DNA from: Rhodococcoides fascians NBRC 12155 = LMG 3623
GTDB taxonomy: Bacteria > Actinomycetota > Actinomycetes > Mycobacteriales > Mycobacteriaceae
NCBI RefSeq assembly: GCF_001894785.1
Contig: NZ_BCWW01000001.1
Location: forward strand, 186,001-250,000
Length of the DNA: 64,000 nucleotides
Direction of reading: 5' to 3'
The notes beneath the pieces are model-generated. The model searched no databases, was not told where the DNA came from, and saw only the letters and a list, made by a program, of their open reading frames with translations. Shown one piece after another: positions 1 to 64,000 of the stretch; position 1 is the stretch's first letter, and each line of letters starts with the position of its first letter. A program made the position numbers and the translations under genes.

Positions 1-2
1 CG

Positions 3-1619
3 GCGCAGGAGAAGCAGTTCGGTTTCAACAACGACTTCGCCGGCCTGCTGCCGATCGAGGGCACGCCCAACGCCCACCTGCTGGTGGTCAACCACGAGTA
101 CAGCACCGAGCCGGCAATGTTCAAGGGCTACGACGCGGAGAACCCCACCCGTGAGCAGTTCGACGTAGCCCTTGCGGCACACGGCCTTTCCGTCGTGCAG
201 GTGCAGGGCGAATCGGGCACCGGCAAGCTCACCCCCGCTATGGGCCAGTACAACCGGCGCATCACCGGCACCACCGAGTTCGTCATCACCGGGCCCGCCG
301 CAGGCAGCGACTTCCTCAAAACCAGCGTGGACCCCACCGGCACCAAAGTGTTCGGCACGTTCAACAACTGCTCGGGCGGTCTCACGCCGTGGGGAACGGT
401 GCTCTCCGGCGAGGAGAACTTCAACCAGTATTTCGCCAACGCCGAAAGCGTCACGGATGCGACTGTGGCCAAGCGCCTGTCGCGCTACGGCGTCGAAGGC
501 GCCGCCAGCGAACGTAAGTGGGAGCGCTTCGACAAGCGATTCGATCTGGCGCAAGAACCCAACGAGGTCAATCGATTCGGCTACATCGTCGAGGTGAATC
601 CGTGGGATCCGCAGTCGGCACCGATCAAGCACACCGCTCTCGGCCGGTTCAAGCACGAGGCCGCGACCATCCACGTCACCGACGACGGCACGGTGGTGGC
701 GTACAGCGGCGACGACGAGCGCTTCGACTACATGTACAAGTTCGTCTCGAGCCGAAAGATGATGCCCGGCACCGGCCAGGCCGCGATGCGCAACAACCTG
801 ACCTTGCTCGACGCCGGCACGCTGTACGTCGCCAGCCTCACCGGTGATACGCCCGACGAGATCGACGGCTCGGGCACGCTGCCCTCCAACGGTGAATTCC
901 GTGGCAGCGGAACGTGGATTCCCTTGCTCGAAACCGGCGAGGACGGCCGCGGCAAGTCTCTCGTCGACGGTATGTCGGCCGAGGAGGTGGCCGTGTTCAC
1001 CCGTCAGGCGGGTGACTCCGTGGGCGCAACCAAGATGGACCGCCCGGAGGACTTCGAGCCGAACCCGGTGACCGGCAAGGTGTATGTAGCACTGACCAAC
1101 AACTCCAACCGCGGCACCGAGGGCAAAGCGGCGGCCGACGAGGCCAATCCCCGCAACAAGAACAAGAACGGGCAGGTACTCGAACTCGACGACGACCACG
1201 CCGGGACGTCGTTCACGTGGAACCTGTTGTTGGTCTGCGGTGATCCGAACGAGGCCGACACGTATTTCGGCGGATTCGACAAGAGTCAGGTCAGCCCTAT
1301 CTCGTGCCCCGACAATCTCGCGTTCGACTCGAAGGGCAACCTGTGGGTCTCGACCGACGGCAACGCCCTCGACTCCAACGACGGCCTTTTCGCCGTGGTG
1401 CTCGACGGCCCCCGTCGCGGCGAGACACGTCAATTCCTGACCGTCCCCGCCGGCGGCGAGACCTGCGGCCCCATCGTCACCGACGAGCGCGTCATGGTCT
1501 GCGTCCAGCACCCGGGTGAAAGCGACGACGCCACCGCCGACGCACCGATCTCGCACTGGCCCGACGGCGGCGACACCCAGCCACGGCCGTCCATCGTTGC
1601 GGTGTGGAAGTCCGCATAG
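3..1619 (+). CDS. PhoX-family (DUF839) phosphatase, 5' end outside window
   Basis: The frame is open from the left edge, so the gene is 5'-truncated here; 538 residues are visible and the start is not. PhoX enzymes are secreted calcium- and iron-dependent alkaline phosphatases that release phosphate from organic esters. Family motifs seen are NNCSGGLTPWGTVLSGEENF at about visible residue 120, whose Cys and Glu fit the metal-centre residues of known PhoX proteins, MDRPEDFEPNP near 345, and SCPDNLAFDSKGNLW near 434. The N-terminal Tat signal expected for the family would lie upstream of the window. The gene converges on a LysR gene, with a hairpin between them. Family assignment is firm; substrate is inferred. 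Confidence 0.88.
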   Translation, partial: AQEKQFGFNNDFAGLLPIEGTPNAHLLVVNHEYSTEPAMFKGYDAENPTREQFDVALAAHGLSVVQVQGESGTGKLTPAMGQYNRRITGTTEFVITGPAAGSDFLKTSVDPTGTKVFGTFNNCSGGLTPWGTVLSGEENFNQYFANAESVTDATVAKRLSRYGVEGAASERKWERFDKRFDLAQEPNEVNRFGYIVEVNPWDPQSAPIKHTALGRFKHEAATIHVTDDGTVVAYSGDDERFDYMYKFVSSRKMMPGTGQAAMRNNLTLLDAGTLYVASLTGDTPDEIDGSGTLPSNGEFRGSGTWIPLLETGEDGRGKSLVDGMSAEEVAVFTRQAGDSVGATKMDRPEDFEPNPVTGKVYVALTNNSNRGTEGKAAADEANPRNKNKNGQVLELDDDHAGTSFTWNLLLVCGDPNEADTYFGGFDKSQVSPISCPDNLAFDSKGNLWVSTDGNALDSNDGLFAVVLDGPRRGETRQFLTVPAGGETCGPIVTDERVMVCVQHPGESDDATADAPISHWPDGGDTQPRPSIVAVWKSA

Positions 1620-1646
1620 CCCAAGCTGTTTCGAGTCAGCCACGAT

Positions 1647-1674
1647 GCCCGTAGTCGAACCCTCGACTACGGGC
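1647..1674. terminator. Hairpin between convergent phoX-like and lysR genes
   Basis: A perfect 12-bp inverted repeat (GCCCGTAGTCGA / TCGACTACGGGC) with a 4-nt loop lies between the two stop codons. It has no long T-run, but its position suits a bidirectional terminator. Confidence 0.65.
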
Positions 1675-1686
1675 GTCGGGCGGTGG

Positions 1687-2568
1687 TCACTGCGCCACCG
1701 ACGACGCGATCAAATCCTCGACCACCGCGGCGATCGCGGCATTCGCGTGCTCGGGGTTGGTCACCACCGACACCGTCCGGGTCGGTGCATCGATGACGTC
1801 GATCATGTGCAGTCCGGGGAGGATCGACGCCAAGGACGACGGCAGCAGTGTCACACCCAACCCTGCTGCGGTGAGTTGACCGATGAGGTCGGCCGAATCG
1901 GCCTCCAGAATGCGTCCACGGGGAACCGACGAGCGGGTGAATGCATGATCGGATTGCAGTCTGGCCTCGCTGCCCGCCGGCCGGTCGATCATCGTCATCT
2001 CGGACAGGTCTGCCAGCCGGATCGAATCCCTCTGGGCCCAAGGATGATCGGGGCCGACGAACAGTGACAGTGGTTCGGTCCACAGGGCCGTGACCGACAA
2101 TCCCGGATGCGGCCGTCCGGGCGCGAGTCCGATAATTCCGAGATCGAGGTCTCCGCGTGCGATGCCGTCGAGAACGTCGGCGCTCGGCCGCGGCAGCAAC
2201 GTCACCGACGTGTTGGGAAATCGCTGGGAGATCCGGCCGACCACCGCGGCCAGATCGACACGGGCGAGAGGCGCAATCATGCCGATACGCAGCCGCCTGA
2301 TGGCGGTCGTGGGATCGGGCGCGACGTCGGCCACCAATCGGGACACGGCACCGAGCACGCTGTGCGCGCGTTCGAGAAAGATCTGTCCGGCCGGGGTGAT
2401 GGTGACGCTTCGGCTCGTGCGCGCGAACAGTTCTACGCCCAGCTCTTTTTCCAGGTCTCTGATCTGGCTGCTCAGCGCCGATTGAGCGACTCGCAGCCGA
2501 GCTGCTGCACGCCCGAAGTGCTGCTCTTCGGCGACCGCCACGGCGTACCGCATGTGTCTGAGTTCCAC
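1687..2568 (-). CDS. LysR-family transcriptional regulator
   Basis: A 293-residue protein with the classic LysR layout. The N-terminal winged helix-turn-helix (about residues 4-62, with FGRAAARLRVAQSALSSQIR) is followed by a periplasmic-binding-protein-like effector domain to the C-terminus. I chose the GTG at 2568 because the protein then begins VELRHMRYAVAVAEEQHFG, the usual LysR start. The open frame continues about 1 kb further upstream, but that extension is antisense to the MFS gene and has no domain. It diverges from the MFS transporter with 84 bp between starts, so it is probably that gene's regulator. The inducer is not apparent. Confidence 0.9.
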   Translation of the reverse strand: MELRHMRYAVAVAEEQHFGRAAARLRVAQSALSSQIRDLEKELGVELFARTSRSVTITPAGQIFLERAHSVLGAVSRLVADVAPDPTTAIRRLRIGMIAPLARVDLAAVVGRISQRFPNTSVTLLPRPSADVLDGIARGDLDLGIIGLAPGRPHPGLSVTALWTEPLSLFVGPDHPWAQRDSIRLADLSEMTMIDRPAGSEARLQSDHAFTRSSVPRGRILEADSADLIGQLTAAGLGVTLLPSSLASILPGLHMIDVIDAPTRTVSVVTNPEHANAAIAAVVEDLIASSVAQ

Positions 2569-2652
2569 GTTCGCGACTCTATCTGTTTCGACGATCGATC
2601 TTTCGGAACGTTCTATTGGACAGCTGGATGTGCAACGAGCACCCTTGTTCAT

Positions 2653-3900
2653 GTGAAGACAGCAAGCACCTCGCGCACCGGCGTGAGCACCCCCGTCGTC
2701 GCCCTGATGGCGATCGCCACCGGACTCTCGGCCGGCGGCAACTATCTCAACCAGCCGCTGCTCGACCTCATTGCCACCGAATTCGACGTGTCCGAGACAG
2801 CGGCAGCCACCTCGGTGACCGTCGCACAGATTTCCTATGCCCTCGGCCTGCTGCTCATCGTGCCTCTCGGCGACGTCGTCGATCGCCGCACGTTGAGCGT
2901 CGGGCTGATGATTCTCGCTGCGACGGGTCAGGCGATCACCGGATTCGCTCCCGGCCTCTCCTGGCTCCTCGTCGGCACGGCGATCGCTGGACTGTTCTCG
3001 GTGGCGGCGCAGGTGATCGTGCCGTTCGCCGCGTCGATGGCACACCCGGAGCAAGCGGGACGCATCGTCGGAGTGGTCATGGGCGGGTTGCTGACGGGCA
3101 TCCTGCTGGCCCGCAGCATCTCGGGGCTGCTGTCGTCGGTGACGGGGTGGCAGGGCGTCTACCGCGTGGCAGCAGTGTTGATGCTGGTCGCCGCGGCCGG
3201 CCTGTGGCGGGTGCTGCCACGCAACACCGTGACGGCCGACGTCACCTACGGCTCGGCGCTGGTGTCGATGGTTCGGCTGGTACGCACCCACCCCAGGCTT
3301 CGGACTCGCGCGGTGCTCGGCGGTCTCGGCTTCGCGTCGGTGAGCACGGTGTTCGCGACGATGACGCTGTTGCTGTCGTCGAGGTTCGGTTTCGGTGCCG
3401 TCCAGATCGGACTGATCGGATTGGCCGGTGTCGGCGGCGCGTTGATGGCCTCCGTCGCGGGCCGGCTCGCAGACCGCGGACTGGTGCAATGGGCCAGCGG
3501 TACCTGTGCGGTTCTGCTGATCGCACTCTGGCCGATGTTCGCCGTCGGCGGCCACTACTGGGTGGTGTTCGTGGTCGCATTCGTACTTCTCGACCTGGCA
3601 CTGCAGGGCGTGCACGTGAGCAACCAGCACATCGTCTACGCCCTGGAACCGGCTGCTCGCGCCCGAATCAACTCCGTCTACATGACGACGTACTTCGTGG
3701 GCGCCTCAGCAGGATCTGCCGTCGGGACGTTGGCGTGGAAGCATTTCGAGTGGGCAGGTGTGTGCGCTGCGGGGGCCGTGTTCGCGGTCGCCGCACTGCT
3801 GGTCTGGCTACTGGATCTGCAGGTGGACGCCCGTCGACGTCGGGAAAACACGTGCGGGACGCCCGGTGGGTCCGAGCCGACGATGGTGAACAGTCACTAA
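2653..3900 (+). CDS. MFS transporter
   Basis: A 415-residue major facilitator protein with about 12 hydrophobic segments and the loop 2-3 signature GDVVDRRTL in the first half (weaker counterpart GRLADRGLV in the second). This suggests a proton-coupled exporter or importer in the cytoplasmic membrane. The start is GTG at 2653, leaving a short hydrophilic N-terminus (VKTASTSRTG) before the first membrane helix; ATG at 2707 is an alternative but cuts into helix 1. Transcribed divergently from the lysR gene, which likely controls it. Substrate cannot be read from the sequence; such LysR/MFS pairs often handle small organic molecules or drugs. Confidence 0.87.
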   Translation: MKTASTSRTGVSTPVVALMAIATGLSAGGNYLNQPLLDLIATEFDVSETAAATSVTVAQISYALGLLLIVPLGDVVDRRTLSVGLMILAATGQAITGFAPGLSWLLVGTAIAGLFSVAAQVIVPFAASMAHPEQAGRIVGVVMGGLLTGILLARSISGLLSSVTGWQGVYRVAAVLMLVAAAGLWRVLPRNTVTADVTYGSALVSMVRLVRTHPRLRTRAVLGGLGFASVSTVFATMTLLLSSRFGFGAVQIGLIGLAGVGGALMASVAGRLADRGLVQWASGTCAVLLIALWPMFAVGGHYWVVFVVAFVLLDLALQGVHVSNQHIVYALEPAARARINSVYMTTYFVGASAGSAVGTLAWKHFEWAGVCAAGAVFAVAALLVWLLDLQVDARRRRENTCGTPGGSEPTMVNSH

Positions 3901-4040
3901 TGCGTTCTGTTCCGAGACGTGGTTGAGTCGTTCTCGATGAGACGTGGGTAACACTCACGCTGCCGACGGCGACATACCCAGAGTCGGCACGAACAAACCA
4001 TAGAAACACGAACTACTTCTCTTGGCTCGGAGGCGCACCC

Positions 4041-4727
4041 ATGACTGTCGTGAACGATCGCATCCACGTGGCTCTCACGGAACTCGACCCGTCCGATTAC
4101 GCGGTGCCGACCATCGCACCGATTCGTACGGCCGGCCACCTCGACCCGGTGTTCTGCATCCACCCCCTCGTCGGGCTGGTCGACTGCTACGCGGAACTCG
4201 CAGCACACGTCGACGACGCGCGTCCCATCTACGGCGTCCAGGTCCCGACGTCGGGAGAGCTCGCGGAGTCCCTCGTCACCTTGGCCTCGCAGTACGCCGA
4301 CGACATCGTTCGCATCCAGACCGACGGGGCCGTACACCTGCTGGGCACGTCCTTCGGTGGAGTACTCGCGCACGCCATCGCCGTCGAGCTGCAGAGTCGC
4401 GGCGTCACGGTCGGTGCACTGACGTTGCTCGACAGCGACCCCGTTCGGTCCAGCGCCGACAGCGCCGACCTGCTCGGATCCATGGGCGACGACATCGATC
4501 GCAGCCACGCCGAAGAGTTGCTCGCCGTTGCCTCGCACAACGACGAACTCGCCCAGCGGCACCTGCCGGGCATCTACTTCGGCGACATCCTCGCCGTGTC
4601 CTCGATGGGAACCGATTCCGGTTCCGCGTGGCACCCCTTCGTCTGCGGCACGATCGCCAAGTACCTCGTGCCCGACGCCACCTCGTTCGACGTCGTCGGC
4701 CCGCTGGTCGACAGCTACCTCGGCTGA
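4041..4727 (+). CDS. Thioesterase-domain (NRPS/PKS type) protein with altered catalytic triad
   Basis: A 228-residue stand-alone alpha/beta-hydrolase resembling the thioesterase domains of peptide and polyketide synthases. The family signatures are VFCIHPLVGLVDCYAEL near residue 38, PIYGVQ near 62 and the nucleophile elbow GTSFGG (Ser104). Asp131 in LLDSDP fits the acidic member of the triad. At the place where the family carries its catalytic His the sequence reads DATSFDVVGPL, with Ser215 at the likely His position, so hydrolysis may be lost or another residue may serve. An SD-like GGAGG precedes the ATG. No synthetase or carrier-protein gene lies nearby. It converges on the glycoside hydrolase gene with 10 bp between stops. 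Confidence 0.75.
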   Translation: MTVVNDRIHVALTELDPSDYAVPTIAPIRTAGHLDPVFCIHPLVGLVDCYAELAAHVDDARPIYGVQVPTSGELAESLVTLASQYADDIVRIQTDGAVHLLGTSFGGVLAHAIAVELQSRGVTVGALTLLDSDPVRSSADSADLLGSMGDDIDRSHAEELLAVASHNDELAQRHLPGIYFGDILAVSSMGTDSGSAWHPFVCGTIAKYLVPDATSFDVVGPLVDSYLG

Positions 4728-4737
4728 CCCGGCCGGC

Positions 4738-6075
4738 TCATCCGAGCCAATCCAGCACGGCGGCGGCCGTCCAGGACTGCTGCATGCTGCCGAGCGGCTT
4801 GCCGGTGAACGGCTCGTAGTACTCCGCGAAGCTGCCGTCACTCGCCTGACGCAGACCCTCGTCTCGCAAAGACAGTGATCGCTCCGACCACCCGCGGCGT
4901 GCGAAAGCCCACGAGAACAGCCATGTCATCACCGGCCATACCGGTCCCCGCCAGTACTCGCGAGCACGGAAGTCCTTCGACACCGGGGACGTCGACGGCG
5001 GTACCGCGTACCGCAGATCCGGATGTCCGCAGAACCGGGTGCCCTCGAAGATCCGAATGAGATTGCGCTCCTGCTCGCGCGGCAGTCCTCCGCACAGCAG
5101 CGGCGCGAACATGGCAATGGTCTCCGTGCCGATCCACTGACCCGTCCGCAGATCGAAATCTCGTGCCCCACCCGAACGCGTGTCGGTGGTCGCGATGACT
5201 CCCTTGCGGAACTTGTCCGCCCACCCGCGCAATTCGCGCACATCCGAGCGCGGCCGCGAGTGGTCCTCCCCGATGGTGGCGAGGACGTCGCACGCGACGG
5301 CGAAGATGGCACTGACGAACACGTCCTCGACGGCGAAGCTCATCTTCGTCTTCAACGCATCGTCGTCGTAGCCGACCTGTTTCATCTCCTCCACCAACCA
5401 GATGTAGCGGTCGTACTCGACATTGCTGGGCCGCTGAGACGAGTCCGTGATGACCGCCTTGTCCTCTCGAAAATACGGATCCATCTCGCCGGCAACCACA
5501 TTGGCGTAGGCCGAATCCCATCGCGGCGAATTGTCCATGCCGGACTCCCAGCCGTGGAACAGCGCAATACGTCCGTTGTCGTCGACGTCGCGGGCCTGGG
5601 CGAGCCAACGATGCCACCGCACCAGATCACCCCAGCGGCGATCCAGGAACTCCTCCGCCACCGCTCGCGTCGTGCGGCCGTGGCGTTTGGAGTGATCGAG
5701 AATGCGCTGCACGGCGATCGCGTGGACGGGCGGTTGGGTGATTCCGGAAGTTTGCGGACTCATCGGAGCGTGGGTCGCCAGCGTCCCGGTGGCCCACCGC
5801 GCAGGGCCGGGGAAGTAGCCGTCGACACCGTTGGCGAACACGATGTGCGGAATCATCCCGTTCTTCCACTGCGCCGACAGCAATGTGTCCATCTCCACGA
5901 CGGCCCGCTCGACGCTCAACGGTGCCAAGCCGACGGAAACGAATGCGGCGTCCCAACTCCACATATGCGGGTACAACCTGGGTGCTGCGCTGGTCATGGT
6001 GCCCAGGTCGTTGCCTCGGAGCAGATACGCCGCACGTGCGGCCAGCTGCGTGGAAGTGAAACCGCGATCGCCCAT
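4738..6075 (-). CDS. ggh: Glucosylglycerate hydrolase (GH63-like)
   Basis: A 446-residue protein that closely resembles, from memory, the glucosylglycerate hydrolase of Mycobacterium hassiacum, also 446 residues long. That enzyme cleaves glucosylglycerate to glucose and glycerate; the compound is a compatible solute and primes methylglucose lipopolysaccharide synthesis. Shared segments include AARAAYLLRGNDLG, YPHMWSWDAAF with the Asp near residue 42, HGWESGMDNSPRWDSAY and FAEYYEP near the C-terminus. The open frame extends 29 codons further to 6162. I took ATG at 6075 because it gives MGDRGFTSTQLAARAAYLL and the family length. It is cytoplasmic, with no signal peptide, and diverges from the DinB-like gene. 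Confidence 0.88.
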   Translation of the reverse strand: MGDRGFTSTQLAARAAYLLRGNDLGTMTSAAPRLYPHMWSWDAAFVSVGLAPLSVERAVVEMDTLLSAQWKNGMIPHIVFANGVDGYFPGPARWATGTLATHAPMSPQTSGITQPPVHAIAVQRILDHSKRHGRTTRAVAEEFLDRRWGDLVRWHRWLAQARDVDDNGRIALFHGWESGMDNSPRWDSAYANVVAGEMDPYFREDKAVITDSSQRPSNVEYDRYIWLVEEMKQVGYDDDALKTKMSFAVEDVFVSAIFAVACDVLATIGEDHSRPRSDVRELRGWADKFRKGVIATTDTRSGGARDFDLRTGQWIGTETIAMFAPLLCGGLPREQERNLIRIFEGTRFCGHPDLRYAVPPSTSPVSKDFRAREYWRGPVWPVMTWLFSWAFARRGWSERSLSLRDEGLRQASDGSFAEYYEPFTGKPLGSMQQSWTAAAVLDWLG

Positions 6076-6182
6076 GCAGATAGTTTGCGTCCGGCGGCCG
6101 ATTTCTGCTCGGTTGGATTGCGGACCGAAGGTGTCCGCGATCGCTCCTAGTGTGAGTTTCACCAGCTACCAGGAGGAAAACA

Positions 6183-6698
6183 ATGGCCACCGAGAACACC
6201 GACATCCAGAAAATGCTCGCCGAACAGCGCGCGAACTTTCTCATCACCGTCCGCGGCATCAGCGAGGAACAGGCACGCACCCGCACCACCGCGAGCGAGC
6301 TGACCCTCGGCGGACTGCTGCACCACGTGATCAGCAACGAGCGCCACTGGATGACAGTGATCGCAGAGCTGGACGAGACGGCCGAATTCGACATGGCCGC
6401 CGCCGGCAGCGAGTACGTGATGGCCGAGAACGAGACCGTCGCCGGACTCGTCGCCGAATGGGAAGAGGTGGCCGGTGCCACCTCGGCAGCGCTGGAAACT
6501 TTGGACCTCGACCTGTCGGTACCTGTCCCGACGGCGCCGTGGGCACCCGAACGAATCTGGCAGAGTGCACGATTCACGGTTCTGCACATCCTTCGCGAAA
6601 TCTCTCAGCACGCCGGCCACGCGGACATCATTCGCGAGGAACTCGACGGCGCGAACACCACCCAGGCATGGGCATCGGAGGCGGGGATGAGCTTCTAG
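6183..6698 (+). CDS. DinB-like (DUF664) family protein
   Basis: A 171-residue member of the DinB/YfiT-like four-helix-bundle superfamily. The pattern GLLHHVISNERHWM near residue 47 and HILREISQHAGHADIIRE near residue 140 supplies the three histidines that normally hold one metal ion. Members include thiol-dependent transferases, using mycothiol or bacillithiol as cofactor in their hosts, but many have no known reaction. AGGAGG lies just upstream of the ATG. It diverges from the glucosylglycerate hydrolase gene and is followed 13 bp later by an SDR gene that has its own promoter-like sequence. A mycothiol-dependent role is plausible in an actinobacterium but unproven here. Confidence 0.85.
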   Translation: MATENTDIQKMLAEQRANFLITVRGISEEQARTRTTASELTLGGLLHHVISNERHWMTVIAELDETAEFDMAAAGSEYVMAENETVAGLVAEWEEVAGATSAALETLDLDLSVPVPTAPWAPERIWQSARFTVLHILREISQHAGHADIIREELDGANTTQAWASEAGMSF

Positions 6699-6699
6699 C

Positions 6700-6705
6700 T
6701 AACCT
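6700..6705 (+). promoter_or_regulatory. Extended -10 type box for a leaderless SDR transcript
   Basis: TAACCT ends six bases before the ATG at 6712, and no Shine-Dalgarno is present. A TANNNT box 6-7 nt before the start codon is the pattern of leaderless mRNAs in actinobacteria and it recurs at several genes here. Confidence 0.5.
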
Positions 6706-6711
6706 GAGTTC

Positions 6712-7383
6712 ATGACTCGTACTGCGTTGGTGACCGGAGCAAGCCGGGGTCTCGGGGCCCATATCGCTCGATTGCTCGCTCCGGACCATCACGTGTTGCT
6801 GGGTGGTCGGTCCACCGAGTCCCTCGCCCCCATTGCGTCGGAACTGTCCGGGTCCACCCCGTGGCCGGTGGAACTGACCGATCCGGACGCGGTGGCCGCT
6901 GCCGCGTCGAACATCGATTCTCTGGATGTGTTGGTGCACAACGCCGGGGTGGCAGCACTCGGGACGGTCGAAGAGTCGACGGCGGACGATTGGCGTCGCC
7001 AGTACGAGGTGAACGTCATCGCCGTCGTCGAACTCACTCGATTGCTACTCCCTGCACTGCGCTCCGCCAAAGGCCATGTAGTGCTGATCAATTCGGGTGC
7101 CGGCATACGCGCCAACCCCGGTTGGGGTGCCTACGCGGCGAGCAAGTTCGCGCTCCGCGCCTTCGCTGATGCACTGCGCCTCGAGGAGCCGTCGTTGCGC
7201 GTCACCTCGGTGCACCCAGGACGCATCGACACCGAGATGCAGCAAGAGATCGTCGCGCACGAAGGCGGGGAGTACGACGGCTCGAAGTTCTTGCAGCCCA
7301 GCACCGTTGCCCGTGCAGTGCGCAACGCAATCGATACTCCCGCCGATGCTCATCCCACGGAATTGGTGCTCCGCACCAGGTGA
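6712..7383 (+). CDS. Short-chain dehydrogenase/reductase
   Basis: A 223-residue classical SDR. It shows the nucleotide-binding TGASRGLG at residues 8-15, HNAG in strand 4, the catalytic Ser in LINSGAG, and YAASK with catalytic Tyr and Lys. VHPGRIDTEM follows the active site. The Arg after TGAS and the GGRSTE segment at the end of strand 2 suggest NADPH preference. Members interconvert alcohols and ketones; the substrate cannot be told. The start is supported by a TANNNT box six bases upstream, without SD. The 3' end is followed directly by one copy of the dispersed repeat. Confidence 0.9.
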   Translation: MTRTALVTGASRGLGAHIARLLAPDHHVLLGGRSTESLAPIASELSGSTPWPVELTDPDAVAAAASNIDSLDVLVHNAGVAALGTVEESTADDWRRQYEVNVIAVVELTRLLLPALRSAKGHVVLINSGAGIRANPGWGAYAASKFALRAFADALRLEEPSLRVTSVHPGRIDTEMQQEIVAHEGGEYDGSKFLQPSTVARAVRNAIDTPADAHPTELVLRTR

Positions 7384-7385
7384 GC

Positions 7386-7420
7386 GAAACTTCGTAGCAG
7401 GGGTCGAGTTTCCACTCACA
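7386..7420 (-). repeat. Dispersed hairpin-like repeat, copy 1 (minus orientation)
   Basis: Read on the minus strand it begins GTGAGTGGAAACTCGACCCC and ends TGCTACGAAGTTTC, nearly identical to the copies at 19311 and 24644. The arms GGAAACTCG and CGAAGTTTC are imperfectly complementary, so it can form a hairpin. It begins 2 bp after the SDR stop codon, in the gap between convergent genes. Confidence 0.75.
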
Positions 7421-7601
7421 ACATGAGCTTCGTCCCCGGCGTTGTTCACAGGACCGACTGCATCTCCCTCTTCACCCTTGCCAGTGGACGAATGGAGTCT
7501 TCTCATTCACTCGGATGATCTATCGCTTACGGTCCGGGGCGGCGACTGCCAAAGAGCTCGGGAACGCATCCACAGGCTTCAGCAACGCGGACAACCTAGC
7601 T

Positions 7602-7961
7602 TCAGAGCTCGTCCAGTTTCACGATGCCGTCTTGCAGGGCGCGCGCGACGAGTGCAGCTTTCGTGGGAGCGGCGCGTCCGACGCGGGAGTACTTGTCGCG
7701 GATCCTCGTCAGGTGCGTGTTGACGGTGCCCAATGCGATGTGGAGGCGTGCGCCCACGTCGACCTTGGAATCGCAGTCCAGCCACGCCTTGAGCACGGTG
7801 ATCTCACGCGCGGTCAGGCCCGGTGAGGTGTACACCCCCACAGCCCGCGCGGGCGCAGGGGTGGGCCTCGCTCCGCCGGGCCTGGTACCGAGTGGAGAGC
7901 GGACGCCGCTCGACACCGAGACTCGCGAATAAAGTTGGGGTCGATGACTCGTCGCTACCAT
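7602..7961 (-). CDS. Single-domain LuxR-type helix-turn-helix regulator
   Basis: A 119-residue protein whose C-terminal half is a LuxR/GerE DNA-binding domain: LTAREITVLKAWLDCDSKVDVGARLHIALGTVNTHLTRIRDKY (shown here only as positions about 50-92) with the recognition helix ALGTVNTHL. The N-terminal 45 residues are basic, rich in Pro, Arg and Ser, and show no receiver or sensor domain. ATG at 7961 was preferred over the 33-codon longer frame because GGAGG sits just upstream and the upstream part lies in AT-rich intergenic DNA. It is transcribed away from the double-TetR gene. Without a receiver domain it may be controlled by abundance or by a partner protein. Confidence 0.8.
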   Translation of the reverse strand: MVATSHRPQLYSRVSVSSGVRSPLGTRPGGARPTPAPARAVGVYTSPGLTAREITVLKAWLDCDSKVDVGARLHIALGTVNTHLTRIRDKYSRVGRAAPTKAALVARALQDGIVKLDEL

Positions 7962-8058
7962 CTTGGCCTCCTGATGCAATCGGCCTACGGACCGATCTGA
8001 ATCTGACCACGGTTGCCGAACTCTATGCAACACAAGCTTATTCGAGGCTTTACTCCAC

Positions 8059-8098
8059 AAAGCATGTCCGGCTACACCATGCTTTAGTTGAAACTAAA
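8059..8098. promoter_or_regulatory. Overlapping palindromes upstream of the double-TetR gene
   Basis: The 213-bp divergent region is AT-richer than its surroundings. It contains AAAGCATG..CATGCTTT (8059-8066 and 8078-8085) running into TTTAGTTGAAACTAAA (8083-8098, arms of 7 bp). These are candidate operators for the adjacent TetR or LuxR regulator. Confidence 0.45.
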
Positions 8099-8174
8099 CA
8101 GCAGGATCCGGACCATCCAATTGCTATAGTTCAAGATCCAACAATGCGGTGCAGGTGGACGAAGGCGGTAGTCG

Positions 8175-9413
8175 GTGAACCAGAAATCACTCCCACGGGA
8201 GCAGTTCCTTCAGGCCGGATATCGCCTGCTCGGTGAGATGGACACGACCGATCTTGCGCGCTCGCTCTCGATCTCGGCCGTCGTCGAACGCGCGGGGCTG
8301 TCGCACCAAACTTTCCACAACACGTACCCCGGTAACTCTCGCGGCGGCGGGTCCGGCGGCAAGGAAGCTTTCGTCGAAGACCTCCTCGACCACCTCACAC
8401 TCGATTACACCGGCACGGCTGCTCCTACCGGCACGCAGGACGTGAAAGCTCCGGTGTCGGCCCTGTTCGACGACCTCACGTCCGGTCTCATGCGACGTCG
8501 CCTCGTGGCAGTGCTGCTGGCTGCCGACCACAACGGTGCCCGTAAGGCCGTCATCCCCGAGTTCGAGCGCTTCGACACCGACCTGCGATCCATCATCGGC
8601 CGAGCGGTGCAGGCTCACGGCGGATCGTTGCGTCAACCACTGTCGCTGACAAACCTCTCGGCGGTCGTCGGGGCTCTGCTCGATGGGCTGGCGCTCCGGG
8701 AGGTGCTCACGCCGGGCTCGGTGTCCTCCGACGACGTTGCATCGGCCACCAACTCGATTCTCCAGTGGGCCATAGACCCACTGCATTCTGACCGCACCGT
8801 TGCCCAACCCGATCCGGGCGAAATCTCGGATGCTCTGCGGCCCGACCTCGAGGCCGACGTGATCGCGGCGACCGAAACTCTGTTCGTCGACAACGGCTAC
8901 TTCCTGGTCACCCTGGCCGACATCGCGGCGGCGGCGAAGATCCGCGTAGAAGACCTTCGACGACTGTTTCCGAGCAAGGTCGACATCATCGTTGCGGCGC
9001 TGAAGCCCGAATTCGACCGTGTGCTCCGGCTCCGTCGCGCCGACGAACGCCTCGGAGTCGACCCCGCCACCGCACTGCAACGCACGTTGGTTTCGTTGGG
9101 CGAGTTCGTCATCGACAATCGAGCCATGAGCTCGGGCATGCTGCTCGCGTTGAGCTTCGAACAGTTCCATCAACCGAGCACCATCACGACGGTCATCGAA
9201 AACCTCTACCTCCCGTCCGCTGTGGTCCCCATCCTCGAACGCGGACGTGAAAGCGGCGTGTTCAGCGACGACGCGCCGGCACTCGAAGCCGCAATCATGT
9301 TGACCAACAACGTTCTCTTCCGCTGCCTGACGCGTCCTGCGGAGTCCGCAACCGAAGTGGCGCAGGGTGTCCTGCGAATACTGATGCCCGGTGTTGCGAT
9401 ACGGCCGGCGTGA
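8175..9413 (+). CDS. Tandem double-domain TetR-type regulator
   Basis: A 412-residue protein about twice the usual TetR length, reading as two TetR units in one chain. Unit 1 has an HTH at about residues 8-75 (LSISAVVERAGLSHQTFHNTY), but the segment after it holds a Gly-rich insert, GNSRGGGSGGKEAF, where the family normally reads Y-F-x-N-K. Unit 2 has an HTH at about 222-285 (VTLADIAAAAKIRVEDLRRLFPSK) and its own ligand-type domain. A single chain with two HTHs could act as a built-in dimer. The start is GTG at 8175. Palindromes lie upstream and fit autoregulation. Targets are unknown; it converges on a redox pair. Confidence 0.78.
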   Translation: MNQKSLPREQFLQAGYRLLGEMDTTDLARSLSISAVVERAGLSHQTFHNTYPGNSRGGGSGGKEAFVEDLLDHLTLDYTGTAAPTGTQDVKAPVSALFDDLTSGLMRRRLVAVLLAADHNGARKAVIPEFERFDTDLRSIIGRAVQAHGGSLRQPLSLTNLSAVVGALLDGLALREVLTPGSVSSDDVASATNSILQWAIDPLHSDRTVAQPDPGEISDALRPDLEADVIAATETLFVDNGYFLVTLADIAAAAKIRVEDLRRLFPSKVDIIVAALKPEFDRVLRLRRADERLGVDPATALQRTLVSLGEFVIDNRAMSSGMLLALSFEQFHQPSTITTVIENLYLPSAVVPILERGRESGVFSDDAPALEAAIMLTNNVLFRCLTRPAESATEVAQGVLRILMPGVAIRPA

Positions 9414-9434
9414 GGACGCTCGACTGAACTGTTG

Positions 9435-10025
9435 TCACCACTCCGGATGCTCGTGCTCTGCCCACTCCCTGGTCACGGCACCCTGTGTCATTCCGCGCAT
9501 TGCTTCCGGGTCACGCCAGGCGTAGGTGATGTGACCGGCGACGAGTAGCCCGAATCCCAGGGCGAACCAGTCGTGTACGAAGGTCGCGCCGATGCGCCAG
9601 TCCAACGGACTCCACGACGAGAAGTACATGACGACGCCGGTACCGAGGAGTACAAGAATCGACCCGGCGCTCAGTGCACCGTTCAGCTTCTGGCCGGCGT
9701 TGAATTTCCCGACCCCCACCGCCCCGAGTCGACGTGCTTTGGAGCGCAACCACTTCCAGTCGTCGGCGACGAATCTGTTGAGACGGCCGAGGTCCGTGCG
9801 ATAGCTGCGTGAGACTGCACCGAGGATCAACGGAATCGGCAACAGAAAGCCCGACCACACGTGCACGAACTCCACCACCGGACGATTGCCGACGAGTACC
9901 GCGAGTGACCCGATGTACAGAATCGCAGCGGTCACCATGCACACGATCACCAAGACCCCGACTGTCCAGTGCACGTACCGTTCGACTCGGTCGAACCGGG
10001 CGCGGTCGTCAGCTCGTGGGGTCAT
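9435..10025 (-). CDS. Cytochrome b561-like membrane subunit of a molybdenum oxidoreductase
   Basis: A 196-residue four-helix membrane protein of the cytochrome b/b6 (Ni-hydrogenase b subunit-like) type. Candidate haem-ligand histidines lie in VERYVHWTVG, EFVHVWSGF, TFVHDWFALG and AGHITYAW. ATG at 10025 was chosen, giving MTPRADDRARFDRVERYVHW and a 17-bp overlap with the upstream gene; a longer frame to 10058 exists. The overlap with the molybdopterin protein gene makes a two-gene operon. The likely role is to pass electrons between the quinone pool and the exported molybdenum enzyme, as MsrQ does for MsrP, although this is not an MsrQ sequence. Confidence 0.82.
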   Translation of the reverse strand: MTPRADDRARFDRVERYVHWTVGVLVIVCMVTAAILYIGSLAVLVGNRPVVEFVHVWSGFLLPIPLILGAVSRSYRTDLGRLNRFVADDWKWLRSKARRLGAVGVGKFNAGQKLNGALSAGSILVLLGTGVVMYFSSWSPLDWRIGATFVHDWFALGFGLLVAGHITYAWRDPEAMRGMTQGAVTREWAEHEHPEW

Positions 10026-10749
10026 CTCGACGTCCGTTCGACTCGCCGACGTACGCATCGATGTCGTATCCGCGTTTCTCCCAGTATCCGGGAACCACGT
10101 TGTCCGTCAGCTCGATTCCGCCGAGCCACTTGATGCTCTTGTAGCCGTACATCGAAGCGACGAACAGCCGCACCGGACCTCCGTGATCGTGGGTGACGGG
10201 GCCGTCGAGCATGGTCAACGCAACCAGCACGTCGTCGCGACGGGCCTGCTCGAGCGTCAGGCTCTCGGTATACGTGCCGTCGAACGAGGTGAACCGCACC
10301 GACGTCGCCGACGCGGTGGGTGCGACGGCATCGAGGACATCCGCCAATCGCACTCCGCTCCAGGCAACTTCGGGTACCCGCCATCCCGTCACGCACTGGA
10401 AGTCACGTACCAACGACGTCTGCGGCATCGCGCGGAGGTCCTGCAGCGTGAACGTGCGCGGTGTGTCGACGGAACCGCCCACCGTCAGGGCATAGGAGTT
10501 CTCGTCCTTGCGCGGCGCGCCCTGCGTCACCGAATAGAACCGAAAATTGTTCCCGACGGGAATCAGTCCGATCAGTCCCGTCGGATCGTGATTTCCGAGC
10601 GGCCCGAGTACGGACGCGAGACCCTTCTGGACCGCGCCCCCACCGACGATGCCCGCGACCCCGGCCGCCACCAGGCCGAGCACGACTCGGCGACCCACGG
10701 GACTACCCGCAATCTTCGGCTCGTCGATCGGCATCCCTCCACTGTCCAC
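10009..10749 (-). CDS. Exported molybdopterin-dependent oxidoreductase (sulfite oxidase fold)
   Basis: A 246-residue protein of the sulfite oxidase/MsrP superfamily. Residues 16-40 carry a Tat-like N-region with Arg20-Arg21 and a hydrophobic stretch, so it is exported folded or membrane-anchored. Cys119 in RDFQCVTGWRVPEVAWSG is the expected molybdenum ligand, and DHGGPVRLFVASMYGYKSIKW matches the family's C-terminal cofactor-binding part. The start is GTG at 10749; an ATG at 10734 is possible but has GGAGGG directly against it, too close for normal initiation. It overlaps the cytochrome b gene downstream. Substrate, such as sulfoxide or sulfite, is not decidable here. Confidence 0.85.
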   Translation of the reverse strand: MDSGGMPIDEPKIAGSPVGRRVVLGLVAAGVAGIVGGGAVQKGLASVLGPLGNHDPTGLIGLIPVGNNFRFYSVTQGAPRKDENSYALTVGGSVDTPRTFTLQDLRAMPQTSLVRDFQCVTGWRVPEVAWSGVRLADVLDAVAPTASATSVRFTSFDGTYTESLTLEQARRDDVLVALTMLDGPVTHDHGGPVRLFVASMYGYKSIKWLGGIELTDNVVPGYWEKRGYDIDAYVGESNGRRDDPTS

Positions 10750-10825
10750 GGCGGACCAGGATCAGGCCACATCGGGCGTCGAATCAGGTCTGGAACTTCG
10801 CCCGGGGAAGTCTTACGGTTGATTC

Positions 10826-11251
10826 ATGGCACTGTCGAAGACAGAACGCGAAGAGTATCTGGCCGAATCGCATATCGCCGCCCTCTCGGTAGCGGCCGGG
10901 GCGGACCGTGGCCCGCTGACGGTACCGATCTGGTACGACTACACCCCCGGCGGTGAAGCCTGGGTGTTGACCGGTGCCACGTCCAAGAAGGCCCAATTGA
11001 TCAGGACTGCAGGGCGATTCACCCTGATGATCGAGCAGTCCGATCCGACGATCCGCTACGTCAGCGTCGAGGGCCCCGTGGCGCGAGAGGAGCCGAGCAC
11101 CCCGGAGCTGCTGCGCGCCATGGCAGCCCGTTACCTGCCCCCGGAGAAGGTCGACGGCTACCTCGAGATGGCCAACCGAGAGCACGAGGAGAACGTGGTG
11201 TTCTACCTGCGCCCCGAACACTGGCTGTCTGCCGATCTCGGGGCCATCTGA
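10826..11251 (+). CDS. Pyridoxamine 5'-phosphate oxidase-like (split beta-barrel) protein
   Basis: A 141-residue PNPOx-like flavin-binding beta-barrel protein. It starts MALSKTEREEYLAESHIAALSV and contains the strand pattern PLTVPIWYDYTPGGEAWVLTG, common in actinobacterial F420- or FMN-binding members of this superfamily. Cofactor and reaction cannot be assigned from the sequence alone. The ATG at 10826 is preceded by TACGGT six bases upstream and no SD, so the mRNA is probably leaderless. It diverges from the molybdenum enzyme gene and converges on the lipase gene with a 5-bp gap. Confidence 0.82.
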   Translation: MALSKTEREEYLAESHIAALSVAAGADRGPLTVPIWYDYTPGGEAWVLTGATSKKAQLIRTAGRFTLMIEQSDPTIRYVSVEGPVAREEPSTPELLRAMAARYLPPEKVDGYLEMANREHEENVVFYLRPEHWLSADLGAI

Positions 11252-11256
11252 GAGAA

Positions 11257-12531
11257 CTACGAAGTCGGGGTCAAGGCATTGCCGGGCGGGATCGTCACAC
11301 AGTTGCTGTGCGTCGGCCCACCGCTGAACCGTTCGGTCAGGAACTGCAGGCTCTGCGCCTCGAATACCGGGAAGGCGTCGCTGTGCGTCAGGCCGTCGTA
11401 CTGCGCGTACTGCACATCCACGCCCCGGCCGCAGTAGCCGTACGCCAGTCCCTGCACGTCGCCGGTGATCATGACGGTGTCGCCGATCGGATCGGCGTGA
11501 CCGACGGCCAGAAACATCGGCGTCCGCGGGGTGCCCTGGCTGCCCATGATGTTGTCGTCGATCGCCGCCACCACCTCGGGTACATCCAGCAGGGAGGTGT
11601 ACGGGGCCTTCACCATCGAGGCGTCGGTGAGCGTGGGGTAGTCGTCGGCGAACTGGGCGATGCACTCCTGATCGACCTGATCGATCACCTCGAAGCCGTA
11701 GTCGGAGACGAAGCTGTTCAGGTCGAGGCCGTACGCGCGGTCGTAGGCGACGATCAGTGCCGGGATGACACCCGCCCACTCTCTGTTACCGCTGACGTAC
11801 GGAAGGTTGTGAGCCAGGTCGACCGGTAGCCCGCCGGCCGCCGCACCGACCAGATTCAGCTCGGGTGCGTACTCGGGGCCAACTTCGGCACCCCACTGCG
11901 TCGGGACGGATCCACCGGAGTAACCGACCATGCCGACGGGCGTGCTCGACGGAAGCTGCAGGAGGGACTGCGCGGCACGAATGCCGTCCAGAGCGGCGTA
12001 GCCCGACTGCCGCCCGATCGTCCATTCGAGCTCCTCGCCCTCGTAATCCGGCACGACGACGGTGTAGCCGGCTGCAAGGTAACCGGCAATGACCGTCTGT
12101 TCCGCGCCGGCAATGGGACTCGTGGACCCGCCGCTGAGGGTGTACGAGGGATTGCATTGCGAGCCGAGGGCGTCGTACGCCATGTGGTACGAGACGATCC
12201 GCGTCGGCCCGGGGATCAAGGGCCGCAGCACTGTGGCGACCGTGACGACGCCGTCGCCCTGCTGGTCGGTAGTCCTGTAGAGCACCTGGCTGCCTGTGAT
12301 CGGCGTCGGCTGGGTGGGGGTACGGAACGTCATGGACCTCGACCGCAGCACCGTTCCCGGGGAGACGTCCAGGCCGCCGTCCCAATCGTAGAACGGATCG
12401 TCGGCAGGAATCGGTGAGCCGGGTCCCGGATCTGCTTGTGCGACAGGGACACTCACCAGAGTTACGGACCCGAGAAGCAGTACGACGGAGGCGATCAGCC
12501 TCAACGCAAACCCTCTACCAGCCAGTGACAT
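11257..12531 (-). CDS. Secreted lipase (LIP/secretory lipase family)
   Basis: A 424-residue alpha/beta-hydrolase with a Sec signal peptide: positive N-region, hydrophobic core at residues 10-30 and cleavage probably after AQA at 33. The mature part resembles fungal and actinobacterial secretory lipases. The nucleophile elbow is GYSGGS (Ser205). The Asp in VGHADPIGD near 345 and the His in GLTHSDAF near 385 complete a plausible triad. It should hydrolyse acylglycerols or esters outside the cell. It is transcribed leftward after leuS, with a strong hairpin between them. Confidence 0.88.
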   Translation of the reverse strand: MSLAGRGFALRLIASVVLLLGSVTLVSVPVAQADPGPGSPIPADDPFYDWDGGLDVSPGTVLRSRSMTFRTPTQPTPITGSQVLYRTTDQQGDGVVTVATVLRPLIPGPTRIVSYHMAYDALGSQCNPSYTLSGGSTSPIAGAEQTVIAGYLAAGYTVVVPDYEGEELEWTIGRQSGYAALDGIRAAQSLLQLPSSTPVGMVGYSGGSVPTQWGAEVGPEYAPELNLVGAAAGGLPVDLAHNLPYVSGNREWAGVIPALIVAYDRAYGLDLNSFVSDYGFEVIDQVDQECIAQFADDYPTLTDASMVKAPYTSLLDVPEVVAAIDDNIMGSQGTPRTPMFLAVGHADPIGDTVMITGDVQGLAYGYCGRGVDVQYAQYDGLTHSDAFPVFEAQSLQFLTERFSGGPTHSNCVTIPPGNALTPTS

Positions 12532-12542
12532 GCAACAAATTA

Positions 12543-12619
12543 AACCCCCGCGAGCTCGAAGTTATGGACGGAAATCGCAAGATTTTCATCCATAACTTCG
12601 AGTTCGGCGGAGGCGGGGG

Positions 12620-12621
<2 letters not shown>
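12543..12621 (-). terminator. Long hairpin downstream of leuS
   Basis: Nested inverted repeats: outer AACCCCC/GGGGGTT (12543-12549 and 12615-12621), a perfect 14-bp stem CTCGAAGTTATGGA/TCCATAACTTCGAG (12555-12568 and 12589-12602) and inner AAATC/GATTT. It overlaps the leuS stop codon and sits 12 bp before the lipase start. It probably ends leuS transcription. Confidence 0.7.
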
Positions 12622-15442
<2,821 letters not shown>

Positions 15443-15498
15443 ACATACCAGCCTAAAGTGTGACGCGGCCCGCCTGGTACCAGGACCTCGCTGCGCCG

Positions 15499-15504
15499 TA
15501 TCCT
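15499..15504 (+). promoter_or_regulatory. -10 box of the SdpI-type gene
   Basis: TATCCT ends six bases before the GTG at 15511, and no SD is seen. This supports a leaderless start there rather than the ATG at 15460. Confidence 0.45.
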
Positions 15505-15510
15505 GGCCAG

Positions 15511-15915
15511 GTGGTCATCGTCTCGGTTGTGTTGTTCGTGCTCGCCCTCGTCGTCGGGGCTGTCGCTGCCCTGTCGCTGCTCGGCCGGCTCCCGCGCAAT
15601 CGTTTCGCCGGTGTCCGTACCCCAGAGGCAATGCGCGACGACGAGACGTTCGTCCTCGCGAACCGTGTCGCCGGCCCGACCACAGCAGCATCTGCGCTGG
15701 TACTGGCCATCGGCGGCGTAGCCGCACTCGCACTGAGCGGCATCGCAGCGGTCGTCGGAGTGGTCGTTGCCCTCACTGCAGCGCTGTTCATCGCCGCAGC
15801 CGGCGGATCCATCGGTGCCCGCGCAGCCGCGGCAGTGCCGGCACCCGCCGAGGCCGACGGATGCGGACAATCGTGCATCTCGTGCAGCCTCAAGGACGCC
15901 TGCCAGCCGAGCTGA
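15511..15915 (+). CDS. SdpI-family membrane protein with a Cys-rich tail
   Basis: A 134-residue protein with three hydrophobic helices. The segment [21 protein letters not shown] between helix 1 and helix 2 is the SdpI/YhfL-family signature. Bacillus SdpI gives immunity to a killing peptide, but most actinobacterial members are uncharacterised. The C-terminus, [18 protein letters not shown], holds four cysteines that the core family lacks; they could bind metal or form disulfides. I preferred GTG at 15511, which begins [16 protein letters not shown], because of the -10 box in front; the frame is also open from ATG 15460. The next membrane-protein gene starts 4 bp after the stop, so the two are probably co-transcribed. 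Confidence 0.75.
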
Positions 15916-15919
15916 GCGC

Positions 15920-16900
15920 ATGAAACAGAAGAGTCTGCGCACCTTCGATCCTGCCGGAGTCGTCTTCGGCGTCGTCCTCCCGCTCGCGGTTGCCGCTCTC
16001 TGCCTCGTCCTGGCCTATCTGTGGGAGGGTCGCCTGCCGGACCAGGTGGCGACTCACTTCAGCGGAACCCAGCCGGACGACTTCTCCGATCCGCTCGCCA
16101 ACGCCTGGACCGTCGCCATCGTCATCGTGTTGGTCGGCGGCGGTGTGAGCGCGGTGGCCGCCCTGGCCCGAGTGCTGCTGATCATGCGTCGGACGATGTT
16201 GATCATCGGGCTTACCGTCGTCGGGACGATCGGCGTGCTGGAGATCGCGACCCTCGCACGCGAACTCGACCTACCCACCGAGCAGAGCGTCACCATTCCC
16301 GGCTGGGCCATCGCCGTCGGTACCGTTGCCGGGTTCGCAATCGGACTGTTCGGAGCGACACGCCTGCGGGATCACCGCGAACGCGTCGTCGCCACCGCAC
16401 CCCTGCACACCGACCTACCTCGGTGCGGCCTCGAACTGCCGCTGGTGGTTCCCGTCGGAGCCAGCCGCGTCGCCGCAGTCACGGTGATCGCGCTGTCTGC
16501 GGCTGGAGCCAGCGTGACGTGCTACCTCTCGAATTCGCCGTGGCCGATCTTTCTGTTCGTTCCGCTGACCATCCTGATCCTGTCCCTACTGCGATTCACC
16601 GTGCACATCGACAGCGACGGTCTCTACGTCTCGAGCCTGGGAATGGCGGCATTCGACTACGACATCGCCGAGATCACCGGTGCCTCGGTGCGGACGGTGA
16701 ACCCGGCCAAGGACTTCGGCGGGTGGGGTCTTCGAGCGAAGGGCCGCGGCAACTACGCCGTCGCCACCGAAGCCGGGCCGGCGGCATTCGTCACCTTCGC
16801 CAACGGTGATCGACTGACCATCGGAACCGCAGCCGCCGACACGATCGCGGGAACGCTCAACACCCTCACCGACCGTGCCCGCACCACCACTGCGGACTGA
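15920..16900 (+). CDS. DUF1648-type multi-pass membrane protein
   Basis: A 326-residue protein with about six membrane helices. The N-terminal part (LPLAVAALCLVLAYLWEGRLPDQVATHFSGTQPDDF) matches DUF1648, a domain often next to or fused with SdpI-family proteins. The C-terminal third (VHIDSDGLYVSSLGMAAFDYDIAEI onward) is soluble, beta-rich and PH-like. The function is unknown. The gene directly follows the SdpI-type gene and is 8 bp upstream of a transporter gene, suggesting a three-gene unit. ATG at 15920 gives a short charged N-terminus before helix 1. Confidence 0.75.
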   Translation: MKQKSLRTFDPAGVVFGVVLPLAVAALCLVLAYLWEGRLPDQVATHFSGTQPDDFSDPLANAWTVAIVIVLVGGGVSAVAALARVLLIMRRTMLIIGLTVVGTIGVLEIATLARELDLPTEQSVTIPGWAIAVGTVAGFAIGLFGATRLRDHRERVVATAPLHTDLPRCGLELPLVVPVGASRVAAVTVIALSAAGASVTCYLSNSPWPIFLFVPLTILILSLLRFTVHIDSDGLYVSSLGMAAFDYDIAEITGASVRTVNPAKDFGGWGLRAKGRGNYAVATEAGPAAFVTFANGDRLTIGTAAADTIAGTLNTLTDRARTTTAD

Positions 16901-16908
16901 GTGGCCGA

Positions 16909-17904
16909 GTGAAAGCGTTGCGGGACACCGTCCTGGATCCCTTCCTGCTGAGCATCTTCGCGGTCGCCGCGCTGGCGAGCATCTTCCCCGCGTCGGGAAC
17001 CGCCGAGGACGTTCTCGGCTGGGTGACACGCGTCGCCATCGGGCTGCTGTTTCTCATCTACGGCGCGCGACTGTCCCCACGTGACGCCTGGGAAGGCGTC
17101 AAACACTGGCGCTTGCACTCGGTGATCCTGGCGTCGACGTACCTGCTGTTCCCCGCGCTCGGCCTGGCCCTGAGGGTCCTCGAACCGAGTCTGCTCAGCG
17201 AGGACCTCTACACCGGAGTGCTGTTCCTCTGCCTGGTGCCCTCGACCGTCCAATCCTCGATCGCCTTCACCTCCATCGCCCGAGGCAACGTGGCCGGTGC
17301 CGTGGTGAGCGCGTCGTTCTCCAACATCCTCGGCGTGTTCGTCACCCCGCTGCTGGTGCTCGCGCTGATGACCACCACGGGTTCGGCGAGCATAGATCCC
17401 AGCTCGATCCTCGACATCGTTGCGCAGCTGCTGCTCCCGTTCGCCGTCGGTCAGTTGCTCCGACCCTGGGTGACGGGCTGGCTGACCCGCCACAGCGCGT
17501 CGACGAAGCTCGTCGACCGGGGATCGATTCTGCTGGTCGTCTTTTCCGCCTTCAGCGCATCGATGAATCAACACGTGTGGTCCTCGGTCGCCCTGTGGCG
17601 CATCGGCATCGTCGTCGCCGTGTGCATCCTGCTGCTCGCCCTCGTTCTGACGATCACCTGGTACGCAGGCAAGTGGTTCGGTTTCTCGCTCGAGGATCGT
17701 CTGGTGCTGCTGTTCTGCGGATCCAAGAAGAGCCTGGCGAGCGGACTGCCGATGGCCGCCGTGCTGTTCGTCGGCCAACCCATCGGGTTGATCGTCCTGC
17801 CGCTGTTGCTGTTCCATCAGATCCAACTGATGGTGTGCACCGTCATCGCTCAGCATTTCGCGCGTCGACCGGAACCGAGCCCGGCGGCGGTCGTCGCGGA
17901 CTAG
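16909..17904 (+). CDS. Bile acid:sodium symporter family (YfeH-like) transporter
   Basis: A 331-residue membrane protein with about ten helices, of the BASS/SBF-like family. Typical features are LLFLIYGARLSPRDAWEGVKHW near residue 45, the inverted-repeat segment VPSTVQSSIAFTSIARGNVAGAV near 110 and FCGSKKSLASGLPMA near 270. Members take up organic anions with sodium, but bacterial YfeH-type substrates are mostly unknown. The start is GTG at 16909, 8 bp after the DUF1648 gene, and no closer start fits. The stop is followed by gadB after 31 bp. Confidence 0.87.
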   Translation: MKALRDTVLDPFLLSIFAVAALASIFPASGTAEDVLGWVTRVAIGLLFLIYGARLSPRDAWEGVKHWRLHSVILASTYLLFPALGLALRVLEPSLLSEDLYTGVLFLCLVPSTVQSSIAFTSIARGNVAGAVVSASFSNILGVFVTPLLVLALMTTTGSASIDPSSILDIVAQLLLPFAVGQLLRPWVTGWLTRHSASTKLVDRGSILLVVFSAFSASMNQHVWSSVALWRIGIVVAVCILLLALVLTITWYAGKWFGFSLEDRLVLLFCGSKKSLASGLPMAAVLFVGQPIGLIVLPLLLFHQIQLMVCTVIAQHFARRPEPSPAAVVAD

Positions 17905-17935
17905 GTTGGTGTCAGTCGAGAAATCGGAGAAGACA

Positions 17936-19297
17936 ATGCCCAGGAAACTGCACACGGACGGCGTCGTCTCTGCCGCCTACACCGGCCGGCTCGCCACCGA
18001 TCCTGTACCCGCACTGCGACTCCCCGAGAATCAACTCGACCCCGACGCCGCCTACCGCTACATCCACGACGAACTGATGCTCGACGGCAGCTCACGCCTC
18101 AACCTGGCGACGTTCGTCACCACCTGGATGGATCCGCAGGCCGAAAAGCTGATGGCGGAAACGTTCGACAAGAACATGATCGACAAGGACGAGTACCCGT
18201 CCACCGCGGCCATCGAAGAACGCTGCGTCAACATCGTCGCGGACCTGTTCCACGCACCCGGCCTCGACCGCAAGGACCCGTCGTCGGCCACCGGCGTGTC
18301 CACCATCGGCTCCAGTGAAGCAGTCATGCTGGCGGGGTTGGCGCTCAAGTGGCGCTGGCGGGCGAAGGGCGCCGGGACAGGAACCCCGAACCTGGTGTTG
18401 GGCAGCAATGTCCAGGTGGTGTGGGAGAAATTCTGTCGCTACTTCGACGTCGAACCCAAGTACCTGCCCGTCGAGCGCGGTCGCTACGTCATCACCCCGG
18501 AACAGGTTCGGGACGCGGTGGACGAGAACACCATCGGCGTCGTGGCGATTCTCGGCACCACGTTCACCGGTGAACTCGAACCGGTACAGGAAATCTGCGC
18601 CGTCCTCGACGAGATCGCCGGCGGCGGTGGACCCGACGTACCGGTTCACGTCGACGCGGCCAGCGGTGGTTTCGTCGTACCGTTCTTGTACCCGGAGCTC
18701 GAATGGGACTTCCGTCTGCCTCGGGTCAAGTCCATCAACGCCAGCGGACACAAGTACGGATTGACCTATCCGGGAATCGGATTCGCCATCTGGCGGACCA
18801 AGGAAGACTTGCCCGAGGATCTCGTGTTCCGCGTGAACTACCTCGGCGGCGACATGCCCACCTTCACGCTGAACTTCTCGAGGCCGGGCAATCAGGTCAT
18901 CGGCCAGTACTACAATTTTCTGCGCCTGGGCCGGTCCGGCTACACCGACATCATGAGAGCACTGCGCGACACCGCAGTTCGCGTCAGCACTCATCTCGCG
19001 GGACATCCAGACATCGACGTAATCACCGACGGATCGGCCATCCCGGTCCTGTCGTTCATGTTGAAAGAGCACTGCGAGTTCACCGTGTTCGACGTGTCCC
19101 ACGAACTGCGAGCCCGCGGCTGGCAGGTGCCGGCGTACACGATGCCCGACAACGCCACCGACGTCGCCGTACTCAGAATCGTCGTCCGCGAGGGCTTCAG
19201 CGCAGACCTCGGCCGCATGCTGTGCATCGCCATCGACGAGGTGATCGACGGTCTGAAATCGGGCGGACACTCGACCGCGCGGGCTTTTTCGCACTAG
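17936..19297 (+). CDS. gadB: Glutamate decarboxylase
   Basis: A 453-residue PLP-dependent decarboxylase that converts glutamate to GABA and CO2, consuming a proton and so supporting acid tolerance. The family marks are STIGSSEAVMLAGLALKW near residue 123, HVDAASGGFVVPF near 238, and INASGHKYGL with the PLP lysine near residue 272. ATG at 17936 has GGAG-like SD bases upstream; the frame is open 10 codons more. No GABA antiporter gene is adjacent; the preceding gene is the BASS-type transporter. A dispersed repeat follows the stop. Confidence 0.95.
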   Translation: MPRKLHTDGVVSAAYTGRLATDPVPALRLPENQLDPDAAYRYIHDELMLDGSSRLNLATFVTTWMDPQAEKLMAETFDKNMIDKDEYPSTAAIEERCVNIVADLFHAPGLDRKDPSSATGVSTIGSSEAVMLAGLALKWRWRAKGAGTGTPNLVLGSNVQVVWEKFCRYFDVEPKYLPVERGRYVITPEQVRDAVDENTIGVVAILGTTFTGELEPVQEICAVLDEIAGGGGPDVPVHVDAASGGFVVPFLYPELEWDFRLPRVKSINASGHKYGLTYPGIGFAIWRTKEDLPEDLVFRVNYLGGDMPTFTLNFSRPGNQVIGQYYNFLRLGRSGYTDIMRALRDTAVRVSTHLAGHPDIDVITDGSAIPVLSFMLKEHCEFTVFDVSHELRARGWQVPAYTMPDNATDVAVLRIVVREGFSADLGRMLCIAIDEVIDGLKSGGHSTARAFSH

Positions 19298-19310
19298 GTT
19301 GCGTCCTGGG

Positions 19311-19357
19311 TCGTGAGTGGAAACTCGACCCCTGCTACGAAGTTCCGCGCACGTGCG
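19311..19357 (+). repeat. Dispersed hairpin-like repeat, copy 2
   Basis: It begins TCGTGAGTGGAAACTCG, passes through CTGCTACGAAGTTCC and ends in a CGCACGTGCG palindrome. It lies between convergent gadB and yqgE and matches copies 1 and 3. Confidence 0.78.
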
Positions 19358-19369
19358 GCGCAGCCGCTC

Positions 19370-19987
19370 TCAGTTCCGTTCGACGTCGATCGGGTGGGAT
19401 GCCAACAGCGCCAACGGCATCGGCTGACGACGCAGCACCTGCGCCCACAGGTCGACGCGCGGCGGACCGATCACGTCGGAAGCCAAGGCCGACAACACGA
19501 TCCAGTCTTCTCGGTCCAGTTCACCTTCGAGCTGCCCGAACGTCCACCCCGAGTACCCGGCGAAGATGCGCACACCCTCCACGTACGGCGCGATGTCTGC
19601 GGGGTCGGAATCCAGATCGACCATCACCACCCGGCCGTCGACTCGGCGCAGACCGGCGACCCCGTCGATCGACGCGCCGGTGCGCAGCGTGGCCAGACAC
19701 AGTGCCGAATCACGCTTGACCGGACCACCGACGTACAGGGCCCGCGGCTTCGCGGCGAGCTCGGACCAATCGGGCAGCACGTTCTGCACCGCGGTCTCAC
19801 TGGGGCGATTGATCACGACGCCGAGACTGCCCGCGTCGTTGTGTTCGATGATGTAGATAACGGTGCGCCGAAACGTGGGCTCCACGAGTTCGATGGACGA
19901 CACCAGCAGACTGCCGGGACGAACATCGTGCAGTGCCGACGCCGTCCGGTCCTCGGGTTCCTCCGCATGCGCTGCCACATCAGCCAT
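19370..19987 (-). CDS. YqgE/AlgH family protein (UPF0301)
   Basis: A 205-residue protein of the widespread YqgE/AlgH family. Its signatures are GSLLVSSIELVEPTFRRTVIYIIEHNDAGSLGVVINRPSE (about residues 25-64), YVGGPVKRDSALCL and IFAGYSGWTFGQLEGEL. No enzymatic function is settled, although genetic links to alginate regulation were reported in Pseudomonas. I chose ATG at 19987; the frame runs 12 codons further but without support. It converges on gadB, and the TetR gene ends 54 bp upstream of its start. Confidence 0.88.
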   Translation of the reverse strand: MADVAAHAEEPEDRTASALHDVRPGSLLVSSIELVEPTFRRTVIYIIEHNDAGSLGVVINRPSETAVQNVLPDWSELAAKPRALYVGGPVKRDSALCLATLRTGASIDGVAGLRRVDGRVVMVDLDSDPADIAPYVEGVRIFAGYSGWTFGQLEGELDREDWIVLSALASDVIGPPRVDLWAQVLRRQPMPLALLASHPIDVERN

Positions 19988-20041
19988 TGTGGCACCGCAC
20001 ACCGCCGGATGTGGCACAAGCACGACGGCCAGTCCTCGGTC

Positions 20042-20731
20042 CTACTCGAGCCCGGCAATCTTCGTCAGAATCCCCAACTGGAACTCGAACAACGCGTCCC
20101 GGTCAGCGAACGTCGTCGCGCCGTACTGATCGAACACGTCGAAGTTGATCGCACCGAACAGTGACGCCCACACCATCACGCCCAATGCGATGAGCTCGTC
20201 GGGCAGGTCCATGTCCATCTGGGCGCGGATGTCCTCGAAACTTGCGTGCAGCGACGCCAACTCGGTGGGTGCCGATTCGATGTCCGGGCGACGGATGTCC
20301 CAGGCCGACTGCAGGACTGCTACCAATGTGGTGATCACCCGAGTCCCCGGGCCGGTGGTCTGTTCGGCGGGCGCGTGGTAACCGGGTACGGGGCTGCCGA
20401 AGAGCAGCGCGTACCGGGCCGGCTCTCGCAGTCCCCATCGACGCACCGCCCGGCTCAACGCCCGGAATTCGTCGGCGGGGCCGTCCGCTGCGTCGACAGC
20501 CGCGTCGACTTCGTCGCCCAGCTCGGAATACGCGTCGACGACGAGCAACGTCAGTAGTTCGTCCCGGCTCGAGACGTAGCGATAGACCGCCGAGGAGACG
20601 ACGCCCAGATCTCGGGCGACCGCGCGAAGCGACAGGGCAGCAGCACCGTCTGCGGCCAGGTGCTCGCGTCCGATGCGGGTGATGTCGCTCAGAGTCTGGG
20701 CGCGGGCTCGGGTACGCGGAGTGCTCGCCAT
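20042..20731 (-). CDS. TetR-family repressor
   Basis: A 229-residue TetR protein. The N-terminal HTH (about residues 15-62) contains AALSLRAVARDLGVVSSAVYRYVSSRDELLTLLV, described here by key parts SLRAVARDLG and AVYRYVSSRDEL. The C-terminal ligand and dimer domain has the WG/FG-type pattern seen in TetR_C_33-like proteins. The promoter box TACAGT (20739-20744 on the minus strand) ends seven bases before the ATG, so the transcript is probably leaderless. The -35 zone coincides with the palindrome at 20762-20774. It diverges from the epimerase gene, its likely target along with itself. Confidence 0.9.
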   Translation of the reverse strand: MASTPRTRARAQTLSDITRIGREHLAADGAAALSLRAVARDLGVVSSAVYRYVSSRDELLTLLVVDAYSELGDEVDAAVDAADGPADEFRALSRAVRRWGLREPARYALLFGSPVPGYHAPAEQTTGPGTRVITTLVAVLQSAWDIRRPDIESAPTELASLHASFEDIRAQMDMDLPDELIALGVMVWASLFGAINFDVFDQYGATTFADRDALFEFQLGILTKIAGLE

Positions 20732-20761
20732 GCTCGCTACTGTAACTGCCGCTCTTTTCCG

Positions 20762-20774
20762 AGAGCAATGCTCT
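20762..20774. promoter_or_regulatory. TetR operator candidate 1
   Basis: The palindrome AGAGCAATGCTCT overlaps the expected -35 region of the tetR gene. It shares the core GAGAGCnnnGCTCT with the second site 51 bp away. Confidence 0.6.
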
Positions 20775-20812
20775 TGCTTTTCTCCGAGCAGAGGTGCACA
20801 CTCGACACATCA

Positions 20813-20827
20813 GAGAGCACCGCTCTC
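20813..20827. promoter_or_regulatory. TetR operator candidate 2
   Basis: The palindrome GAGAGCACCGCTCTC lies 21 bp before the epimerase ATG. Two near-identical palindromes in one divergent promoter region are the usual arrangement for a TetR repressor controlling itself and its neighbour. Confidence 0.62.
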
Positions 20828-20848
20828 GTTTACCGAAACGGAGTAGCC

Positions 20849-21781
20849 ATGTCAGAACTTCACGTCGTCACCGGTGCCGGACCCGTCGGCTGGACGATCG
20901 CCGAACAGCTTGCCGCGCAGGGACATACGGTGCGGATCCTCACTCGATCCGGAAGCGGGCCACAGCATCCGAACATCGAACGGCGATCGGTCGACGTCGA
21001 GTCCGACGACCTCCGAGCGCACGTCGACGGAGCAACCGCCATCTATCACTGCACCCACGCCGCCTACGAGAACACGGTGTGGCGCGACAAGCTCGAGGCG
21101 ATGGAACGACGTGTGCTCGACGCGGCCGCGGGCACGGTCGTCGTGTTCCCCGAAAGTCTCTACGCCTACGGCCGGATCGACGGGCCCATTCGCGAGGACT
21201 CGCCCAGAAATGCCACGTTCCGAAAGCTGGGTGTGCGCACCGAACTCCTGGCCGCACGCGACGCTCACTCGACCCCCACCGTCAGCATCGCGGCATCCGA
21301 CTTCTACGGCCCACGGGTGCTCGTCTCGCACATGGGAGAACGTGTGGTCGCCAATGTGCTCGCCGGTAAGACCATTCGGGTGATCGGGGCCGCGAACCTA
21401 CCCCATTCCTTCACGTACGTGCCGGATTTCGCAGCCGCGATGATCGTCGCAGCCGCACGACCGTCCACGTGGAACACCGTCCTGCATGCACCGACCGCCC
21501 CCGCGGTGACTCAGCGGGAGATGATCGAGATGTACTCCGCTGCAGCGGACTTGCCGACTCCGAAGATCGGTGCCGTGCCGGCTTGGGTCATGCGAGCACT
21601 GGGGCTCGTTTCCGGTCCGATGAAAGAGCTGGGGGACACCCTGTACCAATTCCGCTACCCCTACATCCTCGATTCGAGCCACAGCGAGCGCGTTCTCGGC
21701 CTCGAGCCCACCCCTCTCGCCGACGGCACGGCCGCCACGATCGCATGGTGGAAGGCAGACAAGCCCGCCGTATCGGTGTGA
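20849..21781 (+). CDS. NAD-dependent epimerase/dehydratase family protein
   Basis: A 310-residue extended-SDR protein. The Rossmann start is VVTGAGPVGWTIAEQLAAQGH (Gly pattern GxGxxG at residues 9-14). The catalytic YxxxK is not standard: ESLYAYGRIDGP appears where sugar epimerases carry Tyr. This resembles actinobacterial NmrA/epimerase-like proteins of unknown substrate. ATG at 20849 has an ACGGAG SD. The two GAGAGC palindromes upstream and the divergent TetR gene indicate repression relieved by an unknown inducer. Confidence 0.82.
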   Translation: MSELHVVTGAGPVGWTIAEQLAAQGHTVRILTRSGSGPQHPNIERRSVDVESDDLRAHVDGATAIYHCTHAAYENTVWRDKLEAMERRVLDAAAGTVVVFPESLYAYGRIDGPIREDSPRNATFRKLGVRTELLAARDAHSTPTVSIAASDFYGPRVLVSHMGERVVANVLAGKTIRVIGAANLPHSFTYVPDFAAAMIVAAARPSTWNTVLHAPTAPAVTQREMIEMYSAAADLPTPKIGAVPAWVMRALGLVSGPMKELGDTLYQFRYPYILDSSHSERVLGLEPTPLADGTAATIAWWKADKPAVSV

Positions 21782-21805
21782 CCGACGCGGGATAGAGTCC
21801 CGTCG

Positions 21806-23092
21806 GTGAACGACGCCTCCTTTCGTACCCGCCTACGTGAGTCCCCGGGCGTCGGCAAGCTCACCACTGTTCGTTTCGCCGGCCAGTTCGGTGATGGATT
21901 GTTCCAAGCCGCATTGAGCGGTGCCATCCTGTTCAATCCCGAACGCGCCACCAACCCCGCCGAGATCGCCGCCGGTTTCGCTGTTCTGCTCGTGCCCTAC
22001 TCGTTGGTGGGCCCGTTCGCAGGTGCGCTGTTGGACCGCTGGGATCGTCGATCGGTTCTGTTGTGGGCCAATATCGTTCGCATCGTTCTCATCACCGCTA
22101 CCGCCGGGCTTCTGTGTGCCGGGGTCGACGCCACGCCGCTGCTGCTGTTGGCTCTGGCCACCGTGGGGCTCAGTCGGTTCGTCCTGGCGGGCGCGTCGGC
22201 ATCCTTGCCGCATGTGGTGCGGCAATCGTGGCTGGTGCCGATGAACTCGGTGCTGGCCACCGTCGGCTCCGGTTTCGCGGCGGCCGGTGCGGGACTGGCG
22301 GTCGCAGTGATCGGTGCCGTCGGAGCGGGGGATGTCGGTTCGGGTGTAGCCGTGGGGCTGGCCGCGACCGGCTCGGTGGTCGGTGCTGTTGCGGCCGGAC
22401 GGTTCGCGCCGCGGTCTCTCGGTCCCGATACGGACGATCGGCCCGGCAACCCGCTGAAAGATGTTGCCGCCGGCCTGAAATCGGGTGCCCTGGCGGTGTG
22501 GCGGTCCCCGGGCGTGACCACCGCGATGATCGGCATCGGGGCACACCGCATCGTGTTCGGCATCAACACCCTCATCATGGTGCTGGTGCTGCGGGAGAGC
22601 ACGCAGAGTTCCCTGCCCGGCGGCCTCGCCGGCTTCGGCATTGCCGTCGGAGCAACGGCCACCGGAATGTTCCTCGCCGCCGTCATCGCCCCGTTCGCCG
22701 TCCCGCGGTTCGGCCGCACCCGCACCATCGCCACGGCCCTCGTCCTGGCCATCGCCGCTCAGGTCGGTGCCGTCTCCGGCCTCACCCAGACCAGTCTGCT
22801 GCTCGGCGCATTTCTCCTCGGCATCGCCGGGCAGACCGTCAAACTCAGTGGGGACGCGGCCATGCAGATCGAGATCGACGACGCGCATCGCGGACGAGTC
22901 TTCGCGTTGCAGGACACCGTGTTCAACGTCGCGTTCGTCGGCGCCCTCGCCGCGGCCGCATTCGCCGTCGGACCCGACGCCACGGAGCTGAGCCAGGATC
23001 CCACTGCGCACGCGCTGGTGTTCGTCGGAGCAGGGATCTACGCCGTCGGCTTCGTCGCAGCGATACTCAACACGAGGCGCGCACCGCGCTGA
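21806..23092 (+). CDS. MFS transporter
   Basis: A 428-residue major facilitator protein with about 12 hydrophobic helices. The loop 2-3 motif reads GALLDRWDRRSVLL near residue 74. ALVLAIAAQVGAVSGLTQTSLLLGAF and ISVDAMQIEIDDAHRGRVFALQDT-like text near the end (QIEIDDAHRGRVFALQDT) resemble drug-export MFS_3/enterobactin-exporter-type proteins. The start is GTG at 21806, with TAGAGT seven bases upstream and no SD, so it is probably leaderless. It follows the epimerase gene by 24 bp. Substrate is unknown. Confidence 0.85.
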   Translation: MNDASFRTRLRESPGVGKLTTVRFAGQFGDGLFQAALSGAILFNPERATNPAEIAAGFAVLLVPYSLVGPFAGALLDRWDRRSVLLWANIVRIVLITATAGLLCAGVDATPLLLLALATVGLSRFVLAGASASLPHVVRQSWLVPMNSVLATVGSGFAAAGAGLAVAVIGAVGAGDVGSGVAVGLAATGSVVGAVAAGRFAPRSLGPDTDDRPGNPLKDVAAGLKSGALAVWRSPGVTTAMIGIGAHRIVFGINTLIMVLVLRESTQSSLPGGLAGFGIAVGATATGMFLAAVIAPFAVPRFGRTRTIATALVLAIAAQVGAVSGLTQTSLLLGAFLLGIAGQTVKLSGDAAMQIEIDDAHRGRVFALQDTVFNVAFVGALAAAAFAVGPDATELSQDPTAHALVFVGAGIYAVGFVAAILNTRRAPR

Positions 23093-23151
23093 CGTGGTGT
23101 ATCTTGCCGTATCGGACCGCTAGGTTTCGTCGGACAACACGGGGGCACCGC

Positions 23152-24648
23152 ATGCATGGCCGCACGACGTCGCTCGGCTGCATCATCGCGGTTGCCGCAG
23201 GTACAGCCGTTCTTGCCGCACCCCCCGCGTACGCGGCGCCGCCACCGCCGGTGAATTCCTGTGGAGAAACCGGATTCGACCCCAAGGACTACCAACCAGA
23301 GCCCATCGGGGCCGGCAATCCGCCGCAGCTGCCGCCGTTGCCGGATCGTGTGGTGATCCCCGTGCCGTATCCGTCGATCGAACTCGTGCCGGTGCCCGAC
23401 CCGCCGCCGAACAACACCCGTGTCCAGGCGGAACCGTCGACCGACCCGTGCGCGGACCCCTGCCCCGACCTCACCGACGCCACGGAGTCGCCCACCACCG
23501 GCTCTGCAGACCATCTGCCGTTCCCTCGCATCGAGATCGACCCGCAACCCGAGACCATTCCCATCCCGATTCCCGGCCCCGGTGGAACTCCGGGAACCCC
23601 GCCGCCGGCACCCGCCGTGACCGCGGCGGAGTCCGGGCCGACGACGGTACCGCCGGTGGCACCGGCCGTCGGACACGTCGAGGTGGTCTCGCAGCTGACC
23701 GGACCGGGATCGGAGAACCGCACCGACAAGCGCTGGCAGGTCGACGGCACCGACCTCGGCATCATGTGGGAGAGCAAACCGGGCGAGGTCGCCGTCGTAT
23801 TCGGCGATTCCTTCGGCAGGGGTTGGGAATTCGGTGTGGTCGGCGGAGAGGATTGGCGGTCGAACGTACTGGGACTCAGCACCGACACCGACCTGTCCGA
23901 CGGTATGACCCTGGACTCGATGGTGCAGGATTCCCGCTGTCACGCAGCCGAATTACTACCCTCGCGCAAGATCAAGAATTGGGAGACCACCGTCATCCCC
24001 ACGTCCGGGTTCGCGATCGACGACCGGCAGTACATGTCGTACATGTCCATCCGGCGCTGGAGCACGATCCCCGGCATGTGGTGGACCAACTACGGCGGCA
24101 TCGCCTACTCGGACGACAACGGATCCACCTGGGTCAAGGACGAACATGCCAAGTGGGACAATGTCTTCGGGTTTTCCAAGTTCCAGGTTTCGACGATGGT
24201 CCCGGCGGGGGAGTACGTGTACATGTTCGGCACCGTCAACGGTCGCGCCGGACAGGTCGGCCTGGCACGCGTCCCGAAAGCGGACGTACTGAACAAGACC
24301 GCCTACCAGTACTGGGTGAACGGCACCTGGGCTCCCGTCGGATCGAACGAGGCCACCCCCATCGCCGACGGTATGGCCGGGGAACTGTCGGTCCATCACG
24401 ACGAGGCCCGAGACCTCTGGCAGATGACGTATCTGGATCCGTTACGCGGCGATATCGTTCTGCGCGAAGCGAATTCACCGCAGGGCCAGTGGACCGCCCC
24501 GAGCACCCTGATCGACACCGCCGAGTACCCCAAGACCTACGGCGGCTTCATTCATCCATGGTCCACGGCGAACGAGCTGTACTTCACCGTCTCGGAGTGG
24601 GACAGCTACAACGTCTATCTCGTCAAGGCCGAGCTTCGCTCGTCGTGA
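23152..24648 (+). CDS. Secreted DUF4185 protein, probable endo-D-arabinanase (GH183-like)
   Basis: A 498-residue exported protein. Residues 1-29 form a signal peptide ending AYA. Residues 30-185 are a Pro-rich low-complexity stretch with several Cys. Residues about 190-498 form the catalytic-type domain: GTDLGIMWESKPGEVAVVFGDSFG, GIAYSDDNGSTW, MVPAGEYVYMFGT and the end YLVKAEL fit DUF4185. DUF4185 proteins were recently shown in mycobacteria to be endo-D-arabinofuranases (family GH183) that cut arabinogalactan and lipoarabinomannan. Rhodococcus has such walls, so a wall-remodelling role is likely but inferred. The stop codon lies inside a dispersed repeat. Confidence 0.82.
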   Translation: MHGRTTSLGCIIAVAAGTAVLAAPPAYAAPPPPVNSCGETGFDPKDYQPEPIGAGNPPQLPPLPDRVVIPVPYPSIELVPVPDPPPNNTRVQAEPSTDPCADPCPDLTDATESPTTGSADHLPFPRIEIDPQPETIPIPIPGPGGTPGTPPPAPAVTAAESGPTTVPPVAPAVGHVEVVSQLTGPGSENRTDKRWQVDGTDLGIMWESKPGEVAVVFGDSFGRGWEFGVVGGEDWRSNVLGLSTDTDLSDGMTLDSMVQDSRCHAAELLPSRKIKNWETTVIPTSGFAIDDRQYMSYMSIRRWSTIPGMWWTNYGGIAYSDDNGSTWVKDEHAKWDNVFGFSKFQVSTMVPAGEYVYMFGTVNGRAGQVGLARVPKADVLNKTAYQYWVNGTWAPVGSNEATPIADGMAGELSVHHDEARDLWQMTYLDPLRGDIVLREANSPQGQWTAPSTLIDTAEYPKTYGGFIHPWSTANELYFTVSEWDSYNVYLVKAELRSS

Positions 24649-24690
24649 GTGGAAACTCGTAGTGGGCTACGAAGTTCCGCGCACGTGCGC
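24644..24690 (+). repeat. Dispersed hairpin-like repeat, copy 3
   Basis: It begins CGTGAGTGGAAACTCGTAG, passes through GGCTACGAAGTTCC and ends in the 16-bp palindrome CCGCGCACGTGCGCGG (24676-24691). The first TGA of the repeat is the stop codon of the DUF4185 gene. It lies between convergent genes. Confidence 0.78.
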
Positions 24691-24698
24691 GGGACGCG

Positions 24699-26165
24699 CT
24701 ACTGCGTCGGCCACCACTCGAGCAGCGCCGCTTCGGCGTCCTCACGTGAGAGTGGTCCCCGATCGAGGCGCAGTTCCTTCAGGTATTTCCACGCCTTGCC
24801 CACGTCGGGACCGGCGGGGATACCGAGCAGCTCCATGATCGCGTTGCCGTCGAGGTCGGGACGAACCCGCGCCAGGTCCTCCTGCTCGGCGATGCGGGCG
24901 ATGCGCTCTTCGAGATCGTCGTAAGTGGCTTGCAGGGCAGCCGCTCGACGCTTGTTCCTGGTGGTCGAATCGGCTCGAACCAGCTTGTGCAGCTTGGGCA
25001 GTAGCTCGCCGGCATCGGTGGCGTAGCGACGCACCGCCGAGTCGGTCCACTGACCCTTGCCGTACCCGTGGAATCGCAGATGCAGGAACACCAGATGCGA
25101 GACGTCCTCGATCATCTTCTTCGAGTACTTCAACGCGCGCATACGCTTTCGCACCATCTTGGCCCCGACGACCTCATGGTGGTGAAAGCTGACGCCGCCG
25201 CCGGGCTCGTTACGTTTGGTATCGGGCTTGCCGATGTCGTGCAGCAGTGCGGCCCAACGCAATACGAGATCGGGGTCGCCGTCCTCGAGGTCGATGGCCT
25301 GCTTCAGAACGGTCAACGAATGCCAGTACACGTCCTTGTGCTGATGATGCTCGTCGATTTCGAGCTTCATGTTCGGCACCTCGGGAATGATGCGCTGAGC
25401 CAGACCGGTCTCGCACATCACGTCGATGCCCTCGATCGGGTGGGCACCGAGAATCAGCTTGTCCAGCTCCACCTGAATGCGCTCGGCGGTGATGCGGTCG
25501 ATCTGATCGGCCATGTCGACGATGGCGCTGTGCACCCGCGGCAGCAACGAGAAACCGAGTTGCGACACGAAACGAGCCGCGCGCAGCATCCGCAGCGGAT
25601 CGTCACCGAACGACGTTTCCGGTGCCGACGGGGTATCGAGAACGCCCTCGAGCAACGCGTCCATGCCGCCGAGCGGATCGACGAACTCCTGCACGCCGTC
25701 CGCACCCAACCGCACGGCCATGGCGTTGACGGTGAAATCGCGTCGAACGAGATCTTCTTCGAGGCTGCTGCCGTACTGCACCTCGGGGTTACGCGAGACC
25801 TGGTCGTACGAATCGGTGCGGAACGTCGTGATCTCGATCTGCTGGCCGTCCTTGGCCGCACTGATCGTTCCGAACGCGATGCCCGTATCCCACTGATGGT
25901 CCGCCCACCCGGACAGCAGCGTCTGAACGACCTCCGGCCTGGCGTCGGTGGTGAAATCCAGATCGGTTCCCAAACGACCGAGAACCGCGTCCCGAACGGA
26001 CCCACCGACGAGGTAGAGCTCGTGGCCCGCGGCGGCGAACAACGCGCCCAGCGGGGTCAATACCGGCGCGAGTTCACGCAACGTCACCGCAGCTGCAGCC
26101 AGCAACCTTTCCCGGCGCGCATCGGCGTGCTCGGGGGAAACGGAAGACAGGGACTGATCGGCCAC
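24699..26165 (-). CDS. pcnA: CCA tRNA nucleotidyltransferase
   Basis: A 488-residue class II nucleotidyltransferase that adds or repairs the 3' CCA of tRNAs. The catalytic pattern is [22 protein letters not shown] near residue 52, followed by [12 protein letters not shown] and the ERIQVELDK helix. An HD domain lies near residue 305 ([11 protein letters not shown]). I chose GTG at 26165, beginning [21 protein letters not shown], because the longer frame to 26252 reaches into the divergent promoter. The gene position next to mutT4 and murJ is conserved in Mycobacteriales. The symbol follows mycobacterial usage. Confidence 0.95.
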
Positions 26166-26266
26166 GGTGGAAGAGCCTACTGGCGCAGTACCGACCGGAT
26201 CGTCTCGGCCATCGGCCACGGTGCGGCAAGCCGGGGCGGGGCGCCGAGGCAACTAGTATGGATCGG

Positions 26267-26842
26267 GTGTCTGCTGCCGAACGTGCGAACAGGAGCCGCC
26301 GCAACCCGCGGCGGCGTCAAGCACGCGCCGACACCGAAGCACCCAAGCTGCGGACCGTCCGAGAAACCTCTGCCGGAGGCCTGGTGGTCGACGGCCTCGA
26401 CGGCCCGCCTGCCACCCGCTGCGCAGCCCTGATCGGCCGCACCGACCGGCGCGGACGCCTGCTCTGGTCCCTGCCCAAAGGACACATCGAGCAGGGCGAA
26501 ACCGCCGAGCAGACGGCCATGCGCGAGGTCGCCGAGGAGACCGGCATCCGCGGCACCGTGCTGGCGTCGCTGGGAAGCATCGACTACTGGTTCGTCACCG
26601 AAGGCCGCCGAGTCCACAAGACCGTTCACCACTATCTCCTCCGCTTCCTGGGCGGTGAACTGTCCGACGAGGATCTCGAGGTCACCGAAGTCGCCTGGGT
26701 ACCGCTGAGCGAACTGCCGTCCCGACTCGCCTACGCCGACGAACGCAAACTCGCCGCCATCGCCACCCGACTCATCGAGGACATGAACGGCGAGCAGACA
26801 ACCGGCGGCGACACGAACGCACCCACGCCCGGCGGGAAGTGA
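26267..26842 (+). CDS. mutT4: MutT4-type Nudix hydrolase
   Basis: A 191-residue Nudix enzyme that hydrolyses nucleoside diphosphate-linked compounds. The Nudix box [23 protein letters not shown] is complete (about residues 73-95). [22 protein letters not shown] matches mycobacterial MutT4. I preferred GTG at 26267 over the ATG at 26258 because TAGTAT lies seven bases before the GTG, it includes the ATG bases, and [12 protein letters not shown] then resembles the start of the M. tuberculosis protein. The basic, Arg-rich first 25 residues are typical. The stop overlaps the next gene by 4 bp. Confidence 0.9.
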
Positions 26843-29247
26843 TCGTGCGGGCCCGGAAGGTCGCTGCCGCCGCATTGACCTCGTTTTTCCTCGCTGCAGC
26901 GCCGGCCGTCGGCACCGCAGCACTGGGACCCCAACAGCTCCCTACTGCCGCGGCGCAGCCAGATTCCGCCGGAGACACCAGCGGTACGACCAGCGCCGTT
27001 CCCGATACCCCGATGACGCAGTCCGGCGATCCGTTCCTGACGCTGAGCATCGACACGGTCGCCCCCTCGACGGTCACCACCAGCAGCGATCCGTTCGTCA
27101 CGGTTCGCGCGACAGTGAAGAACACCGGCGATCGACGCGTCGACGACGTCAGCGTTCGCCTACAGGGTGCGGCGGCCATCGACACGACGTCCGGTCTGCG
27201 GACCTCGCTCACCCTCGACCAGGAAAGGTTCGACCGCGTCGGGACTTTCGTCACGGTCGCGGAGTCGCTGGAAAAGGACCAGAGCCGCCAGTTCGATCTG
27301 TCGATGCAGCTACGAAGCAGCACCGAGCCCTCCCTCGGGATCGACGCTCCCGGTGTCTACCCCCTGCTTCTCAACGTCAACGGAACCCCCGAATACGGCG
27401 GGACGGCTCGACTCGACGACGCCCGCTTCCTGCTACCCGTCGTGGGACTGCCGCGGAATCCCGGTCAGCTCGACCCCGCAGCGCCCGACGCGATGCCGCT
27501 ACCGCCCAACACCCGGAATCCCGTAGCGATGACGGTGTTGTGGCCACTCGCCGACATTCCCCGTCTCGCAGCCGGAATCCCCGGTTCCATCGACGATCGA
27601 GTGCGTTTGATCGACGACGACCTGGCGACCCAGCTCGCCGCTGGTGGTCGCCTCGATACCCTGCTCAAAGCCCTGGAATTCGCGACGCAGCCCGGTCTCG
27701 ATCCCGACGGCAAACTGGCGTCGAGCCTGTGTATCGGCATCGATCCCGACCTGCTGGTCACGGTCTCGAACATGACCCGCGGCTACCTCGTCGTCGACAA
27801 CCCGGCCGATCCGGCCAGCTCCGCGCGGGAGGGCTCCGGCAGCGGGGCCGCAGCCCAGTGGTTGACGCGGCTCGAGGCACTGGCGTCGAACACGTGCGTG
27901 ACGGCCCTACCGTTCGCTCAGGCCGACCTCGCCGCCGTCGCCGACATCGGTGATTCCTCGCTGCTCAGCAGTGCGGTCGCCGCCCCGGCCGACATCGTCG
28001 ACGGCATCCTCGGCATCAGCTCGGTACGCGGTTTCACCTGGAGTGCCACCGGCGGCGTCGACGCGGGCGCTGCCGACGCGCTGAGATCGTCGGGAACCGG
28101 GACCGTCCTCGTCGCCGACAACAGCATCAGCCCACCCACGTCGTCGCCGACGTCTCTGCTGGTGTCCACCGACACCGCGCCGACCGCCGCCGATCCGACC
28201 GGCACCTTGGCCGCCACCCACTACGACTCGGCGACCACCGCGGCACTGGCCGGCGTCGGGACGACCCCGTCGACCCCGGCCTTGACCCCGGCGAATCAAC
28301 GCTTCGACCTGGGCACCGACTCTCGCACCGCACGGCTGCAGGACGCCCTCGGCGCCATCAATTTCCACGCCCTCGTCGGTGCCGATCGACCCGGCCGCAC
28401 GGTGACCGTCGCACCGCCGCAGTACTGGACCGCGGGAGGAGACGAACCCTCGGCAATCCTGTCGACTGTGTCCTCGCTGTTGCGTTCGGGCCTGGCGACG
28501 CCTCGTCCGCTGCCCGGCCTGATCACCGAGCCTCCCACCGGAATCCCGGTGACCAGCATCGATGTGCCGACCGATCTCGATGCGTCCGCCATCGACACGG
28601 TGCGAACACAGAGCGCACGCGTGGACACCCTGGCGCAGTCGGTGGTCGAGGATCCCCAGTCCGCACTGACTCCGCGCCTGTACACCGCCCCGCTGCGAGA
28701 GGACATGCTCCGCGCCTTGTCGACCGCGGGTCGCGCCAGCGCCGAGGGCGAGGACGCCGCGGCCATGGCACGCACCCGTCTCACCGCGACCCGCGTCGGA
28801 CTCGACACCGTCTACGGATCGGTGACCGTGCTGGCCCCGGGCGGCGTCTACACACTGGCCTCCGAGCAGAGTCCGCTGCTGCTCGTGGCCCGCAACGACC
28901 TACCGGTGCCGGTCAACGTGCTCCTCCGAGTGGACGCGCCACCGGAGATGACGATCAGCGACGTCGGTGTGACTCAACTTCCGGCGCGCGGATCGCGAAC
29001 CATCACCGTGCCCGCCGAGGTGGACGACAAACGCAATCTGTCGGTCGACTTCTCCGTCACCACGCTCGACGGCACCCGGCTCGGCGAGGTATCGACGGTG
29101 TCGGTTCGATCGAACGCATACGGTCAAGCTCTCGCGATAATTACCGCCTGCGCCGGCGCGCTCCTACTGTTGCTTGCAGGCCGACGACTCTGGCACCGAT
29201 TCCGAGGACAACCCGACCCGGCCGACGAAGGGTACGAGAGACCATGA
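26839..29247 (+). CDS. DUF6049 secreted/membrane-anchored protein (Rv3909-type)
   Basis: An 802-residue protein with an N-terminal signal sequence (residues 5-40), a large extracellular region with beta-rich parts ([34 protein letters not shown] is Ig/NPCBM-like, residues about 65-100), and one C-terminal helix (about 762-783) followed by a short basic tail. It is orthologous by position and layout to M. tuberculosis Rv3909, whose function is unknown. The start is GTG at 26839 in a GTGA overlap with mutT4, and the stop overlaps murJ by 4 bp, so translation of the three genes is probably coupled. Its neighbour MurJ suggests a cell-envelope role. Confidence 0.85.
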
Positions 29248-32200
29248 CAGGCAATGTGCCGTACGACGGCGACCTGCCCCGGTCACGCATGCCCGCAGCG
29301 CAGGTGTTCCGGCGCACGACGCCCCCACGCCCCGCCCCCTGGGAGCGGCAACCACGACCGGAGATGCGTTCCTATCCGGCACCGCCCCCGCTCGACGGTC
29401 AACCGGCAGCGGACGACTCCGCAACTCAGCTCATCCCACGGTTCCGGGACGAGGACTACCCACCCGCCGCGCCGTCAGGGAACATTCCTCCGCCGCAGAC
29501 ACCACCGGGCGGCAACGAGTCACCACCGCAGCCCGAACCCAGACCTCAGAAATCGTTGCTGGCCGCGTCGGGCTCGATCGCCGTTGCGACCCTCGTCAGC
29601 CGGATCACCGGATTCGCCAAGCAAGTAGCCATGACGGCCACCCTGGGTGCCGGCCTGGCCAGTGCGTTCACCGTCTCGACGATTCTCCCGAACATGATCT
29701 CCGAGCTGGTGCTCGGTGCCGTCCTCGGAGCGATCGTCGTTCCTGTCCTGGTACGCGCAGAACAAGAGGACGCCGACGGCGGACGTGACTTCGTCCGACG
29801 CCTGTTCACCATTGCGGTCGCGCTGCTCGGCACCGTGGCGTTGGCCGCAACCATCGCTGCGCCGCTGCTGGCGCGTCTGATGCTCAACGGTGATCCGAAG
29901 GTCAACGAGGACCTGACCATTGCCTTCACCTATCTGGTGTTGCCTGCGCTGATGTTCTACGGGCTCTCCGGCTTGCTCACCGCGGTGTTGAACACCCGAC
30001 AGAACTTCAAACCCGGTGCGTGGGCACCGGTGTTCAACAACCTCGTGGTACTTGCGGTGTTCGGCATCTACTTCCTGATGCCGGGTGAGATCACCGTCAA
30101 CCCGGTCGACATGACGAACCCGCAGCTGTTGATCATCGGTCTCGGCGTCACCACCGGTGTCATCACGCAGGTGCTGGCGCTGATCCCTGCGCTCCGCCGC
30201 GAGAAGATCGACCTGCGCCCACTCTGGGGATTCGACGCGCGCCTGAAGAAGTTCGGCGCGATGGCGGCCGCAATCGTGCTCTACGTCGTCATCAGTCAGA
30301 TCGGTCTGATCGTCGCCACCAACATCTCGTCGGGAGCCGACGACGCGAGCCCCACGATCTATTCCCAGGCCTGGATCGTGCTGCAGTTGCCCTACGGCAT
30401 CCTCGGCGTCACGGTTCTGACGGCGATCATGCCCCGACTCAGTCGTAATGCCGCCAACGGTGACACGCCCTCGGTCGTCGACGATCTCTCCGTCGCCACT
30501 CGGCTGACGATGGTCGCGATGGTCCCGATCGTCGTGTTCCTGACGTTCGCGGGGCCGTGGGTGGGCGAGGCGCTGTACGGGTTCGGCAAGTTTGCGCCCG
30601 ACGCCAACCGGCTGGGTGAGGCCGTGAGCTGGTCGGCGTTCTCCCTTATCCCGTACGCGCTGGTCCTGATCCACCTGCGCGTGTTCTACGCCCGCGAGCA
30701 GGCCTGGACGCCCACCTGGATCGTCCTCGGCATCACCGCCGTCAAGATCGGCCTGTCGTTGCTCGCCCCGATCGTCGCAACCGATCCGGAACAAGTGGTG
30801 CTGCTCCTCGGCACCGCGACCGGCCTCGGCTACACGGCCGGTGCCGTCATCGGCGGATACCTGCTGCACAAGAGCCTCGGCAACCTGCGGATGGCCAACG
30901 TCGGGAAGACTGTCTGGCTGGTTCTCATCGCCTCGCTGGCCGGCGGCGCAGCCATGCTCGCCATCGACCGGATCGTCGGATTCGACGCCATGGCGAACGG
31001 CTGGATCGGCAACTTCGTGCGCGTCGCGATGGACGCCGTCATCATGCTCGGCATCACGTTCTCCATCCTGTGGTTCGGCAAGATTCCCGAAGTACTGGCC
31101 GTCACCGTCGCGTTGAGCCGGCTCGTCCGCCGGGTCCTCGGACGGTCGGCCCCGCCCGAGCCTGCGACGTCCGGTTCGGTGCCGGATCCGGCTGCCGCGG
31201 AAACCAGCGTGATTCCTGTTATTCGAACCGAGCCCACATGGGACACTGCGCGGGATCGACTCCCGTACCCTGGTCAACGGCACCCGGGGGCAAACGCCCC
31301 TGCAGGTCGACCGCTTGTAGAACAACACGGGGCATATTCGCCTGAAGGAGTAACAGTGACCGACGACGATGTTGCTGGGGGGCCGGCACAGTCTCCAGCA
31401 AACGAAGCCGACCGAACGAGCGGCGGAGTCGAAGTCGACACCCAGGACCGCACCGAGCCCGTGAAGGCCCAGTCTGCTGCGTCGTCGAAAACACCCGAGT
31501 CGAAAACACCCGAGTCGAAGACAGCGGACCCGAAAGCACCTGGTTCTTCGGAGAAGCCGAGCACACCCAGCACGCCTGAGTCGGCGGCAGCATCGAGCGC
31601 CGAGGCCACCGAGAAGAAGGAAACCAAGGCGTCCGCTCCCAAGGATCAGACGATCGCTATCTCCAAGGCCGCGCTGGCGGCCAAGCCGTCGGACAAGACC
31701 GTCTCCATCTCGAAGGCGAAGCTGCCGGTCGACGACGCGAGCAAGGCCGAGCCGAAGACCGACAGCACACCGGTGGAGGCGACGAAGAAGTCAGCTGCAG
31801 TCGACACACCAGTAGCACCGAAGCCGACGACGGACAAAGCTGCCGAAAAACCAGCCGAGGACCAGGCCACCGCGGACGCCCCCGGGCGCACCCTTCGCGG
31901 ACCGACGCTGATTCCCGGCGCTTCGGTGGCCGGCGGACGCTACCGCCTGTTGGCACCGCACGGTGGAGCTCGCGGGCTCAAGTTCTGGCAGGCCCACGAC
32001 GTCAAGCTCGACCGCGAGGTCGCGTTGACGTTCGTCGATGCCGATCAGCAGTCCACGGCATCACCCAACGACCGCACTCAGGGCCCGCAGGCAATCCTGT
32101 CCCGGACGCTGCGCCTCGGCCGGATCAACTCTCCCGGTCTCGCCCGGGTGCTCGACGTGGTGCGCGGTAGCTCCGGCGGCATCGTCGTCGCCGAGTGGAC

Positions 32201-33434
32201 TCCCGGTCGCTCGCTGCGCGAGATGGCCGATACGGTTCCGGCCCCCACCGGTGCCGCCCGTGCGATCAAGGTCCTGGCCGCCGCGGCCGAGGCTGCGCAC
32301 CGAAGCGGCGGCGCACTGTCGATCGACCACCCCGATCGCGTACGCATCAGTACCAGCGGCAACGCCGTCCTGGCGTTTCCCGCGACTCTGGCGGACGCCG
32401 ACTCCAGTTCGGACGTCCGTGGTCTCGGTGCCATGCTCTACGCCCTGATCACTGCACGCTGGCCGTTGTCGGACACCACCGGAGAAGCCGTCGTTCCCGG
32501 TGACGCGGCATCCCTGCGCAGCGTCGGCGGCATGCGTCCGGCCGATCGGGACGACAAGGGTGCGCCGCGCGAGCCTCGCGAAATTCGCCCCGACGTTCCG
32601 TTCGAGATCTCTGCCGTCGCGGTACGAGCGCTCGAGCAGAACAGTGGCATTCGCACCGCCGCGACGGTGCAGCACGTTCTCGATCAGGCCGCGGTGGTCA
32701 ACGACAAGACCGACCTGATGCCGGCACTGCGACTGGGCCAGCGTGCCCCGGGAGCCAGCGGTCACTCGCTCGCGGACCCGGAAGAGCTGGCCGCAGAGAA
32801 GGCGAAGTCGACGCGAACCAACATCGCCATCGCCGTTCTCGGCGCTCTGACGGTGCTGATTCTGGCGTTCGCCGGCTATTGGTTGTTCACCTCCATCGCG
32901 GGCGACAACACCGATGCGCCGCTGGACAGCCAGGAGTTCGGACTGACGACCCCGGCTGCCGCACCGCCGGCCGGCGACACCGCTGCGCCCCCGGCGCCGA
33001 CGGGAGGGCCCGTCGCGATGAGCGATGTCAGCGTCTTCTCCCCACAGGGGTCTGCAGACAACCCGGGCACGGCATCGAACGTGATCGACAACAACCCCAG
33101 CACGGCCTGGACCACCGACTCCTACTTCCAGCAGTTCCCGGCACTGAAGAACGGTGTCGGATTGCTCGTCACCATCCCGTCGTCGACGTTGAAGAACGCG
33201 TGGATCGAATCGACGTCGCCGGGAACGGTCGTCGAGATCAGGTCCGCTCCCAACGATTCACCGAGCCTCGGCGACACCACGGTGCTCGGTGAAGCCACTC
33301 TGCAGAACGGCCGCACCGACATCGCGCTCGACGGCACCGAACCCACCGGCAACGTCCTGGTGTGGATCACCTCCCTCGGAGAGCAGGGTGGCCGCATCGC
33401 TACCTCGATCTCCGGGATCGGTTTCGACACGTAA
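29244..33434 (+). CDS. murJ: Lipid II flippase MurJ fused to pseudokinase and extracellular domain
   Basis: A 1396-residue protein, longer than mycobacterial MviN (about 1184). Residues 1-100 are a Pro-rich cytoplasmic stretch and about 101-630 the multi-pass MurJ/MviN core that flips lipid II. About 640-885 is a disordered Ser/Thr/Lys/Pro linker with TPESK repeats, and about 891-1150 a kinase-like domain (GGRYRLLAPHGGARGLKFWQAH). It lacks HRD and DFG motifs, so it is a pseudokinase. A single helix lies near 1190-1219, followed by an extracellular galactose-binding-like domain to the end (NVIDNNPSTAWTTDSY). In mycobacteria the pseudokinase is phosphorylated by PknB and recruits FhaA. ATG at 29244 overlaps the previous stop. 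Confidence 0.95.
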   Translation: MTGNVPYDGDLPRSRMPAAQVFRRTTPPRPAPWERQPRPEMRSYPAPPPLDGQPAADDSATQLIPRFRDEDYPPAAPSGNIPPPQTPPGGNESPPQPEPRPQKSLLAASGSIAVATLVSRITGFAKQVAMTATLGAGLASAFTVSTILPNMISELVLGAVLGAIVVPVLVRAEQEDADGGRDFVRRLFTIAVALLGTVALAATIAAPLLARLMLNGDPKVNEDLTIAFTYLVLPALMFYGLSGLLTAVLNTRQNFKPGAWAPVFNNLVVLAVFGIYFLMPGEITVNPVDMTNPQLLIIGLGVTTGVITQVLALIPALRREKIDLRPLWGFDARLKKFGAMAAAIVLYVVISQIGLIVATNISSGADDASPTIYSQAWIVLQLPYGILGVTVLTAIMPRLSRNAANGDTPSVVDDLSVATRLTMVAMVPIVVFLTFAGPWVGEALYGFGKFAPDANRLGEAVSWSAFSLIPYALVLIHLRVFYAREQAWTPTWIVLGITAVKIGLSLLAPIVATDPEQVVLLLGTATGLGYTAGAVIGGYLLHKSLGNLRMANVGKTVWLVLIASLAGGAAMLAIDRIVGFDAMANGWIGNFVRVAMDAVIMLGITFSILWFGKIPEVLAVTVALSRLVRRVLGRSAPPEPATSGSVPDPAAAETSVIPVIRTEPTWDTARDRLPYPGQRHPGANAPAGRPLVEQHGAYSPEGVTVTDDDVAGGPAQSPANEADRTSGGVEVDTQDRTEPVKAQSAASSKTPESKTPESKTADPKAPGSSEKPSTPSTPESAAASSAEATEKKETKASAPKDQTIAISKAALAAKPSDKTVSISKAKLPVDDASKAEPKTDSTPVEATKKSAAVDTPVAPKPTTDKAAEKPAEDQATADAPGRTLRGPTLIPGASVAGGRYRLLAPHGGARGLKFWQAHDVKLDREVALTFVDADQQSTASPNDRTQGPQAILSRTLRLGRINSPGLARVLDVVRGSSGGIVVAEWTPGRSLREMADTVPAPTGAARAIKVLAAAAEAAHRSGGALSIDHPDRVRISTSGNAVLAFPATLADADSSSDVRGLGAMLYALITARWPLSDTTGEAVVPGDAASLRSVGGMRPADRDDKGAPREPREIRPDVPFEISAVAVRALEQNSGIRTAATVQHVLDQAAVVNDKTDLMPALRLGQRAPGASGHSLADPEELAAEKAKSTRTNIAIAVLGALTVLILAFAGYWLFTSIAGDNTDAPLDSQEFGLTTPAAAPPAGDTAAPPAPTGGPVAMSDVSVFSPQGSADNPGTASNVIDNNPSTAWTTDSYFQQFPALKNGVGLLVTIPSSTLKNAWIESTSPGTVVEIRSAPNDSPSLGDTTVLGEATLQNGRTDIALDGTEPTGNVLVWITSLGEQGGRIATSISGIGFDT

Positions 33435-33492
33435 AACCGGCGATACAGAGGCAAATCGCGTTCGTTTCGTACTTCGCGGTATCGATGGCCTA

Positions 33493-33525
33493 GGCTCCCC
33501 CCAATGCGTTAACACGGGGGGAGCC
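33493..33525 (+). promoter_or_regulatory. Stem-loop enclosing the sigM Shine-Dalgarno
   Basis: A perfect 10-bp stem (GGCTCCCCCC at 33493-33502, GGGGGGAGCC at 33516-33525) is followed by GTTTTCGT and the sigM ATG. Its 3' arm contains the only SD-like run, so it can either end murJ transcription or block sigM translation. TAGGCT overlaps the 5' arm and could be a -10 box giving a transcript without that arm. Confidence 0.65.
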
Positions 33526-33533
33526 GTTTTCGT

Positions 33534-34115
33534 ATGACCGAACGTATCGATTCGGCGCTGGGGGAGCGCACGGATGCGGAATTGTTGGCTGCTCATGCAG
33601 CCGGTGAGCCCACCGCATTCGCCACGTTGATCCATCGCCATCAGGAACACCTGTGGCTCACGGCACGCCGCACGAGCTACACACCCGAGGACGCATCCGA
33701 CGCGTTGCAGGAGGCGTTGCTCTCCGCGCATCGAACGGCCGGGTCGTTTCGCGCGGACGCTGCAGTCCGCAGTTGGTTGCACAAGATCGTCGTCAACGCG
33801 TGCCTCGATCGCATTCGCCGAAACAAGGCACGTCCGTCGGTTCCGTTGAGCGAGAACGAGAGTCACGAACCGGTGTCGCCTCGGGACCGAATCTCCGAAT
33901 CCGAGACGAGCATCCTCGTCCGACAGGCCCTGATGACGCTGCCGCCCGACCAGCGAGCGGCGGTGGTCGTCGTGGACATGGAGGGCTACTCGGTGGCCGA
34001 CGCCGCAGCGTTGCTGGGGGTTCCCACCGGTACCGTGAAGAGTCGATGCGCTCGCGGCAGACTCAAGTTGTCGACGCAGCTCGCATACCTCAAGGACGCA
34101 GGGAACCGAATCTAG
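33534..34115 (+). CDS. sigM: ECF sigma factor SigM
   Basis: A 193-residue ECF sigma factor. Region 2 (about residues 30-95) includes DASDALQEALLSAHRTAGSFR and region 4 (about 125-180) includes LPPDQRAAVVVVDMEGYSVADAAALLGVPTGTVKSRCARGR. It is the SigM of Mycobacteriales by sequence and by position between murJ and trxB. It directs RNA polymerase to envelope and secretion-related genes in mycobacteria. ATG at 33534 follows the SD inside a stem-loop. The downstream gene encodes its probable anti-sigma factor. Confidence 0.94.
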   Translation: MTERIDSALGERTDAELLAAHAAGEPTAFATLIHRHQEHLWLTARRTSYTPEDASDALQEALLSAHRTAGSFRADAAVRSWLHKIVVNACLDRIRRNKARPSVPLSENESHEPVSPRDRISESETSILVRQALMTLPPDQRAAVVVVDMEGYSVADAAALLGVPTGTVKSRCARGRLKLSTQLAYLKDAGNRI

Positions 34116-34174
34116 ACCCCTCGCGTCTAAACCGTGTGAGAGGGAAAGAAGACTCGGCGAAGGGAGGCAGGAAC

Positions 34175-34933
34175 GTGTCGTCGAACACCGACGCTCTACC
34201 CGGTGCCCCGTTCTCACCCGAGTTGCTGGCCGATCTGCATGCAGATGCGCTACCCGAGGATGTCAGCAGTCGGCTGTGGCCGTTGGTGCGTGCCGACGCC
34301 GAGGCGATGCGAATACTGGCGACACTGGACACCGTCACCGCTCGGCTGCACGAATTGGGCGAGGATCCGAAGGGCACGATGCCCGTTCCCGCCGACGTCG
34401 CCCGGCAGATCGATCGCACCCTCGAGACCCTGGCCGACACAGAGTCGGCGGACCGTACCGCCGATGTCCTTCCGCTTCGCAGACCTCCACGTAGCGCGCG
34501 TACACACCGGCACATGATCGTCGGAATCGCCGCTGCTGCAGCACTTCTCGCGGGTGGTTCGGTCACCTTCGCCGCCGTCCTGCACAGCCCGGGCACGTCG
34601 GATCCCGTCGTAGCCGAGCCGGGGACCACGCCACCCGACTCGTCCCTCGTTCTCGATTCCACCGATCTCGACTCGAACGTCGCGTTCACCGTCATCGGTA
34701 AACGAGACTCCGGCAGCCTGTCGGATCCGGCAGACCTGGCCGCGTGTCTCGACGCCAACGGCGTGGACCCCGCCGCCGCCGTTCTCGGATCCAGTCAGGT
34801 TCGAATCGACGGCCGACAGGGAACTCTCCTCGTCCTCGCCGGGGCCGGGCCGGCGCAGTTCATAGCTCTGGCAGTGGGCAACGATTGCCGCGGCGGTAAT
34901 CCCGATGTCCTCACGCGTCGCGATATCGGCTGA
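34175..34933 (+). CDS. Probable anti-SigM membrane protein (Rv3912-type)
   Basis: A 252-residue protein with a cytoplasmic N-terminal part (residues 1-105), one membrane helix (about 113-135: MIVGIAAAAALLAGGSVTFAAVL) and an extracytoplasmic C-terminal domain. It is encoded just after sigM. Rv3912 at the same place in M. tuberculosis binds SigM as anti-sigma factor. The N-terminal region has no clear zinc-binding HxxxCxxC motif. GTG at 34175 has a clear SD (GAAGGGAGG). Function is inferred mainly from position and topology. Confidence 0.82.
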   Translation: MSSNTDALPGAPFSPELLADLHADALPEDVSSRLWPLVRADAEAMRILATLDTVTARLHELGEDPKGTMPVPADVARQIDRTLETLADTESADRTADVLPLRRPPRSARTHRHMIVGIAAAAALLAGGSVTFAAVLHSPGTSDPVVAEPGTTPPDSSLVLDSTDLDSNVAFTVIGKRDSGSLSDPADLAACLDANGVDPAAAVLGSSQVRIDGRQGTLLVLAGAGPAQFIALAVGNDCRGGNPDVLTRRDIG

Positions 34934-34948
34934 CACATCTCTCACCGG

Positions 34949-34974
34949 GGAACAACTGCCTCTAGGGTGGTGTT
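34949..34974 (+). promoter_or_regulatory. SigH/SigR-type disulfide-stress promoter of trxB
   Basis: GGAAC at 34949-34953, 18 bp, then GTT at 34972-34974. This is the spacing and sequence of SigR (Streptomyces) and SigH (mycobacteria) promoters, which drive trxB-trxA in those genera. The expected transcription start falls at or next to the ATG at 34981. Confidence 0.72.
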
Positions 34975-35058
34975 GACCAGATGTACGTCGATAGGCAGTG
35001 CTCAGTGCACTTTCGCGTCGACGCCAAGAACACGCCGCACAAGATCGGAAGGTCTGCA

Positions 35059-36048
35059 TTGAGTACCCCCAAGGTTCACGATCTCATCATCGTCGGCTCG
35101 GGACCGGCCGGATACACCGCCGGTGTCTACGCGGCCCGCGCTGAGCTGGAGCCCATCCTGTTCGAGGGAACCCAGTTCGGCGGTGCCTTGATGACGACGA
35201 CCGAGGTCGAGAACTTCCCCGGTTTCCGAGAGGGCATCATGGGCCCCGATCTGATGGAGCAGATGCGCGAGCAGGCGCAACGTTTCGGTGCCGACATCCG
35301 CACCGAGGACGTCGAGGAGCTCGAGTTGACCGGGCCGATCAAGACCGTCTCGGCGGGCGGCGAGACCTACCGTGCTCGCGCGATCATTCTCGCGATGGGC
35401 GCAGCCGCTCGCTACCTCTCCATTCCCGGTGAGGAGAAGCTCCTCGGACGCGGCGTCAGCGCATGCGCCACCTGCGACGGGTTCTTCTTCCGCGACCAGG
35501 ACATCGCCGTCATCGGCGGCGGCGACTCGGCAATGGAAGAGGCAACCTTCCTCACGCGCTTCGCCCGCAGCGTGACGATCGTGCACCGCCGCAGCGAGTT
35601 CCGCGCGTCGCGCATCATGCTCGAGCGCGCCAAGAAGAACGAGAAGATTCGTTTCCTCACCGACACCAAGGTTCTCGAAGTCCTCGGCGACACCAGCGTC
35701 ACCGGGCTGGCACTGGAACATGCAGTCACCGGCGAGAAGACGACTCTGGACGTCACCGGGATGTTCGTGGCGATCGGCCACGATCCTCGCAACGAGCTGG
35801 TCAAGGGCCAGGTCGAACTCGACGATGCCGGCTACGTCAAGGTCGCATCGCCCACGTCGGCCACCTCGGTCGAAGGCGTGTTCGCTGCAGGCGACCTCGT
35901 CGATCACGTCTACCAGCAGGCCATCACCGCTGCGGGTACCGGCTGCACCGCATCCATCGACGCCGAGCGTTGGCTGGCCGAGCAGGGCGACATCACCACC
36001 AACACACTCGAGCACGCCGATCAGCCGGTCGACGCCGTCAACGCCTGA
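35059..36048 (+). CDS. trxB: Thioredoxin reductase
   Basis: A 329-residue FAD/NADPH flavoprotein that reduces thioredoxin. It shows the FAD motif [13 protein letters not shown] at about residues 10-22, redox site [10 protein letters not shown] near 135-144, NADPH motif [13 protein letters not shown] and the C-terminal FAD segment [11 protein letters not shown] took TTG at 35059 ([10 protein letters not shown]) because GGAAGG lies seven bases upstream and it gives the family length. The frame is also open from ATG 34981, which would add 26 residues and coincides with the predicted start of the stress promoter transcript. It is followed by trxA. Confidence 0.95.
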
Positions 36049-36095
36049 CCGGTAGCCCCACCACCTGTTTGCAGACCCACACCGAGGAGATACAC

Positions 36096-36428
36096 ATGTC
36101 CGACGACAAGAGCACAGTCACCATCACCGACGCGTCGTTCGTCGACGACGTTCTGACCAGCGAGAAGCCCGTTCTGGTCGACTTCTGGGCCACCTGGTGC
36201 GGCCCGTGCAAGATGGTTGCTCCCGTTCTCGAAGAGATCGCCGCCGAGCACAAGGACAAGCTGACCATCGCCAAGCTCGACATCGACGCCAACCCGCAGG
36301 CGGCTCGGGACTTCAAGGTCATGTCCATCCCGACGCTGATCCTGTTCCAGGGTGGCAAGCCGGTCAAGCAGATCGTCGGCGCAAAGGGCAAGGCCGCGCT
36401 GCTCAAGGACCTCGAAGGCGTTATCTGA
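36096..36428 (+). CDS. trxA: Thioredoxin
   Basis: A 110-residue thioredoxin with the redox site WCGPC near residues 33-37, the cis-Pro loop SIPTL near 77 and the usual ending FQGGKPVKQIVGAKGKAALLKDL. It receives electrons from TrxB and reduces protein disulfides in the cytoplasm. ATG at 36096 has the SD GAGGAGA. It lies 47 bp after trxB, within the same operon and probably under the same stress promoter. Confidence 0.96.
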   Translation: MSDDKSTVTITDASFVDDVLTSEKPVLVDFWATWCGPCKMVAPVLEEIAAEHKDKLTIAKLDIDANPQAARDFKVMSIPTLILFQGGKPVKQIVGAKGKAALLKDLEGVI

Positions 36429-36483
36429 CTCACCCACGCTTGGTGTGGATTGCCGCAGAAGCCTGTCTTTCTGCGACAATCAT

Positions 36484-36515
36484 CTGATGTGCCGATGCTT
36501 GCGTCGGCACATCAG
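36484..36515 (+). terminator. Hairpins between trxA and cwlM
   Basis: A perfect 12-bp stem (CTGATGTGCCGA / TCGGCACATCAG, 8-nt loop) follows a smaller CGCAGAA/TTCTGCG stem at 36454-36475. There is no T-run after the main stem. It probably ends or attenuates trxB-trxA transcription before cwlM. Confidence 0.55.
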
Positions 36516-36566
36516 CGCATCGAAGTGCGTGTTGACCGTCAGGACGATCGAGAGGGTTTTTCCAGG

Positions 36567-37760
36567 ATGCAGGAGCTCAGTCACGGCGATTCCGGACCCG
36601 CCGTCGCCGAGGTCCGCGGCACTCTCTCGGCACTCGGTTTCCTCCACGAGGCCGTGGTTCCGCCCGGCCCGATGGACGACGGCCACTGGACGGCCCCAGG
36701 ATCGGTGTTCGACCGGGCCCTCGACGGTGCCGTGCGCGCGTTCCAGCAGCATCGCGGCTTACTGGTCGACGGTGTCGTCGGACCGGCCACGTACCGTGCC
36801 CTCAAAGAAGCGTCTTACCACCTCGGTGCCCGCACGCTGATCTACCAGCTGTCCGCTCCGCTGTACGGCGACGATGTCGCTACCCTGCAGACACGCCTGC
36901 AGGACCTCGGTTTCTACAACGAGCGCGTCGACGGCTTCTTCGGTCCGAAGACGCACGAGGGCCTGTCGTCTTTTCAACGCGAGATCGGTCTGGCACCCGA
37001 CGGTATCTGTGGTCCGGCGACACTGCGTTCGCTCGACCTCCTCGGAACCCGCGTCACCGGTGGATCGCCCCACGCGATGAGCGAAGAAGAACTCGTACGC
37101 AAATCCGGCCCACAGTTGACGGGTAAGCGAATCGTCATCGATCCCGATCTCGGTGGTGCCGACACCGGCCGCATCGTCGACGGCACATTCGGACGCGTCT
37201 CCGAATCGGAAATTCTGTGGGATCTGGCCAGTCGTCTGGAAGGCCGAATGGCGGCGACCGGAATGGAAACGTTCCTCTCTCGTGCACGGGGCACCAACCC
37301 GTCGGTGGCCGACCGTGCGGAGACCGCCAACGCCTGGGGCGCAGATCTGATGATCTCGCTGCGCTGCGCGTCGAGCACCAGTCCTGTGGCCAACGGAGTG
37401 GCCAGCTTCCACTTCGGTAACTCGCACGGATCCACCTCGATGATCGGCCAGGTCCTCACCAGCTACGTGCAACGCGAAATCGTTGCTCGCACACCACTTC
37501 TCGATTGCCGCAGTCACGGCCGCACATGGGATCTGTTGCGGCTCACCAACATGCCGACCATCCAGATAGACCTCGGCTACCTCACCAACGAATCCGACGT
37601 CGAAGTACTGAGCGATCCGCGATTCCGCGACATCATTGCCGAAGCAATCCTGATCGCCGTCAAGCGGTTGTACCTCCTGGGTCAGGACGACCAACCGACC
37701 GGCACGTTCACGTTCGCTGAACTACTGGCCGAGGAACTCGCCGCCGCCGACCGCCCCTGA
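36567..37760 (+). CDS. cwlM: CwlM, catalytically degenerate amidase-like regulator
   Basis: A 397-residue protein with two peptidoglycan-binding domains (about residues 5-75 and 80-155) and an amidase_3-like domain (about 190-375). The first zinc ligand of real amidases, His in DPGHGG, is replaced: the sequence reads VIDPDLGGADTG. This matches mycobacterial CwlM, an essential non-enzymatic regulator that, when phosphorylated, stimulates MurA. It has no signal peptide, so it is cytoplasmic. ATG at 36567 begins MQELSHGDSGPAVAEVRG; GTG at 36528 is possible. Long blocks such as AVRAFQQHRGLLVDGVVGPATYRALKEASYHLGARTL are nearly as in M. tuberculosis. Confidence 0.92.
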   Translation: MQELSHGDSGPAVAEVRGTLSALGFLHEAVVPPGPMDDGHWTAPGSVFDRALDGAVRAFQQHRGLLVDGVVGPATYRALKEASYHLGARTLIYQLSAPLYGDDVATLQTRLQDLGFYNERVDGFFGPKTHEGLSSFQREIGLAPDGICGPATLRSLDLLGTRVTGGSPHAMSEEELVRKSGPQLTGKRIVIDPDLGGADTGRIVDGTFGRVSESEILWDLASRLEGRMAATGMETFLSRARGTNPSVADRAETANAWGADLMISLRCASSTSPVANGVASFHFGNSHGSTSMIGQVLTSYVQREIVARTPLLDCRSHGRTWDLLRLTNMPTIQIDLGYLTNESDVEVLSDPRFRDIIAEAILIAVKRLYLLGQDDQPTGTFTFAELLAEELAAADRP

Positions 37761-37798
37761 TCGACGGCGCCCCCGCGCCACCGGTCGGAGCCCGTCGT

Positions 37799-38479
37799 TC
37801 AGCGAGCTCCGACCGTCGACTTCTGTTCGATGTCGACCACCGAGATACTCGCCGCCACCAGCAATTGCTCGAGCGCCGATTCGACATCCTGCTTCCACCC
37901 GTGATCGCGATCCAATTCGAGGCGGAGTCTCGGGAACCTGTGATGCGGCGCCACCACCTCGAAGCCGACCTTCTGCAGAAAGTCGGCGTCGATCATGCAT
38001 GTCGCAGCCGAGCACGTCGCGTGTGCCGTCGCATTGGGAATTGCCGGCGACGCGTCGTCCGCATTGTGGCGAATGCCGAAGGCCTCCAAAGCACGAACAC
38101 CACGATTGACGAGATCGCCGACCACGGCCTGAATCAGGGTTGCCGAATGCAGATCCGCATCGGCCGGGGAATCGATACGAAGCTGGGTCAGTAGGACCGC
38201 GTCGGGACTGACGGGCGAAGTAGGGAAGGTCGACGCCCGAGGAACTGCGCGGGGCGGGCAGTACAGCGCACACCCGATCGTGTTGCCGTCCACGGACAAC
38301 AGCTGTCCGCACGATCCCCACTCGAGCATGATCGTCGACAACCACACCTCATTTTCGAATTCGAGGTCCACCGCCGCGCCGTCGGACGTGGGATCGAGGA
38401 CCCAGAAGCTACACCGCCGAGAATGTGCCGGCAGATGTTCGAACGAGCCGAGGGTCACTCCGGTCACCATCGCCGACAC
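37799..38479 (-). CDS. GNAT-like protein of the parB-cwlM interval (Rv3916c-type)
   Basis: A 226-residue protein with GNAT-like layout: VLLTQLRIDSPADADLHSATLIQAVVGDLVNRGVRALEAFGIR is the acetyl-CoA-site region (about residues 93-135). It is conserved at this place in Mycobacteriales. CSAATCMIDADFLQKVGFEVVAPHHRFPRLRLEL is a conserved C-terminal block. The acetyl-CoA Q/RxxGxG/A loop is not well formed, so enzymatic activity is uncertain. I took GTG at 38479 because GAGG is spaced correctly before it; the ATG at 38470 would be too far. It converges on cwlM and lies downstream of parB. Confidence 0.8.
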   Translation of the reverse strand: MSAMVTGVTLGSFEHLPAHSRRCSFWVLDPTSDGAAVDLEFENEVWLSTIMLEWGSCGQLLSVDGNTIGCALYCPPRAVPRASTFPTSPVSPDAVLLTQLRIDSPADADLHSATLIQAVVGDLVNRGVRALEAFGIRHNADDASPAIPNATAHATCSAATCMIDADFLQKVGFEVVAPHHRFPRLRLELDRDHGWKQDVESALEQLLVAASISVVDIEQKSTVGAR

Positions 38480-38664
38480 CGCGTACCTCAGCCTCCGTGC
38501 AGTCGTTCCACCGCTCGATTCTCGGTGGGGAGCCGATTCTCTCCTCGACCAGGATAGGCGACGGGGTCGCGCTACCTGGTGATCGGGGAAGATCCTCGAA
38601 ACCTAGTGCATCACAATAGTTTTCGATCCAACTTGCCGTTTTCGGGATCAATCGTCGTCGATAT

Positions 38665-38679
38665 ACGTCACAGTGACGT
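38665..38679. promoter_or_regulatory. ACGTCACAGTGACGT palindrome
   Basis: A 15-bp palindrome (central A) between the parB stop and the GNAT gene start. The 13-bp core recurs at 44031. It is probably a binding site of an unknown DNA-binding protein. Confidence 0.45.
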
Positions 38680-38714
38680 TACGCCCTGGTATGACTGGTC
38701 CTGAAAAAACGCGG

Positions 38715-39791
38715 CTACTTTTTCTTCTGGGCTTCCATCATCTCGACGATTCTCTGAAGGTCGTCGACCGACCCGAATTCGACGACGATCTTGCCCTTTC
38801 GCTTACCCAGACTCACTGTCACCCTCGTATCGAACGAATCCGAGAGGCGATCGGCCACATCCTGAAGGCCCGGCATCTGGATCGGCTTGCGCTTCGCCGC
38901 CGGTTCGGGGGACTTACCGTCCTCGCGATTGGCCAGAGTGACGGCTTCTTCCGTCGCTCGAACCGAGAGACCCTCGGCCACGATGCGCGCAGCCAACGAT
39001 TCCTGTGCATCCGATCCCGCGTCCAACGACAGCAGCGCGCGTGCATGTCCCGCCGACAGAACACCGGCTGCGACACGTCTCTGTACCGGAATCGGCAACT
39101 TCAGCAGACGGATCATGTTGGTCACGACGGGGCGTGACCGTCCGATCTTTGCCGCGAGCTCCTCGTGCGTGACATCGAATTCTTCGAGGAGCTGCTGATA
39201 TGCGGCCGCCTCTTCGAGAGGATTGAGCTGCACGCGATGGATGTTTTCGAGCAGTGCGTCGCGCAGCATTGCGTCGTCTGCGGTTTCCCGGACGATCGCG
39301 GGGATCTTCTCCAGGCCCGCTTCCTGGCTCGCGCGCCACCGCCGCTCGCCCATGACGAGTTGATACTTGGCATCTCCTGCAGCTGCAGAACCGGATACGA
39401 GGCGCACCACGATCGGCTGCATGAGACCGAATTCGCGAATCGAGTGCACCAGTTCGGCAAGGGATTCGTCGTCGAAGACGTGCCTCGGCTGCTTGGGATT
39501 CGCCTCGATTCGGTCCGGCGAGATCTCCCGATACACGGCACCGACGGGGGAGAGGTCGTCCCCGTTCAGCACCGGCGGCGTCGGAGTAGGTGCCGTTGCT
39601 GTCTCTGTGGTGTCGTCGGACGCCACTGCCCGCTTGGGCTTCGTCGACGTGTCCGGCTTGTCCTTGGCGTTGCGGTCGGCACCGATGATGACGTCGGCTG
39701 CTGCATTACCGAGGCGCGGTCCGGCATCGGGGCCCGTGGGGATGAGCGACGCGAGTCCGCGCCCCAGACCGCCCTTACGTGCTTGACTCAT
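38715..39791 (-). CDS. parB: Chromosome-partitioning protein ParB
   Basis: A 358-residue ParB. The N-terminal CTPase domain (about residues 75-170) has the family box [20 protein letters not shown], followed by [21 protein letters not shown] and the HTH region [21 protein letters not shown] that reads parS; the C-terminal segment dimerises. It loads at parS, spreads as a CTP-dependent sliding clamp and organises the origin region. ATG at 39791 is 3 bp after the parA stop on the minus strand, so the two genes form an operon. Seven candidate parS sites lie upstream. Confidence 0.97.
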
Positions 39792-39794
39792 GTC

Positions 39795-40796
39795 CTACTT
39801 CTTTCGTGCGTCGATGCCGGCCGAGCGAGCAGCGAGCTCTCGTCCGGCGTCCAGGTAACTCATTGCTCCACGCGAACCGGGGTCGTAATCCAACACCGTC
39901 ATGCCGTACCCGGGTGCTTCGGAGACCTTCACACTGCGCGGAATCACGGCACGGAGCACGGCATCACCGAAGTGCTTCCGCACTTCCTCGGCGACCTGAT
40001 CGGCCAGTTTGGTGCGGCCGTCGTACATCGTGAGGATGACGGTCGAGACGTGCAATTCAGGATTGAGATGGGACTGAACCAGCTCGATATTCCGAAGCAG
40101 CTGCCCCACACCCTCCAGTGCGTAGTACTCGCATTGAATGGGAATCAGCACCTCGGTGGCCGCCACAAGCGCGTTGACAGTCAGCAGACCGAGTGACGGT
40201 GGGCAGTCGATGAGGATGAAATCGGCGTCGAGTCCGGCCAACTCCTCGACCGACAACGCCGTCTTGAGGCGTCCTTCCCGGGCCACCATCGAGACCAATT
40301 CGATCTCCGCGCCAGCAAGGTCGATCGTTGCCGGGATGCAGAACAACCGCTCACTGTGCGGACTCTGCTGGATCGCGTCTTTGGCCTTCACTTCGCCGAT
40401 GAGCACCTCGTAGCTCGACGGCACACCGGAATGATGTTCGACGCCCAGTGCCGTGCTGGCGTTGCCCTGAGGGTCCAGATCCACCACCAAGACCGTCAGG
40501 CCCTGGAGCGCGAGTGCGGCTGCGAGGTTGACCGCCGTCGTGGTCTTGCCGACGCCACCCTTCTGATTCGCAATCGTCAGCATGCGGCGCTTCGCCGGCT
40601 TGGGCAACGTCACCGATCCCGGGTGAAGGACCTGACTGGCCCGGTGCGCGGCGGCCCCGATCGGGGTGTCGTCGGTCGAAATCGAGTTGGTGTACTCGAA
40701 GCCACTCGTCACCCCCGCCTTGTTGGCGGCTGCGTTCGACGACTTCTTCTTGGACTCTGTTTCACGTGAAACAGCGGGATCCGACCCACCCGACAT
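39795..40796 (-). CDS. parA: Chromosome-partitioning ATPase ParA
   Basis: A 333-residue deviant Walker ATPase. KGGVGKTTTAVNLAAALA (about residues 77-94) holds the signature Lys and P-loop, VVDLDPQGNAS follows, and DFILIDCPPSLGLLTVNAL is the Walker B part. About 70 N-terminal residues precede the ATPase. It binds nucleoid DNA and segregates ParB-parS complexes. AAGGAG lies before the ATG at 40796. Codons 8-13 contain a perfect parS palindrome, so the protein there reads VSRET. Confidence 0.96.
   Translation of the reverse strand: MSGGSDPAVSRETESKKKSSNAAANKAGVTSGFEYTNSISTDDTPIGAAAHRASQVLHPGSVTLPKPAKRRMLTIANQKGGVGKTTTAVNLAAALALQGLTVLVVDLDPQGNASTALGVEHHSGVPSSYEVLIGEVKAKDAIQQSPHSERLFCIPATIDLAGAEIELVSMVAREGRLKTALSVEELAGLDADFILIDCPPSLGLLTVNALVAATEVLIPIQCEYYALEGVGQLLRNIELVQSHLNPELHVSTVILTMYDGRTKLADQVAEEVRKHFGDAVLRAVIPRSVKVSEAPGYGMTVLDYDPGSRGAMSYLDAGRELAARSAGIDARKK
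40758..40773. promoter_or_regulatory. parS: parS site 1 (perfect)
   Basis: TGTTTCACGTGAAACA, the 16-bp consensus ParB-binding palindrome, lies within the parA coding sequence near its 5' end. Confidence 0.95.
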
Positions 40797-40872
40797 ATGT
40801 GCTCCTTAGTGCGGAACTGAATGTGTTCTACGTTCGATACAAACGGCGCGGGGCGATTCCCGCAATCGATCA

Positions 40873-41553
40873 TCAGTGGCGACTGAGCCGCCGCGGCTCA
40901 CGGACTGCCCTGACGACGATGGTGGGTGTCGGGAGAAGACCGACACCGCACTCCACGACCTCCAGCTTGCCAGCACCCATACGGGTGAGGGAAGTCCTGT
41001 CGCGTTCGATCTCCTCACTCGCGCTGGAACCCTTCAGCGCGAGCATCCGGCCGCGTTCGTGAACGAGGGGGAGAGACCATTTGGCGAGCTTCTCCAGCGG
41101 GGCCACAGCCCTCGACGTGACGACATCCGCGCCGCCGGCTTCCTTCTTCACGCCGGGCTGCTCGGCCCGCCCACGTACAACCAACACGTTCAGATCGTGC
41201 TCGTCGATGAACTCGGCCAGATAGACGGTTCTCCGAAGAAGAGGCTCGACGAGCGTCACCCGAAGATCCGGTCGAGCGATGGCAAGAGGGATACCGGGCA
41301 GACCGGCACCGCTTCCGATGTCGACCACAGTTTCGCCCTCGTCGATGAGCTCGCCGATCGCAGCGCAATTGAGGATATGCCGCTCCCAGAGTCGCGGAAC
41401 TTCGCGTGGACCGATCAGCCCCCGTTCGACTCCGGCGGTAGCCAAGAACTCGTGATATCTCCGAGCGAGATCCAGTCGATCTCCGAACATCTGCTCGGCG
41501 ACGGCCATCAACTCGGTGCTATCCGACGCTTCTTGTTCCACGTGAAACATCAT
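40873..41553 (-). CDS. rsmG: 16S rRNA (guanine527-N7)-methyltransferase RsmG
   Basis: A 226-residue SAM-dependent methyltransferase (GidB) that modifies G527 of 16S rRNA; loss gives low-level streptomycin resistance in other bacteria. The key SAM motif is [22 protein letters not shown] near residue 78, with [15 protein letters not shown] near 148 as a second family block. Two ATGs at 41553 and 41550 precede FHVEQ, encoded by a parS palindrome. The frame runs 32 codons further without support. It is the first gene of the leftward rsmG-parA-parB group, 76 bp before parA. Confidence 0.93.
41534..41549. promoter_or_regulatory. parS: parS-like site 2 (one mismatch)
   Basis: TGTTCCACGTGAAACA differs from consensus at position 5. 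It lies directly behind the rsmG start codon and codes for FHVEQ. Confidence 0.85.
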
Positions 41554-41728
41554 CCCGTGCTCGGGCACGGATCGCCAAACGACACCTCTGTAAGTTGCCG
41601 AGATCGCGAGGTTCCGGAAGTTGGAGTCCCGATTCGATGGGTCGAGCACACCCGGACCGCCGTCAGCGCGCCCGCTCCGATTTCAGAGTTCATTCTTCCC
41701 GACACTTCGCCGTTGTTGAGTACGTCGG

Positions 41729-41744
41729 TGTTTCACGTGAAACC
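41729..41744. promoter_or_regulatory. parS: parS-like site 3 (one mismatch)
   Basis: TGTTTCACGTGAAACC differs from consensus only in the last base. Confidence 0.88.
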
Positions 41745-42266
41745 GTGCCAGGGTCCGACGGCTGGGGACGCGACAGTTGCGTGTACTTCGAGCGACCGAC
41801 CCACGGTCCTCAGCGCCCTCCAACGAACTCGCGCACCAAGTGATATCGACTAGGACTTCCCGTCCCGGCGATGGTGGACGAGATGCCCGTACGGCCAGAC
41901 CCATCCGGTACAGGAGCCGTTCCCGTCGCCCATCCGATACAGACACGTCAGGCTGGGGACTCCAAGTACATCGCCGCCCTACGCCCACTGCCGTCGTGGG
42001 TCCTCGGCACGGGCGCGCCTTTGACCCTTGCTCCATAGGCACTCGGCGAGCTCGCCGAGGGAAGCACCCCACCGGCACACTGACCCGACCGCCATCACGG
42101 GTCCAACAGAATCCGGCGATCCGATGAGGCCACCCCAAGGACGGCGTTGAGGACTGCGTTCACTGAAGTGCATCCGTCCATCCCACCCAGGGTTTGAGCA
42201 ACCACTTCGTCGAGACGAGTCGTAACTCTGATAGCCGTGTCCGTGATGTCGGGCGCGCCCCCCCGC

Positions 42267-42282
42267 CGTTTTACGTGAAACC
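42267..42282. promoter_or_regulatory. Degenerate parS-like site 4
   Basis: CGTTTTACGTGAAACC has three mismatches to the consensus but keeps ACGTGAAAC. Binding is uncertain. Confidence 0.5.
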
Positions 42283-42734
42283 GGGCAGCTCGCTCTGGTC
42301 GGACAGCGTCGGCAGATTCGTCCCCGACTGACACCGCAATCGATGTTGCCTCGACCGAGCCCACTAGGCGTCACGTTCATTCCCGGGCGCCGCCTGGCCC
42401 CACAGCACCCAGCTCGAAACCGACCCCACACCCCCTCGTTGGGACCGGATGTTGCGAGCACCCGCCGTGGCGTCGTCGGCGATCGGCGTGCCCACGCTTT
42501 CGGATACAACCGGACAGCTTCGGGCATCGTTTGACCTGTCGGAAAATGTCGCGCGGCTCGGACTGCTCCTCGCGCCCGCCTACCGCCGGCTGTCGCGAGC
42601 ACCAAGCGACCGGGTGCAAGATCGACGCCCGGTTCGGACTGCTCCTCGGGCCGGGTCCGCCGATGTTAAGAGCATCGGCCGGAGCGTATTCAAAACCGTC
42701 GCACGCTTCGACGGCAGGATCGTGCCCTAGATCG

Positions 42735-42750
42735 TGTTTCACGTGAAACA
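42735..42750. promoter_or_regulatory. parS: parS site 5 (perfect)
   Basis: TGTTTCACGTGAAACA within an 18-bp palindrome (extra flanking G and C). Confidence 0.95.
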
Positions 42751-43069
42751 CGTTCCGACTCTCTGCGGGTTAGGTTGCCGTCGACGTGGCCGTAGTCTCG
42801 ATGATCGTCAGTCCGGATCGGCACCAAGTTCCACAACGGGTCTTGCCGACGATCAGTCTGGACGTCACATTCGCAGGCGACCGTCGGGTGCCTCCGATCG
42901 GTTGGATGACTTCGCCTGTAGACGCAGTTCGGAGACGACAGCTGCACGGCGATCGAGAGCGGCGACGTCAATCCTTCCTCGAGCAATCGGGGTCGGAGGC
43001 ATGGAGCGAGCCGACATCAGTCCGAGCCAGCCCAATTTCGAAAGGTGACGGCCGGCCAAGAGACCCGAC

Positions 43070-43085
43070 TGTTTCACGTGAAACA
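43070..43085. promoter_or_regulatory. parS: parS site 6 (perfect)
   Basis: TGTTTCACGTGAAACA, 335 bp from site 5, in the same ORF-poor region. Confidence 0.95.
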
Positions 43086-43969
43086 CGCACACGCGTCTGC
43101 ACCCCTCGCGGGCAACCTAGGTAGGTGGTTGTCCTACCCGACCGCCGTGTAGATGACGCGACGCCGGGGCGCACTCACGATCGGTGATCCTGAGGTCGAA
43201 GACATTCGAGATCCAATGCTGGGGTAGTGAGCCCAGCTGAGCGTGACGCGACCGACGATGACTACGCACTACCGGCCGCCACACGTCACGCCATGGTGAA
43301 CCAGTCATGCTCATTTGACCTAACCTGCGACATCACCGCGCCGGACACTCCGCCGTCGCGTTCCAGAACGAGGTCATCACAGAATTCACCCAGACGGATC
43401 CTGCTACGCCTCGTGCCTCTGGAAGTTCGCGCGGCAAGCACAGCACAGAGACAACCCATCGTCCGTCGATCGGCTCACGTCTTCATCCGATAGCGTCTCG
43501 GCAAGTGAGGAGCACACCTTCTCCCGGCCCGACAGCAGAGTTCGAGGTCATGAACTAGCCCGGTGTGCCCGCCCGCTACACCGAGGCCCGCCTGTCATAT
43601 CGTCGCGCAAGGGGCCACGGTGACGATGTGCCCGCTGCGGGAGCGCATCGCGGCAAGCGGACCGACGGTCGTGTAGTCCGCTGTCCCACCGTGACTGATC
43701 CTTCCTCGGACTTGGACTGACCAACCACGTGCGTTGATGCCGAAAGAACTATGCAGGCGCATCCGAGCGTGTGCACGATGGGTGGTCTCGACTACTCTTA
43801 ATCGGCTGGGGTCCAAGAGTTGGTTGACACCCTCGACCTCGCCGAGCCGCGAGGCATTCCTCGATCATCGGCTGTCGACCAAACGGGATCCGGTCGCATG
43901 ATCGGCGTGCGTATGACCGCCACAAGGGCGAGCCACCTCGACCTATCAATCGACATCTGCCTCAGCGTT

Positions 43970-43985
43970 CGTTTCACGTGAAACA
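43970..43985. promoter_or_regulatory. parS: parS-like site 7 (one mismatch)
   Basis: CGTTTCACGTGAAACA differs only in the first base. It is the site nearest to oriC, about 5.1 kb away. Confidence 0.88.
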
Positions 43986-44030
43986 TCGTCCGTCACGTGG
44001 AATCACGGGCAGAGCCGCCCTGCAACCACC

Positions 44031-44043
44031 CGTCACAGTGACG
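44031..44043. promoter_or_regulatory. CGTCACAGTGACG palindrome, second copy
   Basis: Identical to the core of the palindrome at 38665-38679. The two copies flank the parB-parA-rsmG-parS segment. Confidence 0.45.
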
Positions 44044-44158
44044 AAAGCGTCCGATACCGATGGGCCCATTATTTTTCGCTCTCGGAGCCCATCCGATCGC
44101 TAACGCCCAAGGCAAATTACATCCATGCAATTCAAGCCCGAGCTTTCGACACAAACGA

Positions 44159-44188
44159 CGATGGCCCCCACCGAAGTGGGGGCCATCG
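44159..44188 (-). terminator. Terminator of the rpmH-jag operon
   Basis: A perfect 13-bp GC-rich stem (CGATGGCCCCCAC / GTGGGGGCCATCG) with a CGAA loop lies 17 bp past the jag stop. On the minus strand TCGTTTGTGT follows. Confidence 0.85.
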
Positions 44189-44204
44189 CTTATCGAAAGT
44201 GTCG

Positions 44205-44888
44205 CTATGCCTTGACGACGACGACCCGTCGAGCGGGTTCGACGCCGGTGCTTTCGCTCGCAACGCCGTCGATCTTGGCAACTGCGTCGTGCACGATCTT
44301 GCGCTCGAACGGAGTCATCGGAGTCAGTTCCTCACGCTCTCCGGATTCGAGTACTCGACGTGCTGCTTCGGCACCCAGGTTCCCGAGCTCGGTGCGTCGC
44401 TTGGCACGCCACCCGGCGACGTCGAGCATCAGCTTGCTGCGCTCGCCCGTCGACTGCTGCACAGCCAGACGGGTCAGTTCCTGCAGAGCGTCGAGTACCT
44501 CGCCCTTGCGACCGACGAGCTTGGCGAGATCGTCTCCGCCGTCGATGCTGACGATCGCGCGATCACCCTCCACGTCGAGGTCGATGTCTCCGTCGAAGTC
44601 GAGCACGTCCAGAAGCTGCTCGAGGTAGTCGCCGGCGATTTCGCCTTCCTCGACCAAGTAATCCTCGTCGTCTTCGTCGTCTTCACCATCATCCGAATCC
44701 GCAGCGTCATCGACACTCGTGGGGACCGACGGAGTCTTCTGTACGGCGTCGTCGACAGTAGCTTCGTCGTCGGACTCCGTCTCGACGGCACTCACCTGAT
44801 CGGTCTCGACCATCACGTCACCCACTCCATCCCCAGCTGCTGCGTTCCGTACTTCGTCGTTCTGTGCTTCTTCGGCGTGCGCTGCCAT
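44205..44888 (-). CDS. jag: Jag/KhpB RNA-binding protein
   Basis: A 227-residue protein with a very acidic N-terminal part (residues 1-75, with a run of Asp/Glu), a KH domain with LVGRKGEVLDALQELTRLAV near 120-140 and an R3H domain (RxxxH in ERKIVHDAV near 203). It is an RNA-binding partner in the YidC region of Gram-positive bacteria, linked to control of cell division and envelope synthesis in firmicutes. The Jag-N domain of firmicutes is absent. ATG at 44888 has the SD GAGAAGGA. It follows yidC by 25 bp and is last in the operon. Confidence 0.93.
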   Translation of the reverse strand: MAAHAEEAQNDEVRNAAAGDGVGDVMVETDQVSAVETESDDEATVDDAVQKTPSVPTSVDDAADSDDGEDDEDDEDYLVEEGEIAGDYLEQLLDVLDFDGDIDLDVEGDRAIVSIDGGDDLAKLVGRKGEVLDALQELTRLAVQQSTGERSKLMLDVAGWRAKRRTELGNLGAEAARRVLESGEREELTPMTPFERKIVHDAVAKIDGVASESTGVEPARRVVVVKA

Positions 44889-44913
44889 GTTCGTCCTTCT
44901 CTCGACGTGTCGG

Positions 44914-46005
44914 TCAGCGCCGCTTGCGCTTGGTCGACTTGTTCCTGTTCGCCTGCGGTCGCGGTTTGCTCGGGGTGGCAGACCCTGACGAAGAGTCCGT
45001 CCCGGTACTTGCAGTATCGGTAGTGGATTCGTCATCCGCCGGTGCCATCTTCGAGAGCTTCGGCCGAGCACCGGGCTTGGGCTTTGTCGTCGAGACCGGC
45101 TTCACTCCTGGCTTGGGCGCATTCTCCGAGCGCTTCTCGACGGCGGCCGCTACCTTGGCGGCCTCTTCCTTGTCGATCTTGCCGAACACCAGGTGCTGCT
45201 GCGCGTAGGTCCAGGTGTTGTTGCTGACCCAGTAGAGCAGGATGGCGACGGGCAACAGTGCACCGAACACCAGAACACCCAGCGGGAACACGTAGAGGGC
45301 GAGCTTGTTCATGATGGCGGACTGCGGGTTTGCGGCCGCGGCGGCGCTCTGCCGGGCCACGGACGCACGCGAGTTCAGGTGCGTCATGACGGCCGCAATG
45401 ATCATCAGGGGAATGGACACAGCCGCGATGACCCACGTGGACGGAATGGTCGCGTCGGGACCGACGGCGAAGGCGTTGAGCTGATCCTGCGGCATGGTGA
45501 TCCAGGCCGAGATGGGAGCGCCGAACAGGCGGGCATCCAGGAACGACTGAACATCGGCAACGCTGAACGCATAATTCGAGAGTTCGCGGTTCTCTTCCGG
45601 ACTCAGGCCGAGCTGCCCGACACCGGTACCGGTGCGGTTGAACGAGCGAAGCACGTGGAACAGGCCGATGAACACCGGTGCCTGTGCCAGCACGGGGAGG
45701 CAGCCCATCAACGGGTTGAAGCCGTGTTCTTTTTGCAGCTTCTGCATCTCGACGGCCATTTTTTGCTTGTCTTTGCCGTACTTCTTCTGCAGCGCTTTGA
45801 TCTGCGGCTGCAGTTCCTGCATCTGCCGCGTCGTGCGGACCTGCTTGACGAAGGGCTTGTACAGGATCAGCCGGAGGGTGAAGACGAGGAAGACGACGGA
45901 CAATGCCCAGGCGAAGCCATTGCTGGGATCCTGGAACACAAAGCCGAACACCTTGTGCCACACCCAGAGAATCCAGGCAACCGGGTAGTAAATGAAGTCG
46001 AGCAC
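44914..46005 (-). CDS. yidC: Membrane protein insertase YidC
   Basis: A 363-residue Oxa1/YidC insertase that helps membrane proteins fold and insert. Helices are seen near residues 1-30, 38-58, 100-125, 165-200 and 225-260. [43 protein letters not shown] (described here by its core [16 protein letters not shown] near 95) is the cytoplasmic coiled-coil plus conserved loop. The tail after 290 is Lys/Arg-rich ([11 protein letters not shown]), which can contact ribosomes. ATG at 46005 follows yidD by 4 bp. Confidence 0.96.
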
Positions 46006-46009
46006 GGCT

Positions 46010-46339
46010 CTATGTACTCCTCTGTTCTTCCACTCGCAGGAGATCGTGGTGTTCTTCGGTTTCGGTCAGCTCGGTGACGGTTGCGCGCCACCTACCGGGT
46101 TCGGGCACCGGGTCCCAGCCTCCAGAGTGCCAGGGAGCACATTTGAGGAGGCGGACGACTGCCAGGAGCGAGCCCTTCGGCATCCCGTGCACCTGGAGCG
46201 CCTCGATGGCGTATTCACTGCAGGTGGGGGAGAAGCGACAGGTAGGGGGCCGCATCGGGGACACATAGGTCCGGTACAACACGATGCAGTAGACGAGAGT
46301 TCGAGCAGGAATGGAACGAAGGTTGCCCATGAATGTCAT
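46010..46339 (-). CDS. yidD: Membrane protein insertion efficiency factor YidD
   Basis: A 109-residue YidD/YtjA protein with the family core [31 protein letters not shown] (Cys-containing, about residues 22-52) and [16 protein letters not shown]-like text ([16 protein letters not shown]). It assists YidC-dependent insertion. Its ATG overlaps the rnpA stop by 4 bp (ATGA), which indicates coupled translation. The C-terminal 25 residues are variable. Confidence 0.94.
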
Positions 46340-46716
46340 GACGGCGGACCCTTCGGAGCTTCGAGTAGACCGAGCTTCTTCAAACCTGAACGCAGTTGAA
46401 CGTGTAGATCTGCCGAGGATGCATGCGCAGCACCCGGAAGTGCTCGAATGACCACGTCGGTGTTCACCGCGAGCCCGTCGATCACCTCAGCACAGATATG
46501 CCGAAGCCGGCGCGCAACTCGATGACGAGTTACGGCCGGCCCGACTGCCTTGCTGACGATCAATCCGAAACGTGGACCATGAACGGTGGATGCGATGTCC
46601 TGCTCGTGACGCGCAACTGCGTGTACGACCAGGTCCGATCTACCCATTCGGCGTCCTCGACGCATCACCACGGTGAAGTCACGTGCGCGATGCAGCCGAT
46701 TCGGCTCAGGAAGCAT
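46336..46716 (-). CDS. rnpA: Ribonuclease P protein component
   Basis: A 126-residue RnpA, the basic protein subunit of RNase P for tRNA 5' maturation. It shows RLHRARDFTVVMRRGRR near the N-terminus and the RNR-type motif AVGPAVTRHRVARRLRHI near 57-74. ATG at 46716 (MLPEPNRLHRARDF) has GGAG six bases upstream, so the longer frame starting with TTG at 46728 is not needed. It lies 30 bp after rpmH and overlaps yidD. Confidence 0.95.
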   Translation of the reverse strand: MLPEPNRLHRARDFTVVMRRGRRMGRSDLVVHAVARHEQDIASTVHGPRFGLIVSKAVGPAVTRHRVARRLRHICAEVIDGLAVNTDVVIRALPGAAHASSADLHVQLRSGLKKLGLLEAPKGPPS

Positions 46717-46746
46717 CCCGAGCTCCAAGCTTCGGACGAACGGTTA

Positions 46747-46890
46747 TCAGGCTGTGAGTTCTTTGCGGCCCTTGCCGCGACGTGCGGAAACGATTGCACG
46801 ACCCGCACGGGTACGCATACGAAGACGGAAGCCATGAACGCGCGCGCGGCGGCGATTGTTCGGCTGGAACGTCCGCTTGCCCTTGGCCAC
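46747..46890 (-). CDS. rpmH: 50S ribosomal protein L34
   Basis: A 47-residue protein, [20 protein letters not shown] onward, ending GKGRKELTA, the exact L34 pattern. The GTG at 46890 has AGGAG eight bases upstream. A longer open frame to 47193 exists but is only upstream sequence. It is the first gene of the leftward rpmH-rnpA-yidD-yidC-jag operon, divergent from dnaA. Confidence 0.97.
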
Positions 46891-47512
46891 GGTCAACACT
46901 CCTCGAGATTCGAAGACGCCGATCTGTCGGCGCCTGCTGTAAAGGTTCTCAGCGAGTTCGGATGAACTCGCTAGCCTCCCGAGCGAGAAATCCGAGTGAA
47001 GACAGACTGTGAGCAGCCAGCAAGCATCGGCCACCTCGCTATTGGGTGACTGTTCGAGAGTACTGATCGAGTCACCGGTGGTCAAACTCGCTCGACATCG
47101 ACCGATCCGTCGATTCATACACAGGCCACGGACGACGAGACCTCGGACGGGCCGAAGAGTCGACAATATCTGTCGTTCCGCGGCGCCGCGCAACTGGTCG
47201 TTGCTGCGATCGAACGACTGACAATGGCTATCGCCGCAGGTCAGACTGTCGTATACGTACTACCACGCCACTCGGTGACGGTTGGGCTCACATCGGTGTC
47301 GTTTATCCACACCTGTGGATAATTGTGTGGAAACACAGTTCAGGTGGCATATTCGTACCTTGCGGGGTCCACCGAAGGACCCTTGTCTCGGCCGCGGAGG
47401 CGCACGATCGACGACGCTATCCGACGACGCGGTTGCGCGGGTTCGAAACGCCGCACCGAATCGGTTGTCGGAGTCCGGCGAGACCTACAAGCTCGACGAC
47501 GGAGGGATCGAC
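46891..47512. other. rpmH-dnaA intergenic region
   Basis: This 622-bp divergent region holds the rpmH and dnaA promoters but no gene. On the rpmH side two stem-loops occur: CGCCGA/TCGGCG (46917-46932) and AGCGAGTTC/GAACTCGCT (46951-46972), probably in the rpmH leader. On the dnaA side lies a DnaA-box pair at 47303-47322. I see no clear -35/-10 pair by eye. Confidence 0.6.
47303..47322. promoter_or_regulatory. Inverted pair of DnaA boxes upstream of dnaA
   Basis: TTATCCACA (47303-47311, plus) and TGTGGATAA (47314-47322, minus) face each other with 2 bp between, followed by the weaker TTGTGTGGAAA. They suit DnaA autoregulation and an origin role. Confidence 0.85.
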
Positions 47513-49045
47513 GTGAACGACGATCCGGATGCGCTTGCGCGCATCTGGCCCGAGGTAGTCGCGGAGCTGACGTCCGACCGACACAGTGGGTCGCCGCTGA
47601 CCAAGGGCCAGAAGGCCTGGCTCGCGCTGGTCAAACCGCTCACGTTGACTCAGGGCTTCGCTCTGCTCGCCGTCCCGTCGACCTTCGCTCAGGAAGCGAT
47701 CGAACGTGACCTGCGCGAACCCATCCTGGGAGCCCTGGGGCGTCATCTGGGACAGGGTGTCGAAGGTCTCGGCGTTCGGATCTCCGCCCCCGAGGACGAG
47801 AAGCTCGAAACCGAGCGCTCGACGTATCCCGATGCCGTCAGTTCCCCGACGTACCGGCGCCGCGTCCTGACCAGCAGAGACGACGAGCCGTCGGACTCCG
47901 AGACCGCCGATTACGAGGAAGTGGACGACGAGCGGGAAGCCCTCGCCAGCGTCCAGAACTCGTGGCCGACGTACTTCACCAAACCACCGGAGTCGACGCC
48001 ACCGTCGTCGGGTGCCAACAGCCTCAACTCGAAGTACACCTTCGACACGTTCGTGATCGGCGCCTCCAACCGGTTCGCGCACGCCGCCGCGGTCGCCATC
48101 GCCGAAGCACCCGCCCGGGCGTACAACCCGTTGTTCGTGTGGGGGGCATCGGGCCTGGGCAAGACGCACCTGCTGCACGCGGCCGGTCACTACGCGCAGC
48201 GCCTGTTCCCGGGCATGCGCGTGAAGTACGTCTCCACCGAAGAATTCACCAACGACTTCATCAACAGTCTCCGTGACGACCGCAAGGTGGCGTTCAAGCG
48301 CCGCTACCGCGAGACCGACGTGCTGCTGGTCGACGACATTCAGTTCATCGAGGGCAAGGAAGGTATCCAGGAAGAGTTCTTCCACACCTTCAACACGCTG
48401 CACAACGCCAACAAGCAAATCGTCGTCTCGTCCGACCGACCACCCAAACAGTTGGCGACCCTCGAGGAGCGGCTGCGTACCCGCTTCGAGTGGGGCCTGA
48501 TCACCGACGTCCAGCCACCGGAGCTCGAGACGCGGATCGCCATTCTGAGCAAGAAGGCTCGGATGGATCGACTCGACGTGCCGCACGACGTCCTGGAGCT
48601 GATCGCCAGCCGCATCGAGCGCAACATCCGCGAGCTCGAAGGCGCCCTCATTCGCGTGACGGCATTCGCCTCGTTGAACGGACAGGCCCTCGACCTCACC
48701 CTCGCCGAGGTCGTCCTACGTGACCTGATTCCCGATTCGTCCAGCTTGGAAATCAACGCGGCCACGATCATGGCCGTCACCGCGGAGTACTTCGACACCT
48801 CCATCGAGGACCTGTGCGGGCCGGGTAAGGCCCGAGCGTTGGCCATGGCCAGGCAGATAGCGATGTATCTCTGCAGAGAGCTCACCGACCTGTCACTACC
48901 GAAGATCGGTCAGACGTTCGGCCGAGATCACACGACGGTGATGTACGCGGACAAGAAGATTCGCAAGGAAATGACCGAGCGTCGCAAGGTCTACGACCAG
49001 GTCCAGGAGTTGACGGCGCGTATCAAGCAGCGCTCGAAGCGATAG
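47513..49045 (+). CDS. dnaA: Chromosomal replication initiator DnaA
   Basis: A 510-residue DnaA. Domain I spans about residues 1-90, an acidic linker follows to about 165, and the AAA+ domain III lies at about 175-380 (Walker [16 protein letters not shown], Walker [16 protein letters not shown]). Domain IV ends the protein with the DNA-binding signature [18 protein letters not shown]. It binds DnaA boxes and opens oriC. GTG at 47513 has GGAGGG six bases upstream and begins [15 protein letters not shown], like mycobacterial MTDDPGSG; the open frame starts 77 codons earlier in the promoter region. Confidence 0.98.
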
Positions 49046-49066
49046 CTCCACAGTCCTTCGGCAACG

Positions 49067-49113
49067 ACGGCGACGGCGCCGATTCCCATCGCGGGGGTCG
49101 GTGCCGTCGCCGT
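49067..49113 (+). terminator. dnaA terminator
   Basis: An 11-bp perfect stem (ACGGCGACGGC / GCCGTCGCCGT), extended by four further pairs with one mismatch, ends in GTTTTCG. It lies 21 bp after the dnaA stop. Confidence 0.75.
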
Positions 49114-49263
49114 TTTCGTCGGTGATCGGTGCCGCCTCGGTTCGACTCGGGCGTCGATCGAACACGATCTCCAGTCGATTCCGGATCGAATCTGGGTCGA
49201 TTCCGCGCCGATTCTGGGCCGAATCGGATGACATTTCGGAGCCGACGACCATTGATTCACACC

Positions 49264-49284
49264 TGTGGATAACCATGTGGACAA
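49264..49284 (-). promoter_or_regulatory. DnaA boxes in oriC
   Basis: TGTGGATAA and TGTGGACAA, both oriented on the minus strand and 3 bp apart, match the TT(A/G)TCCACA box. Confidence 0.85.
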
Positions 49285-49440
49285 CCGTCGACTTCTGGGG
49301 ATGGAATGTGGGCGCCTGTGCACCGATGCGATTGGTCCACAGGCAGCCGTCCGTCAACCGCAGATTGGTCCCGAGTTCATCCCCACGACACCACGCCTAG
49401 CCACCAGCGTCGCGAGGGCTCCATGCACAGATTGCACAGG

Positions 49441-49489
49441 ACCTATTAATACTTCTGTTTTCTCCTTGAAAGAACTTCTTTGAAAACAG
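49441..49489. other. AT-rich candidate DNA unwinding element
   Basis: The only strongly AT-rich stretch in oriC. It includes TATTAATA-like sequence, nested inverted repeats CTGTTTTC/GAAAACAG (49455-49462, 49482-49489) and AAAGAAcTTCTTT. It lies 160 bp downstream of the DnaA boxes. Confidence 0.55.
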
Positions 49490-49704
49490 GTGTTGGGGAA
49501 CGATCCGTTCACAGCCCCCTTCCGACGACCGCATCGGTGCCCTTCGCGGCCTCGCCCGAGCTTTCAACTTCGTCTCGAAGGGCATACGGTGTGCTTGCGC
49601 TGGATGTGCCAGACTCGTCGTTGCATCGGTTGGAGCCGCGACGATCGTGGTCGCACCGCTCGACTGTGCACACGAATGCCCCGAACGAGAGGAAATGCCG
49701 AGCG

Positions 49705-50889
49705 ATGGAGCTTGGAAGTTTGAAGTTTCGCGTTGCTCGTGAAGATTTTTCCGATTCCGTGGCGTGGGTGGCCCGCAGCCTGCCGTCCCGGCCGCCCGTT
49801 CCCGTTCTCGGTGGCGTTCTGCTTGCTGCCGACGAACAGGGTCTGACGGTCTCGGGCTTCGATTACGAGGTCTCCGCCCAGGTGAAGGTTTCGGCCGAAG
49901 TGGCCACCGCAGGACGAGTTCTGGTGTCGGGCAAGCTACTTGCCGATATCACCAAGTCGTTGCCGAACAAGCCCGTCGACGTCACCGTCGACGGGACTCG
50001 CGTTCTCGTCAACTGCGGAAGCGCAAAATTCTCGCTGCCGACGATGCCGGTCGAGGACTATCCTCAGCTACCCGAGTTGCCCAGCAACACCGGTTCGCTG
50101 GCCGGTGATGTCTTCTCCGAGGCAATTGCCCAGGTCGCCATTGCGGCGGGCAAGGACGACACGCTTCCCATGCTGACCGGTATCCGTGTCGAGATCGACG
50201 GCACCAACGTCGTGCTGGCTGCGACCGACCGATTCCGGTTGGCGGTTCGTGAGGTCGACTGGACTCCCGCCGGCGCCGACACCACCACTGCAGTGCTGAT
50301 TCCGGCGAAGACCCTGTCCGAGTCGGCCAAGACTCTCGGCGGCAACGCGGGTTCGCCCGTCGAGCTCGCTCTCGGTTCGGGTTCCTCCATCGGGAGCGAC
50401 GGTTTGCTCGGAATCGTCAGCGACGGGCGCCGCACGACCACGCGTCTGCTCGATGCGGAATTCCCGAAGTTCCGTCAGTTGCTCCCGGCAGAGCACACCG
50501 CCGTCGCAACACTCGAGATCGCGTCGCTGGTCGAGGCCATCAAGCGCGTGGCGTTGGTCGCCGAACGCGGTGCGCAGGTGCGCCTGGAATTCAACGCCGA
50601 AGGTGTGCTGCTCTCGGCAGGCGGCGACGATGCCGGCCGGGCCGAGGAAGCTCTGCCGGCCGACTTCCAGGGTGAGGCGCTCACCATTGCGTTCAACCCG
50701 GGGTACCTCATCGACGGCCTGTCCTCCTTGCACAGCGAAAAGGTCACGTTCGGTTTCACCACCCCGAGTCGGCCTGCAGTGCTGCGTCCGACGTCGGACG
50801 AGGAGCTGGTGCCCGACGATTCCGGCAAGTTCGCGGCGCCTCAGTCCCAATACACCTATCTGTTGATGCCGGTCAGGCTGCCGGGCTGA
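49705..50889 (+). CDS. dnaN: DNA polymerase III beta subunit (sliding clamp)
   Basis: A 394-residue clamp made of three similar domains. It begins [26 protein letters not shown] and contains [44 protein letters not shown] and [12 protein letters not shown], and ends [13 protein letters not shown], the conserved C-terminal MPMR-type motif. It encircles DNA and tethers polymerase III. ATG at 49705 follows GAGAGGAAA; the frame extends back to 49480 through oriC DNA without support. gnd follows after 104 bp. Confidence 0.97.
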
Positions 50890-50993
50890 TCCTGCCTGGT
50901 TACTGTTGAAGTTGCGGGATCGGACGAGTCGTTCCGCCGACTCCACTCCCGCTCGACCGGAATTACACCTGACACAGACAAGGACGCTTCCTC

Positions 50994-51920
50994 ATGCAGC
51001 TGGGCTTGGTCGGTCTCGGAAAAATGGGCTTCAACATGCGCGAGCGGCTGCGCGAGCACGGCCACGAGGTCATCGGTTACGACCCGAGGCCCGAGGTGAC
51101 GGACACTCCGTCGCTCGCCGGTCTCGCGGAATCCCTCACCGCTCCCCGGGTGGTGTGGGTGATGGTGCCCTCCGGCCAGATCACTCGGGACACCATCATC
51201 GGGCTCGGGGATGTTCTCGAACCGGGCGACCTGGTGATCGACGGTGGAAACTCACGTTTCACCGACGACAAGCCCAACGCAGAACTGTTGGACGCCAAGG
51301 GAATCGGTTACATCGATGCCGGAGTTTCGGGCGGTGTCTGGGGATTGAAGAACGGCTACGGCCTGATGGTCGGCGGCGACGACGAGCACGTTGCACGCGC
51401 GATGCCGATCTTCGACGCCCTGCGTCCGGAAGGGGAGCGCGCGGACGGTTTCGTCCACGCCGGCCCTGTCGGTGCCGGGCATTACTCGAAGATGGTGCAC
51501 AACGGCATCGAATACGGTCTGATGCAGGCGTACGCCGAGGGCTACGAGATCCTCGAGGCCGAAGAATTGGTGCAGGACGTGCAGGGCGTACTGCGGGCCT
51601 GGAGCAAGGGCACCGTCGTGCGGTCGTGGCTGCTCGATCTGTTGGTCGAGGCACTCGGTCAGGATCCGGAGTTCAGTGAGATCTCGGGGTACACCGAGGA
51701 CTCCGGCGAGGGTCGATGGACCGTCGAGGAGGCCATTCGGCATGCCGTACCAGCCCCGGTCATCTCCGCAGCTCTGTTCGCGAGATTCGCTTCGCGACAA
51801 GAAGATTCGCCTGCAATGAAGGCAGTGTCGGCGTTGCGGAACCAGTTCGGCGGGCATGCCGTCAAGAAGGCGGATGCGGACGAGACACTGCGCGCACCCG
51901 CGCCGAAGAACACCGAGTAA
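50994..51920 (+). CDS. gnd: 6-phosphogluconate dehydrogenase, short (YqeC-like) type
   Basis: A 308-residue decarboxylating dehydrogenase converting 6-phosphogluconate to ribulose 5-phosphate. It starts MQLGLVGLGKMGFNMRERL (Rossmann GxGxxG). VIDGGNS near 80, DAGVSGGVWGLKNGYGLMVGG near 105 and HYSKMVHNGIEYGLMQAYAEG near 163 (catalytic Lys and His-Asn-Gly) are family marks. The short form of about 300 residues is often NAD-linked. This gene sits between dnaN and recF in Rhodococcus and relatives. The recF GTG follows its TAA directly. Confidence 0.95.
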   Translation: MQLGLVGLGKMGFNMRERLREHGHEVIGYDPRPEVTDTPSLAGLAESLTAPRVVWVMVPSGQITRDTIIGLGDVLEPGDLVIDGGNSRFTDDKPNAELLDAKGIGYIDAGVSGGVWGLKNGYGLMVGGDDEHVARAMPIFDALRPEGERADGFVHAGPVGAGHYSKMVHNGIEYGLMQAYAEGYEILEAEELVQDVQGVLRAWSKGTVVRSWLLDLLVEALGQDPEFSEISGYTEDSGEGRWTVEEAIRHAVPAPVISAALFARFASRQEDSPAMKAVSALRNQFGGHAVKKADADETLRAPAPKNTE

Positions 51921-53153
51921 GTGTTCGTCCGGTCTTTGCAACTTCACGATTTCCGGTCCTGGGACGACGTCATCGTCGACCTGGGCCCGGGATCGACCGT
52001 GTTCGTCGGGCCCAACGGCCACGGTAAGACCAACCTGCTGGAATCACTCGGTTATCTGTCGACGCTGTCCTCGCACCGGGTCTCGACCGATGCGCCCATG
52101 ATCAGGGCAGGTGCGTCCACCGCGTTCGTCGGCAGCGCCGTGGTCAACCACGGACGCGAGTTGATCATCGACGTCGAACTGCTCGAGGGCAAGGCGAACA
52201 AGGCGAGGATGAACAGGTCTCCGCTGCGTCGGCCACGAGAGATTCTGGGTGTGCTCCAGAGTGTGTTGTTCGCACCCGAGGACCTGTCTCTGGTGCGCGG
52301 CGACCCGAGTGAGCGCCGGCGGTATCTGGACGAGCTGCTCACCACCAGAATTCCTCGAATGGCCGCTGTGCGTTCAGATTACGACAAGGTGCTGCGTCAG
52401 CGGTCGGTACTGCTCAAGACCGCCAGCGGGGCGTTGCGCCGAGGCTCGTCGTCCACCGACGGCTCGAGCGCTCTGGCCACGCTCGATGTCTGGGACGGCC
52501 ATCTTGCTGCCCACGGTGCCCGATTGCTGTCGGCCAGAATATCTTTGGTACACGAGCTGATGCCCTTCGTGCAGCAGGCCTACGAGTCGATCGCGCCGGA
52601 ATCGCGGCTCGCCACGTTGTCCTATCGCTGCAGTCTCGCCGAGGCACTGCCGCCGGAATTCTCCGATGCCGGCCGAGCACCGGAGTCCGACGACGTCGAC
52701 GTGCTGGAAGCTGCTTTCCTACACCAGCTTTCGGTGATGAGGCAGCGAGAGATCGAACGTGGGGTGTGTCTGGTCGGTCCCCATCGAGACGATCTGGAAT
52801 TGATGCTCGGCGACCGACCCACCAAAGGCTTTGCCAGCCACGGTGAATCGTGGTCGTACGCACTCTCTCTTCGGCTCGGCTCCTTTTCGTTGCTGCGCGA
52901 GGACGGGACCGACCCCGTCCTGATGCTCGACGACGTGTTCGCCGAGCTCGACCGCAAGCGGCGCACGGCCCTGGCGGCGGTCGCGGCCGACGCGGAACAG
53001 GTACTGATCACCGCCGCGGTTCCAGAGGACGTGCCACCCGAACTCGATGCACGACGCTACGGTGTCGAGGCTCGTCAGGGATCCGATTCCGGTGCAGCAG
53101 GCCGTATTTCGACCATCACCGAGCTGTCGACGTCGGAGAGTGAGGTGTCATGA
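51921..53153 (+). CDS. recF: DNA replication and repair protein RecF
   Basis: A 410-residue SMC-like ATPase. Walker A is [14 protein letters not shown] near residue 29 and the C-terminal signature and Walker B parts are [15 protein letters not shown] and [13 protein letters not shown] near 330. It loads RecA at single-strand gaps. GTG at 51921 is the base after the gnd stop, and its stop overlaps the next ATG by 4 bp (ATGA), so translation is coupled across gnd-recF-dciA. Confidence 0.96.
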
Positions 53154-53710
53154 GCGACGACACGAATTCACCGGCACCGGATGAGCAGCCGGAGTTGAAG
53201 GGCGTCGACCTTGCGCGTCGGGCGCTCGAAGATGCCCGGGCTGCGGCCAAGGCGAGCGGCAAGTCGGTCGGTCAAGGTCGTTCGTCACCGACCGGGGGTG
53301 TCCGGGCACTGCGGGGGCGTCGACGACGGGGTTGGTCGGGGGCGGGCCCCGACGATCGAGATCCGCAGGCGTTCGGCGCACTGGCGAATTCGATCGCGTC
53401 CAAACGCGGTTGGTCGGCCAAGGTATCCGAGGGTGCCGTGCTGGGGCGGTGGCCCAGCGTCGTCGGTGAGGACATCTCGGCACACGCCGACCCCACCGGC
53501 CTCAAGGACGGAGTGCTCAGTATCTCCGCCGAGTCGACTGCGTGGGCGACGCAGCTTCGATTGATGCAGTCGCAGATTCTGGCGAAGATCGCGGCGGCGG
53601 TGGGCCACGGTGTGGTGACGTCGCTTCGGATCACCGGGCCGACGACGCAGAGCTGGCGAAAAGGCGAGCGCCACGTCAAAGGTCGTGGTCCGCGGGACAC
53701 CTACGGATAG
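53150..53710 (+). CDS. DciA-like (DUF721) protein
   Basis: A 186-residue protein. The first 65 residues are basic and disordered; residues about 75-175 form the DUF721/DciA fold ([48 protein letters not shown] in outline, with [15 protein letters not shown] as its core). DciA loads or regulates the replicative helicase in bacteria lacking DnaC/DnaI. It corresponds to M. tuberculosis Rv0004 by position. It overlaps recF by 4 bp. Confidence 0.9.
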
Positions 53711-53877
53711 TGACTGTTCCCAATGCGCCTTCGACGTAGCCCCTGGTCCAGGTGATCCTCAACAGATGTTGGGGGCAGTGTTGCTGTGAGACAGTTGGTA
53801 TGCGTAGCGTGATTCGGGACACGCAACGGTCGGGGGACCGAATACTGTTCCATGCGGCCATCGGACGAGGAGAAGTT

Positions 53878-54795
53878 GTGTCTGCACCTACGAAGAAGGC
53901 GTCGACAACGGCGGTCGACGTCGATGGGACCCCCGAAGACAGAGTGGTTCTGCACGCTCGGAACGTCGAATTCGATTGGGAAACTCTGCCGCTGCACTAT
54001 ATGGACGGCAATCCCCTGGCCACCCACCTGATCAACGTGATGCACCTGCTTCTGCCCGAGGGCGAGGAGTGGTTCGTGCGCACGTTCAAAGAGGCGTTGC
54101 CGCTCATCCACGACGATCAGTTGCGCGACGACGTGATCGGCTTCATCGGCCAGGAAGCCATGCATGCACAGGCCCACACCGAGGTCCACGATCAGCTTCG
54201 GGCCCACGGCATCGATGTCGATCCGTACGTCGACCAGATGAAGTTCCTGTTCGGACGCGCACTCGGCAATCGCTCGGGCCACGGCCAGAACAGCCTGGTG
54301 GAGCGGCTGGCCTTGATCGCAGCCGCCGAGCATCTGACCGCGTTCCTCGGCGACTGGGTCCTCAACGCGCGCGAGCTCGACGAAGCCGACGTCGATCCGG
54401 TCATGCTCGATCTGTTGCGGTGGCACGGCGCCGAAGAAGTGGAGCATCGTTCGGTGGCATACGAGGTGATGCGCTACTTCGACGTTCGGCCGGCCCGGCG
54501 TATCCGTACCTACGTGGTCATTGCACCCACTCTCGTCTGGTTCTGGACGCGTGGCGTGCGCTACCTCATGAGCCAGGATCCGACGTTGGCGCATCTGTCG
54601 CCGAAGGAGCGCACGCCGTCGTTCCGTGAATTCCGACGCGTCGCCAAGTCCGGTCTGTTTCCGACGCCGATGTCCATGGTCAAGGCGTCCCTGCGGTACT
54701 TCAAGAGCACATATCACCCGTCTCAGGAAGGCTCGACGGCCCAGGCCGTGCAGTATCTCGCCACCTCGCCGGCGGCGCGGTCCGCTGATCGATGA
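53878..54795 (+). CDS. Metal-dependent hydrolase-like (PF10118) protein
   Basis: A 305-residue helical protein with ferritin-like Glu/His pairs: GQEAMHAQAH near 80, AAAEHLTAFLGDW near 140 and HGAEEVEHRSVAYEVM near 175. Such ExxH patterns usually hold two metal ions. PF10118 members are called metal-dependent hydrolases without a proven reaction. GTG at 53878 has GAGGAG six bases upstream; the frame is open 42 codons earlier. Its stop overlaps the next ATG by 4 bp, so it is coupled to a ferredoxin reductase-like protein, which could supply electrons to the metal site. This pair separates dciA from gyrB. Confidence 0.82.
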   Translation: MSAPTKKASTTAVDVDGTPEDRVVLHARNVEFDWETLPLHYMDGNPLATHLINVMHLLLPEGEEWFVRTFKEALPLIHDDQLRDDVIGFIGQEAMHAQAHTEVHDQLRAHGIDVDPYVDQMKFLFGRALGNRSGHGQNSLVERLALIAAAEHLTAFLGDWVLNARELDEADVDPVMLDLLRWHGAEEVEHRSVAYEVMRYFDVRPARRIRTYVVIAPTLVWFWTRGVRYLMSQDPTLAHLSPKERTPSFREFRRVAKSGLFPTPMSMVKASLRYFKSTYHPSQEGSTAQAVQYLATSPAARSADR

Positions 54796-55925
54796 CCAAA
54801 CGCACGTTGCGGAGCAGGCTCGACGCGATGGCTCGAAAGGTCGACTCGTTCCGAGTAGGCCGCACGATTCCACAGAATCTGTACGGGCGTGACGAGCCGG
54901 ATCAGACGGTCTCGCTGGTCACCGATGCACTGGACAAGTGGTTCGCCCTCCTCGACAACGGTGAGTACGACGCCTCGTTCGCGGCGCCTCCCGTCGCGCG
55001 TACCCGAGAACTGACACTGGTCTCCCGTGACGTTCTGTGCATCGACGAACAGGTCGTCCAGCTGACCTTCGCCGCCGCTGACGGGTCGGCTCTGCCGCCG
55101 TGGGCACCGGGAATGCACTTGGATTTCTACCTTCCCTCCGGTCGGCGTCGGCAGTACTCCCTGTGCGGATTGCCCAGCGACGACACGTACTCGATCGCAG
55201 TACGACTCGTGCCGGACGGCGGCGGCGGATCTCCGGAGATGCACGCGCTGACGGTCGGCACTGCGGTGTCGATCAGGGGGCCGCGCAACGGGTTTCCGTT
55301 CGTACCGTCCGAACAGGCAGTATTCGTCGCCGGTGGAATCGGCATCACCGCGATCATCTCGATGGTGCGCCGTGCCCGCGATCTGGGCATGGACTGGCAC
55401 CTCGTCTACTGCGGCCGCTCCCGCGAGTCGATGCCGTTTCTCGACGAGATCGAGGGCTGGGATCCCGCCAGGGTTACCGTGCGCACCGACGACGTGGACG
55501 GCATGCCGTCGAGCATGGATCTGTTGGGATCGACGGCCCCCGGCGGTTCGGTCTACGTATGTGGTCCGCCGCCGATGATCGACCTCGTTCGCGCCTCGTT
55601 CGACGCCCTCCCGGCCACGCATCTGCACTTCGAGCGCTTCTCACCTCCGCCGGTGAAGAACGGGACGGAATTCGAAGTGCAGCTCGTCGATTCCGGCGAA
55701 ATTCTGTCGGTCGGTGCGGAAGAGACTGCACTGCATGCCATTCGACGTATCAGGCCGGATGTCGCGTACTCGTGCCAGCAGGGTTTCTGCGGCACGTGCC
55801 GGGTGCGAGTGCTCAGCGGAACACCGCAGCATCGAGAGAATCGGCTGACGACCGAGGAGCAGCGGCACGAGATGTTGATCTGTGTCTCGCGGTCGGACGG
55901 AGAACGGATCGTCCTCGATCTGTAG
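54792..55925 (+). CDS. PDR/VanB-type flavin and 2Fe-2S oxidoreductase
   Basis: A 377-residue reductase. About 55 N-terminal residues are helical, then a flavin domain (RRQYSLCGLP near 118-127), an NAD domain (FVAGGIGITAIISMVRRA near 178 and VYVCGPPPMID near 253), and a C-terminal plant-type ferredoxin domain with CQQGFCGTCRVRVL and a final Cys near 363. Such proteins pass electrons from NAD(P)H to an oxygenase. The usual oxygenase partner is missing, but the overlapping upstream gene codes for a di-metal-type protein. The ATG overlaps that stop (ATGA). Confidence 0.9.
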   Translation: MTKRTLRSRLDAMARKVDSFRVGRTIPQNLYGRDEPDQTVSLVTDALDKWFALLDNGEYDASFAAPPVARTRELTLVSRDVLCIDEQVVQLTFAAADGSALPPWAPGMHLDFYLPSGRRRQYSLCGLPSDDTYSIAVRLVPDGGGGSPEMHALTVGTAVSIRGPRNGFPFVPSEQAVFVAGGIGITAIISMVRRARDLGMDWHLVYCGRSRESMPFLDEIEGWDPARVTVRTDDVDGMPSSMDLLGSTAPGGSVYVCGPPPMIDLVRASFDALPATHLHFERFSPPPVKNGTEFEVQLVDSGEILSVGAEETALHAIRRIRPDVAYSCQQGFCGTCRVRVLSGTPQHRENRLTTEEQRHEMLICVSRSDGERIVLDL

Positions 55926-58223
<2,298 letters not shown>

Positions 58224-58230
58224 TCGTTTC

Positions 58231-58264
58231 TCGGACGCACCGCACTCAGTGTCGGTGCGTCCGA
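58231..58264 (+). terminator. Hairpin in the gyrB-gyrA spacer
   Basis: A perfect 12-bp stem (TCGGACGCACCG / CGGTGCGTCCGA) is followed after 7 bp by TTTT. It may be an internal attenuator or a terminator with a separate gyrA promoter. Confidence 0.6.
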
Positions 58265-58288
58265 CGACCGTTTTCGAGGAGATCTTTT

Positions 58289-60832
58289 ATGTCTGACATC
58301 ACCGAACCGCCGGTCGGGCCCCCGCCGGGCTCGACCACCAACGCCGAGGGCGGCGACCGGATCGATCCGGTCGACATCCAGCAGGAAATGCAGCGCAGCT
58401 ACATCGATTACGCGATGAGCGTCATCGTCGGCCGCGCGCTTCCCGAGGTCCGCGACGGTCTCAAGCCGGTGCACCGACGTGTGCTGTACGCGATGTACGA
58501 CTCGGGCTTCCGTCCCGACCGTAGCTACGTGAAATCCGCACGACCCGTTGCCGAAACGATGGGTAACTACCATCCCCACGGCGACACCTCGATCTACGAC
58601 GCGCTCGTGCGTCTGGCTCAGCCGTGGTCGATGCGGTACCCACTGGTCGACGGCCAGGGCAACTTCGGCTCCCGCGGCAACGACGGCGCCGCCGCCATGC
58701 GATACACCGAAGCACGCCTGACTCCGCTCGCCATGGAGATGCTGCGCGACATCGACGAGGAAACCGTCGACTTCATCCCCAACTACGACGGCAAAACCCA
58801 AGAGCCGACGGTACTTCCGTCGCGTGTGCCGAACCTGTTGATGAACGGCTCCAACGGTATCGCCGTCGGTATGGCCACCAACATTCCGCCGCACAACCTG
58901 CGTGAACTCGGCGACGCGGTGTTCTGGGCTCTCGACAACTTCGAGGCCGACGAGGAAGCGACTCTCGCGGCCTGCATGGAACGCGTCAAGGGTCCCGACT
59001 TCCCCACCCACGGACTCATCGTCGGCGGCCAGGGAATTCAGGATGCGTACTCGACCGGCCGCGGTTCGATCCGCATGCGCGGCGTCGTCGAGATCGAGGA
59101 AGATTCCAACGGTCGCACGACGATCGTCATCACCGAACTGCCCTTCCAGGTCAACCCCGACAACCTGATCACCTCGATCGCCGAGCAGGTCCGTGACGGC
59201 AAGTTGTCCGGTATCTCGAAGATCGACGACGAGTCCTCGGACCGCGTCGGTATGCGCATCGTCGTGACGATCAAGCGCGACGCCGTCGCCAAGGTCGTGC
59301 TCAACAACCTCTACAAGCACTCGCAGCTGCAGACCAGCTTCGGTGCCAACATGCTCTCGATCGTCGACGGCGTGCCGCGCACCCTGCGGCTCGATCAGAT
59401 GATCCGGTACTACGTCACTCACCAACTCGACGTCATCGTTCGTCGTACGCGGTACCGCCTGCGCAGAGCCGAGGAGCGGGCCCACATTCTGCGCGGTCTC
59501 GTGAAGGCGCTCGACGCGTTGGACGAGGTCATCGCCCTCATCCGTGCGTCGCAGACGGTCGATCTCGCCAAGCAGGGCTTGATCGATCTGCTCGACATCG
59601 ACGAGATCCAGGCGCAGGCAATTCTCGACATGCAGCTGCGGCGCCTCGCAGCCCTCGAGCGCCAGAAGATCATCGACGAGTTGGCCGAACTCGAACGCAC
59701 CATCGCCGACCTGCAGGACATTCTGGCCAAGCCGGAGCGTCAGCGTCAGATCGTGCGAGACGAACTGGCCGAGATCGTCGAGAAGTTCGGCGACGACCGT
59801 CGCACGCGCATCATCGCTGCCGACGGCGACGTCAACGACGAAGATCTGATCGCCCGGGAGAACGTGGTCGTCACGATCACCGAGACCGGATACGCCAAGC
59901 GCACCAGAACCGATCTGTACCGGTCGCAGAAGCGCGGCGGCAAGGGCGTGCAGGGAGCAGGCCTCAAGCAGGACGACATCGTCAGCAAGTTCTTCGTCTG
60001 CTCGACGCACGACTGGATCCTGTTCTTCACCACCAAGGGACGCGTCTACCGGGCCAAGGCGTACGAGCTGCCCGAGGCCAACCGCACTGCGCGCGGACAG
60101 CACGTCGCGAACCTGCTGGCGTTCCAGCCCGACGAACGCATCGCGCAAGTCATCCAGATCAAGACCTACGAAGATGCTCCCTACCTGGTGCTCGCCACCA
60201 AGGGCGGTCTGGTCAAGAAGTCGCGTCTGACCGACTTCGACTCCAACCGCAGCGGCGGCATCGTGGCCGTCAACCTCCGCGGTGAGGACGAGCTGGTCGG
60301 GGCAGTTCTGGCATCGTCCGACGACGACCTGCTGCTCGTCTCGGCTCAAGGCCAATCGATCCGATTCTCGGCCACCGACGAGGTACTGCGACCCATGGGC
60401 CGCGCCACCTCCGGTGTCCAGGGCATGCGCTTCAACGGCGAAGACGAGCTGCTCTCGCTCAACGTGGTCAGCGAGAACAAGTTCCTGCTGGTCGCGACGT
60501 CGGGCGGTTATTCCAAGCGCACCGCGATGGAGGACTACCCGCAGCAGGGCCGCGGCGGAAAGGGAGTACTGACAATCCAGTACGACCCCAAGCGTGGCAC
60601 GCTGGTGGGAGCTCTCATCGTCGACGACGAGGACGAGCTGTACGCCATCACGTCCAGTGGTGGCGTCATCCGAACCGCTGCCAAGCAGGTTCGGAAAGCC
60701 GGCCGACAGACCAAGGGCGTGCGGTTGATGAATCTCGGTGAAGGCGACACACTGCTCGCGATAGCGCGCAACGCCGACGAGATCGAACCGGACGCAGCAG
60801 GTCCCGAAGACGATGCACCGAAGGAGTCGTAA
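58289..60832 (+). CDS. gyrA: DNA gyrase subunit A
   Basis: An 847-residue gyrase A. The breakage-reunion domain has [24 protein letters not shown] near 35, catalytic Tyr in [11 protein letters not shown] near residue 135 and the quinolone-determining region [17 protein letters not shown], with Thr at the position of E. coli Ser83 and Asp at Asp87. The C-terminal beta-pinwheel has [10 protein letters not shown] (GyrA box type). There is no intein, unlike some mycobacterial gyrA genes. ATG at 58289 follows GAGGAG. The DUF3566 gene starts at the base after its stop. Confidence 0.98.
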
Positions 60833-62191
60833 GTGAGCACTCCCAACCGGCCTGGCAGCAGGCCCGGCCCCACGGGTGGACCGGACAGCAGGGACGCTGC
60901 GCAGACCGAGCAGCCATCGCGTCCGGCACCCCCCGAAGGTGCCCGACCGGGAAGTCGCCCCCAGCCGGCGACGCGTCCGGCACCCGCGGCCGGGCGAGCA
61001 CCGGCACCGCAGCAGGGTGCTCGGCCACCGGCACGCCCGGCACAAGGTGGTCCGGCCGGCCCGCCTCGCCCGACGCAGGGACCGCCGCCGCAGCGCCCAC
61101 CGGCACCGCAGGGTCAGCCGGCACCTCAGGGACCGGCGCCGCGAGTACCTCAGCAGGGACCGGCACCGCAGGGACCGGCTCAGTCTCGCCCGCCCCAGGC
61201 GGCCAACGGTCGGCCCGGTGAGCCGGGTACCGCAAACGCCGACGGCGGTCGCCCCGCCAACGGCCAGCCGCCGCAGGGTCAGGGACCGTCCGGTCCCGCA
61301 TCGCCGCCGCGTCCCGCCAATGACGCAGCTACGGCCGCCGAGGGGTCGGCCGAGTCGAAGGCTCCGGCACCGACCCAGGCGATACCGACTCAGCGCGGAG
61401 ACGGCCCGCAGGGCGGTTCCGGCACTCCGCCCTGGCAGCGCGGCCCCGGCCAGCGTCCGGCACAGCAGGGGCCCGACGACCGTCAGCAGCCCCAGAACCA
61501 ACCTCAGACGAACCTGTCCGGGCGCGGCACCGCACTGCCGGCAACAGGTGAGTTCGATCGTTCGACAGTGGCAGCTGCAGCCGCCTCGGCAGCGCCGGGC
61601 CAGCGTGAATCGGGCCAGCGTGAATCGGGCGAGCGTGAATCGGGTGAGGACAAGACCGAACGACGCGAGGCAGCGCGGTCGAAGGCGGCCGTGATCGACG
61701 GGCCGACCCGGCACATCGAGCGCAAAGATCTGGCGAAGGACATGCCGGATCTGTCTGCCACCCGGCATCCCGAGCCGACGGCAGCCGATCGCGCAGCCCC
61801 CACCGCTATCACCGCGGTACCCAGCGCGGACGGCGATCCTCTGCGGGCGACGATTCAGATTCGCAAGATCGATCCCTGGTCGACGCTCAAGATCGCTCTG
61901 GTCATCGCTGTGTCGTTGTTCTTCGTGTGGATGGTGGCCGTCGGCCTGCTGTACGCCGTGCTCGACGGCATGGGTGTGTGGGACCGACTCAACAGTGCCT
62001 TCACCGAGATCGTCAACGAATCCGGCGACGGCGGACTCGTCAGCGCCGGTCAGGTGTTCGGCTACGCGGCAGTGATCGGTGTGATCAATGTCGTACTGTT
62101 CACCGCACTCACCACGATCGGTGCCTTCATCTACAACCTGTCGTCGGACTTGGTCGGCGGCGTCGAAGTGACGCTGGCAGATCGCGACTGA
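60833..62191 (+). CDS. DUF3566 membrane protein with long Pro-rich N-terminus
   Basis: A 452-residue protein. Residues 1-250 are very Pro/Gly/Gln/Ala-rich low complexity and an RESG repeat ([16 protein letters not shown], about 259-274) follows. The DUF3566 domain is about 335-450, with two membrane helices (about 350-375 and 408-435) and the family start [15 protein letters not shown]. It is conserved after gyrA (Rv0007 position) with unknown function; a few reports link DUF3566 proteins to envelope or division functions. GTG at 60833 directly follows the gyrA stop. Confidence 0.88.
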
Positions 62192-62207
62192 CCAGCATGA
62201 ACGACTG

Positions 62208-62246
62208 CCGTATCGGGCCGTTTTGGAAGACAGCGGCCCGATACGG
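62208..62246 (+). terminator. Hairpin after the DUF3566 gene
   Basis: A perfect 13-bp stem (CCGTATCGGGCCG / CGGCCCGATACGG) with a 13-nt loop starting TTTT. It likely ends the gyr operon. TAATCT directly after it (62247-62252) could be the -10 box for tRNA-Ile. Confidence 0.65.
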
Positions 62247-62300
62247 TAATCTCATCCCTCGGTTCGAGGAGAGCAATTCTTCGGCCCGAAGCAGTATCGA

Positions 62301-62374
62301 GGGCCTATAGCTCAGGCGGTTAGAGCGCTTCCCTGATAAGGAAGAGGTCGGAGGTTCAAGTCCTCCTAGGCCCA
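62301..62374 (+). tRNA. ileT: tRNA-Ile (GAT anticodon)
   Basis: The 74-nt gene starts GGGCCTATAGCTCAG and folds as a cloverleaf: acceptor GGGCCTA/TAGGCCC, anticodon loop CTGATAA with GAT, T-loop GTTCAAGTC. CCA is not encoded, so it needs the pcnA product. It follows gyrA as in mycobacteria. Confidence 0.97.
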
Positions 62375-62401
62375 CACCGAACGAACGAAAAGAGGCAGGA
62401 C

Positions 62402-62512
62402 GTGAAAATCCTTCTTCTTGTTGCTTCGGTGGTGATCGCAGTGCTGACAGTATCGAAGGTGCGCTCCACGCGCAGCTCGGAAGGCGTCTGGCACAGCATC
62501 TCCACCGGGTGA
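62402..62512 (+). CDS. DLW-39 family microprotein
   Basis: A 36-residue protein starting MKILLLVASVVIAVLTVSKV and ending EGVWHSISTG: one membrane helix, then a polar tail with Trp. A GTG start at 62402 has AGAGGCAGG as SD. Small DLW-39 proteins occur between tRNA-Ile and tRNA-Ala in many Mycobacteriales and are usually missed by gene callers. The function is unknown. The assignment rests on position, size and layout. Confidence 0.72.
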   Translation: MKILLLVASVVIAVLTVSKVRSTRSSEGVWHSISTG

Positions 62513-62539
62513 CAATCGCTCGGAGAGAACGTGTAAAGT
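62510..62539 (+). promoter_or_regulatory. tRNA-Ala promoter
   Basis: TGACAA (62510-62515) and TAAAGT (62534-62539) are 18 bp apart, 25 bp before the tRNA-Ala gene. The -35 box overlaps the microprotein stop codon. Confidence 0.55.
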
Positions 62540-62564
62540 TCGTGCACGTTCGACAGCAACACCC

Positions 62565-62637
62565 GGGGCCTTAGCTCAGTTGGTAGAGCGCTGCCTTTGC
62601 AAGGCAGATGTCAGGAGTTCGAATCTCCTAGGCTCCA
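62565..62637 (+). tRNA. alaT: tRNA-Ala (TGC anticodon)
   Basis: The 73-nt gene starts GGGGCCTTAGCTCAG; anticodon loop CTTTGCAA with TGC, T-loop GTTCGAATC, acceptor GGGGCCT with AGGCTCC. CCA is not encoded. Confidence 0.97.
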
Positions 62638-62642
62638 CAATC

Positions 62643-62675
62643 AAAAGGACGTCCATTCCGATGGGCGTCCTTTTT
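62643..62675 (+). terminator. tRNA-Ala terminator
   Basis: AAAAGGACG pairs with CGTCCTTTT, with an inner CCAT/ATGG stem, and ends in TTTTT. This is a classic intrinsic terminator 6 bp after the tRNA. Confidence 0.88.
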
Positions 62676-62684
62676 CGTGTCCCC

Positions 62685-62736
62685 CCTCGACTGCCGCTCA
62701 CCCCAAGTCCCCTCGACTGCCCCTCACCCCAAGTCC
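62685..62736 (+). repeat. Two 26-bp tandem repeats
   Basis: 62685-62710 and 62711-62736 differ by one base. Each begins CCTCGACTGCC and ends CACCCCAAGTCC. Confidence 0.85.
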
Positions 62737-62784
62737 ACTAGATGTGACATTGACCCCCGAAAAGTCCACCGAACGTGACATCGA
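62731..62784 (+). repeat. Imperfect 23-bp direct repeats, 31-bp period
   Basis: 62731-62753 and 62762-62784 share AAGTCCAC, then GTGACAT and GA, with four differing bases. They partly overlap the 26-bp repeats. Confidence 0.7.
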
Positions 62785-62957
62785 GTCCCGGCGGAGTGTC
62801 TGGGATGCATCGACCACTGTTGTGACTCGGACCAACCGCTGTCGAGATCGGTGCCCAGATATCCAGATCATTGTTCGATTCGTTTCGCATCACGTCCGCG
62901 GTCCCTAGCGTTCTTCGGGTACAGCAGCGTCGGTTCTCGGATCGACGGGACAGGTCG

Positions 62958-62988
62958 CGACGGCGCACCGCAGGGGGGTGTGCCGTCG
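62958..62988 (+). promoter_or_regulatory. Hairpin in the desaturase upstream region
   Basis: CGACGGCGCAC pairs with GTGTGCCGTCG (one G-U). It lies 67 bp before the desaturase ATG, in a 380-bp gap that otherwise shows only the repeats above. It may be a leader element or an operator. Confidence 0.45.
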
Positions 62989-63055
62989 TTCGATCTCGGC
63001 GTCTCGGATCGGTCTTCGGTTCGGGCGTCTCATATTTCTCGGAGGAGCCCCACAG

Positions 63056-64000
63056 ATGACGCGTGTTCTCGATCATGAAGAGCTGTTGACCGAACTCGAC
63101 GGCACGTTGGAAGCCAACCTGAATCGCCATCTGTCGATGGCGAAGGAATGGCATCCGCATGATTACGTGCCGTGGGATCTGGGTCGCAATTTTGCGGCGA
63201 TGGGCGGAGAGGACTGGTCGCTGGAGCAGTCGTCGTTGTCGGAGTTGGCTCGCACAGCGATGATCACCAATCTGTTGACCGAAGACAATCTGCCGTCGTA
63301 CCACCGCGGTCTGGCCGACAACTTCTCGTTGGACGGAGCCTGGGGCACCTGGGTGGGCCGTTGGACCGCGGAGGAGAACCGTCACGGGATCGTGATGCGC
63401 GACTACTTGGTCGTCACACGCGCCGTCGACCCGGTCGAGCTGGAGCGGGCTCGGATGCACCACATGACGGTCGGTGTCGATGCCCCGATGGACGGCTCCA
63501 ACTTCTTGCATTCGGTGGCGTACGTGACGTTCCAGGAGCTCGCAACACGCGTGTCCCACCGCAACACGGGTCTGGCCTGTGGTGACCCGATCGCCGATCG
63601 AATGCTGGCCCGGGTGGCCGCCGACGAGAATTTGCACATGATCTTCTACCGCAACCTCGGCGAGGCGTCGCTCGACCTGGTCCCGGACCAGATGGTGCGT
63701 GCCATCGCCGATGTCGCGACGGACTTTCAGATGCCGGGACTGAACATGCCGAACTTCCGCAAGAACGCCATGATCCTGGCCAAGCACGGGATCTACGATC
63801 TCCGCCAGCATCTGGACGAGGTGCTGATGCCGGTGCTGCGGAAATGGAACATCTTCGAGCGCAACGACTTCAGTGGAGAGGGCGAACGCGATCGCGATCG
63901 TCTGGCCGCATTCGTCCAGGATCTCGAGGCGAAGGCGACGAAGTTCGAGGAATCACGCGATCGCCTGTTGGCGCGGGAGGCAGCGCGGGCCGAGAAAGCG
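63056..64000 (+). CDS. desA: Acyl-ACP desaturase (DesA-like), 3' end outside window
   Basis: 315 residues are visible and the frame runs off the right edge; the family is about 330-340 long. It is a soluble di-iron enzyme that introduces a double bond into acyl-ACP, for membrane or mycolic acid lipids. The two iron-binding motifs are EENRHG near residue 107 and DENLHM near 194, with FQELATRVSHRNTG near 160. It resembles mycobacterial DesA1 (NFSLDGAWGTWVGRWTAEENRHG region). ATG at 63056 has the SD GGAGGAG. The C-terminal visible part is a charged helix. Confidence 0.92.
   Translation, partial: MTRVLDHEELLTELDGTLEANLNRHLSMAKEWHPHDYVPWDLGRNFAAMGGEDWSLEQSSLSELARTAMITNLLTEDNLPSYHRGLADNFSLDGAWGTWVGRWTAEENRHGIVMRDYLVVTRAVDPVELERARMHHMTVGVDAPMDGSNFLHSVAYVTFQELATRVSHRNTGLACGDPIADRMLARVAADENLHMIFYRNLGEASLDLVPDQMVRAIADVATDFQMPGLNMPNFRKNAMILAKHGIYDLRQHLDEVLMPVLRKWNIFERNDFSGEGERDRDRLAAFVQDLEAKATKFEESRDRLLAREAARAEKA

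Follow-up and report, generated by a model that had tools for sequence, protein, structure and literature searches.

A probable ParB-loading array in the gene-free interval between rsmG and jag of Rhodococcoides fascians

A cluster of ParB sites in an interval without genes

What is a long stretch without genes doing beside the partition genes of a bacterial chromosome, close to its replication origin? We addressed this question in Rhodococcoides fascians NBRC 12155 using a 64,000-nucleotide stretch of contig NZ_BCWW01000001.1 (positions 186,001 to 250,000), hereafter the window. On its minus strand yidC and jag are followed by rsmG, parA and parB, with dnaA close by. The jag gene (44205..44888) encodes an R3H domain (Pfam PF01424) and a KH domain that falls slightly below its cut-off, rsmG (GidB; 40873..41553) matches PF02527, parA (39795..40796) matches PF13614 (AAA_31), and parB (38715..39791) encodes ParB_N, HTH_ParB and ParB_C domains (PF02195, PF17762 and PF23552). 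The genome therefore supplies both proteins expected of a ParABS centromere, ParA and a ParB with N, HTH and C domains, from genes that adjoin the non-coding, parS-rich block running from the rsmG start to the jag stop (41554..44204).

A motif scan with GTTTCACGTGAAAC, which we take to be the parS consensus, found seven sites in the window, all within 3.2 kb (40759-43984), five exact and two with a single mismatch, in agreement with the count given by the first-pass annotation. Five of the seven lie in the jag-rsmG interval, at 41730..41743 (exact), 42268..42281 (one mismatch), 42736..42749 (exact), 43071..43084 (exact) and 43971..43984 (exact); the last of these, nearest jag, occupies the same alignment column in 13/13 of the nearest loci. 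Two more sites had been placed in the coding ends of parA and rsmG, and both are present, although the ends in question are the 5' ends: an exact site at 40759..40772 lies inside the start of parA, as does a site in 29/29 loci of the window's clade, and a one-mismatch site at 41535..41548 covers the first codons of rsmG (MFHVE). The latter site is kept in 13/13 loci of the window's sub-clade and in 4/16 of the sister sub-clade, where it has mostly been lost.

This density is far above chance, as base composition predicts 0.0002 sites with up to one mismatch in the block. When up to three mismatches were allowed, the window held 8 matches against a shuffle mean of 2.3, and 8 was reached in 0/100 shuffles. 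Across the whole 5.77-Mb genome (36 contigs) we found a single further parS with at most one mismatch, at C1:284528, and we count this concentration of all but one genomic site in favor of an array. Scanning with TTRTCCACA, presumably the DnaA box consensus, returned starts solely at 47303, 47314, 49264 and 49276, so that some 5-8 kb separate the block, with its several consensus palindromes, from the dnaA-dnaN gap, in line with the distance from oriC proposed earlier. A DnaA-box origin within the block itself was rejected, as no DnaA box lies inside it.

The proposal that about 2.6 kb here lacks a credible gene was likewise upheld. The longest open reading frame of the block (208 aa) is of the length seen in shuffled sequence (mean 211), and no codon score exceeds 3.1, which is below the shuffle 95th percentile of 6.3. 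When all 23 ORFs of at least 60 aa touching 41554-44204 (rsmG left out) were compared with Pfam, none came near a curated cut-off, the best sub-threshold E-values being 0.033, 0.073 and 0.16; on the codon model and this Pfam scan together we rejected a hidden gene. A known structured RNA was rejected as well, since Rfam gave no match at gathering score across 38000-50000. In 464 kb scanned for coding signal, consisting of 20 stretches of 20 kb from the genome plus the window, the block, at 2549 nt on this count, was the longest stretch without such signal. The second-longest, of 1606 nt, also lies in the window, at 23093-24698.

Because the codon model can miss genes, scoring only 2.9 for a methyltransferase ORF in the block of locus L016 that Pfam recognizes, we extended the Pfam scan to other clade blocks shorter than 3 kb (22 blocks, of which L023 has no ORF of the length required). 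None of the 76 ORFs of at least 120 aa from the remaining 21 blocks matched a family at E 0.01. For the long blocks of L015, L017 and L019 the check consisted of the codon model plus tblastn searches with four proteins. The window's block is not featureless for all this, as it has two palindromes (P1 and P2) and, directly before rsmG, a leader conserved over about 45 nt (41554..41596, minus strand), delimited by alignment of the nearest loci.

Conservation of sites and drift of the DNA between them

We surveyed 117 loci (80 named, 36 same-genus stretches and the window), 95 of them distinct. Three of the 95 had no jag match (L011, L025 and L082), leaving 92 for measurement. The sequences of L011 and L025 break off within the gap; both loci are probably members of the window's clade and were left uncounted. 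The jag-rsmG gap is shorter than 300 nt in 54/92 loci, so the expectation that related actinobacteria keep the two genes close holds for these loci and fails for the R. opacus/jostii group, Tomitella biformata and Gordonia rhizosphera. In the window's clade every one of the 29 loci that could be measured has a gap of 0.87-5.7 kb with 3-8 parS; the seven R. opacus/jostii-type loci have one of 1.8-3.1 kb with 2-4 parS, Gordonia rhizosphera one of 549 nt with two parS, and Tomitella biformata one of 1.7 kb without parS. Four assemblies that consist of a single contig (G009, G014, G027 and G028) contain the block, which is thus no assembly artefact.

In 37 of the 54 short-gap loci a parS-bearing gap sits on the other side of rsmG, between rsmG and parA, with a length of about 0.26-5.4 kb that is approximate because the ParA start was extrapolated; we count this, too, in favor of an array. 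These loci comprise 26 Nocardia, 8 Rhodococcus (of the R. coprophilus/gordoniae/yananensis kind), two Antrihabitans and one Tsukamurella, and their gaps were assessed for genes by the codon model only. Seven genomes of the window's genus code have both gaps short, with 1-2 sites in parA plus the rsmG site, which indicates that the block is not needed by all relatives. They fall outside the window's clade on an RsmG+ParA tree of 86 rows, built by a quick method and showing several long branches, from which L044, L073 and L083 were left out for early stops in ParA read from the extrapolated start and others for want of parA or jag. On this tree the state of the jag-side gap changes at least three times, two of the changes being forced by starred branches.

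Among the 13 nearest loci, whose RsmG proteins are 91-95% identical, most inter-site DNA cannot be aligned, and what is conserved is the parS sites, the terminator after jag, the two palindromes and the roughly 45 nt before rsmG. Across ten close pairs of loci, parS columns were 91.4% identical (n=756) as opposed to 69.8% for other columns (n=24,481), figures to be read with the knowledge that the pairs share some loci and that the shuffled baseline, 41%, comes from one pair. The sites of this candidate centromere are thus conserved above the surrounding DNA in the pooled data, as are those of nine of the ten pairs taken singly; L005/L087 has no excess at parS columns (0.53 vs 0.59). In three further close pairs a site has been lost or gained. 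The anticipated drift of sequence between retained sites is therefore borne out.

How fast the filler drifts was gauged from blastn alignments and 4-fold degenerate columns, which were kept when identities from global alignment proved equal to the shuffled baseline and were discarded. The blastn alignments put the divergence of the filler about level with that of 4-fold sites, or above it: L018/L020 are 93.9% identical at 4-fold sites and 83.5% in the block, and L009/L093 are 79.4% and 80.4% identical, respectively. We dismissed faster-than-neutral mutation of the filler as an added assumption that is not needed, given a 4-fold identity of 0.43 between the window and L013.

Conserved spacing, the other half of the earlier prediction, did not hold. 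Distances between shared neighboring sites vary even in close pairs (592 vs 505, 1300 vs 246), and across the clade neighboring sites stand from 24 nt to 3.6 kb apart. The total number of sites per locus is steady: the window's sub-clade (13 loci) averages 6.0 (sd 0.7), with 4.0 in the gap itself, and the sister sub-clade (16 loci) 7.6 (sd 0.7), with 6.25 in the gap. Block length has a coefficient of variation of 0.16 and 0.52 in the two sub-clades and correlates with site number at a Spearman coefficient of 0.46, not corrected for kinship. Steady number combined with free spacing argues that the sites, and not the emptiness of the interval, are under selection.

A requirement for emptiness likewise finds no support, given the relatives that carry genes or ORFs in the interval, namely L016, L098, L101 and four of the seven R. 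opacus-type loci, so the description of a gene-free block fits the window while a few relatives depart from it. Pfam identifies the methyltransferase ORF in L016 (L099 is the same genome) and a HopA1-family ORF with a luciferase-like ORF in L098; the four R. opacus-type blocks hold a SnoaL-like gene (by Pfam for L034 and by tblastn for all four), and the L106 block has a 113-aa ORF with coding signal and no Pfam match. In the L101 gap we observed by eye an IS3-like pair of transposase ORFs, yet five parS are kept there.

These unrelated insertions in a few blocks, together with the highly variable block length, are what one would expect if the interval were simply a neutral, insertion-tolerant gap whose extra sites are redundant and which has no role beyond holding one or two of them. 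Passages of a Corynebacterium glutamicum study point the same way, reporting that one parS suffices for growth and overall chromosome folding (PMC7083940), which we also count against the array reading, since a need for the 5-9 sites seen here does not follow from it. Redundant sites should nevertheless decay, yet the parS columns have stayed at 91% identity beside 70% filler and the total site number has remained steady. We consequently regard a purely neutral gap as a minority possibility, one that would nonetheless surprise us less than any other alternative to an array.

The jag-proximal head and the rsmG leader

A strong terminator on the jag side had been viewed as a guard that keeps the block free of transcription. 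The intrinsic terminator at 44158..44189 (minus strand) is better described as jag's own, since a strictly defined hairpin (8 or more Watson-Crick pairs) is present after jag in 27/54 short-gap and 27/38 long-gap loci, compared with 3/92 in shuffles, and further post-jag hairpins with imperfect stems were seen by eye. As block-less relatives share it, the terminator is no speciality of the block.

Between this terminator and the first parS lies P1 (CGTCACAGTGACG, 44031..44043), placed 58-63 nt from that site (start to start) in 13/13 of the nearest loci, among which CGTCACTGTGACG is invariant. The core GTCACNGTGAY occurs inside the block of 29/29 clade loci and, in 11 of the clade's other 16 loci, follows a parS by 31-34 nt; R. 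opacus-type blocks hold one-mismatch forms, and in the 37 loci with the gap across rsmG, P1 is present in the rsmG-parA gap in 18 and absent there in 19. A second copy in the window (38666..38678) begins 37 nt past the parB stop. This second position recurs widely. From 141 genomes we examined 90, made up of the 30 best parB matches and 60 picked from the other 111 to cover genera; GTCACNGTGAC falls within 60 nt past the parB stop in 27/30 of the former and 3-90 nt past it in 31/60 of the latter (35 when one mismatch is allowed), with exact copies in 16 of the 26 genera of those 60, giving 58/90 for the post-parB core overall. The control, mononucleotide shuffles, matched in 1/3000. Within the R. 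fascians genome CGTCACNGTGACG occurs at seven sites, both partition-locus copies included, vs one for the reversed control.

Five loci of one genus code (L162, L163, L165, L166 and L169) have P1 copies, several of them perfect palindromes, beside an HNH-type gene when inspected by eye, and three of the five have P1 near a MerR-like gene as well; these copies perhaps make up a small regulon. The consensus sequences that we presume for BldD, MtrA and CRP do not appear to fit P1. A paper on TetR motifs (PMC4482099) contains no GTCAC or GTGAC string, and a literature search with P1 strings returned no title on bacterial gene regulation, and no report of P1, among the matches listed. That P1 borders the array and recurs after parB across many genera points to a regulatory or boundary element of the partition locus. 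A bolder proposal, which we consider improbable, is that P1 constitutes a second, hitherto unrecognized cis-element of the family's chromosomal partition locus, a putative protein site that would confine or position ParB clamps in a KorA-like manner. The analogy is with the clamp and clamp-lock of KorB and KorA on RK2, as described in PMC11790492, by which a palindrome beside loading sites could hold a clamp-stopping protein.

P2 (GAATNNCATNNATGNNATT, 44114..44133, minus strand) is an operator-like, GAATNNCATNNATGNNATTC-like palindrome conserved in the nearest loci. It occurs once in this genome at zero mismatches, and its one-mismatch forms are commoner than those of a control pattern. Near the rsmG start of short-gap loci we found P2 relatives with up to two mismatches in L046, L047, L081 and L120, and P2-like palindromes by eye in other Gordonia, in Antrihabitans, in Aldersonia and in the seven short-gap genomes described above. 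In Gordonia rhizosphera (L079) two parS already separate P2 from rsmG, and together these arrangements suggest growth of the array in the interval from P2 to rsmG.

The P2-like palindromes near rsmG in several short-gap relatives, identified partly by eye, imply that the block may have expanded inside an old rsmG leader. They would also fit a block that is itself a long leader or regulatory RNA of an rsmG-parA-parB operon, with P2 as operator and parS as sites of ParB autoregulation, and in Mycobacterium bovis BCG a parS overlaps the -10 element of a gidB promoter according to passages of PMC2346475. We think such a leader unlikely, because the inter-site sequence is unalignable even among the nearest species, Rfam finds no match, the conserved rsmG leader extends over about 45 nt only, and a scan of 40800-44400 with a simple consensus, which overlooks promoters of other kinds, gave no promoter-like site. 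More doubtful still is the idea that parS was recruited into what is left of a decayed gene or mobile element. In its favor are the gene or transposase-like ORFs that some relatives carry in this gap and a sub-threshold similarity (E 0.073) to a DDE transposase over 36 residues. Against it stand the empty Pfam scan of the 76 clade ORFs, the low share of indels that are multiples of three (34 among the 188 counted in five close pairs), and the failure of tblastn to find the three genes searched for, those of the L016 and L098 blocks, in any other species' block.

A probable ParB-loading array and its known counterparts

Collectively, these findings lead us to conclude that the block is quite probably the chromosome's main ParB-loading array, in effect its centromere, set in near-neutral filler. 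The dedicated centromere proposed in the first-pass annotation accordingly survives in part: a parS array is found in 29/29 loci with sites conserved relative to filler, and fixed spacing, a guard terminator and obligatory emptiness find no support. The block would belong to the chromosomal ParABS system encoded beside it. By analogy with ParABS systems already studied, ParB-CTP dimers would load at parS, close into clamps and slide onto the flanking DNA, and the resulting complex would be moved by ParA and recruit SMC; we also infer ParB binding, a role in segregation and the absence of strong transcription in the block. What selection maintains may be how many parS lie near oriC, together with a short head on the jag side (P1 with the first parS, and probably P2), the inter-site DNA being presumably near-neutral filler that may lengthen, shorten or take up insertions. 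With one lineage keeping its site number while the filler drifts, and related lineages holding a site-rich gap across rsmG, the locus is a natural experiment on the parS number that a chromosome requires and on the importance of the intervening DNA.

Searches of the literature on parS with Rhodococcus, Nocardia, intergenic arrays and the wider actinobacteria returned no title on the block among the matches listed. Its closest likeness is the C. glutamicum cluster, which in passages of PMC7083940 comprises ten parS in 35 kb, 73 kb from oriC, with 9/10 intergenic and 10/10 ChIP-positive. Both clusters are oriC-proximal with nearly all sites intergenic, and ParB and SMC loading has been demonstrated for that of C. 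glutamicum; here, by contrast, seven sites are packed into 3.2 kb at a distance of about 5-8 kb from oriC, with five in one gene-free block. In M. bovis BCG and M. smegmatis, passages of PMC2346475 report two parS each, those of BCG at gidB and in parA, positions that match the rsmG and parA sites described here. Unlike the mycobacteria, for which only those two sites are reported there, R. fascians has five more sites and an expanded jag-rsmG gap. The parts are thus known, and what is new is a compact, gene-free parS block that is conserved mainly in its sites and has a counterpart across rsmG in related lineages.
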